The notes beneath the pieces were generated by a model. The model had not been told where the DNA came from. It saw only the letters and a list, made by a program, of their open reading frames with translations, and did not search any database. DNA of 64,000 nt from NCBI GenBank assembly GCA_027490195.1, contig JAIXYN010000070.1, positions 1 through 64,000 on the forward strand, given 5' to 3'. This document shows positions 1-64,000 of this stretch, one piece after another. The position numbers were made by a program, and so were the translations under genes. The stretch comes from Verrucomicrobiaceae bacterium. GTDB taxonomy: Bacteria; Verrucomicrobiota; Verrucomicrobiia; Verrucomicrobiales; Verrucomicrobiaceae. Positions within the stretch are counted from its first letter, which is position 1. The number at the start of each line of letters is the position of its first letter.

Positions 1-63
1 CCATGAGCGTGAGGCAAACGTCTTGAGCCTGCAAGCGTTCGGGCAGCCTTGAGCGCACCGTGG

Positions 64-221
64 GTGCTGGGGCGTACGAACGTCTTCGCAGTCGGGCGGT
101 TTGGCGGAGTGGGCGCTGGAGCATGGGTGGTCCTCGACGCCAAACACGACCGACCTACGTTCCAGAAAGCACGCATGTCCTCTCAGCGAACAGACCTGTT
201 TTCAATTGAGCATGGTATTAC
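64..221. repeat. Dispersed intergenic repeat, copy A
   Basis: This segment matches 14099-14281 in the same orientation. Shared blocks include GCAGTCGGGCGGTTTGGCGG, GACGCCAAACACGACC and ACAGACCTGTTTT, in the same order with small gaps. By eye the first ~100 bp are about four-fifths identical. Both copies lie just beyond the 3' end of a minus-strand gene. No ORF is conserved between them, so it looks like a non-coding repeat family. Its orientation and function are unknown. Confidence 0.75.
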
Positions 222-327
222 AAATCCAAAGGGATATTGCATGGAGGGGCAGATAGTAAAAGTTTCTGCGCGATAGACACCTTTGTCTTTGGGTGGCAGA
301 AAGCGAAGGGGTTTCGTGAACGCTGAT

Positions 328-349
328 CGACAGACAGGAGTGTCTGTCG
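328..349. repeat. Perfect 9-bp inverted repeat
   Basis: The arms CGACAGACA and TGTCTGTCG flank a GGAG loop. No T-run follows on either side, so it is not a standard terminator. It could be a REP-like hairpin or a binding site. It sits next to the real terminator at 356-392. Confidence 0.6.
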
Positions 350-355
350 TACAAC

Positions 356-392
356 ATAAAAAAAGCCCTCCAGCTTTGCAGCGGGAGGGCTT
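356..392 (-). terminator. Rho-independent terminator of fdhA
   Basis: On the minus strand a 9-bp stem AAGCCCTCC/GGAGGGCTT (363-371 and 384-392) with a 12-nt loop is followed by a run of Ts (the A-run at 356-364 on the plus strand). It lies about 20 bp past the stop codon of the dehydrogenase gene at 415. Confidence 0.85.
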
Positions 393-414
393 CGCAGACT
401 GGCTGCTAAACTGA

Positions 415-1611
415 TCAGGCTTTGATCATGCCGTGCGGATCGATGACGTACTTGCGGGCCGCGCCTTTGTCGAAGTCCACGTAGCCTTTGGGGGCCCCCT
501 TCAGGGAGATCACCTGCACGTTGGTCGCCTTGGCGATTTTGATCTTGTCGTGCAAGATCGCCATCATGAGGCGGCGGTGGTAGCGCATGACCGGGCACTG
601 GCCGGTGACGAAGGTGTGGCTCTTGGCCCAACCGAGGCCGATGCGGATGGAGAGAGCGCCAATCTTGGCCGCATCATCGACCGCGCCCGGATCACCTGTG
701 ACGTAGAGGCCGGGAATGCCGATGGCACCGCCCGCCTTGGTGATTTCCATGACGCTGTTGAGCACCTGTGCAGGCACTTCCTTGCTGTGGTTGTGGCCAC
801 AGCCGCGTGCCTCAAAGCCGACGCAATCCACGGCGCAATCCACTTCCGGCACACCGAGGATGTTCTCGATCTGGTCTTGAATGGAGGCGGACAGGGAAAC
901 GTCCACGGTTTCGCAGCCGAAACGGCGGGCCTGAGCGAGGCGCTCCTTGTTCAAATCGCCGACGATGACGACTGCAGCACCGAGCAGATGACAGGAAGCC
1001 GCGCAGGCAAGGCCGACGGGGCCGGCTCCGGCGATGTAAACGGTAGCACCAGGTCCCACGCCTGCGGTGACCGCACCGTGATAGCCGGTGGGGAAAATGT
1101 CCGAGAGGAGGGTGAGGTCTTTGATCTTGGCCAGCGCCTGATCGCGATCCGGGAACTTGAGCAGATTGAAGTCCGCGTAGGGCACCATGACATACTCAGC
1201 CTGACCACCGACCCAGCCGCCCATGTCAACGTAGCCATACGCCGCACCGGGGCGCGCAGGGTTCACGCTCAGGCAGATGCCGGTCTTGCCTTCCTTGCAG
1301 TTGGCACAGCGGCCGCAGGCAATGTTGAAGGGCACGCTGACGATGTCGCCTTTCTTGATAAACTCGACATCGCGGCCCGTCTCGACCACTTCACCCGTGA
1401 TCTCATGGCCGAGGATCAAGCCCTTCTCTGCGGTGGTACGACCACGCACCATGTGCTGGTCAGAACCGCAGATATTGGTGCTGACGACTTTGAGGATGAC
1501 TCCGTGCTGGCATTTACGCTTTTGTTCGCGCAGCTCAAGTTTCGGATAATCAATGCTTTGAACCTCGACTTTACCGGTCCCCATGTAGGCGACACCATGA
1601 TTGCTTGGCAT
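415..1611 (-). CDS. fdhA: Glutathione-independent formaldehyde dehydrogenase
   Basis: Zinc-dependent medium-chain dehydrogenase that oxidises formaldehyde to formate with NAD+, without added glutathione, in the cytoplasm. The 398-residue length equals that of the Pseudomonas putida enzyme and the sequence resembles it throughout. Catalytic-zinc residues are visible as Cys48 (NICGSDQH) and His69-Glu70 (GHE). Structural-zinc cysteines are at 99, 102, 105 and 113. The Rossmann motif GAGPVGLA is followed by VGDLN for NAD binding. The ATG at 1611 matches the family N-terminus. The gene is monocistronic, with its own terminator, and divergent from the SGNH hydrolase at 1833. It probably serves formaldehyde detoxification or C1 oxidation; no other C1 gene is nearby. 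Confidence 0.93.
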   Translation of the reverse strand: MPSNHGVAYMGTGKVEVQSIDYPKLELREQKRKCQHGVILKVVSTNICGSDQHMVRGRTTAEKGLILGHEITGEVVETGRDVEFIKKGDIVSVPFNIACGRCANCKEGKTGICLSVNPARPGAAYGYVDMGGWVGGQAEYVMVPYADFNLLKFPDRDQALAKIKDLTLLSDIFPTGYHGAVTAGVGPGATVYIAGAGPVGLACAASCHLLGAAVVIVGDLNKERLAQARRFGCETVDVSLSASIQDQIENILGVPEVDCAVDCVGFEARGCGHNHSKEVPAQVLNSVMEITKAGGAIGIPGLYVTGDPGAVDDAAKIGALSIRIGLGWAKSHTFVTGQCPVMRYHRRLMMAILHDKIKIAKATNVQVISLKGAPKGYVDFDKGAARKYVIDPHGMIKA

Positions 1612-1832
1612 ATTGTTGTGTGGTTGTGGTTGGTTGAATTTAGCAAATTCCCGTTCATGCTAGTCAGAACTGGCAGATCGCGTCAATCTTGGTGAAGGAA
1701 AAACGTTGAGAGCCAAGTGGTGAGCGGTGCAGGGGCCGGGAAAAGGCTGACACCGCCAAGTTGTCTAAACGAACAGTGCTGAATGCTCTTTCGGATTGCC
1801 AGCCAGCGAGCAGTCCTCCACAATACTGATGC

Positions 1833-2600
1833 ATGAAAATTACATCACTCGCTTTGTCCCTTCTGCTGCTTGCCACCACCGCCCTCCGGGCTCAGACACC
1901 GGCACCTGCCGTCAAGCCAGCCGCTCCAGTGGTCGTCATGCCGCCACAGCCGCCGGATGTGCCTGCGGAGAAGTATGGCAAAGACGGCAAGATCAACCCC
2001 GGCTTCATCGCTTCGCATGAGAAGTTTGTGAGCATCGCCAAGGAAGGCAAAGCACAACTCGTGTTTCTCGGTGACTCGATCACCGCTGGCTGGGGAGGCA
2101 AGAAGGAAATTTGGGACAAGGCCTTCGGTGCGTACAGCCCTGCCAACTTTGGGATCGGCGGTGACCGCACGCAGCATGTGCTGTGGCGCATCCTGAACGG
2201 GGAACTTGAGGTCATCAAACCAAAGGCCGTTGTGCTCATGATCGGCACGAACAACTCCGGTACGGATTCAGCGGAAGGCATTGCCAAAGGCGTCACTGTC
2301 ATTGTTGAAACCATCCGCACCAAGCAGCCACAGGCAAAAATCCTCCTTCTTGCCGTCTTTCCTCGCGGTGAAAAAGCCAGTCCGAATGCAGGCCGCGACA
2401 AGCTGAAGCAGGTCAACGCCATCATCGCCAAGCTGGATGACAGCAAGAACATCTTCTTTCTCGACATCGGCGATAAATTCTTGCAGCCCGACGGCAGCCT
2501 CACCAAGGAGATCATGCCCGACTTCCTGCACCTCTCTGCCGCTGGCTACCAGATCTGGGCCGACGCGATCGGTCCGAAGCTCGCTGAGCTGATGAAGTAA
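1833..2600 (+). CDS. Secreted SGNH/GDSL hydrolase
   Basis: Predicted exported serine esterase of the PAF-acetylhydrolase-like SGNH family, 255 residues. A signal peptide occupies residues 1-20 (hydrophobic core, ALRAQ cleavage region), followed by an Ala/Pro-rich linker to about residue 45. Block I is FLGDSIT with nucleophile Ser82. GIGGD supplies the oxyanion Gly, GTNN is block III, and DFLHLSAAGY near the C-terminus supplies the Asp-His pair. The substrate is not predictable; relatives act on acetylated sugars or lipids. It stands alone downstream of a divergent intergenic region. Confidence 0.85.
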   Translation: MKITSLALSLLLLATTALRAQTPAPAVKPAAPVVVMPPQPPDVPAEKYGKDGKINPGFIASHEKFVSIAKEGKAQLVFLGDSITAGWGGKKEIWDKAFGAYSPANFGIGGDRTQHVLWRILNGELEVIKPKAVVLMIGTNNSGTDSAEGIAKGVTVIVETIRTKQPQAKILLLAVFPRGEKASPNAGRDKLKQVNAIIAKLDDSKNIFFLDIGDKFLQPDGSLTKEIMPDFLHLSAAGYQIWADAIGPKLAELMK

Positions 2601-2665
2601 TACACCGCGCTATTCGCAGCACGGATTCATCTGGCGCACGCGAGACCTGCGTGCAAAGGAGAGCC

Positions 2666-3280
2666 ATGCCCCAGCCCGCCATCCTTTCCGACATTGGCAA
2701 AGTCCTCATCGACTTTGACTTCAGCATCGCCGCCCGGCGTTTGGCTGAGCGCTGTGACCATCCGGCGGAGACAGTACTAACGCTTTTTGATGGCATCAAA
2801 GGGCCCTATGAGGTGGGGGATATGGGGGATGAGGAGTTCGTGCGGCAGGGCATGGCGCTGACGGGCTTTCGTGGCTCTCCCGAAGAATTCGCAGCCATCT
2901 GGTGCGAAATCTTTGCCCAGAATGAACCCATGCACAGGACTCTCGGCGCCCTGGCGGGCAGACTGCCGATGCACCTGCTCTCAAACACCAATGAGCTGCA
3001 CAAAAGCTACTTCCTGCGTGAGTTTGCGATTTTCCAGCACTTCCAGGATGGCGTGTACTCGCATACCGCCCGCTGCGCCAAGCCGGGAGAAGAGATCTTT
3101 ATCAAGACCGCCGCGCAGCTGGATCTGGACCCCGCGCGCACGTTTTACATCGACGATCTGGAGGCAAACATCGCCACCGCGAAACGATTGGGGTTTCGGG
3201 CATTTCACTACAGCTTTGTGAAGCATTCTCAGCTGCAGGCGGAGCTGGACGAATGGCTGGCGACTCAGGGCATTGGTTGA
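2666..3280 (+). CDS. HAD-family phosphatase, YihX-like
   Basis: Cytoplasmic haloacid-dehalogenase-superfamily hydrolase, 204 residues. Motif I is SDIGKVLIDFD, in which the usual second Asp is Gly, as in the YihX (alpha-D-glucose-1-phosphate phosphatase) subgroup. Motif II is LLSNTNELH and motif IV is FYIDDLEAN, with a conserved Lys between them. The ATG at 2666 is chosen because an AAGGAGAG ribosome site lies at 2656-2663; an in-frame GTG at 2651 lacks one. It is followed after 57 bp by mcsA, so it may be the first gene of that transcript. The exact substrate is unknown. Confidence 0.8.
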   Translation: MPQPAILSDIGKVLIDFDFSIAARRLAERCDHPAETVLTLFDGIKGPYEVGDMGDEEFVRQGMALTGFRGSPEEFAAIWCEIFAQNEPMHRTLGALAGRLPMHLLSNTNELHKSYFLREFAIFQHFQDGVYSHTARCAKPGEEIFIKTAAQLDLDPARTFYIDDLEANIATAKRLGFRAFHYSFVKHSQLQAELDEWLATQGIG

Positions 3281-3337
3281 CGGGCGCGAATACCTGTCAT
3301 ACCCAGTACGGGCTGCCGTTCGTATCACCTATGTGGC

Positions 3338-3919
3338 ATGAATGCATGCACGACTAATTCCATGAAATGCGACGTTTGCGAAAATGAGGCCACCGTGTTC
3401 CTCACCCAGATCATTAACGGTCAGATGACCACGGTGAATCTGTGTGAGACCTGTTCAAAGGCCAAAGGCGTGACCGAGGAGACCGGCTTCGGTCTTGCGG
3501 AAGCATTTCTGAGCCCCTCCCACCGAACGGAGTCGGACACGATGGAAATCGCGTGCGATGCCTGCGGCTTCACAGCATCCCAGCTGAAGAAAATCGGCCG
3601 CATGGGCTGCCCGGAATGCTACGCCGCCTTCCGTGATGGATTGGACGGACTTCTGCGCAACATGCACAAAGGAACCCGGCATGTGGGCAAGCGCCCGAGT
3701 CACCTCAGCGCCGTTGCCCCCCAAATACTGCCACGGCAGCGAGCAAGCGCTTTGAAGGAAGCGCCTGCACCCGCCCCGGTGCCCACCCCACCAGTGCCAC
3801 CACCGGACCTTGCCAAGCTCCGCGCCGAGCTGGATCTGGCCGTCAAGGAGGAGCGCTATGAGGACGCAGCCAAGTTGAAAGCCGAGATCGAAAATTTCCA
3901 GCCCAAGGCCTCCAAATGA
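3338..3919 (+). CDS. mcsA: McsA-like zinc and UVR-motif protein
   Basis: Probable activator of the protein-arginine kinase McsB. Two four-cysteine zinc sites are visible: CDVC...CETC near the N-terminus, and CDAC...CPEC with the typical KKIGRMGCPECY block. A proline-rich linker (~140-155) leads to a C-terminal UvrB/UvrC-like helix hairpin (DLAKLRAELDLAVKEE...). At 193 residues it is close to Bacillus subtilis McsA (185). The start may instead be the ATG at 3362 (MKCDVCEN), which matches the Bacillus N-terminus better and would give 185 residues. mcsB begins 76 bp downstream. Confidence 0.88.
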   Translation: MNACTTNSMKCDVCENEATVFLTQIINGQMTTVNLCETCSKAKGVTEETGFGLAEAFLSPSHRTESDTMEIACDACGFTASQLKKIGRMGCPECYAAFRDGLDGLLRNMHKGTRHVGKRPSHLSAVAPQILPRQRASALKEAPAPAPVPTPPVPPPDLAKLRAELDLAVKEERYEDAAKLKAEIENFQPKASK

Positions 3920-3995
3920 AGAAGGCCGCACGTGGAATGATCCTTCCGTATCTTTCAACGCGTATCTCCTCTATACCGTCCAACTTCGTTATCTC

Positions 3996-5120
3996 ATGAT
4001 GCGTTTTGCCACTTTGATCAAGAACCCCGCCGACTGGATGAAAGGCGCGGGTCCCCACTCCGACGTCGTCATGACTTCGCGGGTGCGTCTTGCTCGCAAC
4101 CTTCGAGGCTACCCTTTTCCCGGCTTTAGCCAGGAGCGCCAGCGCATCGAGCTGCTGGAGCGCGCACGCCCGGTGGTGGAAGAGCTGCCCGAAATGCGGG
4201 ACGGCTACAGCGAGGACTACACGGAACTCAGCAAGATCCGCAAACAGGTTCTGGTGGAGCGCCACCTCGTGAGTCGTGAGCACGCGGCCCGCTCTTCCGG
4301 CTGCGCCGTGGTCGTGGACCGCAAGCAGAGCATCTCCATCATGATCAATGAGGAGGACCACTTTCGCATTCAAGGCATCCGGCCAGGGCTGAACCTCACC
4401 AGCGCCTTTGAAGTGGTGGACCGCGTGGACACGGAGCTGGAAGGCATGCTGCCTTATGCGTTTGACCCCAAGCTCGGCTACCTCACCGCCTGCCCCACCA
4501 ACCTCGGTACCGGCATGCGAGCCTCCGTCATGCTGCATCTGCCAGCACTGGTGCTGACCGAGCAGATCAATCCGGTGATCAAAGCCATTGGCAAGATCGG
4601 CCTGGCCGTGCGCGGCCTCTATGGCGAAGGCACCGAAGCTCTGGGCAATCTCTTCCAGATCTCCAACCAGCACACGCTGGGTGAGGCGGAGCCTGAAATC
4701 ATCGCCCAGATCGAAAAAGTCATCGAAGGCGTGGTCCGCTCTGAAGTGACAGCCCGCGCCAAGCTCAAGGAGGACCACCAGACGATGCTGCAAGACCAGA
4801 TCGGGCGTGCCTTCGCTATTCTGAGGTATGCGCACATCCTTACCTCCAAGGAGGCATTGAACCTGCTTTCCATGCTTCGCCTCGGTGCCGATCTCGACCT
4901 TGTCGGGAACTGTGACCGCAGCCTCATCGACATGCTTCTGCTTGAAATTCAACCTGCGCATCTGCAGCTCAATGCTGCGCGTGAATTGTCCCCGGAAGAA
5001 CGTGACAGCATGCGCGCTGATTTAACCCGCACGCGGTTGCAATCCATCGACGGCCCGGGTAGTTTTCCGACATCACAATCTAACAACGGAGGCACCACCT
5101 CCCCCACTCATGATGAATAA
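3996..5120 (+). CDS. mcsB: Protein-arginine kinase McsB
   Basis: ATP:guanido-phosphotransferase-fold kinase that phosphorylates arginines on proteins, marking them for ClpC. It has 374 residues, near the family norm. Diagnostic blocks include SDVVMTSRVRLARN, NEEDHFRIQ, CPTNLGTGMRASVMLHLPAL and GLYGEGTEALGN. The C-terminal allosteric phosphoarginine pocket motif RDxxRA is present as RDSMRA at residues 336-341. The 3' end overlaps the clpC start by 11 nt, indicating translational coupling. Together with mcsA and clpC this is the Firmicute-type arrangement, but no ctsR repressor gene is adjacent. Confidence 0.93.
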   Translation: MMRFATLIKNPADWMKGAGPHSDVVMTSRVRLARNLRGYPFPGFSQERQRIELLERARPVVEELPEMRDGYSEDYTELSKIRKQVLVERHLVSREHAARSSGCAVVVDRKQSISIMINEEDHFRIQGIRPGLNLTSAFEVVDRVDTELEGMLPYAFDPKLGYLTACPTNLGTGMRASVMLHLPALVLTEQINPVIKAIGKIGLAVRGLYGEGTEALGNLFQISNQHTLGEAEPEIIAQIEKVIEGVVRSEVTARAKLKEDHQTMLQDQIGRAFAILRYAHILTSKEALNLLSMLRLGADLDLVGNCDRSLIDMLLLEIQPAHLQLNAARELSPEERDSMRADLTRTRLQSIDGPGSFPTSQSNNGGTTSPTHDE

Positions 5121-7641
5121 TTTCACTCCACGCGCCCAACAGGTTTTGGCCCTTGCCCGCAAGGAAGCCGACCGATTCAACCACAATTACGTCGGCACGG
5201 AGCATCTCCTGCTTGGCCTGATCAAACTCGGCCAGGGGGTCGCAGTCAACGTTTTGACCAAGCTCGGTCTCGACCTCGAGACCGTGCGCATGCAGGTCGA
5301 GCAACAGGTCGGCTCCGGCCCTGAGACCAAGATGGTCGGCAACATTCCCTACACCCCTAGGGTGAAGAAGGTTCTCGCCCTGGCCTCGAAAGAAGCCAAG
5401 GCGCTCAACCATAGCTACGTCGGCACGGAGCACATCCTGCTCGGCCTCCTCCGCGAAGGCGAAGGCGTTGCCGCCCAGGTGCTGCGCAATCTCGACGTGA
5501 ACCTCGACAAGGCGCGCAGCGAAATTCTCAAGGAACTCGACCCCAATTTCTCGTCCCAGAACGAAGAGGAAGAGGAAGAAAGCGAACCCGCCAGCCCCGC
5601 TGGAAACACGCCTGCGGGTGACAAGAAAAAGAACGAGAAGACACCGGCCCTCAAAGCCTTCGGCCGCGACCTCACCGAGCTCGCCATCAAGGGTGAAATG
5701 GACCCTGTCATTGGCCGCTCGGAAGAAATCGCGCGTGTCATCCAGATCCTTTGCCGCCGCACCAAGAACAACCCTGTGCTCATCGGCGAAGCCGGTGTCG
5801 GCAAGACCGCCATCGTCGAGGGCTTGGCCCAGGAAATTGCAGCTGGCAACGTCCCTGAAATCCTGCGCGACAAGAAAGTCATCACCCTCGACCTCGCGCT
5901 GATGGTCGCTGGCACGAAGTATCGCGGTCAGTTTGAAGAGCGCATCAAGGCGGTGATGGATGAAATCCGCCGCAACAAGAACGTCATTCTCTTCATCGAC
6001 GAGCTGCACACCATCGTGGGTGCCGGCGGCGCTGAAGGCGCGATGGACGCGAGCAACATCATCAAACCGGCACTTAGCCGTGGCGAGCTGCAATGCGTCG
6101 GTGCGACTACGCTCAATGAATACCGCAAGTATATTGAAAAGGACTCCGCGCTCGAACGCCGCTTCCAGAGCGTGAAGATCGAGGAACCCTCCGTCGAGGA
6201 CGCCATCAAGATTCTTTTTGGCCTGCGTGGCAAATACGAGATGCACCACAAGGCGAAGTACAGCGAAGACGCGCTCAAGGCCGCCGTGAATCTCAGTTCG
6301 CGCTACCTGCCCTCCCGTTTCCTGCCTGACAAGGCCATCGACATCATGGACGAAGCCGGCTCCAAGGCCCGCATCGCCGCGATGACACGTCCGCCTGAGC
6401 TCAAGGTGATCGAAGCTGAGATCGAAGAGATTCGCGTCGAGAAGGAAGGCTCCATCAAGGAGCAGGATTTCGAAAAAGCCGCAAGCCTGCGTGATCGTGA
6501 GAAGAACGCGAAGAAGCGTTTTGATGACGTGCTGGAAACCTGGCGCACCAACAATCAGGAGCGCATTGTTGATGTCACAGAAGAGGACATCATGTCCGTC
6601 GTGTCTAAATGGACCGGCGTTCCGCTGCAACGCATGGAGCAGGCTGAAGCCGAGAAGCTCCTCAAGATGGAAACCGAGCTCAAGGGCAAGGTCATCGGTC
6701 AGGACGAAGCCGTCATCGCCATCAGCAAGGCCCTGCGCCGTTCCCGTGCCGACTTGAAGGATCCACGCCGCCCGATCGGCTCCTTCCTCTTCCTCGGCCC
6801 GACCGGTGTCGGCAAGACTTTCCTCGCAAAGAACCTCGCCGAATTCATGTTTGGCACGGCCGATTCGCTGATCCAGATCGACATGTCCGAGTACATGGAG
6901 AAGCACACCGCCAGCCGTCTGATTGGTGCGCCTCCGGGATACGTCGGTTATGAAGAAGGTGGCCAGCTTTCCGAAGCCGTGCGCCGTCGCCCCTACTCAG
7001 TGATCTTGTTCGATGAAGTCGAAAAAGCGCACCCGGATGTCATGCATCTGCTGCTGCAGATTCTTGAAGAAGGCCAGGTCACCGACAACTTCGGTCGTAA
7101 GATCGACTTCCGGAACACCATCGTCATCCTTACTTCCAACATTGGTGCGGAGCAGATCAAACGCCAGACCAGCCTGGGCTTCATGGCCATGCAAGAAGAC
7201 GCCGCCGACAACGCCGGCATCAAAGGCAAGATCACCGAAGCCGCGAAGAAGTTCTTCAAGCCCGAGTTCCTCAACCGCCTCGACGACATCGTCATCTTCC
7301 GCATGCTCGAGAAGGAGCAGCTCAACAAGATCGTCGATCTCGAAGTCAGCAAAGTGGTTACCCGCCTCAAGAAGAAGAACATCCACATCACCCTCGACGA
7401 CAGCGCCCGCGAGTTCCTCATGAAAGAGGGCTTTGATCCGCAGTATGGTGCGCGTCCGATGCGCCGTGCCGTGGAGAAAAACATCGAAGACCCGCTGGCC
7501 GAACACCTCCTGCGCGGTGACATCCGCGAAGGCGACACCGTCAAGGTCTCCCACGATGATGAGCATAAGCGGCTGAAATTTGCTGCCGACGCGCGCGAAA
7601 CCACTGACATTGTGGCTCCGGCCGAGACGCCAGCTCCCTAA
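5110..7641 (+). CDS. clpC: AAA+ unfoldase ClpC
   Basis: Hsp100 unfoldase that feeds substrates to ClpP, 843 residues. Two Clp-N repeats lie at ~5-140, the first also a candidate phosphoarginine-binding module. An acidic linker (EEEEEESEP, ~152-160) follows. The first AAA+ domain has Walker A GEAGVGKT at 226-233. A UVR-containing middle region, typical of ClpC rather than ClpB, lies at ~454-476. The second AAA+ domain has Walker A GPTGVGKT at 563-570, then the C-terminal D2-small domain. The start is ATG 5110 or 5113, both inside the end of mcsB. No clpP is in the window. Confidence 0.95.
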
Positions 7642-7671
7642 CCGGGAGCGATCCGCCGGGCTTTGCCTGCC

Positions 7672-8874
7672 ATGATCCGTGCCCTGATTCTCGTTCTCCT
7701 CCTCGGCAGCCTCGGCTGCTGGCTGGATCGCGAGCATCAGGCGGGACGCTTCCAGCGTGTGGACGAGTTGTTTCTCGACTTTCTCGTCGCTAACGCGCGG
7801 GACCGTTTTATCGCGGCCGATGATCAGGCGGTCTCATCTTCACCTGTCGTCCTGGTGAAAATGCGCCTGGCTGACAAAGCGGAATACGCAGGCTGGCCCC
7901 CGCGCCCGCTCGACTGGCAGATGGTCCTGAAGGGCCTGCAGGCCTACAATCCTGCGGTGGTCGTGATTCCCGAAACTCTTTTTTGGGGCAGCCCTTCGCC
8001 CGAGTTTGTGAATGAAGCAGCGCAGGCATTGGTGCCATTTCCTAGCACGGTTCTGGGCGTTGAGGCCCAGCTTGCCGCCAACCGTGAGGCACCCGCCTTT
8101 TTGGGTGGCCTCGAAAACTCACTGCCTCAGTTTCAAAAGGTGCAGGGTGACATCGGATCAGTTCCTCCCTTGGGAGCTTTGATTGCTGCGCCAGATGACC
8201 TGCTCCGCCGACAGGGCGAGATAGGCCTTACTGTCCCGAAAGACGCCGGCAAACTGCCTTATGCCTTTCAAGAGAGCGGCCACCTGCTGCCCACCGTTCT
8301 GGCCCAGGCTTTGGCACGGTTCACCCAGACGCCCTATGCCACACAGCGCCTGCTGCTGGGACCTGGGGCGGGTGCCTATCTCTCGAACGGCGCTTTTGTG
8401 CCACTTTCTGCTGCGGGCGAATTCATCATCAACACGAAGCAGCCGGTTCACGAGGTGGATGCGCTCCACTTGATGACTTCGGAACTGGCCGATGCCCTTT
8501 CCCCGCAGGACAAGGCGAATCTGTCAGGTGACAAGGTGATCGTGATTGGAACCGATGATGACGCCCAAAGCGGGCTGGCTCGCCTGCATGCCCAGGCGCT
8601 CGCGCAGGTGCTCGCCCTGCCACGATTGCGTCTGCTGCCGCACTGGGCACAATGGCTCCTCTGGGGTGCCGCTGGTTTGGCGGGTTTCTGGCTGGTGTTC
8701 TTCGTGCCACGCACCAAATCCATCCTGCGCGGGATGCTGTGTATCTTCGCGGCGCTGGTCACCTGCTTCCTCGCTTTTCAGTCCAGTTTGATCTGGTGCC
8801 CGCCTACAATTCCAGCCGCTTTGATCGCCGTATCGACCGTGTTTGCGCGAATAGCCGGCCGCAGGAAGGTTTGA
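7672..8874 (+). CDS. CHASE2-like sensory membrane protein without output domain
   Basis: About 400 residues. A hydrophobic N-terminal segment is followed by a periplasmic domain with CHASE2-type features: PPRPLDWQMVLKGL, AYNPAVVVIPE, and the late block KVIVIGTDDDAQSG. Two or three transmembrane helices close the protein (LLPHWAQWLLWGAAGLAGF..., FAALVTCFLAF..., PTIPAALIAVSTV), ending in a short basic tail. CHASE2 normally precedes a kinase, cyclase or adenylate-type output domain, but here none follows. The ATG at 7672 is preferred over a TTG at 7663. It starts 30 bp after clpC and may be co-transcribed. The signal sensed is unknown. Confidence 0.65.
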   Translation: MIRALILVLLLGSLGCWLDREHQAGRFQRVDELFLDFLVANARDRFIAADDQAVSSSPVVLVKMRLADKAEYAGWPPRPLDWQMVLKGLQAYNPAVVVIPETLFWGSPSPEFVNEAAQALVPFPSTVLGVEAQLAANREAPAFLGGLENSLPQFQKVQGDIGSVPPLGALIAAPDDLLRRQGEIGLTVPKDAGKLPYAFQESGHLLPTVLAQALARFTQTPYATQRLLLGPGAGAYLSNGAFVPLSAAGEFIINTKQPVHEVDALHLMTSELADALSPQDKANLSGDKVIVIGTDDDAQSGLARLHAQALAQVLALPRLRLLPHWAQWLLWGAAGLAGFWLVFFVPRTKSILRGMLCIFAALVTCFLAFQSSLIWCPPTIPAALIAVSTVFARIAGRRKV

Positions 8875-8946
8875 GGGGTGAAGTTACCCCTTGTGGAACA
8901 CTGACCAGCCCCTAGTGTCGGCCTCCCTTCCCCCAAAAAATAAAGC

Positions 8947-10305
8947 ATGCGTTTCCGCAACCTGACACGCCGACGTGAGATCGGCGCCAATTCTTACCTC
9001 CTCGAAGCCGGAGATCATCGTGTTGTGCTCGATTCTGGCATGCACCCGAAACGCGCAGGCCACGAAGCCCTGCCGGATTTCGGCCCGCTACCGCACAAGT
9101 CGGTCAACGCCGCGATCATCACACACGCGCATCATGATCACATTGGCTCCATGCCCGTGCTGCAGCGCAAGCAACCGAACACGCCTGTGCTGATGACCGA
9201 AATCACCGGGGAACTGGCGTCTGCCATGCTGCACAATTCCGTCAACGTGATGACGAAACAGCGCGAAGAGGAAAGCATCCCGGAATATCCGCTCTTCACC
9301 CACCGCGAACTCGATGACATCCGTGCCAAGTGGATCTACCGAGACATCGACCGCCCCTTTGAGATACCCGACACCAACCTGGAAGCCACGATGTTCGACG
9401 CCGGTCACATCCTCGGTTCCACAGGCGTCTTGGTCCGCGAAGGCAGCAACACACTTTTTTATACTGGAGATGTGAACTTCGAAGCGCAGACGATCTGCCG
9501 CGCCGCCGATTTCCCTACCAGCGGCATCGACGTGATGATCGCCGAGACAACGCGTGGCGATTATGCGCGCCCGGAAGGCTTTTCCCGCAAAGGCGAAAAA
9601 GAACGTCTCGCCGGAGTGATCCGCGAAACGCATGAAGCTGGTGGTGCCGTCATGATCCCAGTCTTTGCCCTCGGTAAAACACAGGAGGTCATGCTCATGC
9701 TGCACGAACTGCATCAGGAAGGCCTCATCCCTGAGATGCCGCTCTACATCGGCGGTCTGAGCACCAAGATCACCGTGCTCTATGATCACTACGCCTCTCG
9801 CAGCCGTCGCAGCTATCCAGGCTTCCGCCTGCTGGAAGACATGAAGATGCTCGTGCCACGCAAGAGCAAGAAGCGCGTGGAGCTGGTTTCCAGCCCGCGC
9901 TCACTTTACGCGCTTTCCAGCGGCATGATGACGGAGCACACGGTCTCCAACACCTTCGCGCAAAAATTCCTCGATAACCCGCGCAACACCGTCTGCTTCG
10001 TCGGCTACACCGATCCCGATTCCCCTGGCTACAAGATCCGCAATGCCACCCCCGGCACGATGATCAAACTCGCCAAAGACATGCCCGCCGTGGCCCTGAA
10101 TGCCCGCATCGAGAGCTTCGATCTCAGCGCCCATGCTTCACGTGAGCAGATCGCCGAATACATTGAGAAAGTGAAGCCCAAGAAGCTCCTGCTCGTGCAC
10201 GGCGAAGAGCCCGCACAGATGTGGTTCACCCGCCGCTTCAACGAAAGCATTCCCGAAACGGTGATCATCCGCCCAGAACCCAATCAGCCAGTCGACCTCT
10301 GGTAA
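8947..10305 (+). CDS. Metallo-beta-lactamase/beta-CASP RNase, CPSF-like
   Basis: Predicted zinc-dependent ribonuclease of the beta-CASP family (YSH1/CPSF-type bacterial homologues), 452 residues, cytoplasmic. Motif 2 is THAHHDHIG (His60, His62, Asp64, His65). DAGHILGS is motif 3 and FYTGD motif 4. The beta-CASP insertion follows (IPVFALGKTQEVMLML, SSGMM). The C-terminal motifs are LSAHASREQI and LLVHGE. It is smaller than RNase J, without its C-terminal domain, and fits the CPSF73-like group. folA starts 9 bp downstream, so the two genes are likely co-transcribed. Confidence 0.88.
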   Translation: MRFRNLTRRREIGANSYLLEAGDHRVVLDSGMHPKRAGHEALPDFGPLPHKSVNAAIITHAHHDHIGSMPVLQRKQPNTPVLMTEITGELASAMLHNSVNVMTKQREEESIPEYPLFTHRELDDIRAKWIYRDIDRPFEIPDTNLEATMFDAGHILGSTGVLVREGSNTLFYTGDVNFEAQTICRAADFPTSGIDVMIAETTRGDYARPEGFSRKGEKERLAGVIRETHEAGGAVMIPVFALGKTQEVMLMLHELHQEGLIPEMPLYIGGLSTKITVLYDHYASRSRRSYPGFRLLEDMKMLVPRKSKKRVELVSSPRSLYALSSGMMTEHTVSNTFAQKFLDNPRNTVCFVGYTDPDSPGYKIRNATPGTMIKLAKDMPAVALNARIESFDLSAHASREQIAEYIEKVKPKKLLLVHGEEPAQMWFTRRFNESIPETVIIRPEPNQPVDLW

Positions 10306-10314
10306 TTTCCGGCC

Positions 10315-10785
10315 ATGCCTCGTCTCGTCGCCATCGTTGCCATGTCGAGTAACCGCGTCATTGGACGTGAGGGTAAACTGCCGTGGCATTTCCCGGAGGA
10401 TTTGAAGTTTTTTAAACGGACGACGCTCGGCCATCCCATCCTCATGGGGCGTGCGACGTTTGACTCCATTGGCAGGCCGCTGCCAGGACGCCAGAACATT
10501 GTTTTAAGCCACACGATGGCACCTCGCGAAGGGGTCACTGTCATTCGCAGCGCCGCCGAACTGCCGCAGGTCTGCGGTGAGGCTGAAACCGTCTTTGTCA
10601 TCGGTGGCGCACGCGTGTTCGAAGAATTCCTGCCGCAGTGCGATGGCTTCTACCTGACCTTCATCACCGAAGAATACGAAGGCGATGTCCTGCTTCCGCC
10701 TTTCGAGCCCCTTTTCCGCCTCAAGGAGGTGGTCGGCCAATTTGAAGGTTTGGAGTTCCGCTATTACGAGAAAGCGGATGCATGA
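10315..10785 (+). CDS. folA: Dihydrofolate reductase
   Basis: Reduces dihydrofolate to tetrahydrofolate with NADPH; 156 residues, the usual length. The N-terminal strand IVAMSSNRVIGREGKLPWHFPEDLKFF carries the WHxPEDL substrate-binding loop with the acidic active-site residue. GHPILMGRATFDSIGRPLPGR is the NADPH-binding block and FVIGGARVFEEFLP the second nucleotide-binding motif. It starts 9 bp after the beta-CASP nuclease gene. No thyA is adjacent. Confidence 0.94.
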   Translation: MPRLVAIVAMSSNRVIGREGKLPWHFPEDLKFFKRTTLGHPILMGRATFDSIGRPLPGRQNIVLSHTMAPREGVTVIRSAAELPQVCGEAETVFVIGGARVFEEFLPQCDGFYLTFITEEYEGDVLLPPFEPLFRLKEVVGQFEGLEFRYYEKADA

Positions 10786-10816
10786 GGATTGAGTGACTTC
10801 AGCGGCATCAGCCCCA

Positions 10817-11812
10817 TCAATTCTCCACCTTCACCAGTGCGACACGGCGGTTCTTCGCACGGCCTTCGTCGCTGCTGTTGCTGGCGATCGGGCATTGGTA
10901 GCCGACACCGCAGGGAGTGAGCCTTGAGGCCGCCGAGGGCAACCGCTTGCTCAGCGCGGCGACCACGGATGCGGCACGGTTTTGGGAAAGCTCAATGTTC
11001 CCTTCAAACTTGCCCACGGTGTCTGTATGGCCGACGACGAGAAGGCGCAGAGCGGGGTCGGACTTCAGTAGTTTAGCAACTTCATCGAGCGTGACGTCGG
11101 ACTCCGGTTTGAGCGCGGCGGAGCCAGTGTCAAAGTGAAAGCCGTAGAGGTTCACAGAACCCTGCTGGATGATCCCAGAAGCCATTTCCTCGGCTTTGAC
11201 GAGGACCATCTTCTCTTCCATGGTCTGGGTCTCGATTAGATCAACCGCGATCACGGGCACTCCGGGTTGCGGCTGCAAATCCTTAGGCGTGACGGTGCCT
11301 GCTTTGTAGTTCGCGACGAACAGCGCCAAGTGCGCACCACCTTTCTTCGCAGCGAGGTAACGAGCACCGGGGTGGCAGATACCAAAGGTGCCGCCAGGTC
11401 GATTCGCAAAAAGCGATTGAAACAGCATGCCTTTTCCAGCACTGAGCTCCTCGCCAGTGCCTTCCCACAGCGTCTCCCAGCCTCCAGCGGCGAGTTCGCT
11501 CTGATAGTTTTTAAAGACTTCCAGCGCCGTGCGGTTTGGATCCTTGCTGACATAAGTCACCTTCGTGATCTTCCCTTCCAGTGGGAGACTCTTGGCAAAG
11601 AGATTCACATTCCCAGGCTTTTTGGTCAGCTTGCCCAGAGGCAGTGTGTAACTCCCAAAAACTTTCTCCTCATAAAGTGTGGTGCGCGTGCCTTCATAGC
11701 GCTTCAGTCCTGCTGGGTCTTTGGACCCGGGAAGATCCTCAGGGCTTTGAGCGCACAGGGATGATGACAAGCCGGTAAGCAGGGCGAAGAAGGCGATCAG
11801 CTTGAGGTTCAT
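10817..11812 (-). CDS. OmpA-family envelope protein with DUF4892-like N-terminus
   Basis: Exported protein of 331 residues. A signal peptide occupies 1-21 (FFALLTGLSSSLCAQ). The region to ~200 resembles DUF4892, including EVFKNYQSELAAGGWETL. The C-terminal ~110 residues form an OmpA-like peptidoglycan-binding domain with FHFDTGSAALKPES, LLVVGHTDTVG and LSQNRAASVVAAL. It probably tethers the outer membrane or periplasm to peptidoglycan. It is convergent with folA, with 31 bp between the stops. Confidence 0.85.
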   Translation of the reverse strand: MNLKLIAFFALLTGLSSSLCAQSPEDLPGSKDPAGLKRYEGTRTTLYEEKVFGSYTLPLGKLTKKPGNVNLFAKSLPLEGKITKVTYVSKDPNRTALEVFKNYQSELAAGGWETLWEGTGEELSAGKGMLFQSLFANRPGGTFGICHPGARYLAAKKGGAHLALFVANYKAGTVTPKDLQPQPGVPVIAVDLIETQTMEEKMVLVKAEEMASGIIQQGSVNLYGFHFDTGSAALKPESDVTLDEVAKLLKSDPALRLLVVGHTDTVGKFEGNIELSQNRAASVVAALSKRLPSAASRLTPCGVGYQCPIASNSSDEGRAKNRRVALVKVEN

Positions 11813-11939
11813 GGAGAAGAGTAAATTGTGTGATACCTAGGCTAAAGCAAGCAAACAGCTCTCTCCACTTACCGCAAGGGACCAGCCGCATCGGCATTTA
11901 GGCGGGGGGCCAGACAATCTCACATCTTCCTTACAACTC

Positions 11940-12101
11940 ATTTACGAGCTCCTGACGCATGCTTTTCGATCTGTGAAATACTACCATCAGACAACGAACC
12001 GAACGCGGTTCAGTCAAAATTTTCAAATAGTGGTTCCTTCTGGCTGTTGGACTCTATCAAGCGACGGGGCGGATCGTGTGATCCGCCCCGTTTGCTTTTT
12101 T
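11940..12101 (+). ncRNA. Candidate small RNA or attenuated leader
   Basis: The segment has no ORF, carries the hairpin at 11996-12011 and ends in the intrinsic terminator at 12066-12101. The left boundary is a guess; no promoter was identified with confidence. It could be an independent sRNA or the leader of the phosphoesterase gene at 12213. It does not match any RNA family I recognise. Confidence 0.3.
12066..12101 (+). terminator. Strong rho-independent terminator
   Basis: A perfect 10-bp stem GGGGCGGATC/GATCCGCCCC with a GTGT loop is followed by GTTTGCTTTTTT on the plus strand. No plus-strand gene lies immediately upstream, since the previous gene is on the minus strand. Its transcript is therefore either a small RNA or the 5' leader of the gene at 12213. 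Confidence 0.85.
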
Positions 12102-12212
12102 CGAAACAAACGATGGGGCAAGGCGTGGGGCGCTGGAGTGTTTCTGATACCGAAATGCTTGATTTCCCTGCTCATGTCCCGAAGGTAAGGTTCTCGCCGC
12201 CAACCTTAGACG

Positions 12213-12935
12213 ATGAAATTCGCCATTTTCGGAGACATCCACGCCAACCTCGAAGCCCTACAGACCGTTCTGTGGGACGCTCAGGAGCAGGGTTGTTCCA
12301 ATTACGTCTGTCTCGGCGACATTGTAGGATACGCGGCCAATCCCGTGGAATGCCTGCAAACCGTGCAAGATCTGGGCTGCCCCGTGGTGCGTGGCAACCA
12401 CGACGAAGGTGCTGCCAGCGAGAGCTCCCTCGAAGAATTGAATCCTCTGGCCCAGAATGCCCTGCTCTGGACCCGCGAACAGCTCAGCGAGGAGCAACGC
12501 CAGTGGCTGCGGGATCTAAAACTGGTGCGCCAGGTCCGCGACTTCACCATCGTCCACGCCACACTCGATTCTCCCGGCAACTGGGGTTACGTGACCAACC
12601 GCTTTGATGCGATGGCCAGCTTCAGCTACCAGTTCACCCAGGTGTGCTTCTACGGCCACACGCATGTGCCGCGCATCTTTGAAAAAGACGACGCCGTACG
12701 TGCCGCCCGCGGCACCGACGTCATGCTCCAACGCGGTGTGAAATACTTCGTCAATGTGGGCAGTGTCGGCCAGCCCCGCGACGGCGACTGGCGTGCCGCC
12801 TACGCCATCTATGACGTGCAGGCGCAGACGATCTCGATCCGCCGGTTGGAATACGACATCGAAACCGCGCAGGGTAAAATCCGCGCTGCTGGTCTGCCCT
12901 CTCTGCTGGCCGACCGCCTTGCCTTGGGCAAATGA
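12213..12935 (+). CDS. Cytoplasmic metallophosphoesterase
   Basis: Calcineurin-like phosphoesterase of 240 residues with all metal-binding motifs: GDIHAN (residues 8-13), GDIVGY, GNHDEG, a His in TIVHATL, and GHTHVP. There is no signal peptide. Relatives of this size include YfcE/MJ0936-type phosphodiesterases and diadenosine tetraphosphatase-like enzymes; the substrate here is not decided. Its stop overlaps the start of the next gene in an ATGA (12932-12935), so the two are translationally coupled. Confidence 0.85.
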   Translation: MKFAIFGDIHANLEALQTVLWDAQEQGCSNYVCLGDIVGYAANPVECLQTVQDLGCPVVRGNHDEGAASESSLEELNPLAQNALLWTREQLSEEQRQWLRDLKLVRQVRDFTIVHATLDSPGNWGYVTNRFDAMASFSYQFTQVCFYGHTHVPRIFEKDDAVRAARGTDVMLQRGVKYFVNVGSVGQPRDGDWRAAYAIYDVQAQTISIRRLEYDIETAQGKIRAAGLPSLLADRLALGK

Positions 12936-13951
12936 GCGCCGCCACGCGCCAGCTTCCCAGCCTGCGCGACTTCCGCTCCGCGCTCATCGTCAAACCCAGT
13001 TCTTTGGGAGACATCGTCCACACGCTTCCTGCCGTGAAGGCGCTGCGGGATGCGTACCCCCAGATAAAAATCCGCTGGCTCGCTAATTCGGAATGGACGC
13101 CGATCCTTCAGGGCAGCCCGCTGCTCGACGAAGTGATCCCCTTCCCGCGCAAAACGTTTCGTGGCCTCGCTGGCCTGCTGCGGTTCTGGAACTGGCGGCG
13201 CACTTGGATGACCTTACCCCGCGAGGAGCCCGAGATCGTGCTGGATTTCCAAGGCCTGCTGCGCAGCGGAGTGGTCAGCAGCTGGCGTGGGTCGCAAATC
13301 GTCCTCGGCCTTTCGGATGCCCGTGAAGGCTCCCGCTTCTTTTACAATCACACTGTGCCAGTAAATGCCGGAGCCCATGCCGTGGATCGCTATCTCGAGC
13401 TGCCACGTGCTTTGGGCATCCGCATCGAGCCAGAAGACATCGCCTTTGAGCTCACTCCTGGCACCGCGCCCGCCGGGTGGCCAGAGGCGCTGCCAAATTT
13501 CATCGCCGTTCATCCTTGGTCTCGTGGCGAGGGGAAATCACTCTCCAACTCCTCCCTGCAGGCGCTTTGCGATGCCCTGGCTCCGCATCCCGTCGTCCTC
13601 GTCGGCATGACGTCAGACGCGACCCGTCCCACGGGTGACCATGTTCACGACTGGAGCCAGCGCACCTCCCTGCCCGAACTGATCTGGATCATGCGGCAGG
13701 CAAAGTTTTGCATCAGCGTGGACAGCGGACCGATGCACATCGCCGCAGCGGTGAATCCGCAGACACTCGGCATCCATACGTGGAGTGATCCGCGCAAGGT
13801 CGGCCCGTATCCTTCCGGTGCTCAGGTCTGGAAAGGCGGACGCATCGCGCCACGCGGCGAATTTAGTGCTGAGGAATGCCAGAGCGATGCCAGCGTGACG
13901 GATCAAGACGCACGCGGCATCGGCGAATGGGTGTGCCAGAGACTGGCCTGA
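12932..13951 (+). CDS. Glycosyltransferase family 9, heptosyltransferase-like
   Basis: A 339-residue GT9 enzyme related to lipopolysaccharide heptosyltransferases I/II (WaaC/WaaF). The N-terminal domain begins ALIVKPSSLGDIVHTLPAVKAL, the family signature. FLD-type LDFQGLLRSG follows. The C-terminal nucleotide-sugar domain has AVHPWSRGEGK, LVGM and the CISVDSGPMHIAAAV block. This implies a Gram-negative outer membrane with a heptose-type or related core sugar. It is coupled to the phosphoesterase by a 4-nt overlap. Calling it waaC or waaF specifically would go beyond the evidence. Confidence 0.87.
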   Translation: MSAATRQLPSLRDFRSALIVKPSSLGDIVHTLPAVKALRDAYPQIKIRWLANSEWTPILQGSPLLDEVIPFPRKTFRGLAGLLRFWNWRRTWMTLPREEPEIVLDFQGLLRSGVVSSWRGSQIVLGLSDAREGSRFFYNHTVPVNAGAHAVDRYLELPRALGIRIEPEDIAFELTPGTAPAGWPEALPNFIAVHPWSRGEGKSLSNSSLQALCDALAPHPVVLVGMTSDATRPTGDHVHDWSQRTSLPELIWIMRQAKFCISVDSGPMHIAAAVNPQTLGIHTWSDPRKVGPYPSGAQVWKGGRIAPRGEFSAEECQSDASVTDQDARGIGEWVCQRLA

Positions 13952-14075
13952 TAAATCGCGCAGTTGAAAAAGAGTCTGAAGATCCCCCTTCGTGAGAAGG
14001 ATGGTGGATGGTCTCAAAGGCTGGCTGGGGAAGTGCGCAGTGAGTTTTGAACCGCACAGTGCGAGGAATGGGAGG

Positions 14076-14095
14076 TGCCTGTGCGCGCACAGGCA
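14076..14095. repeat. Perfect 20-bp palindrome
   Basis: The half-site TGCCTGTGCG is followed directly by its reverse complement CGCACAGGCA. There is no T-run after it, so a terminator is unlikely. It abuts the left end of the dispersed repeat copy B. Confidence 0.6.
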
Positions 14096-14098
14096 AAT

Positions 14099-14281
14099 GC
14101 TGGGGCGTGTGAAGGTCCTCGCAGTCGGGCGGTTTGGCGGAGATGGCGCTGGGCGATGAAATGCCTTGGACGCCAAACACGACCAACCTACAGCCCCGAG
14201 CGCCGGGCCTAGCATCTGTTTGGGAACAGGTTTCCGCTGCGTCCGGAATACAGACCTGTTTTGAGTTGTGCGTGGTATGAG
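14099..14281. repeat. Dispersed intergenic repeat, copy B
   Basis: This is the partner of 64-221. It is ~25 bp longer because of an insertion in the middle (around 14190-14245). The right end ACAGACCTGTTTT...GGTAT is kept in both copies. It lies within 15 bp of the 3' end of the minus-strand gene at 14293. Confidence 0.75.
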
Positions 14282-14292
14282 ATGGCTGCCGG

Positions 14293-14562
14293 TTACTTCT
14301 TCGCGGCGGCATCCTTGACCATCTTCACATACTTGGCGGGATCCGCCTTAAAGTCCTTGAGGCAGGACTTGCAGCAAAGATACACGTCCGTGCCTTCGTG
14401 AGTGACTTTGACCGGCTTGCCCATCCCGCCACCAAAAGCTTCGCCGGAGACGGCGCAGGTTTTGAGCGTGTAGCTGGCAGGGATGCCTTCAGGGGCCTTG
14501 GTGTCGGCGGCATGAAGGAAGCTGAGGCTGAATGTGAAAAGTAGGCCAAGGATGACTTTCAT
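14293..14562 (-). CDS. Small secreted YHS/TRASH-like metal-site protein
   Basis: An 89-residue protein with an 18-residue signal peptide (MKVILGLLFTFSLSFLHAAD). The mature part carries TCAVSGEAFGGGMGKPVKV and VYLCCKSCLKDFKADPAKY, resembling the YHS/TRASH treble-clef motif C...C-C..C-x3-F that binds copper or other heavy metals. The ATG at 14562 is preferred over a TTG at 14595 because it gives a clean signal peptide. It is a stand-alone gene. A role in periplasmic metal handling is inference from the motif. Confidence 0.7.
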   Translation of the reverse strand: MKVILGLLFTFSLSFLHAADTKAPEGIPASYTLKTCAVSGEAFGGGMGKPVKVTHEGTDVYLCCKSCLKDFKADPAKYVKMVKDAAAKK

Positions 14563-14693
14563 GGTGATGTTGGAGGTGATTAGCAAACGACGCAAAACTC
14601 ACAAATCATACCATCCGGAGAGGTAAAGAACAAGATCGCAGACAAAGGGTTTTCGAAGTGCTCAAGCCGGTTCTTTCCAAGCTTCGCGATGAT

Positions 14694-16253
14694 TTAGTGC
14701 TCCATTCGCAAAGGACCACCGCTTCGCACGTCCGTGAGTTTGCCGTGGCGGATCGTGACACCGCCGTTCACGATCACGTGATCAAAGCCTTCCGCGAAAT
14801 GATGTGGGTCGCTGAAGGTGGCTGGATCACCGACTTTGTCAGGATCAAAGATCACGATGTCCGCATGAGCACCCGCTTTGAGCACACCTCGATCTTTGAG
14901 ATGAAAAGTCTGCGCCGGCAGTGAGGTCATGCGGCGCACGGCTTCAGGCAAAGTCAGCAGTTTCAATTCGCGCACGTAGCGGCCCAGCACCCGTGCGTTG
15001 TTGCCGTAGCTGCGTGGATGTGGCACGTCTTCACCCAGACGGCGTGGACTGCCGTCACTGGCGATCATGGTGAGAGGGTGCTTCAGGAAGATCTGTAAAT
15101 CGTCCTCGTTCATCCCGTGAAAGATGGCACTGGCGCCGCCCTGAGCCTCGATCTCAAGGATGACTTCGATTTGATCTTGGAGCGTATCCGCACCACGCCG
15201 CATCTTCGCCGCCTCAGGAATCGTCTTGCCGTTGAGCGACGGGTCGGCCTTGCAGCGGGCAATCACCGCATATCCGTAATCTTTGCGCCCCTGGCGTTCA
15301 CGCATCTTGGCCATGCTGGCGATGATCGCGGCTTTCTTCTGAGGATCAGAAATCCGTGCGATGAAGTCTGAGTGCTCGCCTTCGAGCGCGCTGTCCGGCA
15401 AGGTCTGGCGCAAACCAGTACTGGAGGCGGTATAGGCGTACTGATCGTGAGTGATCTTCAAACCATCGGCACGGGCCTTTTCGAGCACTGCAAGCACTTC
15501 ACTTGCCTTCCCCCACGCAGTCGGCCCGGAGAGTTTGATGTGTGAGACTTCGGCACGGACTTTCGCTTTTCGGGCGATGCGGATGATCTCATCCAGTGCC
15601 TCAAAAATGCGTACTGTTTCATAGCGCATATGGCTGACATAGATGCCGTCATGGGCGGCGGCGACCTGCGCAAGCGCTATGAGTTCATCCGTCTTGGCAA
15701 ACGAGCCAGGCACATAGATCAATCCCGTGCTCAAGCCAACCGCGCCATCCTTCATGGCCTGATCAACCAGCCCTTTCATCATGTCGAGTTGTTCGGCATT
15801 TGGCGCACGGATGAAGCTGCCTCCCATGCCCTGCTCACGCACGGAGCCGTGACCGATCAGTGTGGCCACATTGAGAGCGACCTTGGATTCCTCAATCTCT
15901 TGAAAAAACTTCGCCACATCGGTGCGCGAATGACCGCAGTTGCCAGTGATGATGGTCGTCACCCCCATGCGTAGAAAATTCTCCGCAGTCGGGATGAGGC
16001 AGATGTTCTCCGAGTGGGTGTGAACATCGATGAAGCCCGGCGCAGCCACTTTGCCGCCAGCATCAATGACCTCATCGGCCGAGCCTTTGATCTCACCAAC
16101 CGCCACGATGCGCCCGCCTTTTACCGCGACGCTGCCGCGGACAAGCGGACTGCCGCTGCCATCCGCAATCTGCGCATTCGTGATTAGAAGATCAAAATCC
16201 GCCGCCAGCGCGGAACCCGTGAGCAGAAAGGCGAAATAGAGGCCGAGATTCAT
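14694..16253 (-). CDS. Secreted N-acyl-D-amino-acid deacylase (amidohydrolase)
   Basis: D-aminoacylase-type metal-dependent amidohydrolase, 519 residues, with a signal peptide (MNLGLYFAFLLTGSALAADF). The first metal site is DVHTHSEN (His78, His80). The family blocks GNCGHS, SHMRYE, EVSHIK, THDQYAY, and the catalytic-Asp region MIASDGS are all visible. It ends with VLKAGAHADIVIFDP and the beta-sandwich strand. It hydrolyses N-acyl-D-amino acids or related D-dipeptides, here probably in the periplasm. The open frame continues upstream, but the ATG at 16253 marks the signal peptide. It is divergent from ddl, 87 bp apart, which suggests a link to D-amino-acid turnover. Confidence 0.88.
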   Translation of the reverse strand: MNLGLYFAFLLTGSALAADFDLLITNAQIADGSGSPLVRGSVAVKGGRIVAVGEIKGSADEVIDAGGKVAAPGFIDVHTHSENICLIPTAENFLRMGVTTIITGNCGHSRTDVAKFFQEIEESKVALNVATLIGHGSVREQGMGGSFIRAPNAEQLDMMKGLVDQAMKDGAVGLSTGLIYVPGSFAKTDELIALAQVAAAHDGIYVSHMRYETVRIFEALDEIIRIARKAKVRAEVSHIKLSGPTAWGKASEVLAVLEKARADGLKITHDQYAYTASSTGLRQTLPDSALEGEHSDFIARISDPQKKAAIIASMAKMRERQGRKDYGYAVIARCKADPSLNGKTIPEAAKMRRGADTLQDQIEVILEIEAQGGASAIFHGMNEDDLQIFLKHPLTMIASDGSPRRLGEDVPHPRSYGNNARVLGRYVRELKLLTLPEAVRRMTSLPAQTFHLKDRGVLKAGAHADIVIFDPDKVGDPATFSDPHHFAEGFDHVIVNGGVTIRHGKLTDVRSGGPLRMEH

Positions 16254-16340
16254 GATGACAGTGAAAGACGTGGCTGCTGGCACGGACATTGCCAGGATTC
16301 CTTTTGCCAATTCGGCCTCCGCATTCAATATCTTCGCACC

Positions 16341-17264
16341 ATGATCGATCTGACGAACAAGAAAATCGCCCTCCTGATGGGCGGCCCCGGGTCCGAACGC
16401 AAAGTTTCGCTCAAAACCGCCGAAAGCGTCGCAGAGGCACTGCGCAGCAAAGGCGCTATTGTCGTCGAAGTCGATGTCACCGGCCCGGATTTCGAAGTGC
16501 CCGGGGATGTGTTCATCGCCATGAACCTGATCCACGGCACCTTTGGCGAGGACGGCCAGATTCAGGCCATCCTGGAACAACGCGGCATCCGCTACACCGG
16601 TGCGGGCGTGACCAGCAGCCGCATCGCGTTCGACAAGCTGCTGAGCAAGGAGCGTTTCATCTCCGCCGGTGTGCCGACTCCGCTCTCGCAGACCTATCCT
16701 CTTGATGGCAGGCAAGCGCTCGCAATCTCCCTGCCACTCGTCGTCAAACCACCGCGTGAAGGTTCCAGCGTGGGCGTACACATTTGCCACGATCAGGCGG
16801 AACTCGATGCCGCCATTGAAGATGCGAAAAAGTTTGGCGATGACACCCTGATCGAAGACTACGTGGCCGGCAAAGAGCTGACGGTCGGCATTCTCGGCGA
16901 TCAGGTGCTGCCGATCATTCACATCGAACCGGTCGAAGGCTTCTACGACATCAACAACAAGTACCCCTGGATGGGAGGCACTGGCAAAACGAATTACAAC
17001 TGCCCCGCCAATCTCAGCCCCGAGGTGACAAAGGCCGTGCAGGAGGCCGCGCTGAAAGCCTTCCGCTCCTGCGGCACCGAAGTTTACGGTCGTGTCGATG
17101 TCATGCTGCGTGACAGCGATCAAGCTCCCTTCGTGCTCGAGGTGAACACCATTCCCGGCATGACCAGCAGCAGCCTGCTGCCCAAGGCCGCGAAGGCCGT
17201 GGGCATCGAGTTCCCAGATCTGTGCGCCAGGATCATTGAGCTGTCGATTGCTGCGAGGCCCTGA
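16341..17264 (+). CDS. ddl: D-alanine--D-alanine ligase
   Basis: ATP-grasp enzyme joining two D-alanines for peptidoglycan synthesis; 307 residues, the Ddl norm. KIALLMGGPGSERKVSLKT is the N-terminal signature with the first D-Ala-binding Glu. HGTFGEDGQIQAILE is signature 1 and VVKPPREGSSVGV the ATP-grasp block. EVNTIPGMTSSSLLPKAAKAVGI supplies Mg2+ ligands and closes the active site. The gene is isolated from a mur cluster. Confidence 0.94.
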   Translation: MIDLTNKKIALLMGGPGSERKVSLKTAESVAEALRSKGAIVVEVDVTGPDFEVPGDVFIAMNLIHGTFGEDGQIQAILEQRGIRYTGAGVTSSRIAFDKLLSKERFISAGVPTPLSQTYPLDGRQALAISLPLVVKPPREGSSVGVHICHDQAELDAAIEDAKKFGDDTLIEDYVAGKELTVGILGDQVLPIIHIEPVEGFYDINNKYPWMGGTGKTNYNCPANLSPEVTKAVQEAALKAFRSCGTEVYGRVDVMLRDSDQAPFVLEVNTIPGMTSSSLLPKAAKAVGIEFPDLCARIIELSIAARP

Positions 17265-17269
17265 GATAC

Positions 17270-18160
17270 TCAGGCCCTAGCTGGCTTCCTCAGCCACAAA
17301 TCACTGCAAAACAGCAGCACACCGAGCCAGATCAGGCCAAACGAGACCAAGGACGCGGTGTTGATCGGCTCGTGATACACGCAGGCCCCCACCAGGAACT
17401 GTCCGGAGGGTGCGAGGAACTGCAGCACGCCGAGCAAGGCGAACGGCAGTTGCCGCGCCCCGTTCGCGAATCCCAGCAGCGGAATCGTCGTGATGATACC
17501 AAGTCCCACGATGAGCAGCAGATCATGCGCAGAAGCCGTGCCCCAGATGGGCAGTCCGCTCTGCTGTGTCCAGATCAGATAAACAGCCGCCACCGGGATG
17601 CCGACCACCGTTTCCAGCGCGAGTCCCGGCAGTGAACCCAAGGGCGAGCGCCGTCGTGCCAGACCATAGAGCGCAAAGCTCCCAGCCAGCAGCAGGCCAA
17701 TCCAGGGAAATCGCCCCACAAGAACCAGCTGCGTCAGCACGCCAAACGCAGCGGAAGCGATACTTAGCTTTTGCAATCGAGACAGACGCTCTCCAAGCAA
17801 CCGGCTGCCGATGAGTACATTCAACAGCGGATTGATGAAGTAGCCAAGGCTGCAGTCGATGATGCGCCCATGCTGCGCCGCCCAGACGAAGACCCCCCAG
17901 TTGATGGCCAGCAAAAATGCGGACCACGCATGCGCTTTGAGCAGGCGCATGTCCCGCAAAGAGCGCAGAAAGCCGGGCCATTCCCCACGCAGCATCAGGA
18001 TGGGCAGCACGGTGGCCATGGTCCAGACCACACGCTGCGCCAGGGCCACATCACTGCCGAGATGGCCGATCTGTTTCCAATACACCGGCAGCACGCCCCA
18101 CAGGCCAAAGGCGACCACGGCACTTAGCACGGCATTGGCGGGTGGTTTTTCAGGATTCAT
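17270..18160 (-). CDS. rarD: RarD-like EamA-family transporter
   Basis: Inner-membrane transporter of the RarD subgroup, 296 residues and about ten transmembrane helices. The start AVVAFGLWGVLPVYWKQIGHL and the block AWSAFLLAINWGVFVWAAQHGRIIDCSLGYFINPL are typical of RarD (chloramphenicol-sensitivity protein family); the natural substrate is uncertain. The ATG at 18160 lies 10 nt inside the end of the upstream MFS gene, so the two overlap and are likely coupled. The stop is 5 bp from the convergent ddl stop. Confidence 0.85.
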   Translation of the reverse strand: MNPEKPPANAVLSAVVAFGLWGVLPVYWKQIGHLGSDVALAQRVVWTMATVLPILMLRGEWPGFLRSLRDMRLLKAHAWSAFLLAINWGVFVWAAQHGRIIDCSLGYFINPLLNVLIGSRLLGERLSRLQKLSIASAAFGVLTQLVLVGRFPWIGLLLAGSFALYGLARRRSPLGSLPGLALETVVGIPVAAVYLIWTQQSGLPIWGTASAHDLLLIVGLGIITTIPLLGFANGARQLPFALLGVLQFLAPSGQFLVGACVYHEPINTASLVSFGLIWLGVLLFCSDLWLRKPARA

Positions 18161-19322
18161 GCCTTTGAGCTTTACGAGTGTAGAGAATGAGCAGGGCCGC
18201 CACGATGCCAAGCACGGCATTCAGCAACCACAGCACCTTAGGGTGATGATCATAGAGTGGCATTCCGAGCGCGGAACTGGCGGTGTTGCCTGCGCACCAT
18301 GCCAGGCTTTGGAATCCCACGTAACGCCCGCGCATGTCCTCAGGTGAAAGACTTGCCGAATAGGCCTGCTGCCGCGAAAACGCCGACATCTCTCCCAGCG
18401 TGAACACCACCATCATCAGCACAAACGCCGTGAGCGATCCGCTGACAAGAAAGGTGAGGAAACTGGCCCCCATCAGAATATACCCGAAGGCGAGCACCTG
18501 CTTGACCGGCCACCGGCGCAGTCCATTGGCCAGAGGCACCTCAAACAGGCAGATCATCACGCCGTTCAATGCGAGCACGAGTCCGCAGAGATGTAGCGGC
18601 AAGGCACTCCGCTCGAAGTGCAGCGGAAAGGTCGTGTTCGTCTGCCTGAAAACCCACGCCAAACACACGCAGGCCCCAAACAGCGCTAGAAAGGCGTGAT
18701 TGGTGCGGATCGACTGCCAGGCATGCCCCCAGCCCGCGTGCTCGCGTGCCGTACGCCGGCCCCTCGGCAGGAGCCACCAGGCGATGATGCCAAACACGAC
18801 GGACGTGGCCGCATCGACTGCAAACAGCCAGAAAAATGAATATTCAGCGAGAAACCCCGCTGTCGCCGGTCCCAACGACCACGCCAGATTGATGGCGAAA
18901 CGCTGCACCGAATACGCCAGCACGCGTTGCTCAGGCGGCACGATGTCCTGCACCAGTGCGGCGCTCGCAGGCTGCCCGGCTTCATTGATCGCCCCGGTAA
19001 GAAAAGCCAGAGCTGCTAGCGCCTGCCAGTCCACCGCCTGAGACATGGCCATCATGCAGGCTGCACCAGCGAGTGATGAAACGGCCATGGTGACGTTCCG
19101 CCCAAGGCGGTCCGCCATCCAGCCGCCGATCCAGGCGGCTATGAATCCTCCGAGAGAGTAAGCGGCCACGGCATAACCAGCCTGCGTGGCCGTGTTGCCA
19201 TTCCGCGTGATAAAAAGCGCCAGGAACGGCACGACGAAGACGCCGAACCGGTTGACGAAGGTAGCGCCTACGAGAACCCAAAAGGGTCTGGGCAGGAGCT
19301 GCAGTTGTGAAAACAGAGACAT
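18150..19322 (-). CDS. MFS transporter
   Basis: A 390-residue major-facilitator permease with 12 predicted helices. The A-motif region reads IGGWMADRLGRNVTMAVSS between helices 2 and 3. FVVPFLALFITRNG, GATFVNRFGVFVV and DMRGRYVGFQSLAW are characteristic of MdtH/YajR-like drug-efflux members. Substrate unknown. It overlaps the RarD gene by 11 nt. Export of small hydrophobic compounds is a plausible but unproven shared theme. Confidence 0.82.
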   Translation of the reverse strand: MSLFSQLQLLPRPFWVLVGATFVNRFGVFVVPFLALFITRNGNTATQAGYAVAAYSLGGFIAAWIGGWMADRLGRNVTMAVSSLAGAACMMAMSQAVDWQALAALAFLTGAINEAGQPASAALVQDIVPPEQRVLAYSVQRFAINLAWSLGPATAGFLAEYSFFWLFAVDAATSVVFGIIAWWLLPRGRRTAREHAGWGHAWQSIRTNHAFLALFGACVCLAWVFRQTNTTFPLHFERSALPLHLCGLVLALNGVMICLFEVPLANGLRRWPVKQVLAFGYILMGASFLTFLVSGSLTAFVLMMVVFTLGEMSAFSRQQAYSASLSPEDMRGRYVGFQSLAWCAGNTASSALGMPLYDHHPKVLWLLNAVLGIVAALLILYTRKAQRHES

Positions 19323-19373
19323 GGTTGGAAAGAGAAAAAGAAGTGCATGGGAAATTGGGAGATGAGCTGGAAC

Positions 19374-19405
19374 GCAAAACGGGCCGGCTCAGGTGAGCCG
19401 GCCCG
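19374..19405 (-). terminator. Terminator of gap
   Basis: A near-perfect 12-bp stem CGGGCCGGCTCA/TGAGCCGGCCCG (19380-19391 and 19394-19405) is followed on the minus strand by TTTTGC. It lies ~35 bp beyond the gap stop codon. Confidence 0.85.
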
Positions 19406-19439
19406 TCGAAGGCTTTGAAGGTTGCTGTGTTCGTCTAGA

Positions 19440-20549
<1,110 letters not shown>

Positions 20550-20604
20550 TCAACCGCCGAGGCAGCAGGATTCGGACCTTGATTGAAAGATGTAACGCCT
20601 CATC

Positions 20605-20642
20605 ACTACATTTGTAGTTGCCATTTCACGACAAATGTAGTG
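20605..20642. promoter_or_regulatory. Paired BlaI-type operator sites
   Basis: Two inverted-repeat sites lie 25-62 bp upstream of the repressor gene: ACTACATTTGTAGT at 20605-20618 (perfect dyad) and CACGACAAATGTAGTG at 20627-20642 (one mismatched pair). TACA-N4-TGTA-type dyads are the known target of BlaI/MecI repressors. Their position between gap and the repressor gene suggests autoregulation. Confidence 0.75.
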
Positions 20643-20666
20643 GAATGCATTTAATTCCAATAAAAC

Positions 20667-21047
20667 ATGCCAAACGCACCCGACATCGCTGAATCTGAAT
20701 GGTCCGTCATGGAGGCTCTTTGGGAGACTTCTCCGCAGACCGCCTCTGAAGTCACCAAGGCGCTGCGCCCCACCATGAACTGGGCGGAAAACACCGTCCG
20801 CACCCTTCTCATGCGCCTCGTCGATAAAGGCGCGCTCAAGACTGCCGAAAACGCCAGCGGCACCCGCACCTTCCTCCCCGCCGTGAAACGCGAGGCCTGC
20901 GTGCGCGCTGAGAGCGAGTCTTTCATGCAGCGCATCTTCGGCGGTGCCGCCAAGCCCCTGCTCGTCCACTTCGCCCAAAACAGCAAGCTCACCGCCGAAG
21001 AGGTGAAGGAGCTCAAAAAGCTGCTCGACCAAAATCTCAACTCTTAA
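20667..21047 (+). CDS. BlaI/MecI-family transcriptional repressor
   Basis: A 126-residue winged-helix repressor. Landmarks are AESEWSVMEALWE, TASEVTKAL, the recognition region NWAENTVRTLLMRLVDKGAL and a C-terminal dimerisation part (FGGAAKPLLVHFAQNSKLTAEEVKELKKLL). BlaI repressors dimerise on TACA/TGTA dyads and are inactivated by proteolysis triggered by a BlaR1 partner. That partner follows here after 6 bp. Two matching operator dyads lie upstream. The regulated process need not be beta-lactam resistance: no beta-lactamase is in the window. Confidence 0.92.
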   Translation: MPNAPDIAESEWSVMEALWETSPQTASEVTKALRPTMNWAENTVRTLLMRLVDKGALKTAENASGTRTFLPAVKREACVRAESESFMQRIFGGAAKPLLVHFAQNSKLTAEEVKELKKLLDQNLNS

Positions 21048-21053
21048 TCCACC

Positions 21054-23924
21054 ATGAACACGCTCACACAACTCTTCGACTGGCTGCTCGCCGCCAGTCT
21101 TCGTGCGTCGCTGCTCACTCTGGCCACGTTGCTCGTTCAGGCGGCTTTAAGTCGGCACCTCACCGCCCGCATGCGCTATGCCCTCTGGCTGCCTGTGCTT
21201 ATCGTTCTGCTCATGCCTGTGCTGCCGCAAAGCCGCTGGAGCATCGAGCACGTCTTTCAAGCACCACCCCAGCCAGCACCAAGCTCTGGAGCCATCTCTC
21301 CATTGATCAAGGAGCCAAGACCGGTGGTTTTCGAGTCGGTCACCCCTATGCCCGAAACCATCCACTGGCAGCAAGTGTTCCTTCTTACTTGGCTCAGCGT
21401 CTCCGCAGGCATGCTCGTCTTCGGCAGCGCCTCCTTCATGCTCACCCTGCGCCGTTTCAAACAAGCCCGCCATCCCGTGAGTGATGAGCTTCTCAACACG
21501 CTCGCTCAAATCGCCCGCGAGATGCATTTGCGCTACGTCCCGCGGGTCTTGATCGCCTCCGCCGTCAGCAGCCCCGCTGTCACCGGTCTCATGCGTCCCA
21601 CCCTGCTGCTGCCCGCTGACTTTGACCGCGAGTTCTCGCCCGCCGAGGCACGGCTCGTACTCAAGCACGAACTCATGCATCTCAAGCGCGGCGATCTCAT
21701 GCTCAACGCCCTCATGTGCGTAATGATGGCCCTGCATTGGTTCAATCCCCTGCTATGGCTGGCTTTCTTCAAAATCCGTGCCGACCGCGAAGCGGCCTGC
21801 GATGCCCAGGTGCTCCACGATGCCCCCAATGACCGTCGCATCGAATATGGACATGCCCTCCTCAAAGTCGAAACCGCCTTCTGTCCTCGCGGCTTCAGCC
21901 TAGGCTTCGTCGGCATCTTTCAGCGCGGATCTGCATTGCGTTCCCGCATCCATTCCATTGCCACCCATCGCGCTCCACACCCCGCCATGAAAGCCATGAT
22001 CACCTTGTTCATCGTGCTCATGACCTTTTTCGGCATCACCCGCGCCCAGCAACCGAAACCCGCAGATGATGCGCAGCTCATCGCCATCGAAGTTAGAGTC
22101 GTTAAATTTAAGCAAGCCACCGACTGGAGTTTTGGCGGCAGACTGCCAGACAAAGAAACAAATGCCTTTCCTCCTGCTGTCCTGCTCTCCCCCGCAGAAC
22201 TCGCCGTTCAATTGAGGGAAATGCTTAATAACGACAGCACCACTACCATATCCTACCCCCGCATGGTCACCGTCAGTGGACACGAACTCATGGTTAAAAG
22301 CGTCGTGAACCAGCCCTACAAAGACAAGGACGGCAAAGTTAAGGAGCTTCCAATCGGACTCGTCTGTAAATTCACGCCCACTGTGAATGGCGAAAGCGTC
22401 AAACTCGACATGGATATCACCGACGCGATTTTGGTTGATCCAGCAACCGGTGCGGCGATTTCCGAGTTCAAAGGCGATTATCCCACCGTCCACACACGGA
22501 CTTATAAAGCCAGCCACGAAAGTGGCGACGGACAATCCTGTGTCATCGCCGACTGGGATGATGGTAAACCTCAAAGCAAACGTCCAGTGGTTTATATCAT
22601 CACACCCCATGTGATCGACCCGAAGAAGGCAGGTCTTCCGGCTGGTGCTAATTTAACCACGGATGCGAACATTACCGTAGAGGCGACAACTCCACCCACC
22701 ACCAAGGCCATCCAGACGAAGCTCGAAAAAATCATCTTCCCTCACATTCAATTCCAAAGCGCCACGGTGGCAGAATGCATTGAGTACCTCCGCGTCAAAG
22801 CCCTTGACCTCGACACATCTGAGTCGGCCTCGCGCGGAATCAATCTCCAATACCGACCCGGCAACCCACCGTCCAACGCCGCCATCACGCTAGATCTCAA
22901 AGACATCCCCTTGGGCGAAGCCCTGCGCTATGTCGTTGAACTGGCCAGCCTCAAAATGATCATTCAGCCATACGCCGTTCTCATCGGCCCTGCTGATGAT
23001 CCCATGTTTGCGAAATCTGCGGCTGCACCGTCTGTGCACAACTCATCCGACAAACCCGGCGAGATTGTCATTGCAGCCCCGGGCTCCAAAATCATCTTCC
23101 CCAGCGTCGAATTCCGCGATGCCACACTCACCGAATGCATCGACTTCATTCGCATCAAAGCCCGCGACCTCGACCCCGATAAAAAAGGCGTGAACGTCAT
23201 CCTCAAGCCGGGCGGGAATGAAACGGCGCGCATCACCCTATCTCTCAAGAACGTGCCTCTGTCAGAAGTCCTTCGCTACTGTGCCGAGCTAACGAACCAC
23301 AAGCTCACCTCCGACGCCCAGTCCTTTTTCCTCACTCCTGTTTCCACAGAAGTCCCGGCAAACAAAGATCAGGCTTCAAACCCTGCGACACCTCCACAAG
23401 AAAGTGCCGCCGAGGCAAAGGCGGCGGAGCTGCGCAAAGCTCGTCCGCAACAGTATGACTTCGCCAAGGCGAACCTCGGCGATGTGCTGCGTTTTATTGC
23501 CACCGATGCCGGCATCAATTTCTTTGCTCTCCCCGACGACAATCCCATCAATCAAAAGTTGGTGACCTTTAGCATCAGCAGCAGTCCTTTTGAGGTCCTT
23601 GAGACACTTTGCAGCGCGAATGGTTTGATGCTGGTGCTTGATCAGAACAAGTGGTTCATCCGCGTCACCGATGATACCACTCTGGTCACGAAAGATTATG
23701 CCCTGCCAAAAACGCAGGCCATCATCGAAACTATCCTCAAAGACATCAGCACGCTCATTGAGGGTGACGAAACCAACCCTGTTGCAGACAAACCTCAATC
23801 AAGAGTGGCCTTCAAAAAAGAGCAAAACTCAGTTTTCGTGAAAGCCACCCGTCTTCAGCACTCCTCGGTCGCCGCCTATTTCCAGGGGCTTAAAAGTTCA
23901 GCGCAGTCCGGCAACACCAAGTGA
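21054..23924 (+). CDS. BlaR1-type M56 protease fused to secretin/STN-like domains
   Basis: A 956-residue membrane protein. Residues 1-330 form a BlaR1/MecR1-like M56 peptidase with four transmembrane helices, zinc motif HELMH (205-209) and the third ligand in ADREAACD (Glu246). After the last helix (~313-329) there is no penicillin-binding domain. Instead a secretin-like region follows (~340-520: IAIEVRVVKF, TTISYPRMVT, GDGQSCVIADW). Then come three related secretin-N0/STN-like repeats at ~560-643, 680-762 and 800-871. The first two share IIFPxxxF-x6-ECIxxxRxKAxDLD. It is co-transcribed with the repressor (6 bp gap). Presumably an envelope stress or ligand sensor that cleaves or triggers cleavage of the repressor; the signal is unknown. 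Confidence 0.82.
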   Translation: MNTLTQLFDWLLAASLRASLLTLATLLVQAALSRHLTARMRYALWLPVLIVLLMPVLPQSRWSIEHVFQAPPQPAPSSGAISPLIKEPRPVVFESVTPMPETIHWQQVFLLTWLSVSAGMLVFGSASFMLTLRRFKQARHPVSDELLNTLAQIAREMHLRYVPRVLIASAVSSPAVTGLMRPTLLLPADFDREFSPAEARLVLKHELMHLKRGDLMLNALMCVMMALHWFNPLLWLAFFKIRADREAACDAQVLHDAPNDRRIEYGHALLKVETAFCPRGFSLGFVGIFQRGSALRSRIHSIATHRAPHPAMKAMITLFIVLMTFFGITRAQQPKPADDAQLIAIEVRVVKFKQATDWSFGGRLPDKETNAFPPAVLLSPAELAVQLREMLNNDSTTTISYPRMVTVSGHELMVKSVVNQPYKDKDGKVKELPIGLVCKFTPTVNGESVKLDMDITDAILVDPATGAAISEFKGDYPTVHTRTYKASHESGDGQSCVIADWDDGKPQSKRPVVYIITPHVIDPKKAGLPAGANLTTDANITVEATTPPTTKAIQTKLEKIIFPHIQFQSATVAECIEYLRVKALDLDTSESASRGINLQYRPGNPPSNAAITLDLKDIPLGEALRYVVELASLKMIIQPYAVLIGPADDPMFAKSAAAPSVHNSSDKPGEIVIAAPGSKIIFPSVEFRDATLTECIDFIRIKARDLDPDKKGVNVILKPGGNETARITLSLKNVPLSEVLRYCAELTNHKLTSDAQSFFLTPVSTEVPANKDQASNPATPPQESAAEAKAAELRKARPQQYDFAKANLGDVLRFIATDAGINFFALPDDNPINQKLVTFSISSSPFEVLETLCSANGLMLVLDQNKWFIRVTDDTTLVTKDYALPKTQAIIETILKDISTLIEGDETNPVADKPQSRVAFKKEQNSVFVKATRLQHSSVAAYFQGLKSSAQSGNTK

Positions 23925-23945
23925 TCCTCAGTTGAACTTGCCTCA

Positions 23946-24278
23946 ATGCTCGCTCTGGATGCCACGCTCATGGCATCCTCCTCAGAACTCGACCTCACCC
24001 AGCGCTTGCGCGAAAACGCCTGGATTGGCGATGCCGTTCTGGAGCTCTACGTCCGCAGCCTCATCCTGAAGCAGCAGGGCAAGGTGGATGCCGAGATGAA
24101 AACGCGTTTCACCTGCAATCAGTTCCTCTCCTGCACCGGCAATCCCACCGCCGTCGAAGCCGACATCGGCGTGATCTATCAGCGCGAAGGCCTAGAGCCT
24201 GCCTTCGCGTGGATTCGTGAAACTCTGGAGCCGCTCTTCCTCAAACAGGAAGCAAAACGCAAGCGCACTGGTAAATAA
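23946..24278 (+). CDS. Mini-RNase III-like protein
   Basis: A 110-residue protein with an RNase III fold signature: NAWIGDAVLELYVRSLIL (Asp29 of the GD pair) and TAVEADIGVIYQREGLEPAFAWI (Glu71). At the position three before the Glu it has Thr instead of Asp, as in Bacillus mini-III (MrnC). There is no double-stranded-RNA-binding domain. The part between the two motifs is shorter than in MrnC, so activity is uncertain. A second ATG at 23970 is possible. It starts 21 bp after the BlaR1-like gene and abuts the convergent FAD oxidoreductase stop. Confidence 0.65.
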   Translation: MLALDATLMASSSELDLTQRLRENAWIGDAVLELYVRSLILKQQGKVDAEMKTRFTCNQFLSCTGNPTAVEADIGVIYQREGLEPAFAWIRETLEPLFLKQEAKRKRTGK

Positions 24279-25700
24279 CTACACCCGCTGCCCGAGCGCC
24301 TTCAGCTTGGCCTCGGCCTCGCTCCAGGGAACATCATGCGGCAATCGCTTCGTCGTTGCAGCCAATGCCGCAGTCACACCAGCAGCCTCGCCCATCGCCA
24401 CCGAGTTTCCCGTCACGCGATAGCTCGCATGCGCGATGAAATCACCGCTGATATTGCGCCCGGCCATCATCAGGCCGTCCACATCTTTCGCGATCAAGGC
24501 CCGCAGCGGAATGTCATACGGCTTCACCTTGACGCCGCCGTTGTGATAGGCCGCCGATTTGTTTGCTTCTTTGCTCAGCGCATGAATGTCCACGGGGAAA
24601 GTTGGACGCACGACGGCATCATCATAGCGGGCACCTGCGATAAGGTCACCTTTGTTAACGGTATAGCGGCCTTTGATGCGCCTGCCATCGCGCACTCCGA
24701 TCTGTTCGGAGGTGGCGGCGATCTGCAGCCCCTCCCATGGACCACCGAGCTGGCGCAAACCGTTCACGATTTTGTGCAACTCTGATCGCGCCTTAACCGT
24801 GGCTTCGGTGATTTTTGCCGCATCAAAGCATGGCACTCCGTATTGATGGTTCATCATCACCAGCAGCAGATTATCCCGCACCTGAAACAGTGTCGGCTTC
24901 GAATATGACGGGTAGTGGCCCGTGCGCTCGATTTCCGCCTTGAGAGTATCTTTGGCAATGCCATCCGCCTTGCTCGGGTCTGAACCATGAATGAAAGCCG
25001 CGAGCTTAGCCGATTCTTTGCACACCAGCAGCGCATTGAGCGACATCGGCTGACAGGGGCACGAATCTGCCTCACCATATTCAAAGGCACATCCCGCCAG
25101 GGCTCCGAGATCGCCATCACCCGTGGTGTCGATGAACACCGGTGCCTTCCATGCCTGCCGTCCAGACTTCGATTCGGTCACAATCGTCGTGAGCCGTTTC
25201 CCATCGCGATACGCCGCGCAAACCTTCGTGTGGAGCTGGAACTTAATACCCGCTTCCACAAACATTTCTTCCAGCAGCAGCTTCATCCCTTCCGGTTCAT
25301 AGACCACGCTGCCCTTGCTGGTGCCACGACGCATCTCGCGTTCATCCAGTCGCTTCAGCAGTTCCTGGTTGAAACCCGGCTTATCGAAATCCAGCAGGTA
25401 GCCGAGCAGCCCCGCCGTCCACACGCCACCGAGGCAGCCCCGCCACTCAAACACCCGCACCTTGGCACCCGCGCGTGCCGCCGTGATCGCCGCCGCAATA
25501 CCCGCCGGCCCTGCTCCGCAGACAATGACGTCCGCATCCTCCCCCAGCGGCAGATCCTGCGCAGGCTCATGAAACTGCCCCGCAATGACTTTCTCCACCT
25601 CCACTGCATTCATGAGTCCTGGTGTGACGAGCGCACCGGAAAAGGCGGCGGTCAGGAAGGAGCGGCGTTTGAGGTCGGGGGAAGAACTTGAATTGCTCAT
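24279..25700 (-). CDS. Exported FAD-dependent oxidoreductase
   Basis: Flavoprotein of the FAD-dependent oxidoreductase family (Pfam FAD_oxidored type), 473 residues. A Tat-like signal (KRRSFLTAAFSGALVTPG) precedes the dinucleotide fold DADVIVCGAGPAGIAAAITAARAGAKVRVFE. A second FAD-contact block is VFIDTTGDGDLGALAGC and a C-terminal one is GLMMAGRNISGDFIAHASYRVTGNSVAMGEAAG. Such proteins are frequent among exported catabolic enzymes of Verrucomicrobiota and Planctomycetes; the substrate is unknown. It follows the PHP metallohydrolase gene by 40 bp on the same strand. Confidence 0.83.
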   Translation of the reverse strand: MSNSSSSPDLKRRSFLTAAFSGALVTPGLMNAVEVEKVIAGQFHEPAQDLPLGEDADVIVCGAGPAGIAAAITAARAGAKVRVFEWRGCLGGVWTAGLLGYLLDFDKPGFNQELLKRLDEREMRRGTSKGSVVYEPEGMKLLLEEMFVEAGIKFQLHTKVCAAYRDGKRLTTIVTESKSGRQAWKAPVFIDTTGDGDLGALAGCAFEYGEADSCPCQPMSLNALLVCKESAKLAAFIHGSDPSKADGIAKDTLKAEIERTGHYPSYSKPTLFQVRDNLLLVMMNHQYGVPCFDAAKITEATVKARSELHKIVNGLRQLGGPWEGLQIAATSEQIGVRDGRRIKGRYTVNKGDLIAGARYDDAVVRPTFPVDIHALSKEANKSAAYHNGGVKVKPYDIPLRALIAKDVDGLMMAGRNISGDFIAHASYRVTGNSVAMGEAAGVTAALAATTKRLPHDVPWSEAEAKLKALGQRV

Positions 25701-25740
25701 GATGGTACAGAAGTCAGATGAAAGGCGGCTTTGGACAAGA

Positions 25741-27675
25741 TCATTGTTCACTTTTCACCATCACCGACTCCACCTGAACCGCCACGGCCTCGTCGCAATG
25801 CTTCAACGCATCCTTAAGTTTCACGCCATCTCCATCGCTTTCCTGGATCAATCGCCGTGCGATGGCGAAGGCAGGCTCAAACCGCCCGTCACCATCTGCA
25901 TCCAGCCAGATCGGATTTGTCGATCCGATCACACGTGAAACGAAGGCTTTGCTGCTCGGCTGATACGGGCGTGGGATCTCCCAGAACGGCTCCGTGACAC
26001 CCGGCCCCGTAGCGATCAACACCAGATGAACATCATGCGCAGGTTTCGGCAACTGCCAGACGATGCGCGCCTTTTCACCCGCACGATGGTTGTCCTCAAT
26101 CTTCTGCTCGCGAATCAGAATGCCGTTCGCGAAAAGTTCGATTCGGTCCGCCTGCGTCCATTCCGGGCCAAAAACCGTGGCCTCCACTTTGATGCTTTCC
26201 TTCAGCCCTGTGGCCAGATCGCCGACCGTGAACTTGTCATTCACCTTCAGCTGCGCCAGCAGCCCGAGGCTCACCAGCAGCCGTCCCTCTTTGTAGCTGC
26301 GCCAGACTTCTTCGAGATCGAGATTCGCTGCATCTGCATCCTTCGCCGCCACATACGTGCGCCCCTGCCCCAAAATGAATCGGTTCACATCATGGCTGTC
26401 ACTTGATGCAACCGCCGCGATGCGATGCCCGCGGTTCAACAAGGCAAACCAGTCCTGATATAGCAATTGTATGTCAGACTGCATCGCCGCCGATGTGATC
26501 ACCTCCATCGCATCAATATCTAGCGCGTCCGCATGGCGATGCCTTCCCGTCTTCGGATTGAACTGCATGCCGCCGAGCGGAATGAAGCCGCTGTGCAGAT
26601 CACGCGGATGATTCAATGTGATCACTTTTACCCCCGGTGTCGCACGGATCTCAGGCAGCAGTTTCCCCCAGTCCTCCTGGTTGTGATTCACCACCCGTGC
26701 CCCCGGTTCGATGGGGAACGCATTGAAGTGCCCGCGCTTCGTCGTCACCTCATTGCCGATCACCGGCGTGAAGCGTTCCGCCACGCCCATGCTCGCCGCG
26801 CTGGTCGCATAATCGGTGTGATGATTGTGATCCGTCGCAACCGCCAGTTCGATCCCCTCCCCCGCAATCGTCAACATGCGTTCCTCGATTTTCGCATCGC
26901 CATGCCCGCTGTGCGTCAGCGTGTGAATGTGGCTGTCTGCTGCGATCCAGCCCGCCGTCGGCACATCACGCCGCAACTGTAGCGCCACCCGCTTTGTATC
27001 GCCGGCATGGAGCGAAATAGCGGCGCGCTCCACACTCCATTCAAAACCGCGCCCCGCATGCAGGATATAGTCGCCCGGAGGCAGCGACAGCATGGCCTTT
27101 CCATTCTGCGTATAAACCACGCCAATGCGCACCGCCACCGCGCCTGCAGGCTCCGCCCGCAGCGGCTGCAAGGTCCCGTCCGTTCGTGTCAAGGTCAGCC
27201 GGCACGGCAGTCCCCCTCCGTTTTCGCCATCCGTCACCGACACCTCCACCTGGGCTCCGCTCAAAAATTCCGTCATCGGCTTCGCTGCGATGAACACCGG
27301 CCCAACTTCGATGTCGTCCACACTTGGCGGCGCTTCGATGGTCAAAACATTTTCCCCATCACGCAAAGCCCGCGCCGGGATCGTCAGCAGACTCTCCATC
27401 GCCGTTTCCGCCGTCACCAGCGTTCCCAGCTTGCGCCCGTTCAGCTGCACCGGCCATGTCAGTTTCACATCTCGCTGCCACAGCCGCAGCGTCTGCTCCT
27501 TAGCATTCGCCTTCGCCTCAAAGCGCCTCTCCAGCCTCTCTGCATCGACAGCGTGATCCTTGAACACCTCCCACTCAAACTGCCCCGCCTTTCCCAGATG
27601 CAACCGCTTGGCTTCCACCGTCAAATCCTCCGCCATCAAAGACAGTGCGGGCAGGCAAATAAATATCCATTTCAT
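25741..27675 (-). CDS. CehA/McbA-family PHP metallohydrolase, secreted
   Basis: A 644-residue exported protein with a short signal peptide (MKWIFICLPALSLMAED). The N-terminal ~270 residues are beta-rich accessory domains. The PHP-type metallohydrolase core follows: AADSHIHTLTHSGHGD, LAVATDHNHHTDY, GNEVTTKRGHFNAFP, ITLNHPRD and ASSDSHDVN supply the metal ligands. The C-terminal part is another beta domain. CehA-type enzymes hydrolyse phosphate or carbamate esters, but the substrate here is open. The start at 27675 is set by the signal peptide. The gene is divergent from 27753 and leads the FAD oxidoreductase gene. Confidence 0.8.
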   Translation of the reverse strand: MKWIFICLPALSLMAEDLTVEAKRLHLGKAGQFEWEVFKDHAVDAERLERRFEAKANAKEQTLRLWQRDVKLTWPVQLNGRKLGTLVTAETAMESLLTIPARALRDGENVLTIEAPPSVDDIEVGPVFIAAKPMTEFLSGAQVEVSVTDGENGGGLPCRLTLTRTDGTLQPLRAEPAGAVAVRIGVVYTQNGKAMLSLPPGDYILHAGRGFEWSVERAAISLHAGDTKRVALQLRRDVPTAGWIAADSHIHTLTHSGHGDAKIEERMLTIAGEGIELAVATDHNHHTDYATSAASMGVAERFTPVIGNEVTTKRGHFNAFPIEPGARVVNHNQEDWGKLLPEIRATPGVKVITLNHPRDLHSGFIPLGGMQFNPKTGRHRHADALDIDAMEVITSAAMQSDIQLLYQDWFALLNRGHRIAAVASSDSHDVNRFILGQGRTYVAAKDADAANLDLEEVWRSYKEGRLLVSLGLLAQLKVNDKFTVGDLATGLKESIKVEATVFGPEWTQADRIELFANGILIREQKIEDNHRAGEKARIVWQLPKPAHDVHLVLIATGPGVTEPFWEIPRPYQPSSKAFVSRVIGSTNPIWLDADGDGRFEPAFAIARRLIQESDGDGVKLKDALKHCDEAVAVQVESVMVKSEQ

Positions 27676-27752
27676 CCCGCACCAACGAACCCACTTGATG
27701 ACAACTATCCGCCCGCCATTGAATTGACGTCTGACCTTGCCAAAGCTGCCGC

Positions 27753-28364
27753 ATGAAACGTTACTCAGTCCGCCACACGCCCGCATCCCCATTGGATTGG
27801 TCTGCGGCCGAGCCTTTGGCCGACTTCATCTTTCCATGGGAGTCACGCACTGCTCCACTCACCGAATTCCGTGCCCTATGGGATGAAACCCATCTCCATT
27901 TCCGTTTCGACTGCATCGATGACGATCTCGTCCTGCCCGAAGGTCCTACCGCCAAAGATCGTGTGCTCGGCTCCGACCGCGTCGAAATCTTCCTCGCTCC
28001 CGATCTGAGCCTGAAGCCTTACTACTGCCTCGAAATGTCTCCGCGTGGCGACGTGCTGGCCTACGAGGCGAATTTTTACCGTGAAATGAACTGGGACTGG
28101 CAGTGCGATGGCCTGCAACTCACCGCCCACATCGAGGCCAATCGCTACACCGTCACCGGCAGCCTGCCGCTCGATACGTTGCGTGCTTTGAAGGTGCTCA
28201 AACCCGGTTCATCTGAATTCATCGCCGGCGTCTACCGCGCCGAGTTTCATCACCGACCCGATGGCACGGTTCACTCCGGCTGGATGCCTTGGGTCAATCC
28301 GCAGACAGAACGCCCGGACTTTCATGTGCCCGCTTCATTCGGCATTTTCGAACTCGTGCAATAA
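27753..28364 (+). CDS. CBM9-like carbohydrate-binding protein
   Basis: A 203-residue protein resembling the carbohydrate-binding family 9-like domain: FRALWDETHLHFRFDCIDDDL, GSDRVEIFLAPD, YYCLEMSPRGDVLAY, YTVTGSLPLDTL and a closing WMPWVNPQTERPDFHVPASFGIFEL. No signal peptide is visible, so either it is cytoplasmic or the start is misjudged. It may act as a sugar-binding lectin-like domain; no catalytic residues are evident. Confidence 0.78.
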   Translation: MKRYSVRHTPASPLDWSAAEPLADFIFPWESRTAPLTEFRALWDETHLHFRFDCIDDDLVLPEGPTAKDRVLGSDRVEIFLAPDLSLKPYYCLEMSPRGDVLAYEANFYREMNWDWQCDGLQLTAHIEANRYTVTGSLPLDTLRALKVLKPGSSEFIAGVYRAEFHHRPDGTVHSGWMPWVNPQTERPDFHVPASFGIFELVQ

Positions 28365-28387
28365 TCGAACGGTGCACCAGCCTTCGG

Positions 28388-29848
28388 CTACTTCCTTTTG
28401 AGTGTGTAACTGTGCTGCACACTCCCATTGGTCAGGTCGTCCCGCGTCACACCAGGCACAAAGGTACGCACATAATCAACCTTTGCCTCATTCGACCCGA
28501 CCGTCACACGCACATGCCCCGAGCTGCCGAGGATGGTGCCCGTGTAGCCGTATTCCTCCGCGCTGCGTGTCCCACCGCTTGGGTGGCCGGGCTGTGGAAC
28601 TTCCTGATAGATGATGCCGTCGAGTTCTTCCTTTGCGAAGAGATGATCATGGCCATGGAAGACAATGCTGACACCGTTTTTGACGAATAGCTGATGAATC
28701 GGCAGCTCCCAGCCGGGGCGGTGTTGTTTAAAGCCGTCGCTGCCATCCGCGTTTTTGCCGCCCCACTCCATGAAGGGAGCAGGCTTCACAGCACCTCTCA
28801 CATCCTTGCCTAGACCACCGACGAGATGGTGCAGGAATACAAATTTGAAAGGAGCCTTGCTCGCCTCAAGCGTCTTCGTGAGCCAGCGATACTGCGCCTC
28901 GCCGAGCGTCATGCTCCAGTTGTCTTCGCTTTTGCGATCGCGCGTGAACCAAAACGGATCCAGCACGACAAACAGCGCACTGCCCCACTCAAAAGCATAA
29001 TAATCCTCCAGCATGCCAGCACCCTCCTCTGGCTTGGCATTGCCAGAGTAGATGCCTCCGGGCTCGGGATTAGGAAAATACTTCTTCCGCATGCCAATGG
29101 ACCACAGCGGCATGGAGTTCGGCTGGCCGGTCAGTCGTGAGCCCTGCTCACCATCATGATTGCCCAACGCGAGAAGGATCGGCACGCTGTGCGCAATACG
29201 ACCCATGTAAAAGCGCTGCGCCTTGTACTGCGACTCGGCACGCGTGTAGAAGCTGCCAAATTTATCGACCATGGTCGTGTCACCGAGATCAATCATAAAA
29301 TCGGGCTTGTCGGCGAGCATGTTGGCCAGCGTCTGCTGATACACCCTAACATCCGTGCTGACATCCAGATGTGAATCGGCCTGCGTCGTAAAGGTGAAGC
29401 TGGATGCCTTTGCACGCTGAGTGTGGAAGCTGCGAACTTCATCGCGCACAGCTTCCCCGCCACCGATGCGATAGGTCAACTGATACGAATAGCCGGTGTC
29501 TGCCTTCAACTGGCCCAGCAGGATCGTCTGCGGCTCACCTGCGCGGAGTTTAACGACATCAGAGCGCTGCGTCAACGACGTCGGACTCGCGCCATAGGAG
29601 ACAAAGGCATCCATGTCCTGCCAAGGAAGCACACTCACCGTCACCGAGTCAGCACCGGGCCGGCAAAGCCAGACATTGAAGAGATACTGCGGCACCACGG
29701 CAGGTTCCACCTGTCCGCCAGGTCCAGCCCCCTTGCCTTTGCCGCGATCATCCTTGGCAGGTTTCGTTTCATTTTGGCCAAACGCCATCATGGCTATGAC
29801 AGCGAACATGGCCAGAGCGCAAAGGATGGAGAGATGCTTCATGCGCAT
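28388..29848 (-). CDS. Secreted purple-acid-phosphatase-like metallophosphoesterase
   Basis: A 486-residue exported phosphoesterase. The signal peptide MKHLSILCALAMFAVIAMMAFGQ points to an alternative start at 29842. A Gly/Lys-rich linker (DDRGKGKGAGPGG) and a fibronectin-III-like domain (~50-140) precede the catalytic domain. Its motifs are ADSHLD, IDLGDTTM, LALGNHDGEQ, FLHHLVGG and VFHGHDHLF. It likely hydrolyses phosphate monoesters or diesters outside the cytoplasm. It is convergent with the CBM9-like gene. The linker resembles low-complexity segments in the proteins at 33534 and 34898. Confidence 0.83.
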   Translation of the reverse strand: MRMKHLSILCALAMFAVIAMMAFGQNETKPAKDDRGKGKGAGPGGQVEPAVVPQYLFNVWLCRPGADSVTVSVLPWQDMDAFVSYGASPTSLTQRSDVVKLRAGEPQTILLGQLKADTGYSYQLTYRIGGGEAVRDEVRSFHTQRAKASSFTFTTQADSHLDVSTDVRVYQQTLANMLADKPDFMIDLGDTTMVDKFGSFYTRAESQYKAQRFYMGRIAHSVPILLALGNHDGEQGSRLTGQPNSMPLWSIGMRKKYFPNPEPGGIYSGNAKPEEGAGMLEDYYAFEWGSALFVVLDPFWFTRDRKSEDNWSMTLGEAQYRWLTKTLEASKAPFKFVFLHHLVGGLGKDVRGAVKPAPFMEWGGKNADGSDGFKQHRPGWELPIHQLFVKNGVSIVFHGHDHLFAKEELDGIIYQEVPQPGHPSGGTRSAEEYGYTGTILGSSGHVRVTVGSNEAKVDYVRTFVPGVTRDDLTNGSVQHSYTLKRK

Positions 29849-29899
29849 CCATGATAGCTCCCAATGTCAAAACGGCATCAGGCGACGACGCCAAAATTG

Positions 29900-30952
29900 T
29901 CAGGAAACCGTCAAGACACTGGATTCAACCAGCTCTGCCAGTTCGCTCAGCAGGGTCGTGGCATACGTGCCCTTGGGAAGATCAAAACAGATTTTCAGGT
30001 CGCCGTTTTCCATCGCCTCAAACTTGGAATCGAGCGGACGCAGACGCATCACCCGGCGCTCCTGCCTTAGTCCGAAGGCTTCGAGCCCGGCTGTGATGTC
30101 GGGAAATCCAGCAAGCAGTTCTTGTTCGAGGCTGCGCACCTCGCCCTCACTTTGCAGCTCGCCGCTGCCCCACAAGGGAGCCGTAAGTTCGACGATGCCC
30201 TTTTCAAACCGTGCGACTTCATCGCCGCGCTGGTTTTCCGGCAGCAGGATCGTGCCGTTGTCTGCAAAGCCGAAGACCTCACCCGCCAGCGGTTTGTCCC
30301 AGGTTCCGGCTGCCATGCGGCTGGCCACGACGACATTGAACAAATGACTGCGGGCGGCGGAAAGCAGTATGCCACGCAGCAAGCGATCCCCAGGCGTGAA
30401 TTCACCGCGAAACATCGCCTGCGCCTTTGCCACATTTTGTCCTTCGTTGCCAAAACGCTGCGTCCCAAAATAATTCGGACATCCCTTCTCCGCAATCGCC
30501 TGCCAGCGCTTTGCGGCAAACGCTGCATCGAAATTCGGCTCGCGCAGCCGGATGGTGAAGCGATTGCCCAGATGAATGCCTCGCCGCAGTTTACGCGTGT
30601 TGCGGGTGATGCGCAGCACGCGCAACCCCTCGGACTCCAACGCTTCAGGTTCGGGCGATACCTGACCCGGCATGTGCAGGCTAAACCACTGGCGCGTGAC
30701 TGCATGCCTATCCTTAAGCCCGCAGTGACTAACAAGCCGCCGCCGAATCCCCAATGCGTCCGCCAAACGAGCCGCAGCAGCATTGCTGTCCAAATTCCGC
30801 TTTTCCGCCCAAACGAGGCAATGCTCACCCTCGCCCGAAGGCTCAAAGCCGAGCAATTCCTCCACCACAAAGTCTTCCGGCTCCACTTTGAACCGCGCCC
30901 TGCCCAAAGGACCGCCATGCAAATAGGGAAGATCGTTCGAATCTAAGATCAT
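29900..30952 (-). CDS. truD: tRNA pseudouridine(13) synthase TruD
   Basis: Makes pseudouridine at position 13 of tRNA(Glu); 350 residues. FKVEPEDFVVEELLGFEPSGEGEH is the TruD N-terminal block. GLKDRHAVTRQWFS contains the catalytic Asp81, and GNRFTIRLR, CPNYFGTQRFGNEGQN and the insertion domain follow. The ATG at 30952 lies 2 bp after the stop of the alpha-hydroxy-acid oxidase gene, so both are on one transcript although functionally unrelated. Confidence 0.92.
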   Translation of the reverse strand: MILDSNDLPYLHGGPLGRARFKVEPEDFVVEELLGFEPSGEGEHCLVWAEKRNLDSNAAAARLADALGIRRRLVSHCGLKDRHAVTRQWFSLHMPGQVSPEPEALESEGLRVLRITRNTRKLRRGIHLGNRFTIRLREPNFDAAFAAKRWQAIAEKGCPNYFGTQRFGNEGQNVAKAQAMFRGEFTPGDRLLRGILLSAARSHLFNVVVASRMAAGTWDKPLAGEVFGFADNGTILLPENQRGDEVARFEKGIVELTAPLWGSGELQSEGEVRSLEQELLAGFPDITAGLEAFGLRQERRVMRLRPLDSKFEAMENGDLKICFDLPKGTYATTLLSELAELVESSVLTVS

Positions 30953-30954
30953 GT

Positions 30955-32115
30955 TCAAGCCGCTGGCCCATTCACCAGATGTTTCGGCAGATCCGCCACG
31001 CGCTCGCACCCCACCTGCTCCATGACCTGCTTGAGCTGGCGCTTCAGCATCGTCATCGTGTGGTCGCCGCCGGCCTTGCCCAGTGCAGCAACGCCATACA
31101 TGAAGGAGCGCCCCATGAAGGCAAACTTCGCACCGCTGGCGAGTGCACAGGCAACATCTGGACCCGCACGCAGGCCGCTGTCGATCATGACCGTGGTGCG
31201 CTGGCCAAATTTCTTGGCGAGTTCAGTGAGCGGCTTGATGGTGGATTGTCCGGCATCAAGCTGACGTCCTCCATGGTTTGAAACAATGAAACCGTCAACG
31301 CCCAGACCCAGCGCCGTTTCAGCATCCTCTTCGGTGACAACCCCTTTCACCACGAGCTTGCCCTTCCAGCGCTCGCGAATGGCTTTGATCTTTGCCGGAT
31401 TCAACCGACCCGAGAAGGTCTTGTTCATGAAAAGGCCCAAGTGCTTCATGCTCAGCCCCTTCGGCAGATACGGTTTCATCGTCTTGAACTCTGGCGCACC
31501 TGCCGCCAGCTGGCTGAACGACCACGTGGGGTGCATCATCATCTGGACCACATTGCGCACCGACATGCGCGGCGGGATGGAAAGACCATTGCGAATCTCC
31601 TTGGGCCGATAGGCAAAAGTAGGCGTGTCCGCGAGAATGACGAGCACCGGAAACCCCGCATCTCGTGCACGATCCAGCAGCTTATCACGCAGCGCATCCT
31701 CAGCCGGGTGGTAAAGCTGAAACCAGGCCTTCCCCTCCGTAAGTTCGGCCACGGTTTCGATACTGGCCGTCGCGACCGTGCTTAGAGTGAAGGGAATGTT
31801 ATGCTGATGCGCCGCCTTCGCGATGATCTCGGTCGCCTTGGGCCAGACCAGTCCCTGCAAGCCAATGGGCGAAACCCCAAACGGCGCATCGTAAGTCGTG
31901 CCAAAAAGTTCCGTCTTGAGATCAGAACCCGGATAGTCCCGCAAATACCAAGGCCGCAGCTGCACCTGCCGGATCTCTTCCGTGTTACGCTGGAGATTGA
32001 TGTTGGAAAAGCAGCCGCCCTCCAAATACTCAAAGGCGAAACGCGGCACACGCTGACGTGCTCTCTCGCGAAGATGTTCGATGGAGGGGTAGTTGGAATT
32101 GAAAGCTTCAGACAT
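30955..32115 (-). CDS. FMN-dependent alpha-hydroxy-acid oxidase/dehydrogenase
   Basis: A 386-residue TIM-barrel flavoenzyme of the L-lactate dehydrogenase (LldD)/glycolate oxidase family. Landmarks: PRFAFEYLEGG, LSTVATASIETVAE, WFQLYHPAED, LVVKGVVTEEDAETAL, the active-site block VSNHGGRQLDAGQ (catalytic His281, substrate Arg284), and the FMN-phosphate site. It oxidises a 2-hydroxy acid to a 2-oxo acid; L-lactate or glycolate are both possible. No signal peptide. truD follows after 2 bp. No permease is adjacent. Confidence 0.87.
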   Translation of the reverse strand: MSEAFNSNYPSIEHLRERARQRVPRFAFEYLEGGCFSNINLQRNTEEIRQVQLRPWYLRDYPGSDLKTELFGTTYDAPFGVSPIGLQGLVWPKATEIIAKAAHQHNIPFTLSTVATASIETVAELTEGKAWFQLYHPAEDALRDKLLDRARDAGFPVLVILADTPTFAYRPKEIRNGLSIPPRMSVRNVVQMMMHPTWSFSQLAAGAPEFKTMKPYLPKGLSMKHLGLFMNKTFSGRLNPAKIKAIRERWKGKLVVKGVVTEEDAETALGLGVDGFIVSNHGGRQLDAGQSTIKPLTELAKKFGQRTTVMIDSGLRAGPDVACALASGAKFAFMGRSFMYGVAALGKAGGDHTMTMLKRQLKQVMEQVGCERVADLPKHLVNGPAA

Positions 32116-32273
32116 GGGACGTGAGTGATTTGCAGTGAAGACGAAAACCGCTGACCGATCAACACCGGCGGCTACCCATCTTCATCGGCAGTAAACGCCG
32201 GATTTACAATCTTCCAACACCCACACTGCAAATACCGAAATGCACATGGTTCAACCACCCGGCGCATGCTACC
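32116..32273. other. Short intergenic region, nothing recognised
   Basis: This gap separates the glycosidase stop from the oxidase start, both on the minus strand. It presumably holds the oxidase promoter. No terminator or repeat was seen. Confidence 0.4.
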
Positions 32274-33506
32274 TCACTTGACCTCAAACGGCGCATTCGC
32301 CGTCGCGGCATGGGCGTTTCTATCACTGACCCAGACATGCAGCCGGTACTTGCCGGGTTGTTTCGGTGCCTTCACCTGGGCTTGATCACCCTCGGTCGAG
32401 GTGATCGCACCCTCCACCTCAGCAGGCATCCGCAGGCGTTGCCCGGCATCGTGGCCGGTCTTTTCAGGCAGCACGGCCCAGTGCCAGACGAGAGCATCTC
32501 CTTCAGGATCTGCGGCCTCAGCGCGAACCTTGAACACCGCACCTACAGCCACTGCTTCCACCGGCGTCTCTTTCAGTGGCTGGATCTTCGGCGCACGATT
32601 GCGTGGCACCTGGCCGCTCCATTTTTCTTCCAGAACATCCACCGGCCCGGTCGTGTCTCCATCATGCGTCAGCAGGCCGAACCACGTCACCGTGGCCTCA
32701 TACTTCCAGCCCCATACAAACGCATAGCTACCCAGGCACGCTCCACCCTGCGCGATCACTTCTTCATATCCGCGCCGCATCATCTCCGCCTTTTCCGTGC
32801 TCGTTTGTTCCAAGGGTGCGCCGGACTTGCTCTTCGGCCTCTCCCAAAAACCCTGCGGCCCCCATTCCGTGACCAGCCAAGGACGTGTCCAGCCGATCTT
32901 TGCCAGTTGCCCACGCAAGGGGAACAATCCGCCATAAGTGTTCACGCCGACGTAATCGAGATGCGGAGCATGTTCGTTCAGCCCCTTCGCCTTCTGTTCC
33001 GTCATGCCGGCCACGGCGGTGAAGGTCGGGTGTGCGGGATCAATCCCCTTCACCATCAGAGCCAGCTTCTCAAGTTGTTGCCAGAAAGCTGACTGCGAGC
33101 CGTCACCCTCCACCTCATTCCCCAGCCCCCACGCCAGCAGCGCGGGATGCTCGCGGAATTGCATCACCACCTGCCTCACTCGCTCCTGTTGTCTGGCGCA
33201 ATGTTCCGGTTTGGCATATGAAAACCACGAGCACTCCGGCTCCAGCCAAATCCCGGCGCTCACGGTCAGCCCCAGTTTCTCCGCCTCCTTTAGGGTATTC
33301 TCCAGTCTATCGGTGCTCCAGGTGCGCAGTGAATTTCCCCCACGTGCCGCCAGCATGTCCAGATGCGTCTCACCACCCGCGCCTTTGACAAAATAGGGCT
33401 TTCCGCCGCGCAGCATGCCATTCTTCACATCCACTGTCACCGGCACGGGTGCAGCGCAGAGAAACAACGGAGACAGAAGCAGCAGCAGCGCGATGACAGG
33501 GTGCAT
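32274..33506 (-). CDS. Secreted TIM-barrel glycoside hydrolase (GH2/GH5-like)
   Basis: A 410-residue exported protein with signal peptide 1-18 (LLLLLSPLFLCAAP). The (beta/alpha)8 domain has the clan-A pair: acid/base Glu131 in WGLGNEVEG and nucleophile Glu214 in LVTEWGPQG. GVNTYGG and SYAFVWGWKYE lie around the active site. A C-terminal beta domain (~320-405, PKIQPLKETPVE...KYRLHVWVSD) resembles Ig-like modules. The closest family resemblance is the GH2 catalytic domain without its usual N-terminal domains; substrate unknown. It sits next to a sulfatase gene (27 bp away, same strand), hinting at sulfated glycans. Confidence 0.78.
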   Translation of the reverse strand: MHPVIALLLLLSPLFLCAAPVPVTVDVKNGMLRGGKPYFVKGAGGETHLDMLAARGGNSLRTWSTDRLENTLKEAEKLGLTVSAGIWLEPECSWFSYAKPEHCARQQERVRQVVMQFREHPALLAWGLGNEVEGDGSQSAFWQQLEKLALMVKGIDPAHPTFTAVAGMTEQKAKGLNEHAPHLDYVGVNTYGGLFPLRGQLAKIGWTRPWLVTEWGPQGFWERPKSKSGAPLEQTSTEKAEMMRRGYEEVIAQGGACLGSYAFVWGWKYEATVTWFGLLTHDGDTTGPVDVLEEKWSGQVPRNRAPKIQPLKETPVEAVAVGAVFKVRAEAADPEGDALVWHWAVLPEKTGHDAGQRLRMPAEVEGAITSTEGDQAQVKAPKQPGKYRLHVWVSDRNAHAATANAPFEVK

Positions 33507-33533
33507 GTGTATGAAAGAGTCTGCTCTACCAGA

Positions 33534-34901
33534 TCACTTTCCCTTTTTCATGCCATCTTTCTTTTTGCCTCCCCCCGGCCCCTTGCCTTTGCCAGGGCCA
33601 CGCCCTTGAGGGAACTCGCCTCTCTCAAGCTCGGCAGACGCCTGCTCTCCGATTCCAGCACGGATGTGCGCCATGAGCTCAGCCAGGAGTTTGGCCGCAA
33701 TTTCCGGGTTTTGTTTCGCCAGATCACGCGTTTCGCCAAGATCCTTCACCACATCAAAGAGCAGTCCTTCCTTGGTATCCCAAAAATAGAGCAGCTTGTA
33801 GTCGCCTATGCGAATGGCGGACTGCGGATGCTCAACCTCGACCACCTGATGCCATACAAAGCGGTCGATGGGGCGCTTCACCGGCGCTTTCCCAGCACTC
33901 ATCAGCAAAGGCTTCCAACTGCCGCCTTCGACTCCTTTCGGCAAGACAAACCCCGGTGCAGCAAAATCCAGCACCGTGGCCATGAGATCGTAGCTGATGA
34001 CGGGAGTGGTGCAGTTCAATCCACCTTTGATGCCGGGAACGCGGATGATCATCGGCTCACGGATTCCCCCTTCGCCAAGATCGCCTTTGCCGCCGTTCAG
34101 CAGGCTTGTCCGGCCTCCGTTGTCCGAGGTGTAAATGACAATCGTGTTTTCGGCGATGTGCAGTTCTTCGAGTTTCTTCAAGACCGCCCCCACGCAGGTG
34201 TCGAGGTCCTCGGTCATTGCAGCCATCACAGCACGATCACCCCGCCCGCCTTTGCTCGCACTGGCCATGCCCTCGTATTTCTTGAGTGTCGCAGCGAGCG
34301 CCTGCGGTGTCTGATGCACGGCATAGTAGGAAAGCTGCAGGAAGAACGGATGCCCCTCTTTCACCTGCGACTCCATGAAAGCACCTGCTCGGCGATTGAT
34401 GCTGAAGGACTGTTTGGGATCTTCCGGATCGGTCGTGTCGCCATCTTCGTTCATCGTGATGCCATCGCTGGCATCATACCCCATCGACTCCGGCGTGTGA
34501 AACCACTGCCACTTGCCGAAATGCGCCGCACGGTAGCTGCGATCTGCTTTCTTGAGCGTGTTCACCAGTGAGTCGGTGACCGGCGCGCTCCAGTTGCGTG
34601 CATTTTTGTCGGGCGCATTCAGCGTGGTCGTGCTACGACCCATCTGAATCGCCGCGCGTGAGCATTCGCATTTGCAATGCGCTGCATAGGCCTGCGAAAA
34701 TGTCATGCCCTGCGCTGCTAGTTTCTCGAGATTCGGCGTGTGAAATTCACGACTCGCGCTCCCTGCCTCAGCAGGCATCATGCGCACGGATGTGCCGCTC
34801 CAAGATTGATCATCGGCGAGGATGAAGAGAATGTTCGGGGCCTTGGCAAAGCCACTGGCTCCCAGAAGGAGGGATATGCCAAATGCGAGTAATGTTTTCA
34901 T
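33534..34901 (-). CDS. Secreted sulfatase with atypical active-site motif
   Basis: Type I sulfatase/alkaline-phosphatase superfamily, 455 residues. Signal peptide 1-19 (LAFGISLLLGASGFA). Metal ligands are in NILFILADDQSW (Asp30, Asp31). The modification motif should read CxPxR or CxAxR. Here it reads C78-E-C-S-R82 (CECSRAAIQMGR), with Cys80 in place of Pro/Ala. Later blocks (VIYTSDNGG, GEGGIREPMIIRVPG, Lys/His residues) are normal. The C-terminus is a Gly/Lys-rich tail (GRGPGKGKGPGG...). The start codon overlaps the stop of the YHYH gene (ATGA, 34898-34901), so the two are translationally coupled. Confidence 0.87.
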   Translation of the reverse strand: MKTLLAFGISLLLGASGFAKAPNILFILADDQSWSGTSVRMMPAEAGSASREFHTPNLEKLAAQGMTFSQAYAAHCKCECSRAAIQMGRSTTTLNAPDKNARNWSAPVTDSLVNTLKKADRSYRAAHFGKWQWFHTPESMGYDASDGITMNEDGDTTDPEDPKQSFSINRRAGAFMESQVKEGHPFFLQLSYYAVHQTPQALAATLKKYEGMASASKGGRGDRAVMAAMTEDLDTCVGAVLKKLEELHIAENTIVIYTSDNGGRTSLLNGGKGDLGEGGIREPMIIRVPGIKGGLNCTTPVISYDLMATVLDFAAPGFVLPKGVEGGSWKPLLMSAGKAPVKRPIDRFVWHQVVEVEHPQSAIRIGDYKLLYFWDTKEGLLFDVVKDLGETRDLAKQNPEIAAKLLAELMAHIRAGIGEQASAELERGEFPQGRGPGKGKGPGGGKKKDGMKKGK

Positions 34902-37900
34902 TTCAGGGGTGCTCCAGTCACGTCGAGATCGGGCTTGGTATTCCAGCGTTGCTTCCAATCTGGCTTTTCAATCTTGGTGCGGAAGATGATGGTATTGTCG
35001 AGCGCGAGGTCGTCGGTCCAGATGAACTTGGCACCTTCAAAATCGTTCTCAAAGTAGGGCTGCTTGGGATCAACCTCCTCGACAGTATATTCTTTGGCGT
35101 TTTTCCATGAGCTGTCATCGAATTCGATGGCCCACCAGTTTGCTGGCAGCAGCTCCTGCTTGACCTGTGGGTTCGCTGTGTCGCCGTTGATCGGGCCATG
35201 GAAGAAGCTCTTAGCCTTCCAACTGGCATTGGTCACGGTGCCATCGGCGAACTTCAGAATGAAGCCGCCATCGCCAACACTGCTGCCATATTCGAGACCG
35301 GTTTTGGGATCTGCATTGTCCTTCGCGAGCACCGCAATCGTCATCGGATACTCGGGCAGGAAATCGACGCTCACGACATTGTGCGGGGTGAACTGAATGG
35401 GATCAACAGCCAAGAGTCGACCGTTTACGTAGAGCATGAACCAGTTGTCCGCATAAACGTTGAGTTTCATCGTGTCGGCGATGCTCGGTTTGACGAGTCC
35501 CGGCGGACCACCGCCTTTTTTCTTTTTACCACCGCCCTTGCCAGGTTCAGCGGGTGCGCCACCGGGACGCTGGCCGCCCTGACCTGCTCCAGCCTGCATT
35601 GGCTGCGCAACTGCACCACCAGCACCAGTTTGGCCTGGTGGATTGAAGATGCTGTCGAGCGGGCGCAAACCACCGCTGCCGTTGGCCCCATTTGCAGCCG
35701 GCATTGTGTCCGGTCCGGGAGGAGGAATTGCTGCAGGTGGCGGAGCAGGCGGTTGATCTCCGCTGCCAGGAGCGACCGCGCGCAATGGAGCATTGGGTGC
35801 GCTTTGCACTTCCTCCGCTGTGAGTTTGCCGTCGTGGTCCAGATCCGCCGTGCCGAAAATATATTTGGCTGCATCCGCCAGTTCCGCACTGCTCAAACGG
35901 CTGTCCTGATTGGCATCCAGTTCGAAAGCATGGCGATTGATGAAGCCTGCGAATGCAGCGCCTTCGCGAATGTCGCCCGCCGCGTCGATCTCGGCGGGTG
36001 TGATAATTCCATCCATATCCGCATCATACTTGGAGGCTGCGACTTTCATGTCCGCAAGAGTCTCAGCCAGGGTGATGATTCCATCCTGATTGCCATCGAG
36101 TTCCGTGCCATGCATTTGCATCCACGGTTTGCGCTGACCACCCTGTCCACCACCACCGGCCTGCGGCGTCATTGGCTGCGTGGATGTCTCGGGCCGCATC
36201 GGCTGAGTGCTGCCTCCGGGAGCCATTCCACCCGGATCTTCAGGTGCCTTTCCGCCACCACCAGTTGCACCACCACGTGAGTAAACGACGCTCAAATCGG
36301 CCTTGGCGAGAATCTTGCCCTCAATCGCAGCGAGCAAATCTTCGCGTGTCACGCCGCCACGGCCGGTAGCCTTGGGCTGCGGCTCTGCGGAAAGCGCATA
36401 CACATGCAGCACATAAGTCTTTTCACCGGGGCCCTGTGAATGCGGCGGCTCATAGCCTTCCTCACCCTTAAAACCGACTCCCAGCTTGCCCACACTCTTC
36501 ACATTTTTAGGCAGGCTTGTCACTTTCGCAGGGATGTCCCACATGACCCAGTAGCTCTTCATTTCATTGCCCGGAGCCAGATGATCCATGATCAACGCAT
36601 AGCTCTTCGTGCCCGCAGGTGAGCCACTCCATTCAAGGGGCAGCGTCGCACCACTGCCATCGCCCGTGTAGTCCGCAGGCAGATTGCCACCATCTGCCAC
36701 TTCGGGACTGGTCAAAACAAAACCACTGGTGGCTGCGGCAGGCACCCCGCCGCGCCGACCACTGGGCTGCTCAGCAGCCGCTGGTGCAGCCAGTTCGCTC
36801 ACATCGAGCTTGCCGTCAGCATTCCGGTCCATCGCGGTAAATTCGCTACGTGCCTTCACCATGGCTTCCGCCAGCGTCCCACCGCTGCGTTTCGCAGCAA
36901 ATTCACGTTTAACATTGTCGGCAAATTCTTGTGCAGTGACGATGCCGTCGCCATTCACATCCATGAGGCTGCCTGAGGCCTTTGGCTGCGGCGGGTGTGG
37001 AGCTTCTTCAGGAGGTGCAGGTGGATTCTCATCAGGCTTCATGCCTTTGCCTGGGCCGCCCTTGCCCTTCCCCATGCCCTTGCCTTTTCCGCCACCACCA
37101 CCGGGACCTTTGCCTCCGCCACCACCCCCGCCACGGCTCGTATAAACTTCCTTCACGACGCCTTCACTCCCGTTGTTAAACTCAAAGGGATAGGTGCCAT
37201 CGCTGTTGATGCTGTAAGTGATCGAACGCTTATCACCCGCAACCTGATAGCTGAGCTTGTAGCTGTTGGATCCCGAGCTCTCAAAACCGGTGATCTCCGC
37301 CCCACGCAGGGGGGGCGTATCAGGCCGCACTCCTTGCGCACGCGGTTGCGGGTCCACCTGGCCCTCCGCCTCCACGACTTCACCATGAAACGCGCTCTGC
37401 AAATACGGCCGCTTTGTCGAGGCATGGTAGTGGTAGCCCACCTTGGCATCCTCATGCCCATGGCACTCGTCCAGCTTGCCCACCGGCGAGCCGTCCGGCT
37501 CTGTAAGGCCATAGATCGGGTAACCATCCAGCGCATAGGCAACCGGCATCCCCTTCCCTACCACCTGCTGCAAATGCAAAGGAGTGATGTGGTAATGGTA
37601 ATCATCGGCTCGCCCGCAGTGACCTCCCCACTGATCCAGTTCGCCGATCTCATAGGACACCTCGCCGCGATTATTCTGCGGATTAAAGATCGGGATGCCA
37701 TTCACCCCGAGTGCGATGGCACCACGCAGGAAATGCCCCTCCACTATGGCTGGCGTTTTCGCCGGGACCGGGTGCAGAGGAATGCGCCACATGTTGTCCC
37801 CCTTGTAGTTCTGCGGCAGCGGCACCTGCTGCTGCCACGCCGTGATGCCCACCATCATGTTGTGATCCGGCATCCCGTTGGACCCAACGAACAGGAAATC

Positions 37901-38206
37901 CTTGTCCCACTTCAGTTCAAGCCTCTGAAAAGCGAGAAACGGCTTCGCCGCAGCCGGTGCGTTCGCCGCATTGGCCGCCGCTGCCGCAGCGAGGTTCAAA
38001 GCGGACGCCGTCGAAGCCACCTGCACCGGCTTGATCTCCCCTTGAGCAGCCTTCCCATGCTCCTGCATCCACTCCTGCAATATATGCTCACGCAGGCTCT
38101 CTTTGTCGGCTGATGCACCGGCTTTCCAGGTATGGGCAAAAGTCGCAGGACTGCTGAACAATCCAACGGACAAGGCGGCAACGAAGATGGCTTTCATAAT
38201 CCTCAT
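34898..38206 (-). CDS. Giant secreted YHYH / EF-hand / PEBP multidomain protein
   Basis: 1102 residues (1099 if started at the ATG at 38197). Signal peptide ~1-24. A YHYH domain at ~90-350 has two YHYH motifs (203-206 and 258-261) amid GVNGIPIFNP and ALDGYPIYGL. A Gly/Lys-rich linker follows (~358-390). EF-hand loops lie at 416-427 and 460-471. A PEBP/Raf-kinase-inhibitor-like domain covers ~495-640 (DHLAPGNEMKSYWVMWDIP, PPHSQGPGEKTYVLHVYAL). Four more EF-hand loops lie at 704-715, 728-739, 764-775 and 788-799. A Pro/Gly/Lys linker leads to a C-terminal beta domain (~910-1090). No catalytic role is established. Calcium binding is expected from the loops. It is coupled to the sulfatase and divergent from a two-component system. 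Confidence 0.85.
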   Translation of the reverse strand: MRIMKAIFVAALSVGLFSSPATFAHTWKAGASADKESLREHILQEWMQEHGKAAQGEIKPVQVASTASALNLAAAAAANAANAPAAAKPFLAFQRLELKWDKDFLFVGSNGMPDHNMMVGITAWQQQVPLPQNYKGDNMWRIPLHPVPAKTPAIVEGHFLRGAIALGVNGIPIFNPQNNRGEVSYEIGELDQWGGHCGRADDYHYHITPLHLQQVVGKGMPVAYALDGYPIYGLTEPDGSPVGKLDECHGHEDAKVGYHYHASTKRPYLQSAFHGEVVEAEGQVDPQPRAQGVRPDTPPLRGAEITGFESSGSNSYKLSYQVAGDKRSITYSINSDGTYPFEFNNGSEGVVKEVYTSRGGGGGGGKGPGGGGGKGKGMGKGKGGPGKGMKPDENPPAPPEEAPHPPQPKASGSLMDVNGDGIVTAQEFADNVKREFAAKRSGGTLAEAMVKARSEFTAMDRNADGKLDVSELAAPAAAEQPSGRRGGVPAAATSGFVLTSPEVADGGNLPADYTGDGSGATLPLEWSGSPAGTKSYALIMDHLAPGNEMKSYWVMWDIPAKVTSLPKNVKSVGKLGVGFKGEEGYEPPHSQGPGEKTYVLHVYALSAEPQPKATGRGGVTREDLLAAIEGKILAKADLSVVYSRGGATGGGGKAPEDPGGMAPGGSTQPMRPETSTQPMTPQAGGGGQGGQRKPWMQMHGTELDGNQDGIITLAETLADMKVAASKYDADMDGIITPAEIDAAGDIREGAAFAGFINRHAFELDANQDSRLSSAELADAAKYIFGTADLDHDGKLTAEEVQSAPNAPLRAVAPGSGDQPPAPPPAAIPPPGPDTMPAANGANGSGGLRPLDSIFNPPGQTGAGGAVAQPMQAGAGQGGQRPGGAPAEPGKGGGKKKKGGGPPGLVKPSIADTMKLNVYADNWFMLYVNGRLLAVDPIQFTPHNVVSVDFLPEYPMTIAVLAKDNADPKTGLEYGSSVGDGGFILKFADGTVTNASWKAKSFFHGPINGDTANPQVKQELLPANWWAIEFDDSSWKNAKEYTVEEVDPKQPYFENDFEGAKFIWTDDLALDNTIIFRTKIEKPDWKQRWNTKPDLDVTGAPLK

Positions 38207-38308
38207 GCTGGAGCAGTGGTGTCAGTCACTCATCAGCGAATTGCAGGTGATTTGTCAGCAAACCGTAAAGAAACTCGCGAAACCAGTCCCGGAAGCCCAT
38301 AGTTTCCC

Positions 38309-39019
38309 ATGCCTCCCGCCACGCGCATCCTCGTTATCGATGACGACACCGAGCTTTCACAGCTCGTTGCGGATTACTTGAAACCGATGGGCTTTGAGGT
38401 GGAATGCGAACATGATGGCAATAGCGGAGCCGAACGCGCCCTCAGTGAAGCTTGGAATGCAATCATCCTGGATGTGATGATGCCCGGCTGCGATGGCTTT
38501 GAAGTGCTTCGGCGCATTCGCACAAAATCCAAGGTGCCAGTCATGATGCTCACGGGACGCGGAGAAGAGGTGGACCGCATCGTCGGACTCGAACTCGGCG
38601 CGGATGACTATCTTCCCAAAACTTTTTCATCGCGTGAACTCCTCGCGCGTCTGCGGGCCGTCCTTCGGCGCTCCGGCTGGGTGGCAGAAACTTCACCGCA
38701 AGCGCCCATGAAGGAGATCGTCGTGGGCAATCTGCGGATCAATGCGGATTCGCATGTGGTCATTCTTGGCGATTCTCCCCTGGACCTAACTCCCGCAGAA
38801 TTTGGCCTGCTGCTCTCTCTGGCAAAAGCCCATGGCCGTGTGCGCACGCGCGAACAATTGATCGAGGATGTCGCCGATCGCGAATGGGATGTGTTTGACC
38901 GTGCCATCGACATGCACATTTCCACGCTGCGCCGCAAACTCGGGGACGACCCAAAAAGCCCACAGTTCATCAAAACAGTGCGTGGCTTCGGCTACCAGCT
39001 CGTCACCCCAAGCCGCTGA
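38309..39019 (+). CDS. OmpR/CpxR-like response regulator
   Basis: A 236-residue DNA-binding response regulator. Receiver domain: acidic pocket IDDD (11-13), phosphoacceptor Asp55 in LDVMMPG, Thr82 region LTGRG and Lys104 in LPKTF (usually PKPF). A C-terminal winged helix follows (LTPAEFGLLLSLAKAHGRV, DVFDRAIDMHISTLRRKLGD, IKTVRGFGYQL). The sequence is closest to CpxR-type envelope-stress regulators. The kinase gene starts 6 bp downstream. It is divergent from the YHYH gene, with only 102 bp between start codons, making that operon an obvious candidate target. Confidence 0.9.
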   Translation: MPPATRILVIDDDTELSQLVADYLKPMGFEVECEHDGNSGAERALSEAWNAIILDVMMPGCDGFEVLRRIRTKSKVPVMMLTGRGEEVDRIVGLELGADDYLPKTFSSRELLARLRAVLRRSGWVAETSPQAPMKEIVVGNLRINADSHVVILGDSPLDLTPAEFGLLLSLAKAHGRVRTREQLIEDVADREWDVFDRAIDMHISTLRRKLGDDPKSPQFIKTVRGFGYQLVTPSR

Positions 39020-39025
39020 CACTTC

Positions 39026-40465
39026 ATGCCGCGCCTGCGTCTGCCTCTGTATCTGAAGATCCTGCTCTGGTTCGGGGTGAATCTGCTGGTGCTGGCATTT
39101 CTCTTGTTTGGATTCCTCAGCATGCAGTTTCGCATGAGTCTGGATTGGATGCTTTCCGGCGAGGCCGGAGAGCGTATAGCCGCCATCGGCGACAGCCTGA
39201 CAGACGAACTTTACCGCCTGCCCGAACAGGAATGGCCGACAGTACTGCAGCAGCATGAGGCAAAGTACGATGTGACTTTTGCCTTGTTCAGCAGCAGCGG
39301 GTCTCAGGTCATGGGCACTGGCGTTCAAGTTCCTGCGGAACTGCTGCCAAAACTCATCGATAAGCGCAGTCCAGGTGATCGGCCACCGCCCCGACGACCC
39401 ACTCCAAATGTGGGCAAAAAACGCCCCACTGATGCTCCTCCCAAACCGCGTTTCATGCTGCGCGCCGGTGATCCCGCCCATTATTGGGCAGGCGTTCATC
39501 TCGACCTCACACAGCAGAGCGACAACCGTCCGCTGACTCTGCTCATGGTATCAAACACCATCACTGGCGGTGGCCTGTTCTTCGATCTGTGGCCCTGGCT
39601 TGGTCTCGCCGCCGCAGCGCTGCTGCTTTCCGCGCTCGTCTGGATGCCCTTCGTTCGCGGCATAACCGGATTCATCGGACGTCTCAACCATGCCGCAGGG
39701 CGCATCGCGCAGGGAAACTTCGGGGAACGTGTGTCGCGCAGCCGAAACGATGAGCTGGGCGAGCTTTCCTCCTCAGTGAATACCATGGCCGCGCAGCTCG
39801 GCGAATACATGGCGCAGCAAAGGCGCATCACGGCCGACGTGGCGCATGAGCTCTGCTCACCGATCGCACGCATGCAGATGGCGCTGGGCGTGGTGGAACA
39901 ACGCAGCACGCCGCAACAATCGGCCTATTTGCAAAAACTCGACGCCGAACTTCAGCACATGGCGCGGCTCGTCGAAGAGGTCCTTGCCTTCTCCAAAGCC
40001 GAGACACTTCCCGAACGCGAAACTGCTGAAGACATCCACCTGCATGAACTGATCACCGCCATCATCGTCCGTGAAGCGCCTGAGGCTGATATCCAGCTTG
40101 CTGTTTCCACGGATTTGCAGGTGCATTCACTGCGTGACGCGCTCGACCGCGCCATCGGCAACGTGCTGCGCAATGCCGCACGCTACGCCGCTGACTCGGG
40201 TCCCATTGAGATTCATGCCGAACTGCAGGATCGCCAAACCGTCATCCGCATTTCCGATCAAGGACCGGGCGTCCCGCCGGAAACATTGCCGCGTTTGTTC
40301 GAGCCCTTCTATCGGCCGGAGGCAGCTCGCCGCCGCTCCACCGGCGGCAGCGGTCTCGGCCTCGCCATCACCAAGCGCTGCGTTGAAGCCTGCCGTGGCA
40401 CCGTGATCGCGAAACTGCGCGAACCAACGGGCTTGGAAATCGTGATCTCCATCCCTGCGGAGTAG
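39026..40465 (+). CDS. CpxA-like sensor histidine kinase
   Basis: A 479-residue membrane kinase. The first transmembrane helix lies at ~10-32, then a periplasmic region (~33-185) with a Pro/Arg-rich stretch. A second helix is at ~190-208. HAMP follows at ~210-262 (VRGITGFIGRLNHAAGRIAQGNF). The dimerisation domain has the phospho-His274 in ADVAHELCSPIARMQ. The ATPase domain has N-box IGNVLRNAARYA, G1 ISDQGPGVP, F-box LFEPFYRP and G2 GGSGLGLAI. Partner of the regulator 6 bp upstream. Convergent with the ceramidase-like gene, stops 6 bp apart. Confidence 0.9.
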   Translation: MPRLRLPLYLKILLWFGVNLLVLAFLLFGFLSMQFRMSLDWMLSGEAGERIAAIGDSLTDELYRLPEQEWPTVLQQHEAKYDVTFALFSSSGSQVMGTGVQVPAELLPKLIDKRSPGDRPPPRRPTPNVGKKRPTDAPPKPRFMLRAGDPAHYWAGVHLDLTQQSDNRPLTLLMVSNTITGGGLFFDLWPWLGLAAAALLLSALVWMPFVRGITGFIGRLNHAAGRIAQGNFGERVSRSRNDELGELSSSVNTMAAQLGEYMAQQRRITADVAHELCSPIARMQMALGVVEQRSTPQQSAYLQKLDAELQHMARLVEEVLAFSKAETLPERETAEDIHLHELITAIIVREAPEADIQLAVSTDLQVHSLRDALDRAIGNVLRNAARYAADSGPIEIHAELQDRQTVIRISDQGPGVPPETLPRLFEPFYRPEAARRRSTGGSGLGLAITKRCVEACRGTVIAKLREPTGLEIVISIPAE

Positions 40466-40471
40466 CAGCAT

Positions 40472-41884
40472 TCAGTCCGCCTTTTTCAATTCCGCCATCA
40501 TCTCCAGCAGGTTGTCCGTGAGGATGACACTGGTATCTTCCTGCACGTTGTTCGTGCCGAGCCAGGTCTCATAACCTCCGAGCTTGTGCTGCTCCAAAGT
40601 GGGCAGATAACCGTGACGACCGTTGGCCAAACCAACGACCATCGTTTGCGGAAACGGGCTGCGCTTTTTCAAGTCGAGACCGATTTCGACGAAGGTCTCA
40701 AATGGAATGCCACACACCACAAGATCGCCGATGCGGATGGCCTGGAGCTGAACCGTGATCGTTTCTTCCTTGCGCTCCGCCGCAGCGACGACACTGCCCG
40801 CATAGTTTTTCGCTAGTCGAGGCAGCTTCTCCACCGCATCCTTGTCCTTCACCGCCAGCACTGCCTTCGCCTCTGCAACATCCTGCTCAGTTGGTTTGCG
40901 GTATTTTAGCGTGATCTCGCGCTGAAGCATGCCCACAGTCACATCACCGCGATGCTTTTCGATCTTCCGCTGCGCCAGCCATGCTGTATCCGCAGCCTTC
41001 TGCGCCACGATGCGAATCTGCTCAAATGGCTCACGTGGCGGACGCGTCGCGCCAAAGGGGATGTTGTTGATGTCGCCAGAGGTTCCATTGGACATCATGG
41101 CCACGAAGTTCTCATCGCCACGTACACGCGAAGGCATGACACGGGCAAATTCGCCAAAGTAATCCGAAGACATCTCACCTTCCGGCGCTCCCCCAACGTA
41201 GTGCAGCGAGTAGTTCGCATAAAGGGCAATGGGCTTCCGCTTGGCATCCTGCACCGAAATGATCGTGATGTCAGGATCCGTGGGTCCTGCTGGATGATCC
41301 AATGTGTTCGGGTCGGTCCCTGGATTCATCTTCACCTTGTCCATGCGGCCAAAGGGATTCAGCGGCATTTTCCCTGGCTTCAGATACCAGCGCCGATTGA
41401 AAACTTCATCAGGAAGCGGACTGGCCGCAGCACCGACCGACGCCGGCTTCAGAACCGCATGCGCCTTGATGATTGATTCGGCGATACCCTCCACAAACCG
41501 TTTGTAATAACGCGCCGCCATCTCGCTGCGAGTGTTTACCGAAGGACCGCTGTGCGTATGAGTGGAGCTGATGAGCATCTTGTCCGCCGACATGCCTGTC
41601 TTTGTCGCTGCAATGGCCTTCGCCTCATTGAGCACATCCGGACCCGCGCCCAGCACATCCACCACGACCATGGCCACCGTCGTTTTTCCATCATCAAGAA
41701 CCAGGGCACGGGAATGAAAAGGATCATGCGCCTTGGTCGCGGCATTCGCGCTGAACCCTCCGGGCATGTTCATGGGAAACTCGGTAGGCGTAATGTCCAC
41801 CGCCGCCGCTCCGGCTCGCAGCGTTCTGGTTTGAGCCAACAGCGAGGGTGAAATGATCAGCAGAGCGAAGACGACAAATTTCAT
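40472..41884 (-). CDS. Neutral ceramidase-like secreted protein
   Basis: A 470-residue exported protein with a signal peptide (MKFVVFALLIISPSLLAQT). The domain matches the N-terminal part of neutral/alkaline ceramidases: RAGAAAVDITPTEFPMNMPGG, LVLDDGKTTVAMVVVDVLG, and ISSTHTHSGPSV, the zinc-binding HTHSGP motif. YANYSLHYVGG, MMSNGTSGDINN and GIPFETFVEIGL follow. The immunoglobulin-like C-terminus of true ceramidases is missing. Amide-bond hydrolysis of a lipid or other N-acyl compound is plausible. It is the last gene of a ten-gene minus-strand run, 51 bp after the dehydrogenase-cytochrome gene. Confidence 0.83.
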   Translation of the reverse strand: MKFVVFALLIISPSLLAQTRTLRAGAAAVDITPTEFPMNMPGGFSANAATKAHDPFHSRALVLDDGKTTVAMVVVDVLGAGPDVLNEAKAIAATKTGMSADKMLISSTHTHSGPSVNTRSEMAARYYKRFVEGIAESIIKAHAVLKPASVGAAASPLPDEVFNRRWYLKPGKMPLNPFGRMDKVKMNPGTDPNTLDHPAGPTDPDITIISVQDAKRKPIALYANYSLHYVGGAPEGEMSSDYFGEFARVMPSRVRGDENFVAMMSNGTSGDINNIPFGATRPPREPFEQIRIVAQKAADTAWLAQRKIEKHRGDVTVGMLQREITLKYRKPTEQDVAEAKAVLAVKDKDAVEKLPRLAKNYAGSVVAAAERKEETITVQLQAIRIGDLVVCGIPFETFVEIGLDLKKRSPFPQTMVVGLANGRHGYLPTLEQHKLGGYETWLGTNNVQEDTSVILTDNLLEMMAELKKAD

Positions 41885-41935
41885 GGGGCGGATTCTCATA
41901 GAAAAGTACTGCAGAATTAAGCGAGTCTTATGTGC

Positions 41936-44407
41936 TTACGGAGCAGTGAGGAAAGCCAGCAAATCGCGCAATTCCTCATCGGTCAGCGACACCACGAGTC
42001 CTTGCGGCATGATGGATGTTTTCAGCTCCGTCCGCTTCACAATGTCCGTCTGCGGGAAGGCGCGTTCCTTGCCGGTGAGATCACGAAAGACCTCCGTGTT
42101 GGAAGAGCGCAGCATGATGCCGATGAACTCAGTGCCGTCCTTGAGCTTCACCTGCGAGGGGTAGTACTGCGGGGCCACCTCGCGGCTTGGCTCGAGAATG
42201 GAGCGCAAAATCGCCGCGCGATCTCCCTGCTTTGAAACGAGACTCAAATCAGGACCCACCACATTGCCGCGCCCGGTGTGTCGATGGCAGGTGGCGCAAA
42301 GACCGACTTTGGAATGGAAGAAGATCCGGCGACCTGCTTCCACATCGGCCTTGCCGGGCAACGCATCCAGCAGCTTCAACCATGCATCGGTGTTATCAAA
42401 GGCAGGACGGGTCGCGCTCATCAGGAAAGATTTGTCCTTGTCGGTGTAGCGCAGTGCACGCTGCGCTTCATTGCGCAGGCTGGCCTCTTTTCCAGCAGCC
42501 AGTTTCAACAACAGCGACTGTTCTTCTGCATTGGTGGAGCTTGCGAGCCCCACAATTGCATCCGCACGCAATCCAATCTTTTGCGATTCATCGGCAGCAA
42601 GCTCCGCCAGCACCGCGCGGGCATCATCGGCATTGCGTGCCACCAGTGTGCGCACAACCTCCTGGGACAGCAAGGGATCGCCTGCGGTAAAAAGTTCACG
42701 CAGCAGCGACACCGTGAGCTGCTTGTGCATGGCTGGCGCGAGACGAAGCGCATAGCCTTTGAGCCGTGCGGGCGTCTTGGGGTTGATGATGCGCTCAACG
42801 AGCACCTCAGGATTCGTCACACCTGCGGCGGGTTCACCGCGCAGCGTGTTCCAGGTGGCCAGAACGGCTTCAAACAGATAATAATCGAGCGTCGAATCTG
42901 AAAGCATCGCCTCGACCTGCGGCGTGAACTTGGTCAAAACAGCATCCGCAATCCAGCGCAGACACTCAAAACGCATTTCAGGATCATCATCGCCCATGAA
43001 GGCGCCCACCCAGCGGTTATCGTTCAAATCAATCCGCCGCAGAGCCACGAAGGCCCAGAGACGATCTTGTGCTGGCAGCTCCTTCAACTTTTCAACCGTC
43101 CACTTCGCACGCGCCAGCGCAGTCAAAGCAGCATCAGCGAGATAGGCATCCTTGCCACGCGCAAGCTGAAGAAGCTTGTTCGTATCCAGCGTCGCCTTGC
43201 CAGTGCGCAGATCATCAGCAAGACGCGCATCATCATTCAACGCATCCGGTTTTTCTTTCACCCACGGCGCTTTCGCTTTGTCGATCTCCAGCCTCCAGAG
43301 ACGTCCGCGTTTGTGAATCGGATAAGAGCTGAACACCCAGTCATTGAGATAGTAGGAACCATCGGGCCCAACCGCCATGCACGTTGGCCGGAAGAAATCA
43401 CTGCCTTTGACCAGTGGAATGCGTTCTGACGTATAACCCGCACCTTTTCGTGTGAGCGGGAAGTAATCAATGCTGTGATCGCTCCAGCTCGGGATCAGCA
43501 CGCCGCCGCCGAGTTCCACAATGGCACAAGGGCCTTCACCAGACGGATGCACCATGCCAAGCGTGCCGCGCAGTTCTCCATTCCAAGCCACGAAAGGATG
43601 CACCGGAGCGCTGCCATACACCCACTGGAAACCGTAGTCCGCGCCTTCAACGACATACAACAACCGGCATGGTGGGCGGCTTCCTGGATCATTTTCTGCA
43701 GCGAAGATCTCCCCGTCTTTGCGCACCATCAGTCCAAAGGGATTCCAGAATCCACGGGCGATGCGACGCATCTGCGTCCCATCCGCCGTGCAGCGAAACA
43801 CCCCGCCCTCACCACGTCCGCTGACCTTGGATCCATCCTTGGCTGTGAGCGTCCAGTCCTTGCCAAAATTCTCTCCGAGCGAGAAGACAAGTCCACCGTC
43901 GGGATGCCACGACATACCACTGAGACCGTTATGCGGATAATCTGCCACGGAATCGAGCGTGGCCAGATTCTCCTCCACATCACCCACGCCATCACCATTG
44001 GTGTCCTTCACACGCAGCACGCGGTCCCGCTCCGCGAGGTAGATCCAGCCATCCGGCCCGATCTCCACATGCATGGTCGCATCAGTCTTGTTGTAAAACA
44101 CACTGCGGTTCTTGCCGTTCGCATCAAAGACCACCACCTCATCATGCGCCGGCCCGTCGTAGTTTTCCGGCCGGAAATGCGTGTGGCAGGAGATCGAATA
44201 AATGTTCCCGTTCTTATCCACAGCGATGCCCGTCGGCGTGACCAGATCGGGATGCTCAGCAAGCAGTGTAAGTTTGACGCCGGGCTGCAACATTTCGATC
44301 TGCGGCGGTACTTCTGCTGGCACTTCCGGTGCTTTGGTCGGTGCAGATGGAGGAGCACCGAGCGCAGCGAAAGCTGGCAGCAGAAGAAGCAAGTGGAGTG
44401 GTTTCAT
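41936..44407 (-). CDS. PVC-type membrane-bound dehydrogenase with HEAT repeats and cytochrome c
   Basis: An 823-residue exported protein. Signal peptide (MKPLHLLLLLPAFAALGAPP), then a six-bladed beta-propeller of the glucose/sorbosone-dehydrogenase type (~40-360: TPTGIAVDKNGNIYSISC, HVEIGPDGWIYLAERDRVLRV, ENDPGSRPPCRLLYVVEG, VGPDGSYYLNDWVF). HEAT-like helices follow (~400-670). A C-terminal cytochrome c domain has CATCH at ~704-708 and a distal Met. It probably oxidises a sugar or alcohol and passes electrons to the haem. It starts 4 bp after the VanX-like gene, so it is operonic. Confidence 0.88.
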   Translation of the reverse strand: MKPLHLLLLLPAFAALGAPPSAPTKAPEVPAEVPPQIEMLQPGVKLTLLAEHPDLVTPTGIAVDKNGNIYSISCHTHFRPENYDGPAHDEVVVFDANGKNRSVFYNKTDATMHVEIGPDGWIYLAERDRVLRVKDTNGDGVGDVEENLATLDSVADYPHNGLSGMSWHPDGGLVFSLGENFGKDWTLTAKDGSKVSGRGEGGVFRCTADGTQMRRIARGFWNPFGLMVRKDGEIFAAENDPGSRPPCRLLYVVEGADYGFQWVYGSAPVHPFVAWNGELRGTLGMVHPSGEGPCAIVELGGGVLIPSWSDHSIDYFPLTRKGAGYTSERIPLVKGSDFFRPTCMAVGPDGSYYLNDWVFSSYPIHKRGRLWRLEIDKAKAPWVKEKPDALNDDARLADDLRTGKATLDTNKLLQLARGKDAYLADAALTALARAKWTVEKLKELPAQDRLWAFVALRRIDLNDNRWVGAFMGDDDPEMRFECLRWIADAVLTKFTPQVEAMLSDSTLDYYLFEAVLATWNTLRGEPAAGVTNPEVLVERIINPKTPARLKGYALRLAPAMHKQLTVSLLRELFTAGDPLLSQEVVRTLVARNADDARAVLAELAADESQKIGLRADAIVGLASSTNAEEQSLLLKLAAGKEASLRNEAQRALRYTDKDKSFLMSATRPAFDNTDAWLKLLDALPGKADVEAGRRIFFHSKVGLCATCHRHTGRGNVVGPDLSLVSKQGDRAAILRSILEPSREVAPQYYPSQVKLKDGTEFIGIMLRSSNTEVFRDLTGKERAFPQTDIVKRTELKTSIMPQGLVVSLTDEELRDLLAFLTAP

Positions 44408-44411
44408 AGAG

Positions 44412-45257
44412 TTATGCATTGCGGACGCGCTCCAAGGCTGCAGAGATTTCTTTTTCGATGACAGGTAGAGGATTGAGCAGACTAAGTGGATCAGGCACAG
44501 GCGTGACTTCGTTGCTGCGTGGATCCCAGTTCACCGGGCCAAAGCGGCAGGGCGCGGGATTCCCAGTCAGGATATGCATCCCGGCATCATCTTTATCGAA
44601 GTGCCAGAACTCGAACGGAAAATGCATGAAACCATGCTTTTCCATCATCGCCGCGATCTCAAGCCGTGTGGCGACATGCTCAGGAGCAACGAAAGGCGAC
44701 CTCATCGGCGTGCATTCGCTCATTTCGAGATACGGATAGCCGCGCCAGACCTCAGTGCCATCATCACGACGGAAAACCGAAATGTCGATGGCCGAGCCCG
44801 ACATGTGCGCCCCGATCTTGGGCATGTTGGCAGTCAGCACAATGGCCCTCCGAAACATCATCTCCGTGCTCGGGATTTCTCCCCCGAGCTCCCAGATGCA
44901 CTTCTTCAAAACCGTGTCAAAAACCGATGGCTTGCGCACCAGCTGCCGCTGCATGTCCAGTGAGCGAAAGCCATCCTCAATCTTCAAGATCCAGCCACGC
45001 TCGTTCATCTCTCGCCCGATGGTGATGACATCGCGCACAAGGCTCTCGCGCAGGAAGTAAACGCGGTCCAGCTCCCCTGCGATCTTGCTGGTGGAAAACA
45101 GCATCTCCACATTTGCTGCAGCTGCGGCTTCCGGGATCGAAGCAAAGCGCTCGCCACATTCATTGACCGGAAACTCGATGAGCTTCTGCACAATTGCATA
45201 GCCTTGCTCCATTTGATCCGCCCAGTAGGCACGGCGTGCTGCTTCGTCGTTGTTCAT
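44412..45257 (-). CDS. VanX/DdpX-like D-Ala-D-Ala dipeptidase (peptidase M15D)
   Basis: A 281-residue zinc peptidase. The M15 zinc motif H-x6-D is GAHMSGSAID (His151, Asp158). The catalytic Glu and third ligand are FEFWHFD (Glu216, His219), and EDGFRSLDMQ carries the substrate Arg98. The H/D and E/H spacings equal those of VanX. No signal peptide is evident, so it is probably cytoplasmic. It sits between RidA (11 bp) and the dehydrogenase-cytochrome gene (4 bp), without vanHA-type partners. A role in recycling D-Ala-D-Ala or another dipeptide is therefore likelier than glycopeptide resistance. Confidence 0.85.
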   Translation of the reverse strand: MNNDEAARRAYWADQMEQGYAIVQKLIEFPVNECGERFASIPEAAAAANVEMLFSTSKIAGELDRVYFLRESLVRDVITIGREMNERGWILKIEDGFRSLDMQRQLVRKPSVFDTVLKKCIWELGGEIPSTEMMFRRAIVLTANMPKIGAHMSGSAIDISVFRRDDGTEVWRGYPYLEMSECTPMRSPFVAPEHVATRLEIAAMMEKHGFMHFPFEFWHFDKDDAGMHILTGNPAPCRFGPVNWDPRSNEVTPVPDPLSLLNPLPVIEKEISAALERVRNA

Positions 45258-45268
45258 AAACAGTTAGA

Positions 45269-45661
45269 TCAGTTGGCTTTGCGTACCGCCACAGCCTCCA
45301 CCTCGTAGCGCAGCGAAGGTGGCAGGCAGTTTGTTATCGTGGTGCGCGCAGGCGAGGGCTGCGGGAAGTATTCACGATAGAGCTGGTTGTACAGCGGCAC
45401 ATCCTCCGCATCACGGACGTAGTTCCGCGTCTGCACCACGTGGGCGAGATCACTGCCCGCTGCTTCCAGAACCTTGCGCACATTTTCAATGCTGCGGCGA
45501 AACTCGCCTTCGAAGCTGTCACTGACGATGTTTCCCGCCTGATCCACGGAGGCCTGGCCTGAAACGAAAATCAAATCGCCCACCACCACGCAGGGGCTGA
45601 AGGGTAGATGGGAAGTCGGTGTGTCGGGCAGTTGGGGATAAGAGACGAGCGGATGGGTCAT
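45269..45661 (-). CDS. RidA/YjgF-family protein
   Basis: A 130-residue member of the RidA (enamine/imine deaminase) family. Landmarks: LPFSPCVVVGDLIFVSGQASVD, FRRSIENVRKVLEAAG, DLAHVVQTRNYVRD, PARTTITNCLPPSLRYEVEAVAV. The Arg in PARTT and the Glu in YEVEAVA match the RidA active site. The ATG at 45661 lies 13 bp after the stop of the ceramidase-like gene. RidA proteins deaminate reactive 2-aminoacrylate-type products of PLP enzymes. No PLP enzyme is adjacent, so its partner here is unclear. Confidence 0.87.
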   Translation of the reverse strand: MTHPLVSYPQLPDTPTSHLPFSPCVVVGDLIFVSGQASVDQAGNIVSDSFEGEFRRSIENVRKVLEAAGSDLAHVVQTRNYVRDAEDVPLYNQLYREYFPQPSPARTTITNCLPPSLRYEVEAVAVRKAN

Positions 45662-45674
45662 GATGATAAAAAGA

Positions 45675-47048
45675 TCAGGGTTTGCCAGCAGGCGCAGACT
45701 GCAGGCGCGCCTTTTCCTCGGCTTCGCGCTTCTGCATATCCTTCGGATGTTTCGAAAAACTCTCAAACACATCACCGACCACTCGATCAGCGAGTGCGCC
45801 AAGCTTCTTCAAAATGATCGCCTCTGCTTCGGGCTTGAGCTTGGACAAGTTGGGCTCGTAACCACCCACCGCATGGGCATCGGCGGTGGCAATGTAGCCG
45901 ATGTTTCCATTCGCATAGCCGACGATGATCGGCGTGGCCCGGTTGGCGATGGCCTGTTCAAGTTTGAACCCGTATTCCACCATTGGCTCGCCAGGCATGG
46001 TGAGCAGAAGAAAGGGGCCGATCTTCATCGCCATCAGTTCAGCGCGCACCGGCTGCTCTTTGCCAGGAAGTTCCACCACCTCACTGGCGACACGGATTGG
46101 GTAAAACGTCTCGCGTTTGCGCAGTTGCTCACGCGTCACGCCGTATGCCGCCGCACGCGCCACCGCGCCACCCAGATCGCGGCCCGCCCACTGGATGTCC
46201 GCCTCATCAGCGCAGCGATACGGATAACCGGGCAGATTGGGCCGGATGTCTCCAGCACAGCCCTGCATGAACAAAGCGCTGGTCTTTTGCGCGTAGCACA
46301 GCTCCACAAATGTCTGCGCTTCACCCGGAAAATCAGCGCTCATTTTCGGATACCCCTTCGGATACGGCAGCGATCCTTTGTCACCCCAGGTGAAAAAGCA
46401 TGGATGACAAACCGCGTGCATGATGACCGCCAGCGGTGTGAGCGTCTTGCCATCGTCAAAGCGCAGCACCTTCACACGTTTGTCGTTGGGCCCGTCGGGG
46501 TTCAAACTTACCACCGCTCTGCCATCGTAAATTTTGCGGCGATTGATTCCAAAGCTGATGCGATCCTCGCCATAGCCGATGTTCACCGTTTTCATGCTGG
46601 CGGCAGCCTCCTTCGCAGCCTGTCCCAGTTTTTTGATCAAATCGGCCGCCCACCGCATATTCTCGATGTACCCTGGACCGGAGTGATTGTGGGAGGCGGA
46701 TATGAGGATGTTCGCGGCAGGAACTCCTGTCTCGGCCTCGATCCTCGCACGTGCATCCTTCACCATGTCATCCCACGCACCAATGGTGTCCATCGTGACG
46801 ATGGCAGCCTTCGTTTCGCCATCATCGAGGATCAAAACTCCTGCACGCAGCGGATCTCGCACGCCAGTGACCTGACGCACATGCCCGACAATTTTGGACT
46901 CCGCCGCATCAGGCGGGGTGATGTCCACCTTGGCCACCCCGGCTTTGAGATTCGAGGTGATGGGAAACTTTCCATCAACGATTTCCTGCGCGTGAGCACT
47001 GGAAACAAGGAAGCAAATGCCAAGAAGAAGAGCCGGACGGAGGTGCAT
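45675..47048 (-). CDS. Neutral ceramidase-like secreted protein, second copy
   Basis: A 457-residue exported protein, signal peptide 1-20 (LLLGICFLVSSAHAQE). It has the same fold as the protein at 40472: LKAGVAKVDITPPDAAES, VLILDDGETKAAIVTMDT, ISASHNHSGPGY (HNHSGP zinc motif), MHAVCHPCFF, MQGCAGDIRPN, MPGEPMVEYG and VGYANGNIGYIATADAHAVGGYEP. It differs enough from the 40472 product to be an old paralogue. It follows DUF1501 copy 1 by 34 bp and precedes RidA. Confidence 0.83.
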   Translation of the reverse strand: MHLRPALLLGICFLVSSAHAQEIVDGKFPITSNLKAGVAKVDITPPDAAESKIVGHVRQVTGVRDPLRAGVLILDDGETKAAIVTMDTIGAWDDMVKDARARIEAETGVPAANILISASHNHSGPGYIENMRWAADLIKKLGQAAKEAAASMKTVNIGYGEDRISFGINRRKIYDGRAVVSLNPDGPNDKRVKVLRFDDGKTLTPLAVIMHAVCHPCFFTWGDKGSLPYPKGYPKMSADFPGEAQTFVELCYAQKTSALFMQGCAGDIRPNLPGYPYRCADEADIQWAGRDLGGAVARAAAYGVTREQLRKRETFYPIRVASEVVELPGKEQPVRAELMAMKIGPFLLLTMPGEPMVEYGFKLEQAIANRATPIIVGYANGNIGYIATADAHAVGGYEPNLSKLKPEAEAIILKKLGALADRVVGDVFESFSKHPKDMQKREAEEKARLQSAPAGKP

Positions 47049-47082
47049 GACTCTCTTCTACGCTCTCAGATGCTGCAAATCA

Positions 47083-48507
47083 TCACGCGATCAGCTCCGC
47101 AATCGGCCTGCCATTTTCCACAATGTGAACAGGACGCCCATTGAGATCGTTGAGCGTGACCTTCGAATAGTCGATGCCGAGGTGATGATAAATGGTGGCT
47201 AGGAAGTCACTGGCATTGCAGGGGCGCTCGACCACATCTTCACCGCGTTTGTCACTGGCACCAATGATGCCACCCGTCTGAATGCCACCGCCGGCCCAGA
47301 CATTGGTGAAGGCACGCGGCCAATGATCGCGCCCAGGCTGCAGCGTCCCAGTAGGTCCGCTGGCATCTCCCGCGCCGGTGCTGCGGTCAAAGCTGATCTT
47401 GGGTGTGCGCCCAAACTCTCCCGTGACAACAACGAGCACGCGTTTGTCGAGCCCACGCGCATAAATGTCCTCAATGAGTGCGGACACCGCACGGTCATAG
47501 GTCGGCATGCGGAAACGCAGCGCTTCAAACTGATGCTGGTTCACCGCGTGGTCATCCCAGTTGTTCACCCGGCCGCACAACGGGCCGCTGAGGCTGCTGG
47601 TGACGATTTCCACGCCCGATTCGACGAGACGACGCGCCAGCAAAAGCTGCTGCCCCCAGCGATTCCGCCCATAGCGGTCACGGATCGCGGCATCTTCCTT
47701 GCTCAGGTCAAAAGCATCACGTGTTTTCGGGTTTGTCAGCAGCGTGGCAGCCTGGGCTTCAAATTCATCCAGCGCACCAAGTTCGCCCTCGCGATCAAAC
47801 GCACGCTCCATCTTGTCCAGGCTCTTGCGCAGCACGATGCGGTCACTCAGGCGACGATTTTCCGATTCGTCGGCCAAGCCGATGTTTGGCACCTGAAAGC
47901 TCGGGCGGTTAGGATCATCGCTCACCGCGAATGGCGCATACGCATCTCCAAGATACGCCGGACTTGAATACTCAGGCGATGCCGCAGGCACCCCGATGTA
48001 GTTTGGCAGCGGATTCGCACGCCCACCTTCCTTGGCCCGCATATAATGCGCCACCGACATCCAGTCCGGCAGTCGCGGTTTGGGTTTGTCGCGTGAGTCA
48101 CTGTCACCGGAAAACATCTGCATCGTCCCTGCCGGGTGTCCACCCGCCGATTGGTTCATGGAGCGCACAATCGTGAACTTGTCCGCGATCTTCGCATTCA
48201 TCGGTAGCATCTCAGTGAACTGCATGCCCGGCACTTTGGTGCTGATCGTCTTGAACGGCCCACGATACTCGCTGCTGGCCTCCGGCTTCGGATCGTAGGT
48301 GTCAATGTGAGACTGCCCGCCTGGTAGCCACACCATGATGATTGACTTGCGTTCCCCCTTCGGCTTCGCCGCATTCTCCGCACGCAGCTTCAGCAGGCCC
48401 GGCCAGCTCAGCGTCGCCATTCCAGACAATCCAAATTGCATGAATCCACGCCGCGACAGCGGACCGGCGCAACGAACAAGAGAGGGGGGCTGAATGATGG
48501 ATGACAT
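47083..48507 (-). CDS. DUF1501 family protein, copy 1
   Basis: A 474-residue exported protein of DUF1501 (alkaline-phosphatase/sulfatase-like superfamily), a family abundant in Planctomycetes and Verrucomicrobia. It has a Tat-like signal with twin Arg (SRRGFMQFGLSGMATLSWPG). Conserved blocks: IIMVWLPGGQSHIDTYDPKP, RSMNQSAGGHPAGT, RNRWGQQLLLARRLVE, VVVTGEFGRTPK, GRDHWPRAFTNVWAGGGI. The biochemical function is not established. It is 57 bp downstream of a close paralogue of identical length and is followed by the ceramidase-like gene. Confidence 0.9.
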   Translation of the reverse strand: MSSIIQPPSLVRCAGPLSRRGFMQFGLSGMATLSWPGLLKLRAENAAKPKGERKSIIMVWLPGGQSHIDTYDPKPEASSEYRGPFKTISTKVPGMQFTEMLPMNAKIADKFTIVRSMNQSAGGHPAGTMQMFSGDSDSRDKPKPRLPDWMSVAHYMRAKEGGRANPLPNYIGVPAASPEYSSPAYLGDAYAPFAVSDDPNRPSFQVPNIGLADESENRRLSDRIVLRKSLDKMERAFDREGELGALDEFEAQAATLLTNPKTRDAFDLSKEDAAIRDRYGRNRWGQQLLLARRLVESGVEIVTSSLSGPLCGRVNNWDDHAVNQHQFEALRFRMPTYDRAVSALIEDIYARGLDKRVLVVVTGEFGRTPKISFDRSTGAGDASGPTGTLQPGRDHWPRAFTNVWAGGGIQTGGIIGASDKRGEDVVERPCNASDFLATIYHHLGIDYSKVTLNDLNGRPVHIVENGRPIAELIA

Positions 48508-48564
48508 GCACTGAAACCTACGCTTGGGGAAGCCTGAGTTTATCGGGCAATGCTGCGGCAAAAC

Positions 48565-49989
48565 TCACGCCATCAATTCTGGAATCGGGCGGCCGTGATC
48601 GACAATGGGCGTCGGGCGGCCATTGAAGTCATTGATCGTGACCTTAGAGGCATCGATTCCCAGATGGTGATAGAGCGTCGCCAGAAAATCCCCTGCACTG
48701 CTCGGCCGCTCGATCACGTCCTCGCCGCGTTTGTCCGTGGCACCGATGACCGCGCCCGTCTGGATGCCGCCGCCAGCCCAGATGTTGGAAAATGCTCGCG
48801 GCCAGTGGTCGCGGCCCGGTTGCAGCGTGCCCGCTGGTCCGCTGGCATCACCCGCGCCCGTGCTGCGGTCGAAGGTGATTTTCGGCGTGCGTCCAAACTC
48901 TCCCGTGACGACCACCAGCACGCGTTTGTCGAGACCCCTTGCATAAATGTCCTCGATCAGCGCGGAAACCGCCTGATCATAGTTTCCCATGCGGAATCGC
49001 AGCGCCTCAAAAATGTGATGGTCCACCGCATGGTCGTCCCATACCTGCGTGCGGCCACACAGAGGACCATGCAGACTGCTGGTGATGATCTCCACGCCCG
49101 CCTCCACCAGACGACGTGCGAGCAGCAGTTGCTGCCCCCAGCGATTGCGTCCATAGCGGTCCCGTGTCCGGGCGTCCTCTTGGCTCAGATCAAAAGCATC
49201 GCGCGTCTGTGAATTCGTAAGCAGGGACATCGCCTGGGACTCAAACTGATCGAGTGCGCCGAGTTCTCCCTCACGATCAAACGCACGTTCCATCTTGTCG
49301 AGGCTGCGACGCAGCGCGACCCTGTCGCTGAGCCGCCGCGTCTCCGCTTCATCCGGCAGGCCAATGTTCGGCACCTCAAAGCTCGGGCGGTTCGGATCCT
49401 CGCTCACCGAGAACGGCGCATAGGATGCGCCGAGATAAGCCGGTCCACAGTAGGACGCGTTGATCGGATTGACGCTGACATAGTTTGGCAGCGCCTGCAG
49501 TCGCTGCGGATCTTTAGATCGCAGGTAATGCGCCACGGACATCCAGTCCGGCAAACGCGGGGCCGGTTTGTCGCGCGTATCGGGATCGCCCGAGAGCATT
49601 TGCAGCGTTCCCGCAGGATGACCGCCTGCCGTTTGATTCATCGAGCGCAGCACCGTGAACTTGTCCGCAATCTTAGCCTGCAAGGGCATCAATTCCGTGA
49701 AATGCGTGCCCGGAATCTTGGTAGAAATCGTCTTGAACGGCCCACGGTACTCGCTGCTGGACTCAGGCTTCGGATCGTAGGTGTCGATGTGCGACTGCCC
49801 GCCTGGCAGCCATACCATGATGATGGATTTCCGCTCACTCTTCGGCAGCGCCGCGTTCGCCGCACGCAGTCTAAGCAGTCCCGGCCAGCTCAGCGTCGCC
49901 ATGCCGGTCAAACCAAACTGCATGAAAGCGCGACGCGGCATGGGACCTGCGCAACGAACGATGGAAGGAGGTTGAACGATGGAGGACAT
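48565..49989 (-). CDS. DUF1501 family protein, copy 2
   Basis: A tandem paralogue of the gene at 47083, also 474 residues. By eye about four in five residues are identical over the whole length. Twin-Arg-like signal MPRRAFMQFGLTGMATLSWPG. The catalytic-core blocks (WLPGGQSHIDTYDPKP, VTGEFGRTPK, GRDHWPRAF) are unchanged. The main divergence is around residues 150-185 (YLRSKDPQRLQALPNYVSVN against YMRAKEGGRANPLPNYIGVP), a likely substrate or partner loop. It follows the haem-WD40 gene by 35 bp. Confidence 0.9.
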   Translation of the reverse strand: MSSIVQPPSIVRCAGPMPRRAFMQFGLTGMATLSWPGLLRLRAANAALPKSERKSIIMVWLPGGQSHIDTYDPKPESSSEYRGPFKTISTKIPGTHFTELMPLQAKIADKFTVLRSMNQTAGGHPAGTLQMLSGDPDTRDKPAPRLPDWMSVAHYLRSKDPQRLQALPNYVSVNPINASYCGPAYLGASYAPFSVSEDPNRPSFEVPNIGLPDEAETRRLSDRVALRRSLDKMERAFDREGELGALDQFESQAMSLLTNSQTRDAFDLSQEDARTRDRYGRNRWGQQLLLARRLVEAGVEIITSSLHGPLCGRTQVWDDHAVDHHIFEALRFRMGNYDQAVSALIEDIYARGLDKRVLVVVTGEFGRTPKITFDRSTGAGDASGPAGTLQPGRDHWPRAFSNIWAGGGIQTGAVIGATDKRGEDVIERPSSAGDFLATLYHHLGIDASKVTINDFNGRPTPIVDHGRPIPELMA

Positions 49990-50024
49990 GCGATGAAGTG
50001 TGGTTTTTCATCCCATCAAACCAG

Positions 50025-52310
50025 CTATTTCGCCCCAAACGCGACGAGCTCTTTTCCTGCGCCATCCCACACCCGCAGGATGCTGTCTTCACCACCGCCG
50101 ATGATAGCGCTGCCATTGGGCGCGCTGACGGCAGCCTGCATGTAGTCGGGCAGATTTGCCATGGCACGCACTTCGGTGCCATCATCGGTAACGATGCGGA
50201 TGCGGTTGTCACCGGCTGAGGTGACGATTTGATTCGTGGCGCCGATGAACTGCAGTGAAGTGACCTCCTTGGTCCAGCCTTCGATTTTTCTCTTCCTCTC
50301 ACCGATGATCATGTCCCAGGACACCACGGTTCCCTCCGCACCTGCTGTGGCAAGCACGCGGCCATCGCTGCGAAACGCAACACCCATGACGTGATGAGTG
50401 TGGCCCTCAAAGAGGTTCAACTGCTTGCCAGTCGCGATTTCGGTGACACGCGCGATCTTGTCAGCACCACCAGATGCGAGACGTTTGCCATCCGGCGAGA
50501 AATCAAGGCAGAGCACCGTGTCGCTATGCTTTTCTTTCCAAGTCTGCGTCACCTTGCCGTTGGATGCATCAAAGAAAATAATGTCGCCGCTCCGTGACAG
50601 CTCACCACCGCCTGTGGCGAGTGTTTTGCCATCGGGACTGAAACGCACGGCGTTTACGCGATCTGCAAAGAGGCCTTTCTGATCAATCTTGCGCTCCAAC
50701 CCCCAGCGCGGTGAACTGCCTGCCGACTGAGTTACGGATTTGCTCGCCACAAAGGAACCATCGGGAGAGGAGGTGATGGTCGTGCTCACGGCAGCACTGC
50801 CGGTGCTTTCTTCAATCGGCGTGCCGGTGACAGTCCCCCACACACGCAAAGAACCATCGTCAAACATCGAGGCCACACGCAGCGCATCGCCAGAGAAGGA
50901 TACGGCGATGGGTTTCGCAGTGGTCTTGGTCAGCGCCAGCTTCGCCGCGGCCAGTTCTGTCGTTGCCTTGTCCTGCAATGTTTTCGCCGCAGCAACGGCG
51001 GCATTCGCGGCAGCAATGGCCTTGGCATTGACGGCTTTCGAATCGGTGATGCGCTTCAAATCGTCCTCGGCGTCTTTCACATTGCTCTGCGTGGCGGAGA
51101 CGGCCGCGAGCGCGGAAACCTCCGTCATTTTCGTGGTGATGAGTTTTTCCTGCGCAGCTTTGAGCTGATTTTCAAGCGCCGCATCCGGCTTGCCGCCAGG
51201 GAGTGCTTTGATTTTGGCAGTAACTTCATCGACGGCTTTTTGCGCCGCCGTTTTGGCCTCGGTGGTCGGCGGCACGGCCTTCTGTTTCTCCGGCAGCACC
51301 TTGTTCATCGCCACGATGGCCTCTTTGGCTTTGCCCAGCAGAATATCAAGAGCCTTGTCCTGGGCCTCTATGCGGGTGATCTCACCCTTTTGAAATGCCT
51401 GCTCCAAGGTCTGCGCCGCGATGGTCCAGTCCAGTTCCGCCATCTTCTTTGCCGCCACCACACTGCCGCGCAGTTCGATGACCGGCTTCGACGTTGCCGT
51501 ATCCCACACGCGCACCGAACCATCCTCACAACCCGTGACGACCTGTTTGCCATCGGCAGACATCGCACTGCTTAGCACAACCACTTTGCCTGTGGTGGCT
51601 ATCTTCTTGATCAAATCGGCACTTGCTGGGGATGAAACGGATTTCGCAGCACTCGCCACCGGCTTGCCTTCCGCCAGTTTCCAAATCTTCACCTCCCGAA
51701 AGCTGCCGCTCGCAAGGCGGGTGCCGTCTGGACTAAATGCAAGTGACTGCACCAGCGCGCGATGGGCTGCGCCGTTCTTCTCCGAAGGATCACTGATCTG
51801 CGCGATGAACTGCCGCGTGGCCATGTCATAGACATAGATGTGATTGGACCGCCCACAGGCCACGTAGCGCCCGTCCTTCGTCATCGCCACACTGTAGATC
51901 GGGTCAATGCTTGCGGAAAAGGCCTGCAACACAATCGCGCGTTCCACCAACACTGAACTCTTCGCCCCCTGATCGATCCACGCCTTCAAGGTTGCGATCT
52001 GCTCAGGGATGAGGTTCACCGCACCGGATTTGTTGTTCGGCGGCGGCATCTCCATGTCCTTCGTATGCAGGGACGCCATGACCAGCAGACTTTCGGCCCC
52101 GTTCCCCGGAATGATCGAAGGTCCGCTTTCGCCGCCTTTGATCATCAACTCCGGTGTCTCCATGTTCAGGTCAGCTTTCGTCGTCGTCTTGTTGTGACAC
52201 GAAATGCAGTTCGCCTTCAGGAAGGGGTAAACGTCGCGATAGTAATCGAGATCGACCGCCAGTGCGGGCATTGAGGCGCACAAAAAGGCAATGAGTGGAA
52301 TGAGCTTCAT
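50025..52310 (-). CDS. Planctomycete-type cytochrome c fused to WD40 propeller with inserted coiled coil
   Basis: 761 residues, exported (signal MKLIPLIAFLCASMPALAVD). A PSCyt1-like cytochrome domain has haem motif CISCH (~35-39) and MEMPPPNNKSG. A WD40 beta-propeller starts at ~135 (SLAFSPDGTRLASGSFREVKIWKL). An Ala/Lys-rich coiled coil of ~180 residues (~285-465) interrupts it, and the blades then resume to the C-terminus. The ATG at 52310 overlaps the stop of the PPC gene (TGATG); a GTG at 52313 is also possible. Electron transfer or a surface scaffold role is inferred, not known. Confidence 0.87.
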   Translation of the reverse strand: MKLIPLIAFLCASMPALAVDLDYYRDVYPFLKANCISCHNKTTTKADLNMETPELMIKGGESGPSIIPGNGAESLLVMASLHTKDMEMPPPNNKSGAVNLIPEQIATLKAWIDQGAKSSVLVERAIVLQAFSASIDPIYSVAMTKDGRYVACGRSNHIYVYDMATRQFIAQISDPSEKNGAAHRALVQSLAFSPDGTRLASGSFREVKIWKLAEGKPVASAAKSVSSPASADLIKKIATTGKVVVLSSAMSADGKQVVTGCEDGSVRVWDTATSKPVIELRGSVVAAKKMAELDWTIAAQTLEQAFQKGEITRIEAQDKALDILLGKAKEAIVAMNKVLPEKQKAVPPTTEAKTAAQKAVDEVTAKIKALPGGKPDAALENQLKAAQEKLITTKMTEVSALAAVSATQSNVKDAEDDLKRITDSKAVNAKAIAAANAAVAAAKTLQDKATTELAAAKLALTKTTAKPIAVSFSGDALRVASMFDDGSLRVWGTVTGTPIEESTGSAAVSTTITSSPDGSFVASKSVTQSAGSSPRWGLERKIDQKGLFADRVNAVRFSPDGKTLATGGGELSRSGDIIFFDASNGKVTQTWKEKHSDTVLCLDFSPDGKRLASGGADKIARVTEIATGKQLNLFEGHTHHVMGVAFRSDGRVLATAGAEGTVVSWDMIIGERKRKIEGWTKEVTSLQFIGATNQIVTSAGDNRIRIVTDDGTEVRAMANLPDYMQAAVSAPNGSAIIGGGEDSILRVWDGAGKELVAFGAK

Positions 52311-54520
52311 CACTTGCTGGCAGTGGTGGCTGCGGCGGGTTTCACCGTAACACGAATCGGTTCTGAAATGAGGATCTCAACCGTGTCAGTGGGCGAGGCC
52401 GCCGTGGTGATCGCCTTCATACGGCTGGTGGCCGCTGCCATGGCGGCTTCGGCCTGCTTTTGCTTCTCAGCGGCCTTCTTTGCGGCTTCCGCATCGGTGG
52501 CCGCAAGCTTTTTAGCTTCGGCGGCCACCGTCGCGGCAAGCTGCTCGGCCTTTTTCTGCTCTGCCTCGGCCAGTGGCACTGCGGCAGGGTTGTAACGGTA
52601 TTTGCAGATGCCCAGGCTCTGGAAAGCAAAGGTGTAATCTCCCGGAGCAATCTTCAATGCGGCAAGATCAACCACGGCCTCGTGTGTGGCTGCTTTGAGA
52701 GGAATGTCGAACTCCTTGATGGCACTGAAGCCTTCGCCGTAGGCCTTCACCTTGATCGAGGTGCCGTTGAACTCGTTGCGCCAGGTGAGCTTGAGCGGGA
52801 TTTTCAGCGTCTCGCCCACCTTGGCCTCGAAGACCTTGTTTTCAGCGGTGGCGATGGTCAGCGGTGCCTGCTCGGAGTCGCTGACGGAAACAGGAACGTC
52901 AGCCATGAGACGCGGCGCGGGAATTTCACCCTTCGCATCTTTCACCGCCCACTCCATGCTCGCCACACGCACAGGACGCGTCAAGACTGCACCATTGACC
53001 GTGGCTTTGCCGACGATGTTTGCGAGGGAGAAGCCGCGTTTCGCATCGCTTGATGCAGTAAGAATCAGGTAACCAAAGGGCTTGCCCTTCGCGATCTTCA
53101 ACCCGGTGGCGGTCACGCCCGGCGGCAGATTTTCCATGCCAATCTCAATCTCACCATCAAATCCATCACGGCGCTGCACCGCGACCTCAAAGGCACGTGT
53201 CTCACCGGCACGCATGGCCATCGGCTTGGAGAGCGCGGCGCGGTCGCCGTTTCGAAGCGTCATGTGAACAGCCCAGGCAGCAAGAGAGAAATCAGGCTTA
53301 GCCTGACGCACGATGAGGCGATAGACGTTGTTTGCATCGCTGCGGGTGCCACCGAAAAGATCGCGCACCTGCAGGCGATAGGTGCCATCTTCCTTGATCT
53401 CAAACTTACCGTTCACGTCGGGCGAGCCTGCGTCATAGGGTGGGCCGTCATACGAGTAGCCGTTGCTGGTGACCTTCATGGGTGGCGCGATGTCGTAGAG
53501 TTCGGCCACATCGGTCAGCGTCTCTTTGCCACCGGTTGCTTTCACCTGCTGCACAAGCACAAAGGGGTCCGTATTCAAACCAAGGCGCTCTGAGGCCACT
53601 TCGACCCACCATGTCTCGCCTTTCTTGGCGGTAAATTCGAAGGCATCGACATCTGCCGCAGGGAAAAAGGAACCCGCAATGTCACAGGGAAGCGTGATTT
53701 TCTGCGCCTCGGCGGCTTTGTTGTTCGGCTCCGTTTCATTCGCTTTCGCTGTTGCGGCAAGATCAGTCGGTGGCCAGGACATGGCGCTGACGGTCAGTGT
53801 TTGCGGCTGGCGCGGCGCAGGGCCGCTTCCTGCGACTTCCTGCAACGCAAGACGATAGAAGAGACGCTCGCCGCCTTGATAGGTGAGATCGCTGACCTTG
53901 ATCAGATAGGTGCCATCGGCAGGCGGAGTGAAGTCGATCACGCCTCCGGTGCGGTTCACTTTCAAATCGCCGCCTTTGGAATCTGCCAGAACCACCACTG
54001 GCGTCAGTCGGGAGTCGATGCCCGTCGCGGCGCAATCCACTGCCACTCGTTTCCCCTTCACGCCTTGGAATGCATAAAAATCCACGGACCGCTTTGTCAT
54101 CGTCGCATTGCAGATCGTGCCCACGGGCAGCGCCATGGCCGTCTCAACGGAGTTGTTGGCCTTGGTGCGCATCACCTCCGGCAGTTTGTTCACCGAAAAC
54201 GCCCGCGCCGCTGACACGCCGAGACGTGACATCACCCGCGCATCATAAACCCCGACCGGGGCATCCGCAGCAATGGTCACGGTGAACTTGTTTTCCGCAC
54301 CTGCCACCGGCTGAGCGGTGATCTTGGGCGTGGAGAACATCAGCTCGCTGATGTTCTCCGTGTTCTCGCCGGTGATCGTGACCTCGACCTTCGTGCCCGC
54401 CTGTCCGCCCATGGGCATGACAGTGAGCAGACGTGGCAGCGGCAGAGTGACCTGCTGGGCGAGGGCCGAAGCAGCCATCCATGTGCAGACGGCTAGTGTG
54501 AGTGTGGATTTCGCGAGCAT
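52310..54520 (-). CDS. Secreted PPC-domain protein with C-terminal coiled coil
   Basis: A 736-residue exported protein (signal 1-21, CTWMAASALAQQ). An IPT/Ig-like N-terminal domain (~25-110) is followed by pre-peptidase C-terminal (PPC)-type beta-sandwich domains at ~110-230 and ~265-395 (NETEPNNKAAEAQKI, DVDAFEFTAKKGETWWVEV). More beta domains extend to ~640. An Ala/Lys-rich coiled coil lies at ~646-699. No peptidase domain is present. It starts 3 bp after the DUF1549/1553 stop and overlaps the next gene by 1 nt, so the three are tightly coupled. An adhesive or complex-forming role is inferred. Confidence 0.82.
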   Translation of the reverse strand: MLAKSTLTLAVCTWMAASALAQQVTLPLPRLLTVMPMGGQAGTKVEVTITGENTENISELMFSTPKITAQPVAGAENKFTVTIAADAPVGVYDARVMSRLGVSAARAFSVNKLPEVMRTKANNSVETAMALPVGTICNATMTKRSVDFYAFQGVKGKRVAVDCAATGIDSRLTPVVVLADSKGGDLKVNRTGGVIDFTPPADGTYLIKVSDLTYQGGERLFYRLALQEVAGSGPAPRQPQTLTVSAMSWPPTDLAATAKANETEPNNKAAEAQKITLPCDIAGSFFPAADVDAFEFTAKKGETWWVEVASERLGLNTDPFVLVQQVKATGGKETLTDVAELYDIAPPMKVTSNGYSYDGPPYDAGSPDVNGKFEIKEDGTYRLQVRDLFGGTRSDANNVYRLIVRQAKPDFSLAAWAVHMTLRNGDRAALSKPMAMRAGETRAFEVAVQRRDGFDGEIEIGMENLPPGVTATGLKIAKGKPFGYLILTASSDAKRGFSLANIVGKATVNGAVLTRPVRVASMEWAVKDAKGEIPAPRLMADVPVSVSDSEQAPLTIATAENKVFEAKVGETLKIPLKLTWRNEFNGTSIKVKAYGEGFSAIKEFDIPLKAATHEAVVDLAALKIAPGDYTFAFQSLGICKYRYNPAAVPLAEAEQKKAEQLAATVAAEAKKLAATDAEAAKKAAEKQKQAEAAMAAATSRMKAITTAASPTDTVEILISEPIRVTVKPAAATTASK

Positions 54521-54523
54521 AGA

Positions 54524-56773
54524 TTAATGATTGTACAGGAATTCCTTCGTATTCAGCAGCGCCCAGAGCAGGTCTTCGTAGCCGTTGCGTTTTGCGCGTT
54601 GGGAATCGAGCGGTTTGCCAGCTGCATCGTTGCGCGGCCGGACGACATGATTTTCACTGATGCGCACCTCATCGGCGGTGGGTTCGCGGGAAAAGGCGGC
54701 AAGGTAAAGCTCACGAATGCGCTTGGGCTCGGGCATTTCGGCCTTGCTCAAGGACTCCGCACGTCCACCGCTGGAGGCAAGCTTGGCCTTCACGTCGGCG
54801 GCGTTCATAAGGTGCAGGCTCTGCGCGAGGCTGGCGGACGACACTCGCTCGCACTCACAGACGCTGGCACCTTCAGGACGGCCAAAGACTTTCAGGAAGG
54901 GAGCTGCGCGATTGTAGCTGTTGTCGGGCAGTGAAATAGCACGCGTTCCAGCTGGAAGATCGGCGAAATCGGTCTTGGAGCCGGTGACCATGTCGATGCT
55001 GTCGAGCATGACCTCGGCGGTCATGCGTCTCGGGTAATAATGGGAGTAGGCCTGACGATCGACGGCATTATACGGGTTTGGCGTGGAGCTGAGCTGATAG
55101 GTGTGGCTCTGCGTGATGGTGCGTACAAGCGCTTTCAGATCGTAACCGCTGTCGGTGAAGCTTTTGGCCAGCGCATCGAAGAGATCGGGATTCGTCGGCG
55201 GGTTCGTGTCACGCAGATCATCCTCGGGCTCGACGAGCCCGCGTTTGAAGAAATGCTTCCAGTAACGGTTCACGAGCGACTTGGCGAAGAATGGGTTGTC
55301 CTTCTTGCTCATCCAATCGACCAGCGCGAGGCGCGGATCGTCATCGGGGGCGATGTCGAGTTCGGGCTCGCCAAGACCAGCAGGCTTCAGCATCACACGA
55401 GTTTTACGATGCTCGGTCTGCGCGGTGCCGCGTTTGTGGAAAATGAGGTCTTCACCGGCGATGGCGGTCGGTTTGCGACCGATCTGGCTGAAGAAGGCGG
55501 CGAGGTGATAATACTCGGCCTGAGTCCAGCGCTCAAAGGGATGATGGTGGCATTGCGCGCACTGCATGCGTACCCCGAGGAAAAGCTGTGCAACGTCTTC
55601 GAGCTGCGTGGTGGGCTCCTTCACACGCTTGTACCAAGCTACTGGAGGGTTTGAAACGATGGTGCCGGTGGAGGCGAGGATCTGGCGCACGATCTGGTCG
55701 TACTTGGTATTCGCCAGCAAACTGTCGCGCATCCATGCGTGGAAAGCGAAGTTCGAAGTGATGTCTGCCGCTTCCGTTCGGGTGTTCTTGAGCAGCGATG
55801 TCCATTTGTTAGCGAAGTAATCCGCGTAGTCGGGAGTGTTCAGAAGGGCATCGATGGCGCGGTCGCGCTTGTCCGGCTCCTGACTCGCGAGGAAGTCCTT
55901 GGTTTCCTCCGCCGTGGGCAGGCGGCCGCCGATGTCGAGGGAGATGCGGCGCAGGAAGGTGGAGTCATCACAAAGCGGCGAGGGAGGCACGCCGATCTGC
56001 TTCAGGTTGGCAAACACATGCTGGTCGATGAAGTTTTTCACCGGCGGCAGCGAATCAACCGGCGCACCCAGAGGAATAGAGACGCTGCACACTGAAACAT
56101 GACCGCCGAAGCGCACCATCACGGCCACGTTGCCGGGGAGATCAAAGGTCTTCACAAGGCCCTGCTCTCCGGCAGCCGCCATGGCGCGATCGTTGGCTTC
56201 AAAGAGAGCGAGTTTGGTCACATCACGGCTGGTGCCATCGGAGTAGCGTGCCGTCACTTTGAGCTGCTGCGCGGTCTTAACTTTCATCGTCACGCGCGCT
56301 GGTTCCACGAGAATGCCGCTGAGCTTCGCCTCATCTTTCCGAGTGTAATTCATGCCTTCGGCGATCCAGCGCACGAGGATCTTGTATTCTTCGGAGCCCG
56401 GCTCCAGTTTCTTCCCGCCCGTATGCGGCACGATGGCTGCCCCCTTGGTGATGAGCAGGCTTTCCTCAGGTGCGGGCGGAAACACGCGCCGCCCCTTCCC
56501 CTGCTTCACGATGGCCTCATAATCCTCCTCGGGCTCAAATCCAAGCACGCTCAGGCGGAAGCCGCGCTGGCCCGTGATGGCCTTTGCATGGCACACGCCT
56601 GCATTGCAGCCTGCCTTGGTGAGGATGGGCTGAATGTCATTCACAAAGCTCAGTGGCCGCGAAGGCTCCGCCGCGAAGCTCGTTGCAACGAGAAGCAGAA
56701 ATGTGCTTGTTTTTAGAAGGGCTCTCTTTTGGGTCACATCAAACCTACGGCTTGTGAGAACCCTTTTTCGCAT
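54524..56773 (-). CDS. DUF1549/DUF1553 protein with cytochrome-like N-terminus
   Basis: A 749-residue exported protein of the planctomycete PSCyt2/PSD1 type. The N-terminus has a haem-like motif C56-x4-C61-H62 (CNAGVCH). A bacterial Ig-like domain (VTARYSDGTSRDVTKLALF) follows. DUF1549 (~255-460: DSTFLRRISLDIGGRLPT, QLFLGVRMQCAQCHHHPFERW) carries a second CxxCH. DUF1553 runs from ~490 to the end (LVNRYWKHFFKRGLVEPEDD, SHTYQLSSTPN, LLWALLNTKEFLYNH). Function unknown. An in-frame GTG at 56737 gives a more standard signal peptide than the ATG at 56773. It is the first gene of the ten-gene run. Confidence 0.87.
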   Translation of the reverse strand: MRKRVLTSRRFDVTQKRALLKTSTFLLLVATSFAAEPSRPLSFVNDIQPILTKAGCNAGVCHAKAITGQRGFRLSVLGFEPEEDYEAIVKQGKGRRVFPPAPEESLLITKGAAIVPHTGGKKLEPGSEEYKILVRWIAEGMNYTRKDEAKLSGILVEPARVTMKVKTAQQLKVTARYSDGTSRDVTKLALFEANDRAMAAAGEQGLVKTFDLPGNVAVMVRFGGHVSVCSVSIPLGAPVDSLPPVKNFIDQHVFANLKQIGVPPSPLCDDSTFLRRISLDIGGRLPTAEETKDFLASQEPDKRDRAIDALLNTPDYADYFANKWTSLLKNTRTEAADITSNFAFHAWMRDSLLANTKYDQIVRQILASTGTIVSNPPVAWYKRVKEPTTQLEDVAQLFLGVRMQCAQCHHHPFERWTQAEYYHLAAFFSQIGRKPTAIAGEDLIFHKRGTAQTEHRKTRVMLKPAGLGEPELDIAPDDDPRLALVDWMSKKDNPFFAKSLVNRYWKHFFKRGLVEPEDDLRDTNPPTNPDLFDALAKSFTDSGYDLKALVRTITQSHTYQLSSTPNPYNAVDRQAYSHYYPRRMTAEVMLDSIDMVTGSKTDFADLPAGTRAISLPDNSYNRAAPFLKVFGRPEGASVCECERVSSASLAQSLHLMNAADVKAKLASSGGRAESLSKAEMPEPKRIRELYLAAFSREPTADEVRISENHVVRPRNDAAGKPLDSQRAKRNGYEDLLWALLNTKEFLYNH

Positions 56774-56803
56774 TGAGTGACTATAGTATTAGCTTCAATC
56801 ACA

Positions 56804-58072
56804 ATGAGACAGCTCACATTTGCCACCGTACTTGCCCTCACGACTCCCTCCCTGGTCTTGGGCTGGGGAGAGCCGCATCATGCCATCACACGTGGGGCGC
56901 TGGATGTACTGCCGACATGGCAAAAGGACGCACTTGGTGGCGAGTTGATGCACCTCGGTGACAGCTATTGCATGATTCCGGACAATGTCTTCACGGACAA
57001 GGAAAACGCTAGGTATGCCAAGATGGAGTCGGTGCCGAACGAGGTGTATTTGAAGATCCTGCACCTGCCGACGCAGCAGCCGGAGTATTTTGAGGTGATG
57101 CGTTACTTTATGGAGAAGGCGGTAGCAGCATTGCGCGAGGGGAGGAACGGAGATGCAGCGCGCTACATGGGCACGATGTGCCATCAGATTGAAGATTATG
57201 GCAGTCCTTCGCACACGGTGCCGGGGGACAACATGTTCACGCTGCTGCAGCAGTTCCTGCCGCCTTCGGATGCCATGAAAGGGCAGCTCATGCATGGGCC
57301 GATTGAGAATGGGGACTTCAAGGTGAGCATAGAGGGGTACAAGCCGCAGTTGCTTGGCACCACGGTGAATGAAGCTGCATGGAGGCTCATGCACCGGGTG
57401 CATGAGGAGATTATAAATGCGCGCACAACGACGGTGCCGATCATCCAGGCGTTGTATCGGGAGGAAAAGGAGAGCGTGGTGAAGCACCAGATGCGGGCTG
57501 CGGTAATGGATGCGCAGGTGGTGGCGGATGCGCTGTATACCATTCTGTGCCTCGGGATGCAGAAGTATGCAGCTGAAGAGCAGGCGGCGCTCAAGGAGGT
57601 GGCGATTGGCAGCTTTTTTCCGCTGGAGGCGGCCAGTTTGTATTATCCGCAGTCGCAGTTTTTCAGTTCGCCGAACTGGGGGCATGCGCGGAGCGGGGTG
57701 ATTTTGGCGGGTGGAAACAAGGACATTCCGCTCAAACTTTGTGTCGGATCCGGCAATCAGGAGTTCAAAAACGGCATCAGCGCGGGCATGGGGAAGCCGC
57801 TGACTTTTTTGCTGCCGAAAGATGTTTATGCGCGTTTCACGGTCCTGGCCGGATTGCATCCGGAATTGGGAGCCAAGGGGCGAGTGGAATTCACGGTCAG
57901 CGGGGATGGCAAGGTACTGACGACGGTTATTCTGAATGGGACCGATCCGGCGAAGTTGCTGGAGTGTGAGGTCACGGGAGTGAGGGAGCTACAGCTTGCG
58001 CTGACTTCCCGGGGTGTTGATTCAAAGAGCAACTATGCAATCTGGGCGGAGCCTACTTTGTTGAAACCTTGA
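56804..58072 (+). CDS. Zinc phospholipase C/S1-P1 nuclease-like protein with NPCBM tail
   Basis: A 422-residue exported protein. The signal peptide ends so that mature Trp21 is N-terminal (VLG-WGEPHHAITRGAL), as required for the tri-zinc site of this superfamily. The diagnostic H-x3-D-x5-H is CHQIEDYGSPSH (His127, Asp131, His137); His25/26 and Asp53 or Asp60 complete the ligand set. The C-terminal ~150 residues (FFSSPNWGHARSGVILAGG ... ELQLALTSRG) resemble an NPCBM carbohydrate-binding module. Phosphodiesterase activity on lipid or nucleic acid is inferred. The ATG at 56804 is chosen from the signal peptide; a GTG at 56777 also exists. Codons favour G in third position. Confidence 0.72.
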   Translation: MRQLTFATVLALTTPSLVLGWGEPHHAITRGALDVLPTWQKDALGGELMHLGDSYCMIPDNVFTDKENARYAKMESVPNEVYLKILHLPTQQPEYFEVMRYFMEKAVAALREGRNGDAARYMGTMCHQIEDYGSPSHTVPGDNMFTLLQQFLPPSDAMKGQLMHGPIENGDFKVSIEGYKPQLLGTTVNEAAWRLMHRVHEEIINARTTTVPIIQALYREEKESVVKHQMRAAVMDAQVVADALYTILCLGMQKYAAEEQAALKEVAIGSFFPLEAASLYYPQSQFFSSPNWGHARSGVILAGGNKDIPLKLCVGSGNQEFKNGISAGMGKPLTFLLPKDVYARFTVLAGLHPELGAKGRVEFTVSGDGKVLTTVILNGTDPAKLLECEVTGVRELQLALTSRGVDSKSNYAIWAEPTLLKP

Positions 58073-60431
58073 GGATGCCGTCCAGCCAGTCGTAGGCGGC
58101 CTTGCGTTCGGCTTCTGGGAAGTCGTGGGGGGCGTCGGGGGTGACGAGGGTGAGGTTTTTTTCGGCTTTGAGGAGGGTGTAAATTTCGGTGGCTTTGGTG
58201 AAGGCTTTGCGGACGCCGGTGATGTCGAAGTTGCTGTCTTTGATGGGAGAGTTGGAGAAGACGGCGCGGGGGGCGATGGCGGCGAGGATTTCGTAGAAGT
58301 CGAAGGGGATTTTGTCGGCGTTGTTTTCATAGACATCGCGGATGCGGGGCATGTATCGGTCGCTGGTCCAGCCGGCGACTTTGCCGTTGTAGTAGTCGTG
58401 GAAGGGAGTGAAGCCGCAGCTGGTGACGACGGCTTTGATGCGATCATCGAAGACGGCGGTGAAGAGGGAGTTGTGGCCGCCGAGGGAGTGGCCGATGACG
58501 CCGATGCGGTCTTTGTTTACCTGGGGGAGTGATTGAAGAAGGTCTACAGCGCGGAGGTTGTTCCAGATGGCTTTCATGGAGCCGCTGGCGCGGTGAGCGC
58601 CCTGGCTTTTGAAGTCGTAGGGGTATTCGCCGAAGGAGGGATAATCGGGGACGAGGCAGATGTAGCCGCGTTCGGCGAGTTCGTGGGCGTAGTGGAGGGA
58701 GGGTTTGCCACCGAGGCCGGCGGGTTCGTCTTTGCCGATGTTGGTGGTTTGATGGAGGCAGAGCATGGCGGGTGCCTTCACTGTGTCATTGGGGATGAGG
58801 AGCCATGCGGGGACGTGGTCGCCAAGTTCGGGGGTGAAGTGGATTTTGCGGCGAAGGTATTTGGCGGTTTTTTCTTCGGAGATGATTTGGAGGTTGAGAG
58901 GAGACCAGCGAGAGGTGTCGTGGAGGGGGCCCATGACTTGCTGCATGTTGTTCTTGATGTGAGTGACGCGCTCGGCCCAGTCGGGGGCGGTTTGGACGGG
59001 GCGCTCGGTGCCTTTGGAGTCGCGGACGATGAGGAGGTTGGAGTGGTCGGGGTAAGCGATGGCGGATGGTGACTCGGCGGGTTTGATTTGTGCTGGCGTG
59101 GTGAGGAAGTCTTTGGGAGTGACTGCATGAACTGCGGTCATGATGCGGTCTTCGACATCGGGGGCGAACTTGGTGGGGCGGTCGTAGTAGACCATGGCAC
59201 CGGCGCCTTCGTAGCCGCCTTCTTCGAGGACGCGGCGGGAGGGGACGTAGCAGGGGACGTCGTTGGAGTAGCCGTTGACCCACATGCGGGAGCGGTCGAA
59301 TTCTCGTTTGATGCGGAGGGAGTAGTCGACGGTGATTTCGCCGGGGAGGAAGACCATGGCCATGTCGTTGCCGAAGCTCCAGCGCTGGACGAGGTAGGGC
59401 AGATGGGTGGGGATTTTTTCGCCGCGATCGAGTCGGGCGAGATTCTTCTGTGCGTGGTATGAAATGGCAGGAGTTTTGGAGGCGGCGAGGGTCTGCCATT
59501 CTTCGCGGGTGGGGAGGGTATCGAAGGCGAGGTCGATTTGTTTTGATTGGCAGGCGAGAGGGCCCGTGAGGGGTTTGAGTTCGCTGGTGGCGATGCGTTT
59601 GGCTTCGGCACCGAGGTCTTCGCCGTATTGTTTGACGAGTTCCATGGTGCGGCGGGGATTGGGGTTTTGATCGGCACCGCAGCCGAGGGCGGTGAGGGCG
59701 ATGGCTCCGGGGAATTCGCGCTGGAGGGCTTCTTGAGCGACGCCGGCCCAGTCGCCGTGGATTTCATCGATGCCGATGGTGGTGCAGTGGCAGGCGTAGC
59801 TGGTGAAGATGGCGCGCACCTTGCCATCGGGGCCGGTGACGCGCAGGACGGGGAGGTCGTGGTCGATGGGCTTTAATGGGAAGAGGCGGCGGTTGGCGGC
59901 GAAGCCGACTTTGCCGATGCCCCAGGCGAGTGTGGAGGGTTTGCGATCGGCGAGAGCGGCGCGGGCGGCTTTTTCGATGTTGTCGGTGAGTTCGCGGGTG
60001 TAGCGCTCGATGGCTGGCAGGTGCTCGGCGGGGATGTCCATGCCAAAGAGGTTGGGGAGCACGCCGATGAGCATGGGCGCGCAGTGGGTGTGGCTGGAGC
60101 AGATGGCGAAGCGGGAGTCGGTGGCTTTGGTGTTTGTTTGAAGACGGCGCAGGACTTCGGCGCGCATGGAGGCGGGCACGCCGACGTTGTCCACGGTGAC
60201 GAGGATGGCGGGGCCTTCGGCATCGGTGCCGAGGGCGAGGGCTTTGGCGAAGATGTGCTGGGAGATACCGGTGTTGGGGGCGCGGCGGTTGCCGTAGCCG
60301 CTGAGGCGGACAGGGTAGTCGGGGGTGATGTCGATGGAGGAGGCACCGGCGGGGATGACTGTGTCGGCTGCGGTGGCGGAGGTTGTGAGGGGCCAGAGCA
60401 GCAGGAGGGAGAAGAGGAGACGGAGGTGCAT
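58053..60431 (-). CDS. Ceramidase-like domain fused to alpha/beta-hydrolase
   Basis: A 792-residue exported protein (signal MHLRLLFSLLLLWPLTTSATAA). Residues ~25-430 form a neutral-ceramidase-like domain: AGASSIDITPDYPVRLSGYG, LVTVDNVGVPASMRAEVL, ICSSHTHCAPML (HTHCAP, Ser-Gly of the usual HTHSGP replaced), SYACHCTTIG, VFLPGEITVDYSL. Residues ~500-790 form a dienelactone-hydrolase/acetyl-xylan-esterase-like alpha/beta-hydrolase with nucleophile Ser649 in GHSLGGH and a His in PDAPHDFP. The ATG at 60431 is set by the signal peptide. Its 3' end overlaps the convergent gene by 20 bp. The coding strand is strikingly C-rich. Confidence 0.82.
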   Translation of the reverse strand: MHLRLLFSLLLLWPLTTSATAADTVIPAGASSIDITPDYPVRLSGYGNRRAPNTGISQHIFAKALALGTDAEGPAILVTVDNVGVPASMRAEVLRRLQTNTKATDSRFAICSSHTHCAPMLIGVLPNLFGMDIPAEHLPAIERYTRELTDNIEKAARAALADRKPSTLAWGIGKVGFAANRRLFPLKPIDHDLPVLRVTGPDGKVRAIFTSYACHCTTIGIDEIHGDWAGVAQEALQREFPGAIALTALGCGADQNPNPRRTMELVKQYGEDLGAEAKRIATSELKPLTGPLACQSKQIDLAFDTLPTREEWQTLAASKTPAISYHAQKNLARLDRGEKIPTHLPYLVQRWSFGNDMAMVFLPGEITVDYSLRIKREFDRSRMWVNGYSNDVPCYVPSRRVLEEGGYEGAGAMVYYDRPTKFAPDVEDRIMTAVHAVTPKDFLTTPAQIKPAESPSAIAYPDHSNLLIVRDSKGTERPVQTAPDWAERVTHIKNNMQQVMGPLHDTSRWSPLNLQIISEEKTAKYLRRKIHFTPELGDHVPAWLLIPNDTVKAPAMLCLHQTTNIGKDEPAGLGGKPSLHYAHELAERGYICLVPDYPSFGEYPYDFKSQGAHRASGSMKAIWNNLRAVDLLQSLPQVNKDRIGVIGHSLGGHNSLFTAVFDDRIKAVVTSCGFTPFHDYYNGKVAGWTSDRYMPRIRDVYENNADKIPFDFYEILAAIAPRAVFSNSPIKDSNFDITGVRKAFTKATEIYTLLKAEKNLTLVTPDAPHDFPEAERKAAYDWLDGILKVSTK

Positions 60432-60711
60432 GGGCTTGTGCTGGAGCACTACGCGGGGGCGGTGCCTGTTCTTTGCTGGGCTAATGAGGGCACTGACTGG
60501 AGGGAACAGAGATTTAAACACCGCGAGAGATTAGAAGACCGCAGAGAAGAGTTTTTGAATCAGCGTTTGGAGGGCTTGTTTCGTTTTGCTTCTTGGCTGG
60601 GTGGGAAGATATTTCCCGCAGATTCAGGGAAGCCGCAGATTTTGTCTTTGAGGAGCTTTGATCGAGAGCTCCAGGCGGTGATTGTTGGCGTGGTGGTGCG
60701 GAGGCCTTGAT

Positions 60712-60916
60712 TTTGGCAAGGGAATGGAGAGCAATGGAGTGGGCTGGATTCAGGCAAATATCACAGACTTAAGAGCAGAGTTTTTAACCACTAATCGGAC
60801 ACTCATAAGACACTCATAAAGGCAGGCAGAAATTTTGGATGCGGGTGTTTTGATTGAGTGGCTGGGCAGCGCATGTAGGTTTTGGGTTTAGCAAGGGAAT
60901 GGGCTGAATTCAGAGA
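60712..60916. repeat. Imperfect direct repeat pair
   Basis: The units are TTTGGCAAGGGAATGG...GGGCTGGATTCAG (60712-60755) and TTTAGCAAGGGAATGGGCTG AATTCAG (60887-60916, written with a break). The first carries ~15 extra bases in the middle. Confidence 0.55.
60788..60820. repeat. Short 11-bp tandem repeat
   Basis: Two consecutive units ACACTCATAAG and ACACTCATAAA (60799-60820) follow a degenerate unit CCACTAATCGG (60788-60798). Confidence 0.55.
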
Positions 60917-61004
60917 GCTGAGGGTGGTTCTTTGTCCATTGTTTGCACCCTGCCCCCGGTTCTCCTTGGTTGACGATATTCAAAGCACTGTTTAAGGCAG
61001 AGCC

Positions 61005-62909
61005 ATGCTTCGCTGTCTCACCAAATGGCTTCTTCCTGGGATCATTGTGTCACTAGCTTTGTCAGGCAGTGATGCCGACGATGGAGCCGTCAAGGTGAAC
61101 GAGTGGGACCTCCCCTATTCTGCCGATCACCCACCGGGACCGACCTTCACTGCCGATGAAAAACAGCGCCAGATGGTCGAGGGTCAGCGCATTCAAGACG
61201 AAATCATCGCCGCCTGCAAAGCGGGCAGAGACTCCTTCACCCTACCGCCGGGTGACTATCGCTTTGGTGCGAACTGGCTGGTCACGAAAGATTCGTTCGT
61301 GCTTCAGGGCCTGCGCCGCACGGCAGACAAGCCATTTCGCATTCTCGCTCATGGAGCAACGTTTTGGTTCAATCTAAGCGATGCGCCAGCGCCCTCGGCG
61401 CATCGCATGGTGAAAATCATCGATTGCAGCCACCTCGCGCTGGAAGGTCTTGTCATCGACAGCGACCCTCGCGGCAGCATGGACGCGCGGATCACGGCCT
61501 TCGACTTTGATGGCAACCGCATTCAAGTCGAGCCGGTGAAAGGCGCACGCTTGATTTCTGCGCCTCCCGAGGCCGAGGGAAGATTCATTCCGTTCAAGGC
61601 GAATGGTCATCACATCGCGGCTCTTTATGCCATCGACTCAGGCTGGGGACCTGGCAATGTTTTCTACCAGAGTGTGGAGCGCACGCCGGACGGGCATTTC
61701 TGGCTGACGATGAAAAACGAGAAGCTTCTGCGCACCATCCGCGACGACACTTGGCGGAAGACTTATGGTAGCGCGGGCACGCTGGAGGTCGGCGATGTGC
61801 TTGGCATTCTTTACAGCACGTCTGAGTCCATCTGGCTGAGTCAGTGCGAACGAATCACGATCCGTGACTGCCACGTCTATGCGGCCAAAGCGTGCATCTC
61901 CGAGAGCGAGGGCTATGGCGATCACCAGTGGATCAACTGCCGCTTCATGGCGCGTCCCGGCTCCAACAACCTGCTAGGCGGCGAGGGCACGATGAACAAT
62001 GCCTGCCAGCACGGTTCAACGTTTGACGGCGTGGTTGTTCATCGCAGCACGGACGATGGCTTCAACAACCATGGCTACTGGCAACATGCCGAATCAGCCA
62101 GCGGCCAGACGATCACATTCAAGAACCCTCTGCCGCAGCCGCTGGTGGCTGGCGATTTCGCGGAGGTTTATGACAGCAGAAAGAAAACGTTCGTGGGCAG
62201 GTTCACCCTGGAGAGTGTCAACGGAAAGGCCGTGACATTCCGCGAACCCCTCGGCAACCACTCCGCAGATGCGACTGTGATTTTTCCCGGCCATCAGAAT
62301 GCTGGCTGGGTCATCCGCAACAGTGCATTCGTTGATTGTTATCAGCGCATCTTGCTCCAGTGCGGCCCCGGAGTTTTCGAGAACAACCGGGTGGTGCGCT
62401 GTGGCGGTGCACTCGTCGTTTCGAACGGCCCTGTCGGCCATATCGAAGGGGGCAGCCCCGATGAAGTGACGATCCGAAACAATCTGTTTCTCGATACCGG
62501 CAACTCGCCACCGAACAGCACTCTCAGCATCGGTGGAACAGGCCGCGCATTGAAGAAAATCCGCATCGAGAACAACCTCGTCTGCAACAGTGGCGGCCCG
62601 GCGATCAAGGTGGAAAACGTGGATGGGCTCACGATGCGCGACAACATCTTCATCCAACCATTTCTCGGGAGTGCAATGATGCCGGAGACGAAAGTGGACA
62701 CGCATACTGCCATTCAAACCGAGAACATTCGTCAAGCAACGCTGTCCGGGAATGTCCTCCTGAAACCATCCTCCAGCGCAGGTGCCGAAGCCTTTCTCCG
62801 GAAAGCAACGACAACACAGCGAGCGAGTGCAATGGAAGTGCTGACTGAGTTTCGGCGCACGCCTTTCGCAGATGAGGCAACTACCGATGCACCCAAGCCC
62901 GGCTTGTGA
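61005..62909 (+). CDS. Secreted right-handed parallel beta-helix protein
   Basis: A 634-residue exported protein. Signal region 1-24 (LLPGIIVSLALSGSDA). The start of the helix is SFTLPPGDYRFGANWLVTKDSFVLQG, typical of pectate-lyase-like folds. Repeated coils follow: CSHLALEGLVIDSD, CERITIRDCHVYAAKACISES, TFDGVVVHRSTDDGFNNHG, GWVIRNSAFVDCYQRILLQC, EVTIRNNLFLDTG, KIRIENNLVCNSGGPAIKVENVDGLTMRDNIFI. This arrangement is common in polysaccharide lyases and glycosidases (GH28/PL-like), but catalytic residues cannot be assigned. Substrate unknown; a carbohydrate is likely. Confidence 0.82.
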   Translation: MLRCLTKWLLPGIIVSLALSGSDADDGAVKVNEWDLPYSADHPPGPTFTADEKQRQMVEGQRIQDEIIAACKAGRDSFTLPPGDYRFGANWLVTKDSFVLQGLRRTADKPFRILAHGATFWFNLSDAPAPSAHRMVKIIDCSHLALEGLVIDSDPRGSMDARITAFDFDGNRIQVEPVKGARLISAPPEAEGRFIPFKANGHHIAALYAIDSGWGPGNVFYQSVERTPDGHFWLTMKNEKLLRTIRDDTWRKTYGSAGTLEVGDVLGILYSTSESIWLSQCERITIRDCHVYAAKACISESEGYGDHQWINCRFMARPGSNNLLGGEGTMNNACQHGSTFDGVVVHRSTDDGFNNHGYWQHAESASGQTITFKNPLPQPLVAGDFAEVYDSRKKTFVGRFTLESVNGKAVTFREPLGNHSADATVIFPGHQNAGWVIRNSAFVDCYQRILLQCGPGVFENNRVVRCGGALVVSNGPVGHIEGGSPDEVTIRNNLFLDTGNSPPNSTLSIGGTGRALKKIRIENNLVCNSGGPAIKVENVDGLTMRDNIFIQPFLGSAMMPETKVDTHTAIQTENIRQATLSGNVLLKPSSSAGAEAFLRKATTTQRASAMEVLTEFRRTPFADEATTDAPKPGL

Positions 62910-63003
62910 TGATCCATCATTCCGTTGTCTCATGGCAAAAGAAAGGAATTCAAAAATCATATACCCACCCATCTTCACCAAAAATCTCACCTTCTCTTCT
63001 CCC

Positions 63004-64000
63004 ATGAGAATCATACCATCTCTTTGGCTCGCCATCGTAGCTTGCACCTCGCTGCAACAGACTGCAATGGTCCATGCGCAGTCACCTGTGACCACGCCTT
63101 CGATCAGGGATCGAGGACTGGTTTCCAAGGGGAATGAAAGCCGACTGGCGGCGGTCATGGCGAAGGCTCGTCGTGGTGAGGAGATTTGTGTGGCGGCGAT
63201 TGGTGGATCGATCACTGCTGGGGGCTTGCAGACGAAGGACCCGAAGAACCGCTACATCGCGCGGGTCGCGGATTGGTTCACTCAAACGTTTCCCAAGGCC
63301 AAGGTGCGCTTTGTCAATGCAGGCATCGGCGGGACCAACTCGCTCTACGGTGCGATGCGGGTGCAGCGGGATGTGCTGAGCAAGAAGCCGGACCTTGTCA
63401 TTGTGGAATATGCGGTGAACGACAACCATCCGGTGCCGATGTTCTGGGGCAGCTACGAGGGCGTGCTGCGGCAGATTTTGCGCGAGCCGCAGCAGCCGGC
63501 CGTCGTGCAGTTGTTCTTCATGCAGAGGAAGGGTGAAAACGCGCAGGAGACTCAGCACATGCTGGGCCGTCATTATGATCTGCCGATGGTGAGCTTTCGC
63601 GATGCGTGGTGGCCGGAGATTTACAGCGGGCGCGCCAAGTGGGAGGTGATGTATGCCGATGTGGTGCATCCGAATGACACGGGACACATTCTCGCCTCGG
63701 AGCTTTTGATCGCTCTGCTTAATGATGTGAATGCCAAGCCTGCACAGAGCGCCAGCGCGGGCCATGCGGAGCTTCCTGCGCCTATGATCACGGATCTTTT
63801 TGCCAACTGTCGCTATGCGCAATACGCGGACTTGAAGCCGACGCAAAACAGCGGCTGGACTCAAACTCCGGACGGCACGAAGTGGGAAAGCCCGGCCGCG
63901 ACTGATGGTGGGATCGAGTTTGGTTTCGCGGGCAAGCTGCTCTTTGTGGGATATGACATTGATGAGGAATCCGAACGCTTTGTAAGCTTCTCCATCGATG
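63004..64000 (+). CDS. Secreted SGNH/GDSL hydrolase, truncated by window end
   Basis: The reading frame opens at ATG 63004 and stays open to the last base (332 codons), so the C-terminus is outside the window. A signal peptide covers ~1-26 (PSLWLAIVACTSLQQTAMVHAQ). Block I is AAIGGSITAGG (Ser69), block II NAGIGGTNS, block III VEYAVNDNHP, and block V ADVVHPNDTGH gives the Asp-His pair. After ~residue 240 a second, beta-rich domain begins (SGWTQTPDGTKWESPA...GIEFGFAGKLLFVGYDID). The type resembles carbohydrate-esterase SGNH enzymes. It follows the beta-helix gene by 94 bp and may act on the same glycan. Confidence 0.83.
   Translation, partial: MRIIPSLWLAIVACTSLQQTAMVHAQSPVTTPSIRDRGLVSKGNESRLAAVMAKARRGEEICVAAIGGSITAGGLQTKDPKNRYIARVADWFTQTFPKAKVRFVNAGIGGTNSLYGAMRVQRDVLSKKPDLVIVEYAVNDNHPVPMFWGSYEGVLRQILREPQQPAVVQLFFMQRKGENAQETQHMLGRHYDLPMVSFRDAWWPEIYSGRAKWEVMYADVVHPNDTGHILASELLIALLNDVNAKPAQSASAGHAELPAPMITDLFANCRYAQYADLKPTQNSGWTQTPDGTKWESPAATDGGIEFGFAGKLLFVGYDIDEESERFVSFSID

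Follow-up and report, generated by a model that had tools for sequence, protein, structure and literature searches.

A BlaR1-type membrane protease with a secretin-derived extracytoplasmic half in Verrucomicrobiaceae

Introduction

The BlaR1/BlaI relay is known for beta-lactam resistance. Here we ask what such a relay may be reading in a Verrucomicrobiaceae bacterium whose BlaR1-type receptor, encoded next to a BlaI-type repressor, carries pieces of outer-membrane secretins where a penicillin sensor would be expected. The window, by which we mean the whole stretch of 64,000 nucleotides that was analyzed, belongs to a 7 Mb assembly with Prosthecobacter and Brevifollis as its closest named relatives. 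In the ORF listing of the window, the receptor frame starts 6 bp after the end of blaI (Table 1), as the original prediction had stated, and a Pfam search identifies the upstream product as a BlaI/MecI repressor. A small RNase III-like gene (Mini-III type) follows on the same strand, 21 bp downstream of the receptor; it stays beside the receptor in close relatives, and co-transcription is possible.

Table 1. Features of the blaI-receptor locus, in window coordinates.
Feature	Position	Strand	Evidence or remark
BlaI-type operator dyad 1, ACTACATTTGTAGT	20605..20618		predicted; also found ahead of blaI in roughly 20 relatives
BlaI-type operator dyad 2, ACGACAAATGTAGT	20628..20641		predicted; 9 bp after dyad 1
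blaI, Penicillinase_R (BlaI/MecI) repressor, 126 aa	20667..21047	+	PF03965 4.7e-31
Receptor gene, M56 protease and secretin-derived extracytoplasmic part	21054..23924	+	956 aa
M56 (BlaR1) membrane protease, residues 11-301	21084..21956	+	Pfam 9.8e-61; catalytic set; 8ext match
TM4, then G-x-T-x-A (residues 327-331)	21981..22046	+	invariant; resembles signal-peptidase site
Secretin beta-domain (core), residues 339-531	22068..22646	+	pIV/GspD fold match; shortened, without secretin signature segment
STN1, residues 550-660 (about)	22701..23033	+	48% identity to own Amuc_1098-family secretin
STN2, residues 676-770	23079..23363	+	47% identity to same Amuc_1098-family secretin
N0 domain, residues 786-884	23409..23705	+	related to GspD/PilQ-like secretin, contig C50
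N1-like domain, residues 885-951	23706..23906	+	matches N1 region of C50 secretin
RNase III-like gene (Mini-III type)	23946..24278	+	

Results

The protease half is a BlaR1-type enzyme

The N-terminal third had been predicted to be a BlaR1-type metalloprotease, and it is a genuine one: HELMH is present at residues 205-209 within a strong Pfam M56 match, the only PDB sequence matches of the receptor are to S. aureus BlaR1, and the best structural match of the model is BlaR1 8ext (residues 7-293, Z 19.0, rmsd 3.5 over 246 residues). Receptor H205-E206-H209, D214, E246, D250, Y265, R298 and F289 correspond to BlaR1 H201/E202/H205, D210, E242, D246, Y261, R294 and Phe284, and none of them varies among 12 receptors. 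The roles of the BlaR1 gluzincin residues, of Asp210, Tyr261 and Arg294, and of the autocleavage residue Phe284 have been described (PMC9834060). As far as sequence can tell, the M56 protease is intact. Against the NCBIfam BlaR1 equivalog the receptor scores 151 bits, under the 400-bit cut-off. Sensor fusions start right after TM4 and the invariant G-x-T-x-A; in S. aureus BlaR1 a signal-peptidase site has been determined after the last TM helix, TM4 (PMC9834060).

The extracytoplasmic half is a permuted secretin mosaic

Residues 339-951 form a mosaic whose parts resemble two resident secretins and follow the permuted order core-STN-STN-N0-N1. BLAST against these secretins, pairwise alignments and comparison of AlphaFold models with the PDB all bore out the proposal that the sensor had been exchanged for secretin and STN modules. 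The core matches the folds of pIV (Z 12.6) and GspD (Z 12.3) in model-to-PDB comparison and is 34% identical, by pairwise alignment, to that of the resident 677-aa C50 secretin; alignment to that protein shows the VPxLxxIPxLGxLF-type signature segment to be absent. The STN-type fold was confirmed by comparison of the STN modules with the putative anti-sigma factor 4m0n (Z 9.0-9.4), with STN2 matching its STN-type domain at Z 9.4 and rmsd 1.7. Residues 786-951 are 47% identical to N0-N1 of the C50 secretin and match N0-N1 of EscC with Z 10.0, though with a high rmsd (9.8 over both domains). The gene for the C50 secretin adjoins genes for a PilT-family ATPase and prepilin-like proteins. Three N0/STN repeats had been predicted; the number stands, but the third repeat is an N0 that comes from another secretin than the first two, and behind it lies an N1-like domain that the prediction had missed.

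Profile searches gave a mixed answer. NCBIfam Amuc_1098, a secretin family (NF042912), matched at 1.5e-44, in agreement with the original prediction, with a whole-protein score of 152 bits against a family cut-off of 750. Pfam did not bear it out to the same degree: Secretin matched residues 393-499 at 2.8e-4 and 21.0 bits, below the cut-off of 27.5, and STN reached 0.014 at best. Three relatives (L083, L085 and L086) exceed the Pfam Secretin cut-off. We conclude that neither its score, nor its signature, nor its domain order makes the receptor a secretin. Pfam and NCBIfam searches at E up to 1 and the fold comparison gave no transpeptidase match, so the predicted lack of a penicillin-binding fold holds; the C-terminal part has secretin, STN, N0 and N1-like folds, neither an unrelated beta fold nor a transpeptidase. 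Besides M56, Secretin and STN, Pfam found nothing in the receptor, and neither an anti-sigma N-terminus nor a TonB-dependent barrel was seen.

Two AlphaFold models underlie these comparisons. That of residues 331-956, built from 17 sequences, has a mean pLDDT of 72.6 and shows separate domains; the full-length model is weak in N0-N1 (pLDDT about 50), and the 331-956 model was therefore used there. Relative domain positions are unreliable in both (pTM 0.36-0.37), and we disregarded structure matches whose Z fell below about 8.

Predicted operators point to a self-regulated operon

BlaI H101-F102 aligns with the cleavage site N101-F102 of S. aureus BlaI (PMC9834060), and the P1' Phe is conserved. 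Dyads with at most two mismatches occur twice in the window against 0.31 expected, and the 7 Mb genome has no perfect site other than dyad 1. Roughly 20 loci of relatives show tandem dyads with the same spacing in front of blaI. Across the 26 family genomes with a perfect site, all such sites lie before blaI and an M56 gene, bar one. This exception (L119, at G019:C5:77428) stands directly before a second M56 gene, at a distance of about 110 bp, and has no adjacent blaI, which suggests control in trans.

No operator was found at secretin or pilus genes, either in the whole genome at up to two mismatches or in a weight-matrix scan of 305 kb that included the secretin loci, in which the next-best site outside M56 promoters scored 9.7 bits against 26.7 and 24.0. 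The single one-mismatch site, at C20:138786, was considered as a further target and rejected, since it sits inside an ORF. We likewise dropped a pilus/secretin regulon, as genome-wide operator searches gave nothing convincing. The recognized regulon, judged from predicted sites, appears to be the receptor's own operon only.

Relatives exchange sensors around a constant protease and repressor

Matches to the receptor occurred in 68/68 family genomes searched, many of them single modules or other M56 proteins. Receptors of this clade, defined by an M56 domain at or above about 42% identity, are present in roughly 30 of the 68 by hand count. Their distribution is patchy, many genomes of the family holding the secretin but no receptor. 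Module profiles distinguish at least a dozen sensor architectures. Six of them are found among the nine genomes that share one syntenic locus (gap-blaI-receptor-RNase III-like gene), where protease and repressor are kept. Same-clade receptors in L094 (5881-8451) and L163 (4959-7754) contain SurA/PPIC rotamase modules; L163 also has LptD_N above cut-off, and L165 has TPR repeats too. Most clade modules that fall into a recognized family come from outer-membrane assembly machinery (secretin core, N0-N1, STN, SurA, LptD_N), which suggests outer-membrane assembly as the theme common to the clade's sensors.

Several further observations concern these relatives. A recurrent beta module of about 120 aa without a Pfam match (FAVGKSAFRPGDS...GLPHITFY...FGGIYFGT) occupies residues about 537-655 of the product of L079:7052-10237, and the same FAVGKSAFRPGDS module recurs in L082, L086, L087, L089, L092, L093, L094, L163 and L164. 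Short LptA/OstA-like inserts in L078, L085 and L087 were set aside as weak matches with poor alignments, clear LptD_N being present in L163 alone. Two relatives encode, directly upstream of blaI and on the same strand, a protein of about 500 aa that looks exported and contains diverged STN modules (L078:9462-10967 and L080:10003-11514). The receptor at L091:5977-7233 is broken by a frame break in an Amuc_1098-type core, and its remnant continues in another frame. An assembly chimera is an unlikely source of the receptor we studied, as a separate assembly (L077/L137) has the same architecture at 74% identity.

A class-wide search of 384 genomes gave a few relatives in other families, for example one in G197 with 40% identity over residues 2-784, and module profiles did not find these modules in related M56 proteins outside Verrucomicrobiota. 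Other M56 proteins bear ankyrin, WD40-like or carboxypeptidase-regulatory domains. A Chthoniobacterales M56 protein (L173:4968-7601) has a penicillin-binding transpeptidase domain (3e-57) and is a true BlaR1-like counterpart.

Every module is under constraint

We compared the window gene with its 74% identical orthologue in L077 by the Nei-Gojobori method. Estimated dN/dS was 0.18 for M56, 0.24 for the core, 0.32 for STN1, 0.21 for STN2, 0.34 for N0 and 0.28 for N1, as against 0.92 for a 17-residue linker; by this measure every module is under purifying selection. One branch separates receptor N0 from secretin N0 in 94% of bootstraps. Secretin N0 is nearly unchanging and receptor N0 evolves faster, retaining over half of the residues of its near-invariant secretin counterpart. 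The simplest reading is that N0 was captured once, long ago, and then kept.

The C50 secretin is held by 13/13 genomes with C50-derived receptor modules and by 13/18 other receptor genomes (Fisher p = 0.058, from hand-compiled counts that ignore kinship). Receptors of genomes without this secretin use other modules only. We treat the link between C50-derived modules and the presence of their secretin as suggestive, a lead that we do not claim.

Secretin modules recur in other proteins of the genome

Contig C60 holds a second, only distantly related BlaI-M56 pair (L060:2170-5258) whose sensor consists of Amuc_1098-secretin pieces. A separate BlaI and a separate tandem dyad go with this M56 gene; the dyad, CCGACANNTGTCGG, is found twice at its promoter and nowhere else in the genome. 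Because each circuit has private operators, both look self-contained and orthogonal. On contig C81, a PknB/Stk1-like Ser/Thr kinase (L066:5008-8553) carries four Amuc_1098-type STN modules in its C-terminal part; just upstream are genes for another kinase and a sigma-factor-like protein. With both a second M56 protein and a kinase so equipped, secretin modules appear to be recurrent sensor parts in this genome. We also noted a 3261-aa protein with TPR and STN/Amuc_1098 modules on contig C84 (L063:7445-17230) and, on contig C64 (L061:4695-10521), two proteins composed of Amuc_1098 secretin pieces, neither of them a full secretin; the latter adjoin the cluster with the genome's Amuc_1098-family secretin.

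Discussion

We favor the reading that the locus encodes an antirepressor circuit of the BlaR1/BlaI type in which the sensor reads outer-membrane assembly, and put its chance at roughly one in two. A free or misassembled periplasmic partner or subunit of a secretin or other envelope machinery would bind the sensor mosaic, for which the retained partner-binding modules of secretins (N0/STN) would serve. As in BlaR1, the sensor would then shift relative to the membrane and activate the protease, which would cut BlaI, by homology at H101-F102; derepression of the blaI-receptor operon would yield more receptor and repressor. On one reading, the receptor or its released periplasmic part would be the effector. 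Secretin periplasmic domains have been reported to bind inner-membrane partners such as GspC (PMC3169554), and STN-type domains mediate cell-surface signaling (PMC7186176, PMC11637429). That pieces related to the cell's own outer-membrane pore proteins stand in place of the antibiotic-sensing part suggests that the receptor monitors the condition of the envelope and not antibiotics. The original prediction had proposed that assembly or occupancy of an outer-membrane pore, or another envelope state, is sensed. An envelope or outer-membrane signal is still the best reading, given SurA and LptD_N in same-clade relatives, whereas sensing of pore assembly or occupancy in particular is conjecture; a pore-related regulon did not appear, the operator occurring at 0 secretin or pilus promoters.

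The modules could instead be generic beta scaffolds, TM4 and T-x-A accepting any exported domain and the ligand being a small molecule, peptidoglycan or a surface ligand unrelated to secretins. Fast module turnover at one locus would fit this, as would the same STN modules in the kinase and in large secreted-type proteins and the variety of domains on other M56 proteins (ankyrin, WD40-like, carboxypeptidase-regulatory). However, the clade's modules of recognized family belong to outer-membrane machinery, and receptor N0 keeps over half of the residues of secretin N0, itself a near-invariant domain; we consider generic scaffolds possible, if somewhat unlikely. It is a good deal less probable that the receptor is itself the output, a secretin mimic that caps or competes with secretin subunits, perhaps after signal-peptidase release at T-x-A, with BlaI setting only its dose. 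That idea draws on the restriction of perfect operators to blaI/M56 genes in 26 genomes, on the signal-peptide-like TM4 with its invariant G-x-T-x-A and the signal-peptidase site after TM4 in S. aureus BlaR1 (PMC9834060), and on a core without the secretin signature segment, but BlaI may also bind at diverged sites, which would escape a consensus search. A broader combination seems doubtful to us: a Verrucomicrobiota class of self-contained circuits in which a periplasmic mimic of outer-membrane export machinery (secretin core, N0/STN, SurA, LptA/LptD_N), perhaps released by signal peptidase, would both read that machinery and act on it by competing for its partners, its dose set by a BlaI with this operon as sole target.

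A standard BlaR1 that responds to beta-lactams, with a sensor different in appearance only, would agree with the M56 and BlaI homology and with a putative D-Ala-D-Ala ligase-like ORF about 4 kb away. We hold this to be very improbable: neither sequence nor fold contains a transpeptidase domain, which Pfam would detect, as it does in the distant M56 protein L173, and perfect operators were found at blaI/M56 promoters only. Least credible is a decaying, non-functional product of domain shuffling. Broken relatives do exist (L091, L160 and a G016 copy with stops), yet the frame here is open, dN/dS is 0.18-0.34 in all domains, and the catalytic residues and operator are invariant.

If the favored antirepressor reading is true, the BlaR1/BlaI relay is a general one-step receptor platform that takes other sensors, here pieces of the cell's own outer-membrane pores. 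One locus then offers a natural module-swap series, with protease, repressor and operator constant and six sensors, with which one can test how M56 receptors relay a periplasmic signal across the membrane and how the assembly of secretins and of the outer membrane is monitored in Gram-negative bacteria. No paper describing M56-secretin fusions was found in the PMC literature searched, a collection outside which most subscription journals lie.

Among known systems, BlaR1-BlaI and MecR1-MecI of Staphylococcus and Bacillus share with this one the membrane M56 gluzincin with all catalytic residues and the autocleavage Phe, the BlaI partner and a TACA-n-TGTA operator at the own operon. Unlike them, the receptor has secretin domains and no penicillin-binding sensor, and no beta-lactamase or PBP target was seen here. 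The protease-repressor half probably works like that of BlaR1; lacking a penicillin sensor, the receptor is not a BlaR1 by definition. STN1 and STN2 match the N-terminal modules of the Amuc_1098-family type IV pilus secretins (NF042912) at 47-48% identity, but the receptor has these modules only, joined to a protease. With GspD/PilQ-type secretins of type II secretion systems and type IV pili it shares the core beta-domain and N0-N1, whereas its order is permuted (core before N0), the signature segment is missing and M56 anchors the whole in the inner membrane. FecA/FecR-type cell-surface signaling likewise uses a small STN-fold domain (compare STN2 with 4m0n); the receptor differs in having no TonB receptor, anti-sigma or sigma part, its output being a protease and a repressor. 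Finally, the PASTA-domain Ser/Thr kinases (PknB/Stk1) have a counterpart in the PknB-like kinase of this genome with its four Amuc_1098-type STN modules, which differs from the receptor in being a kinase rather than a protease and in lying at another locus.
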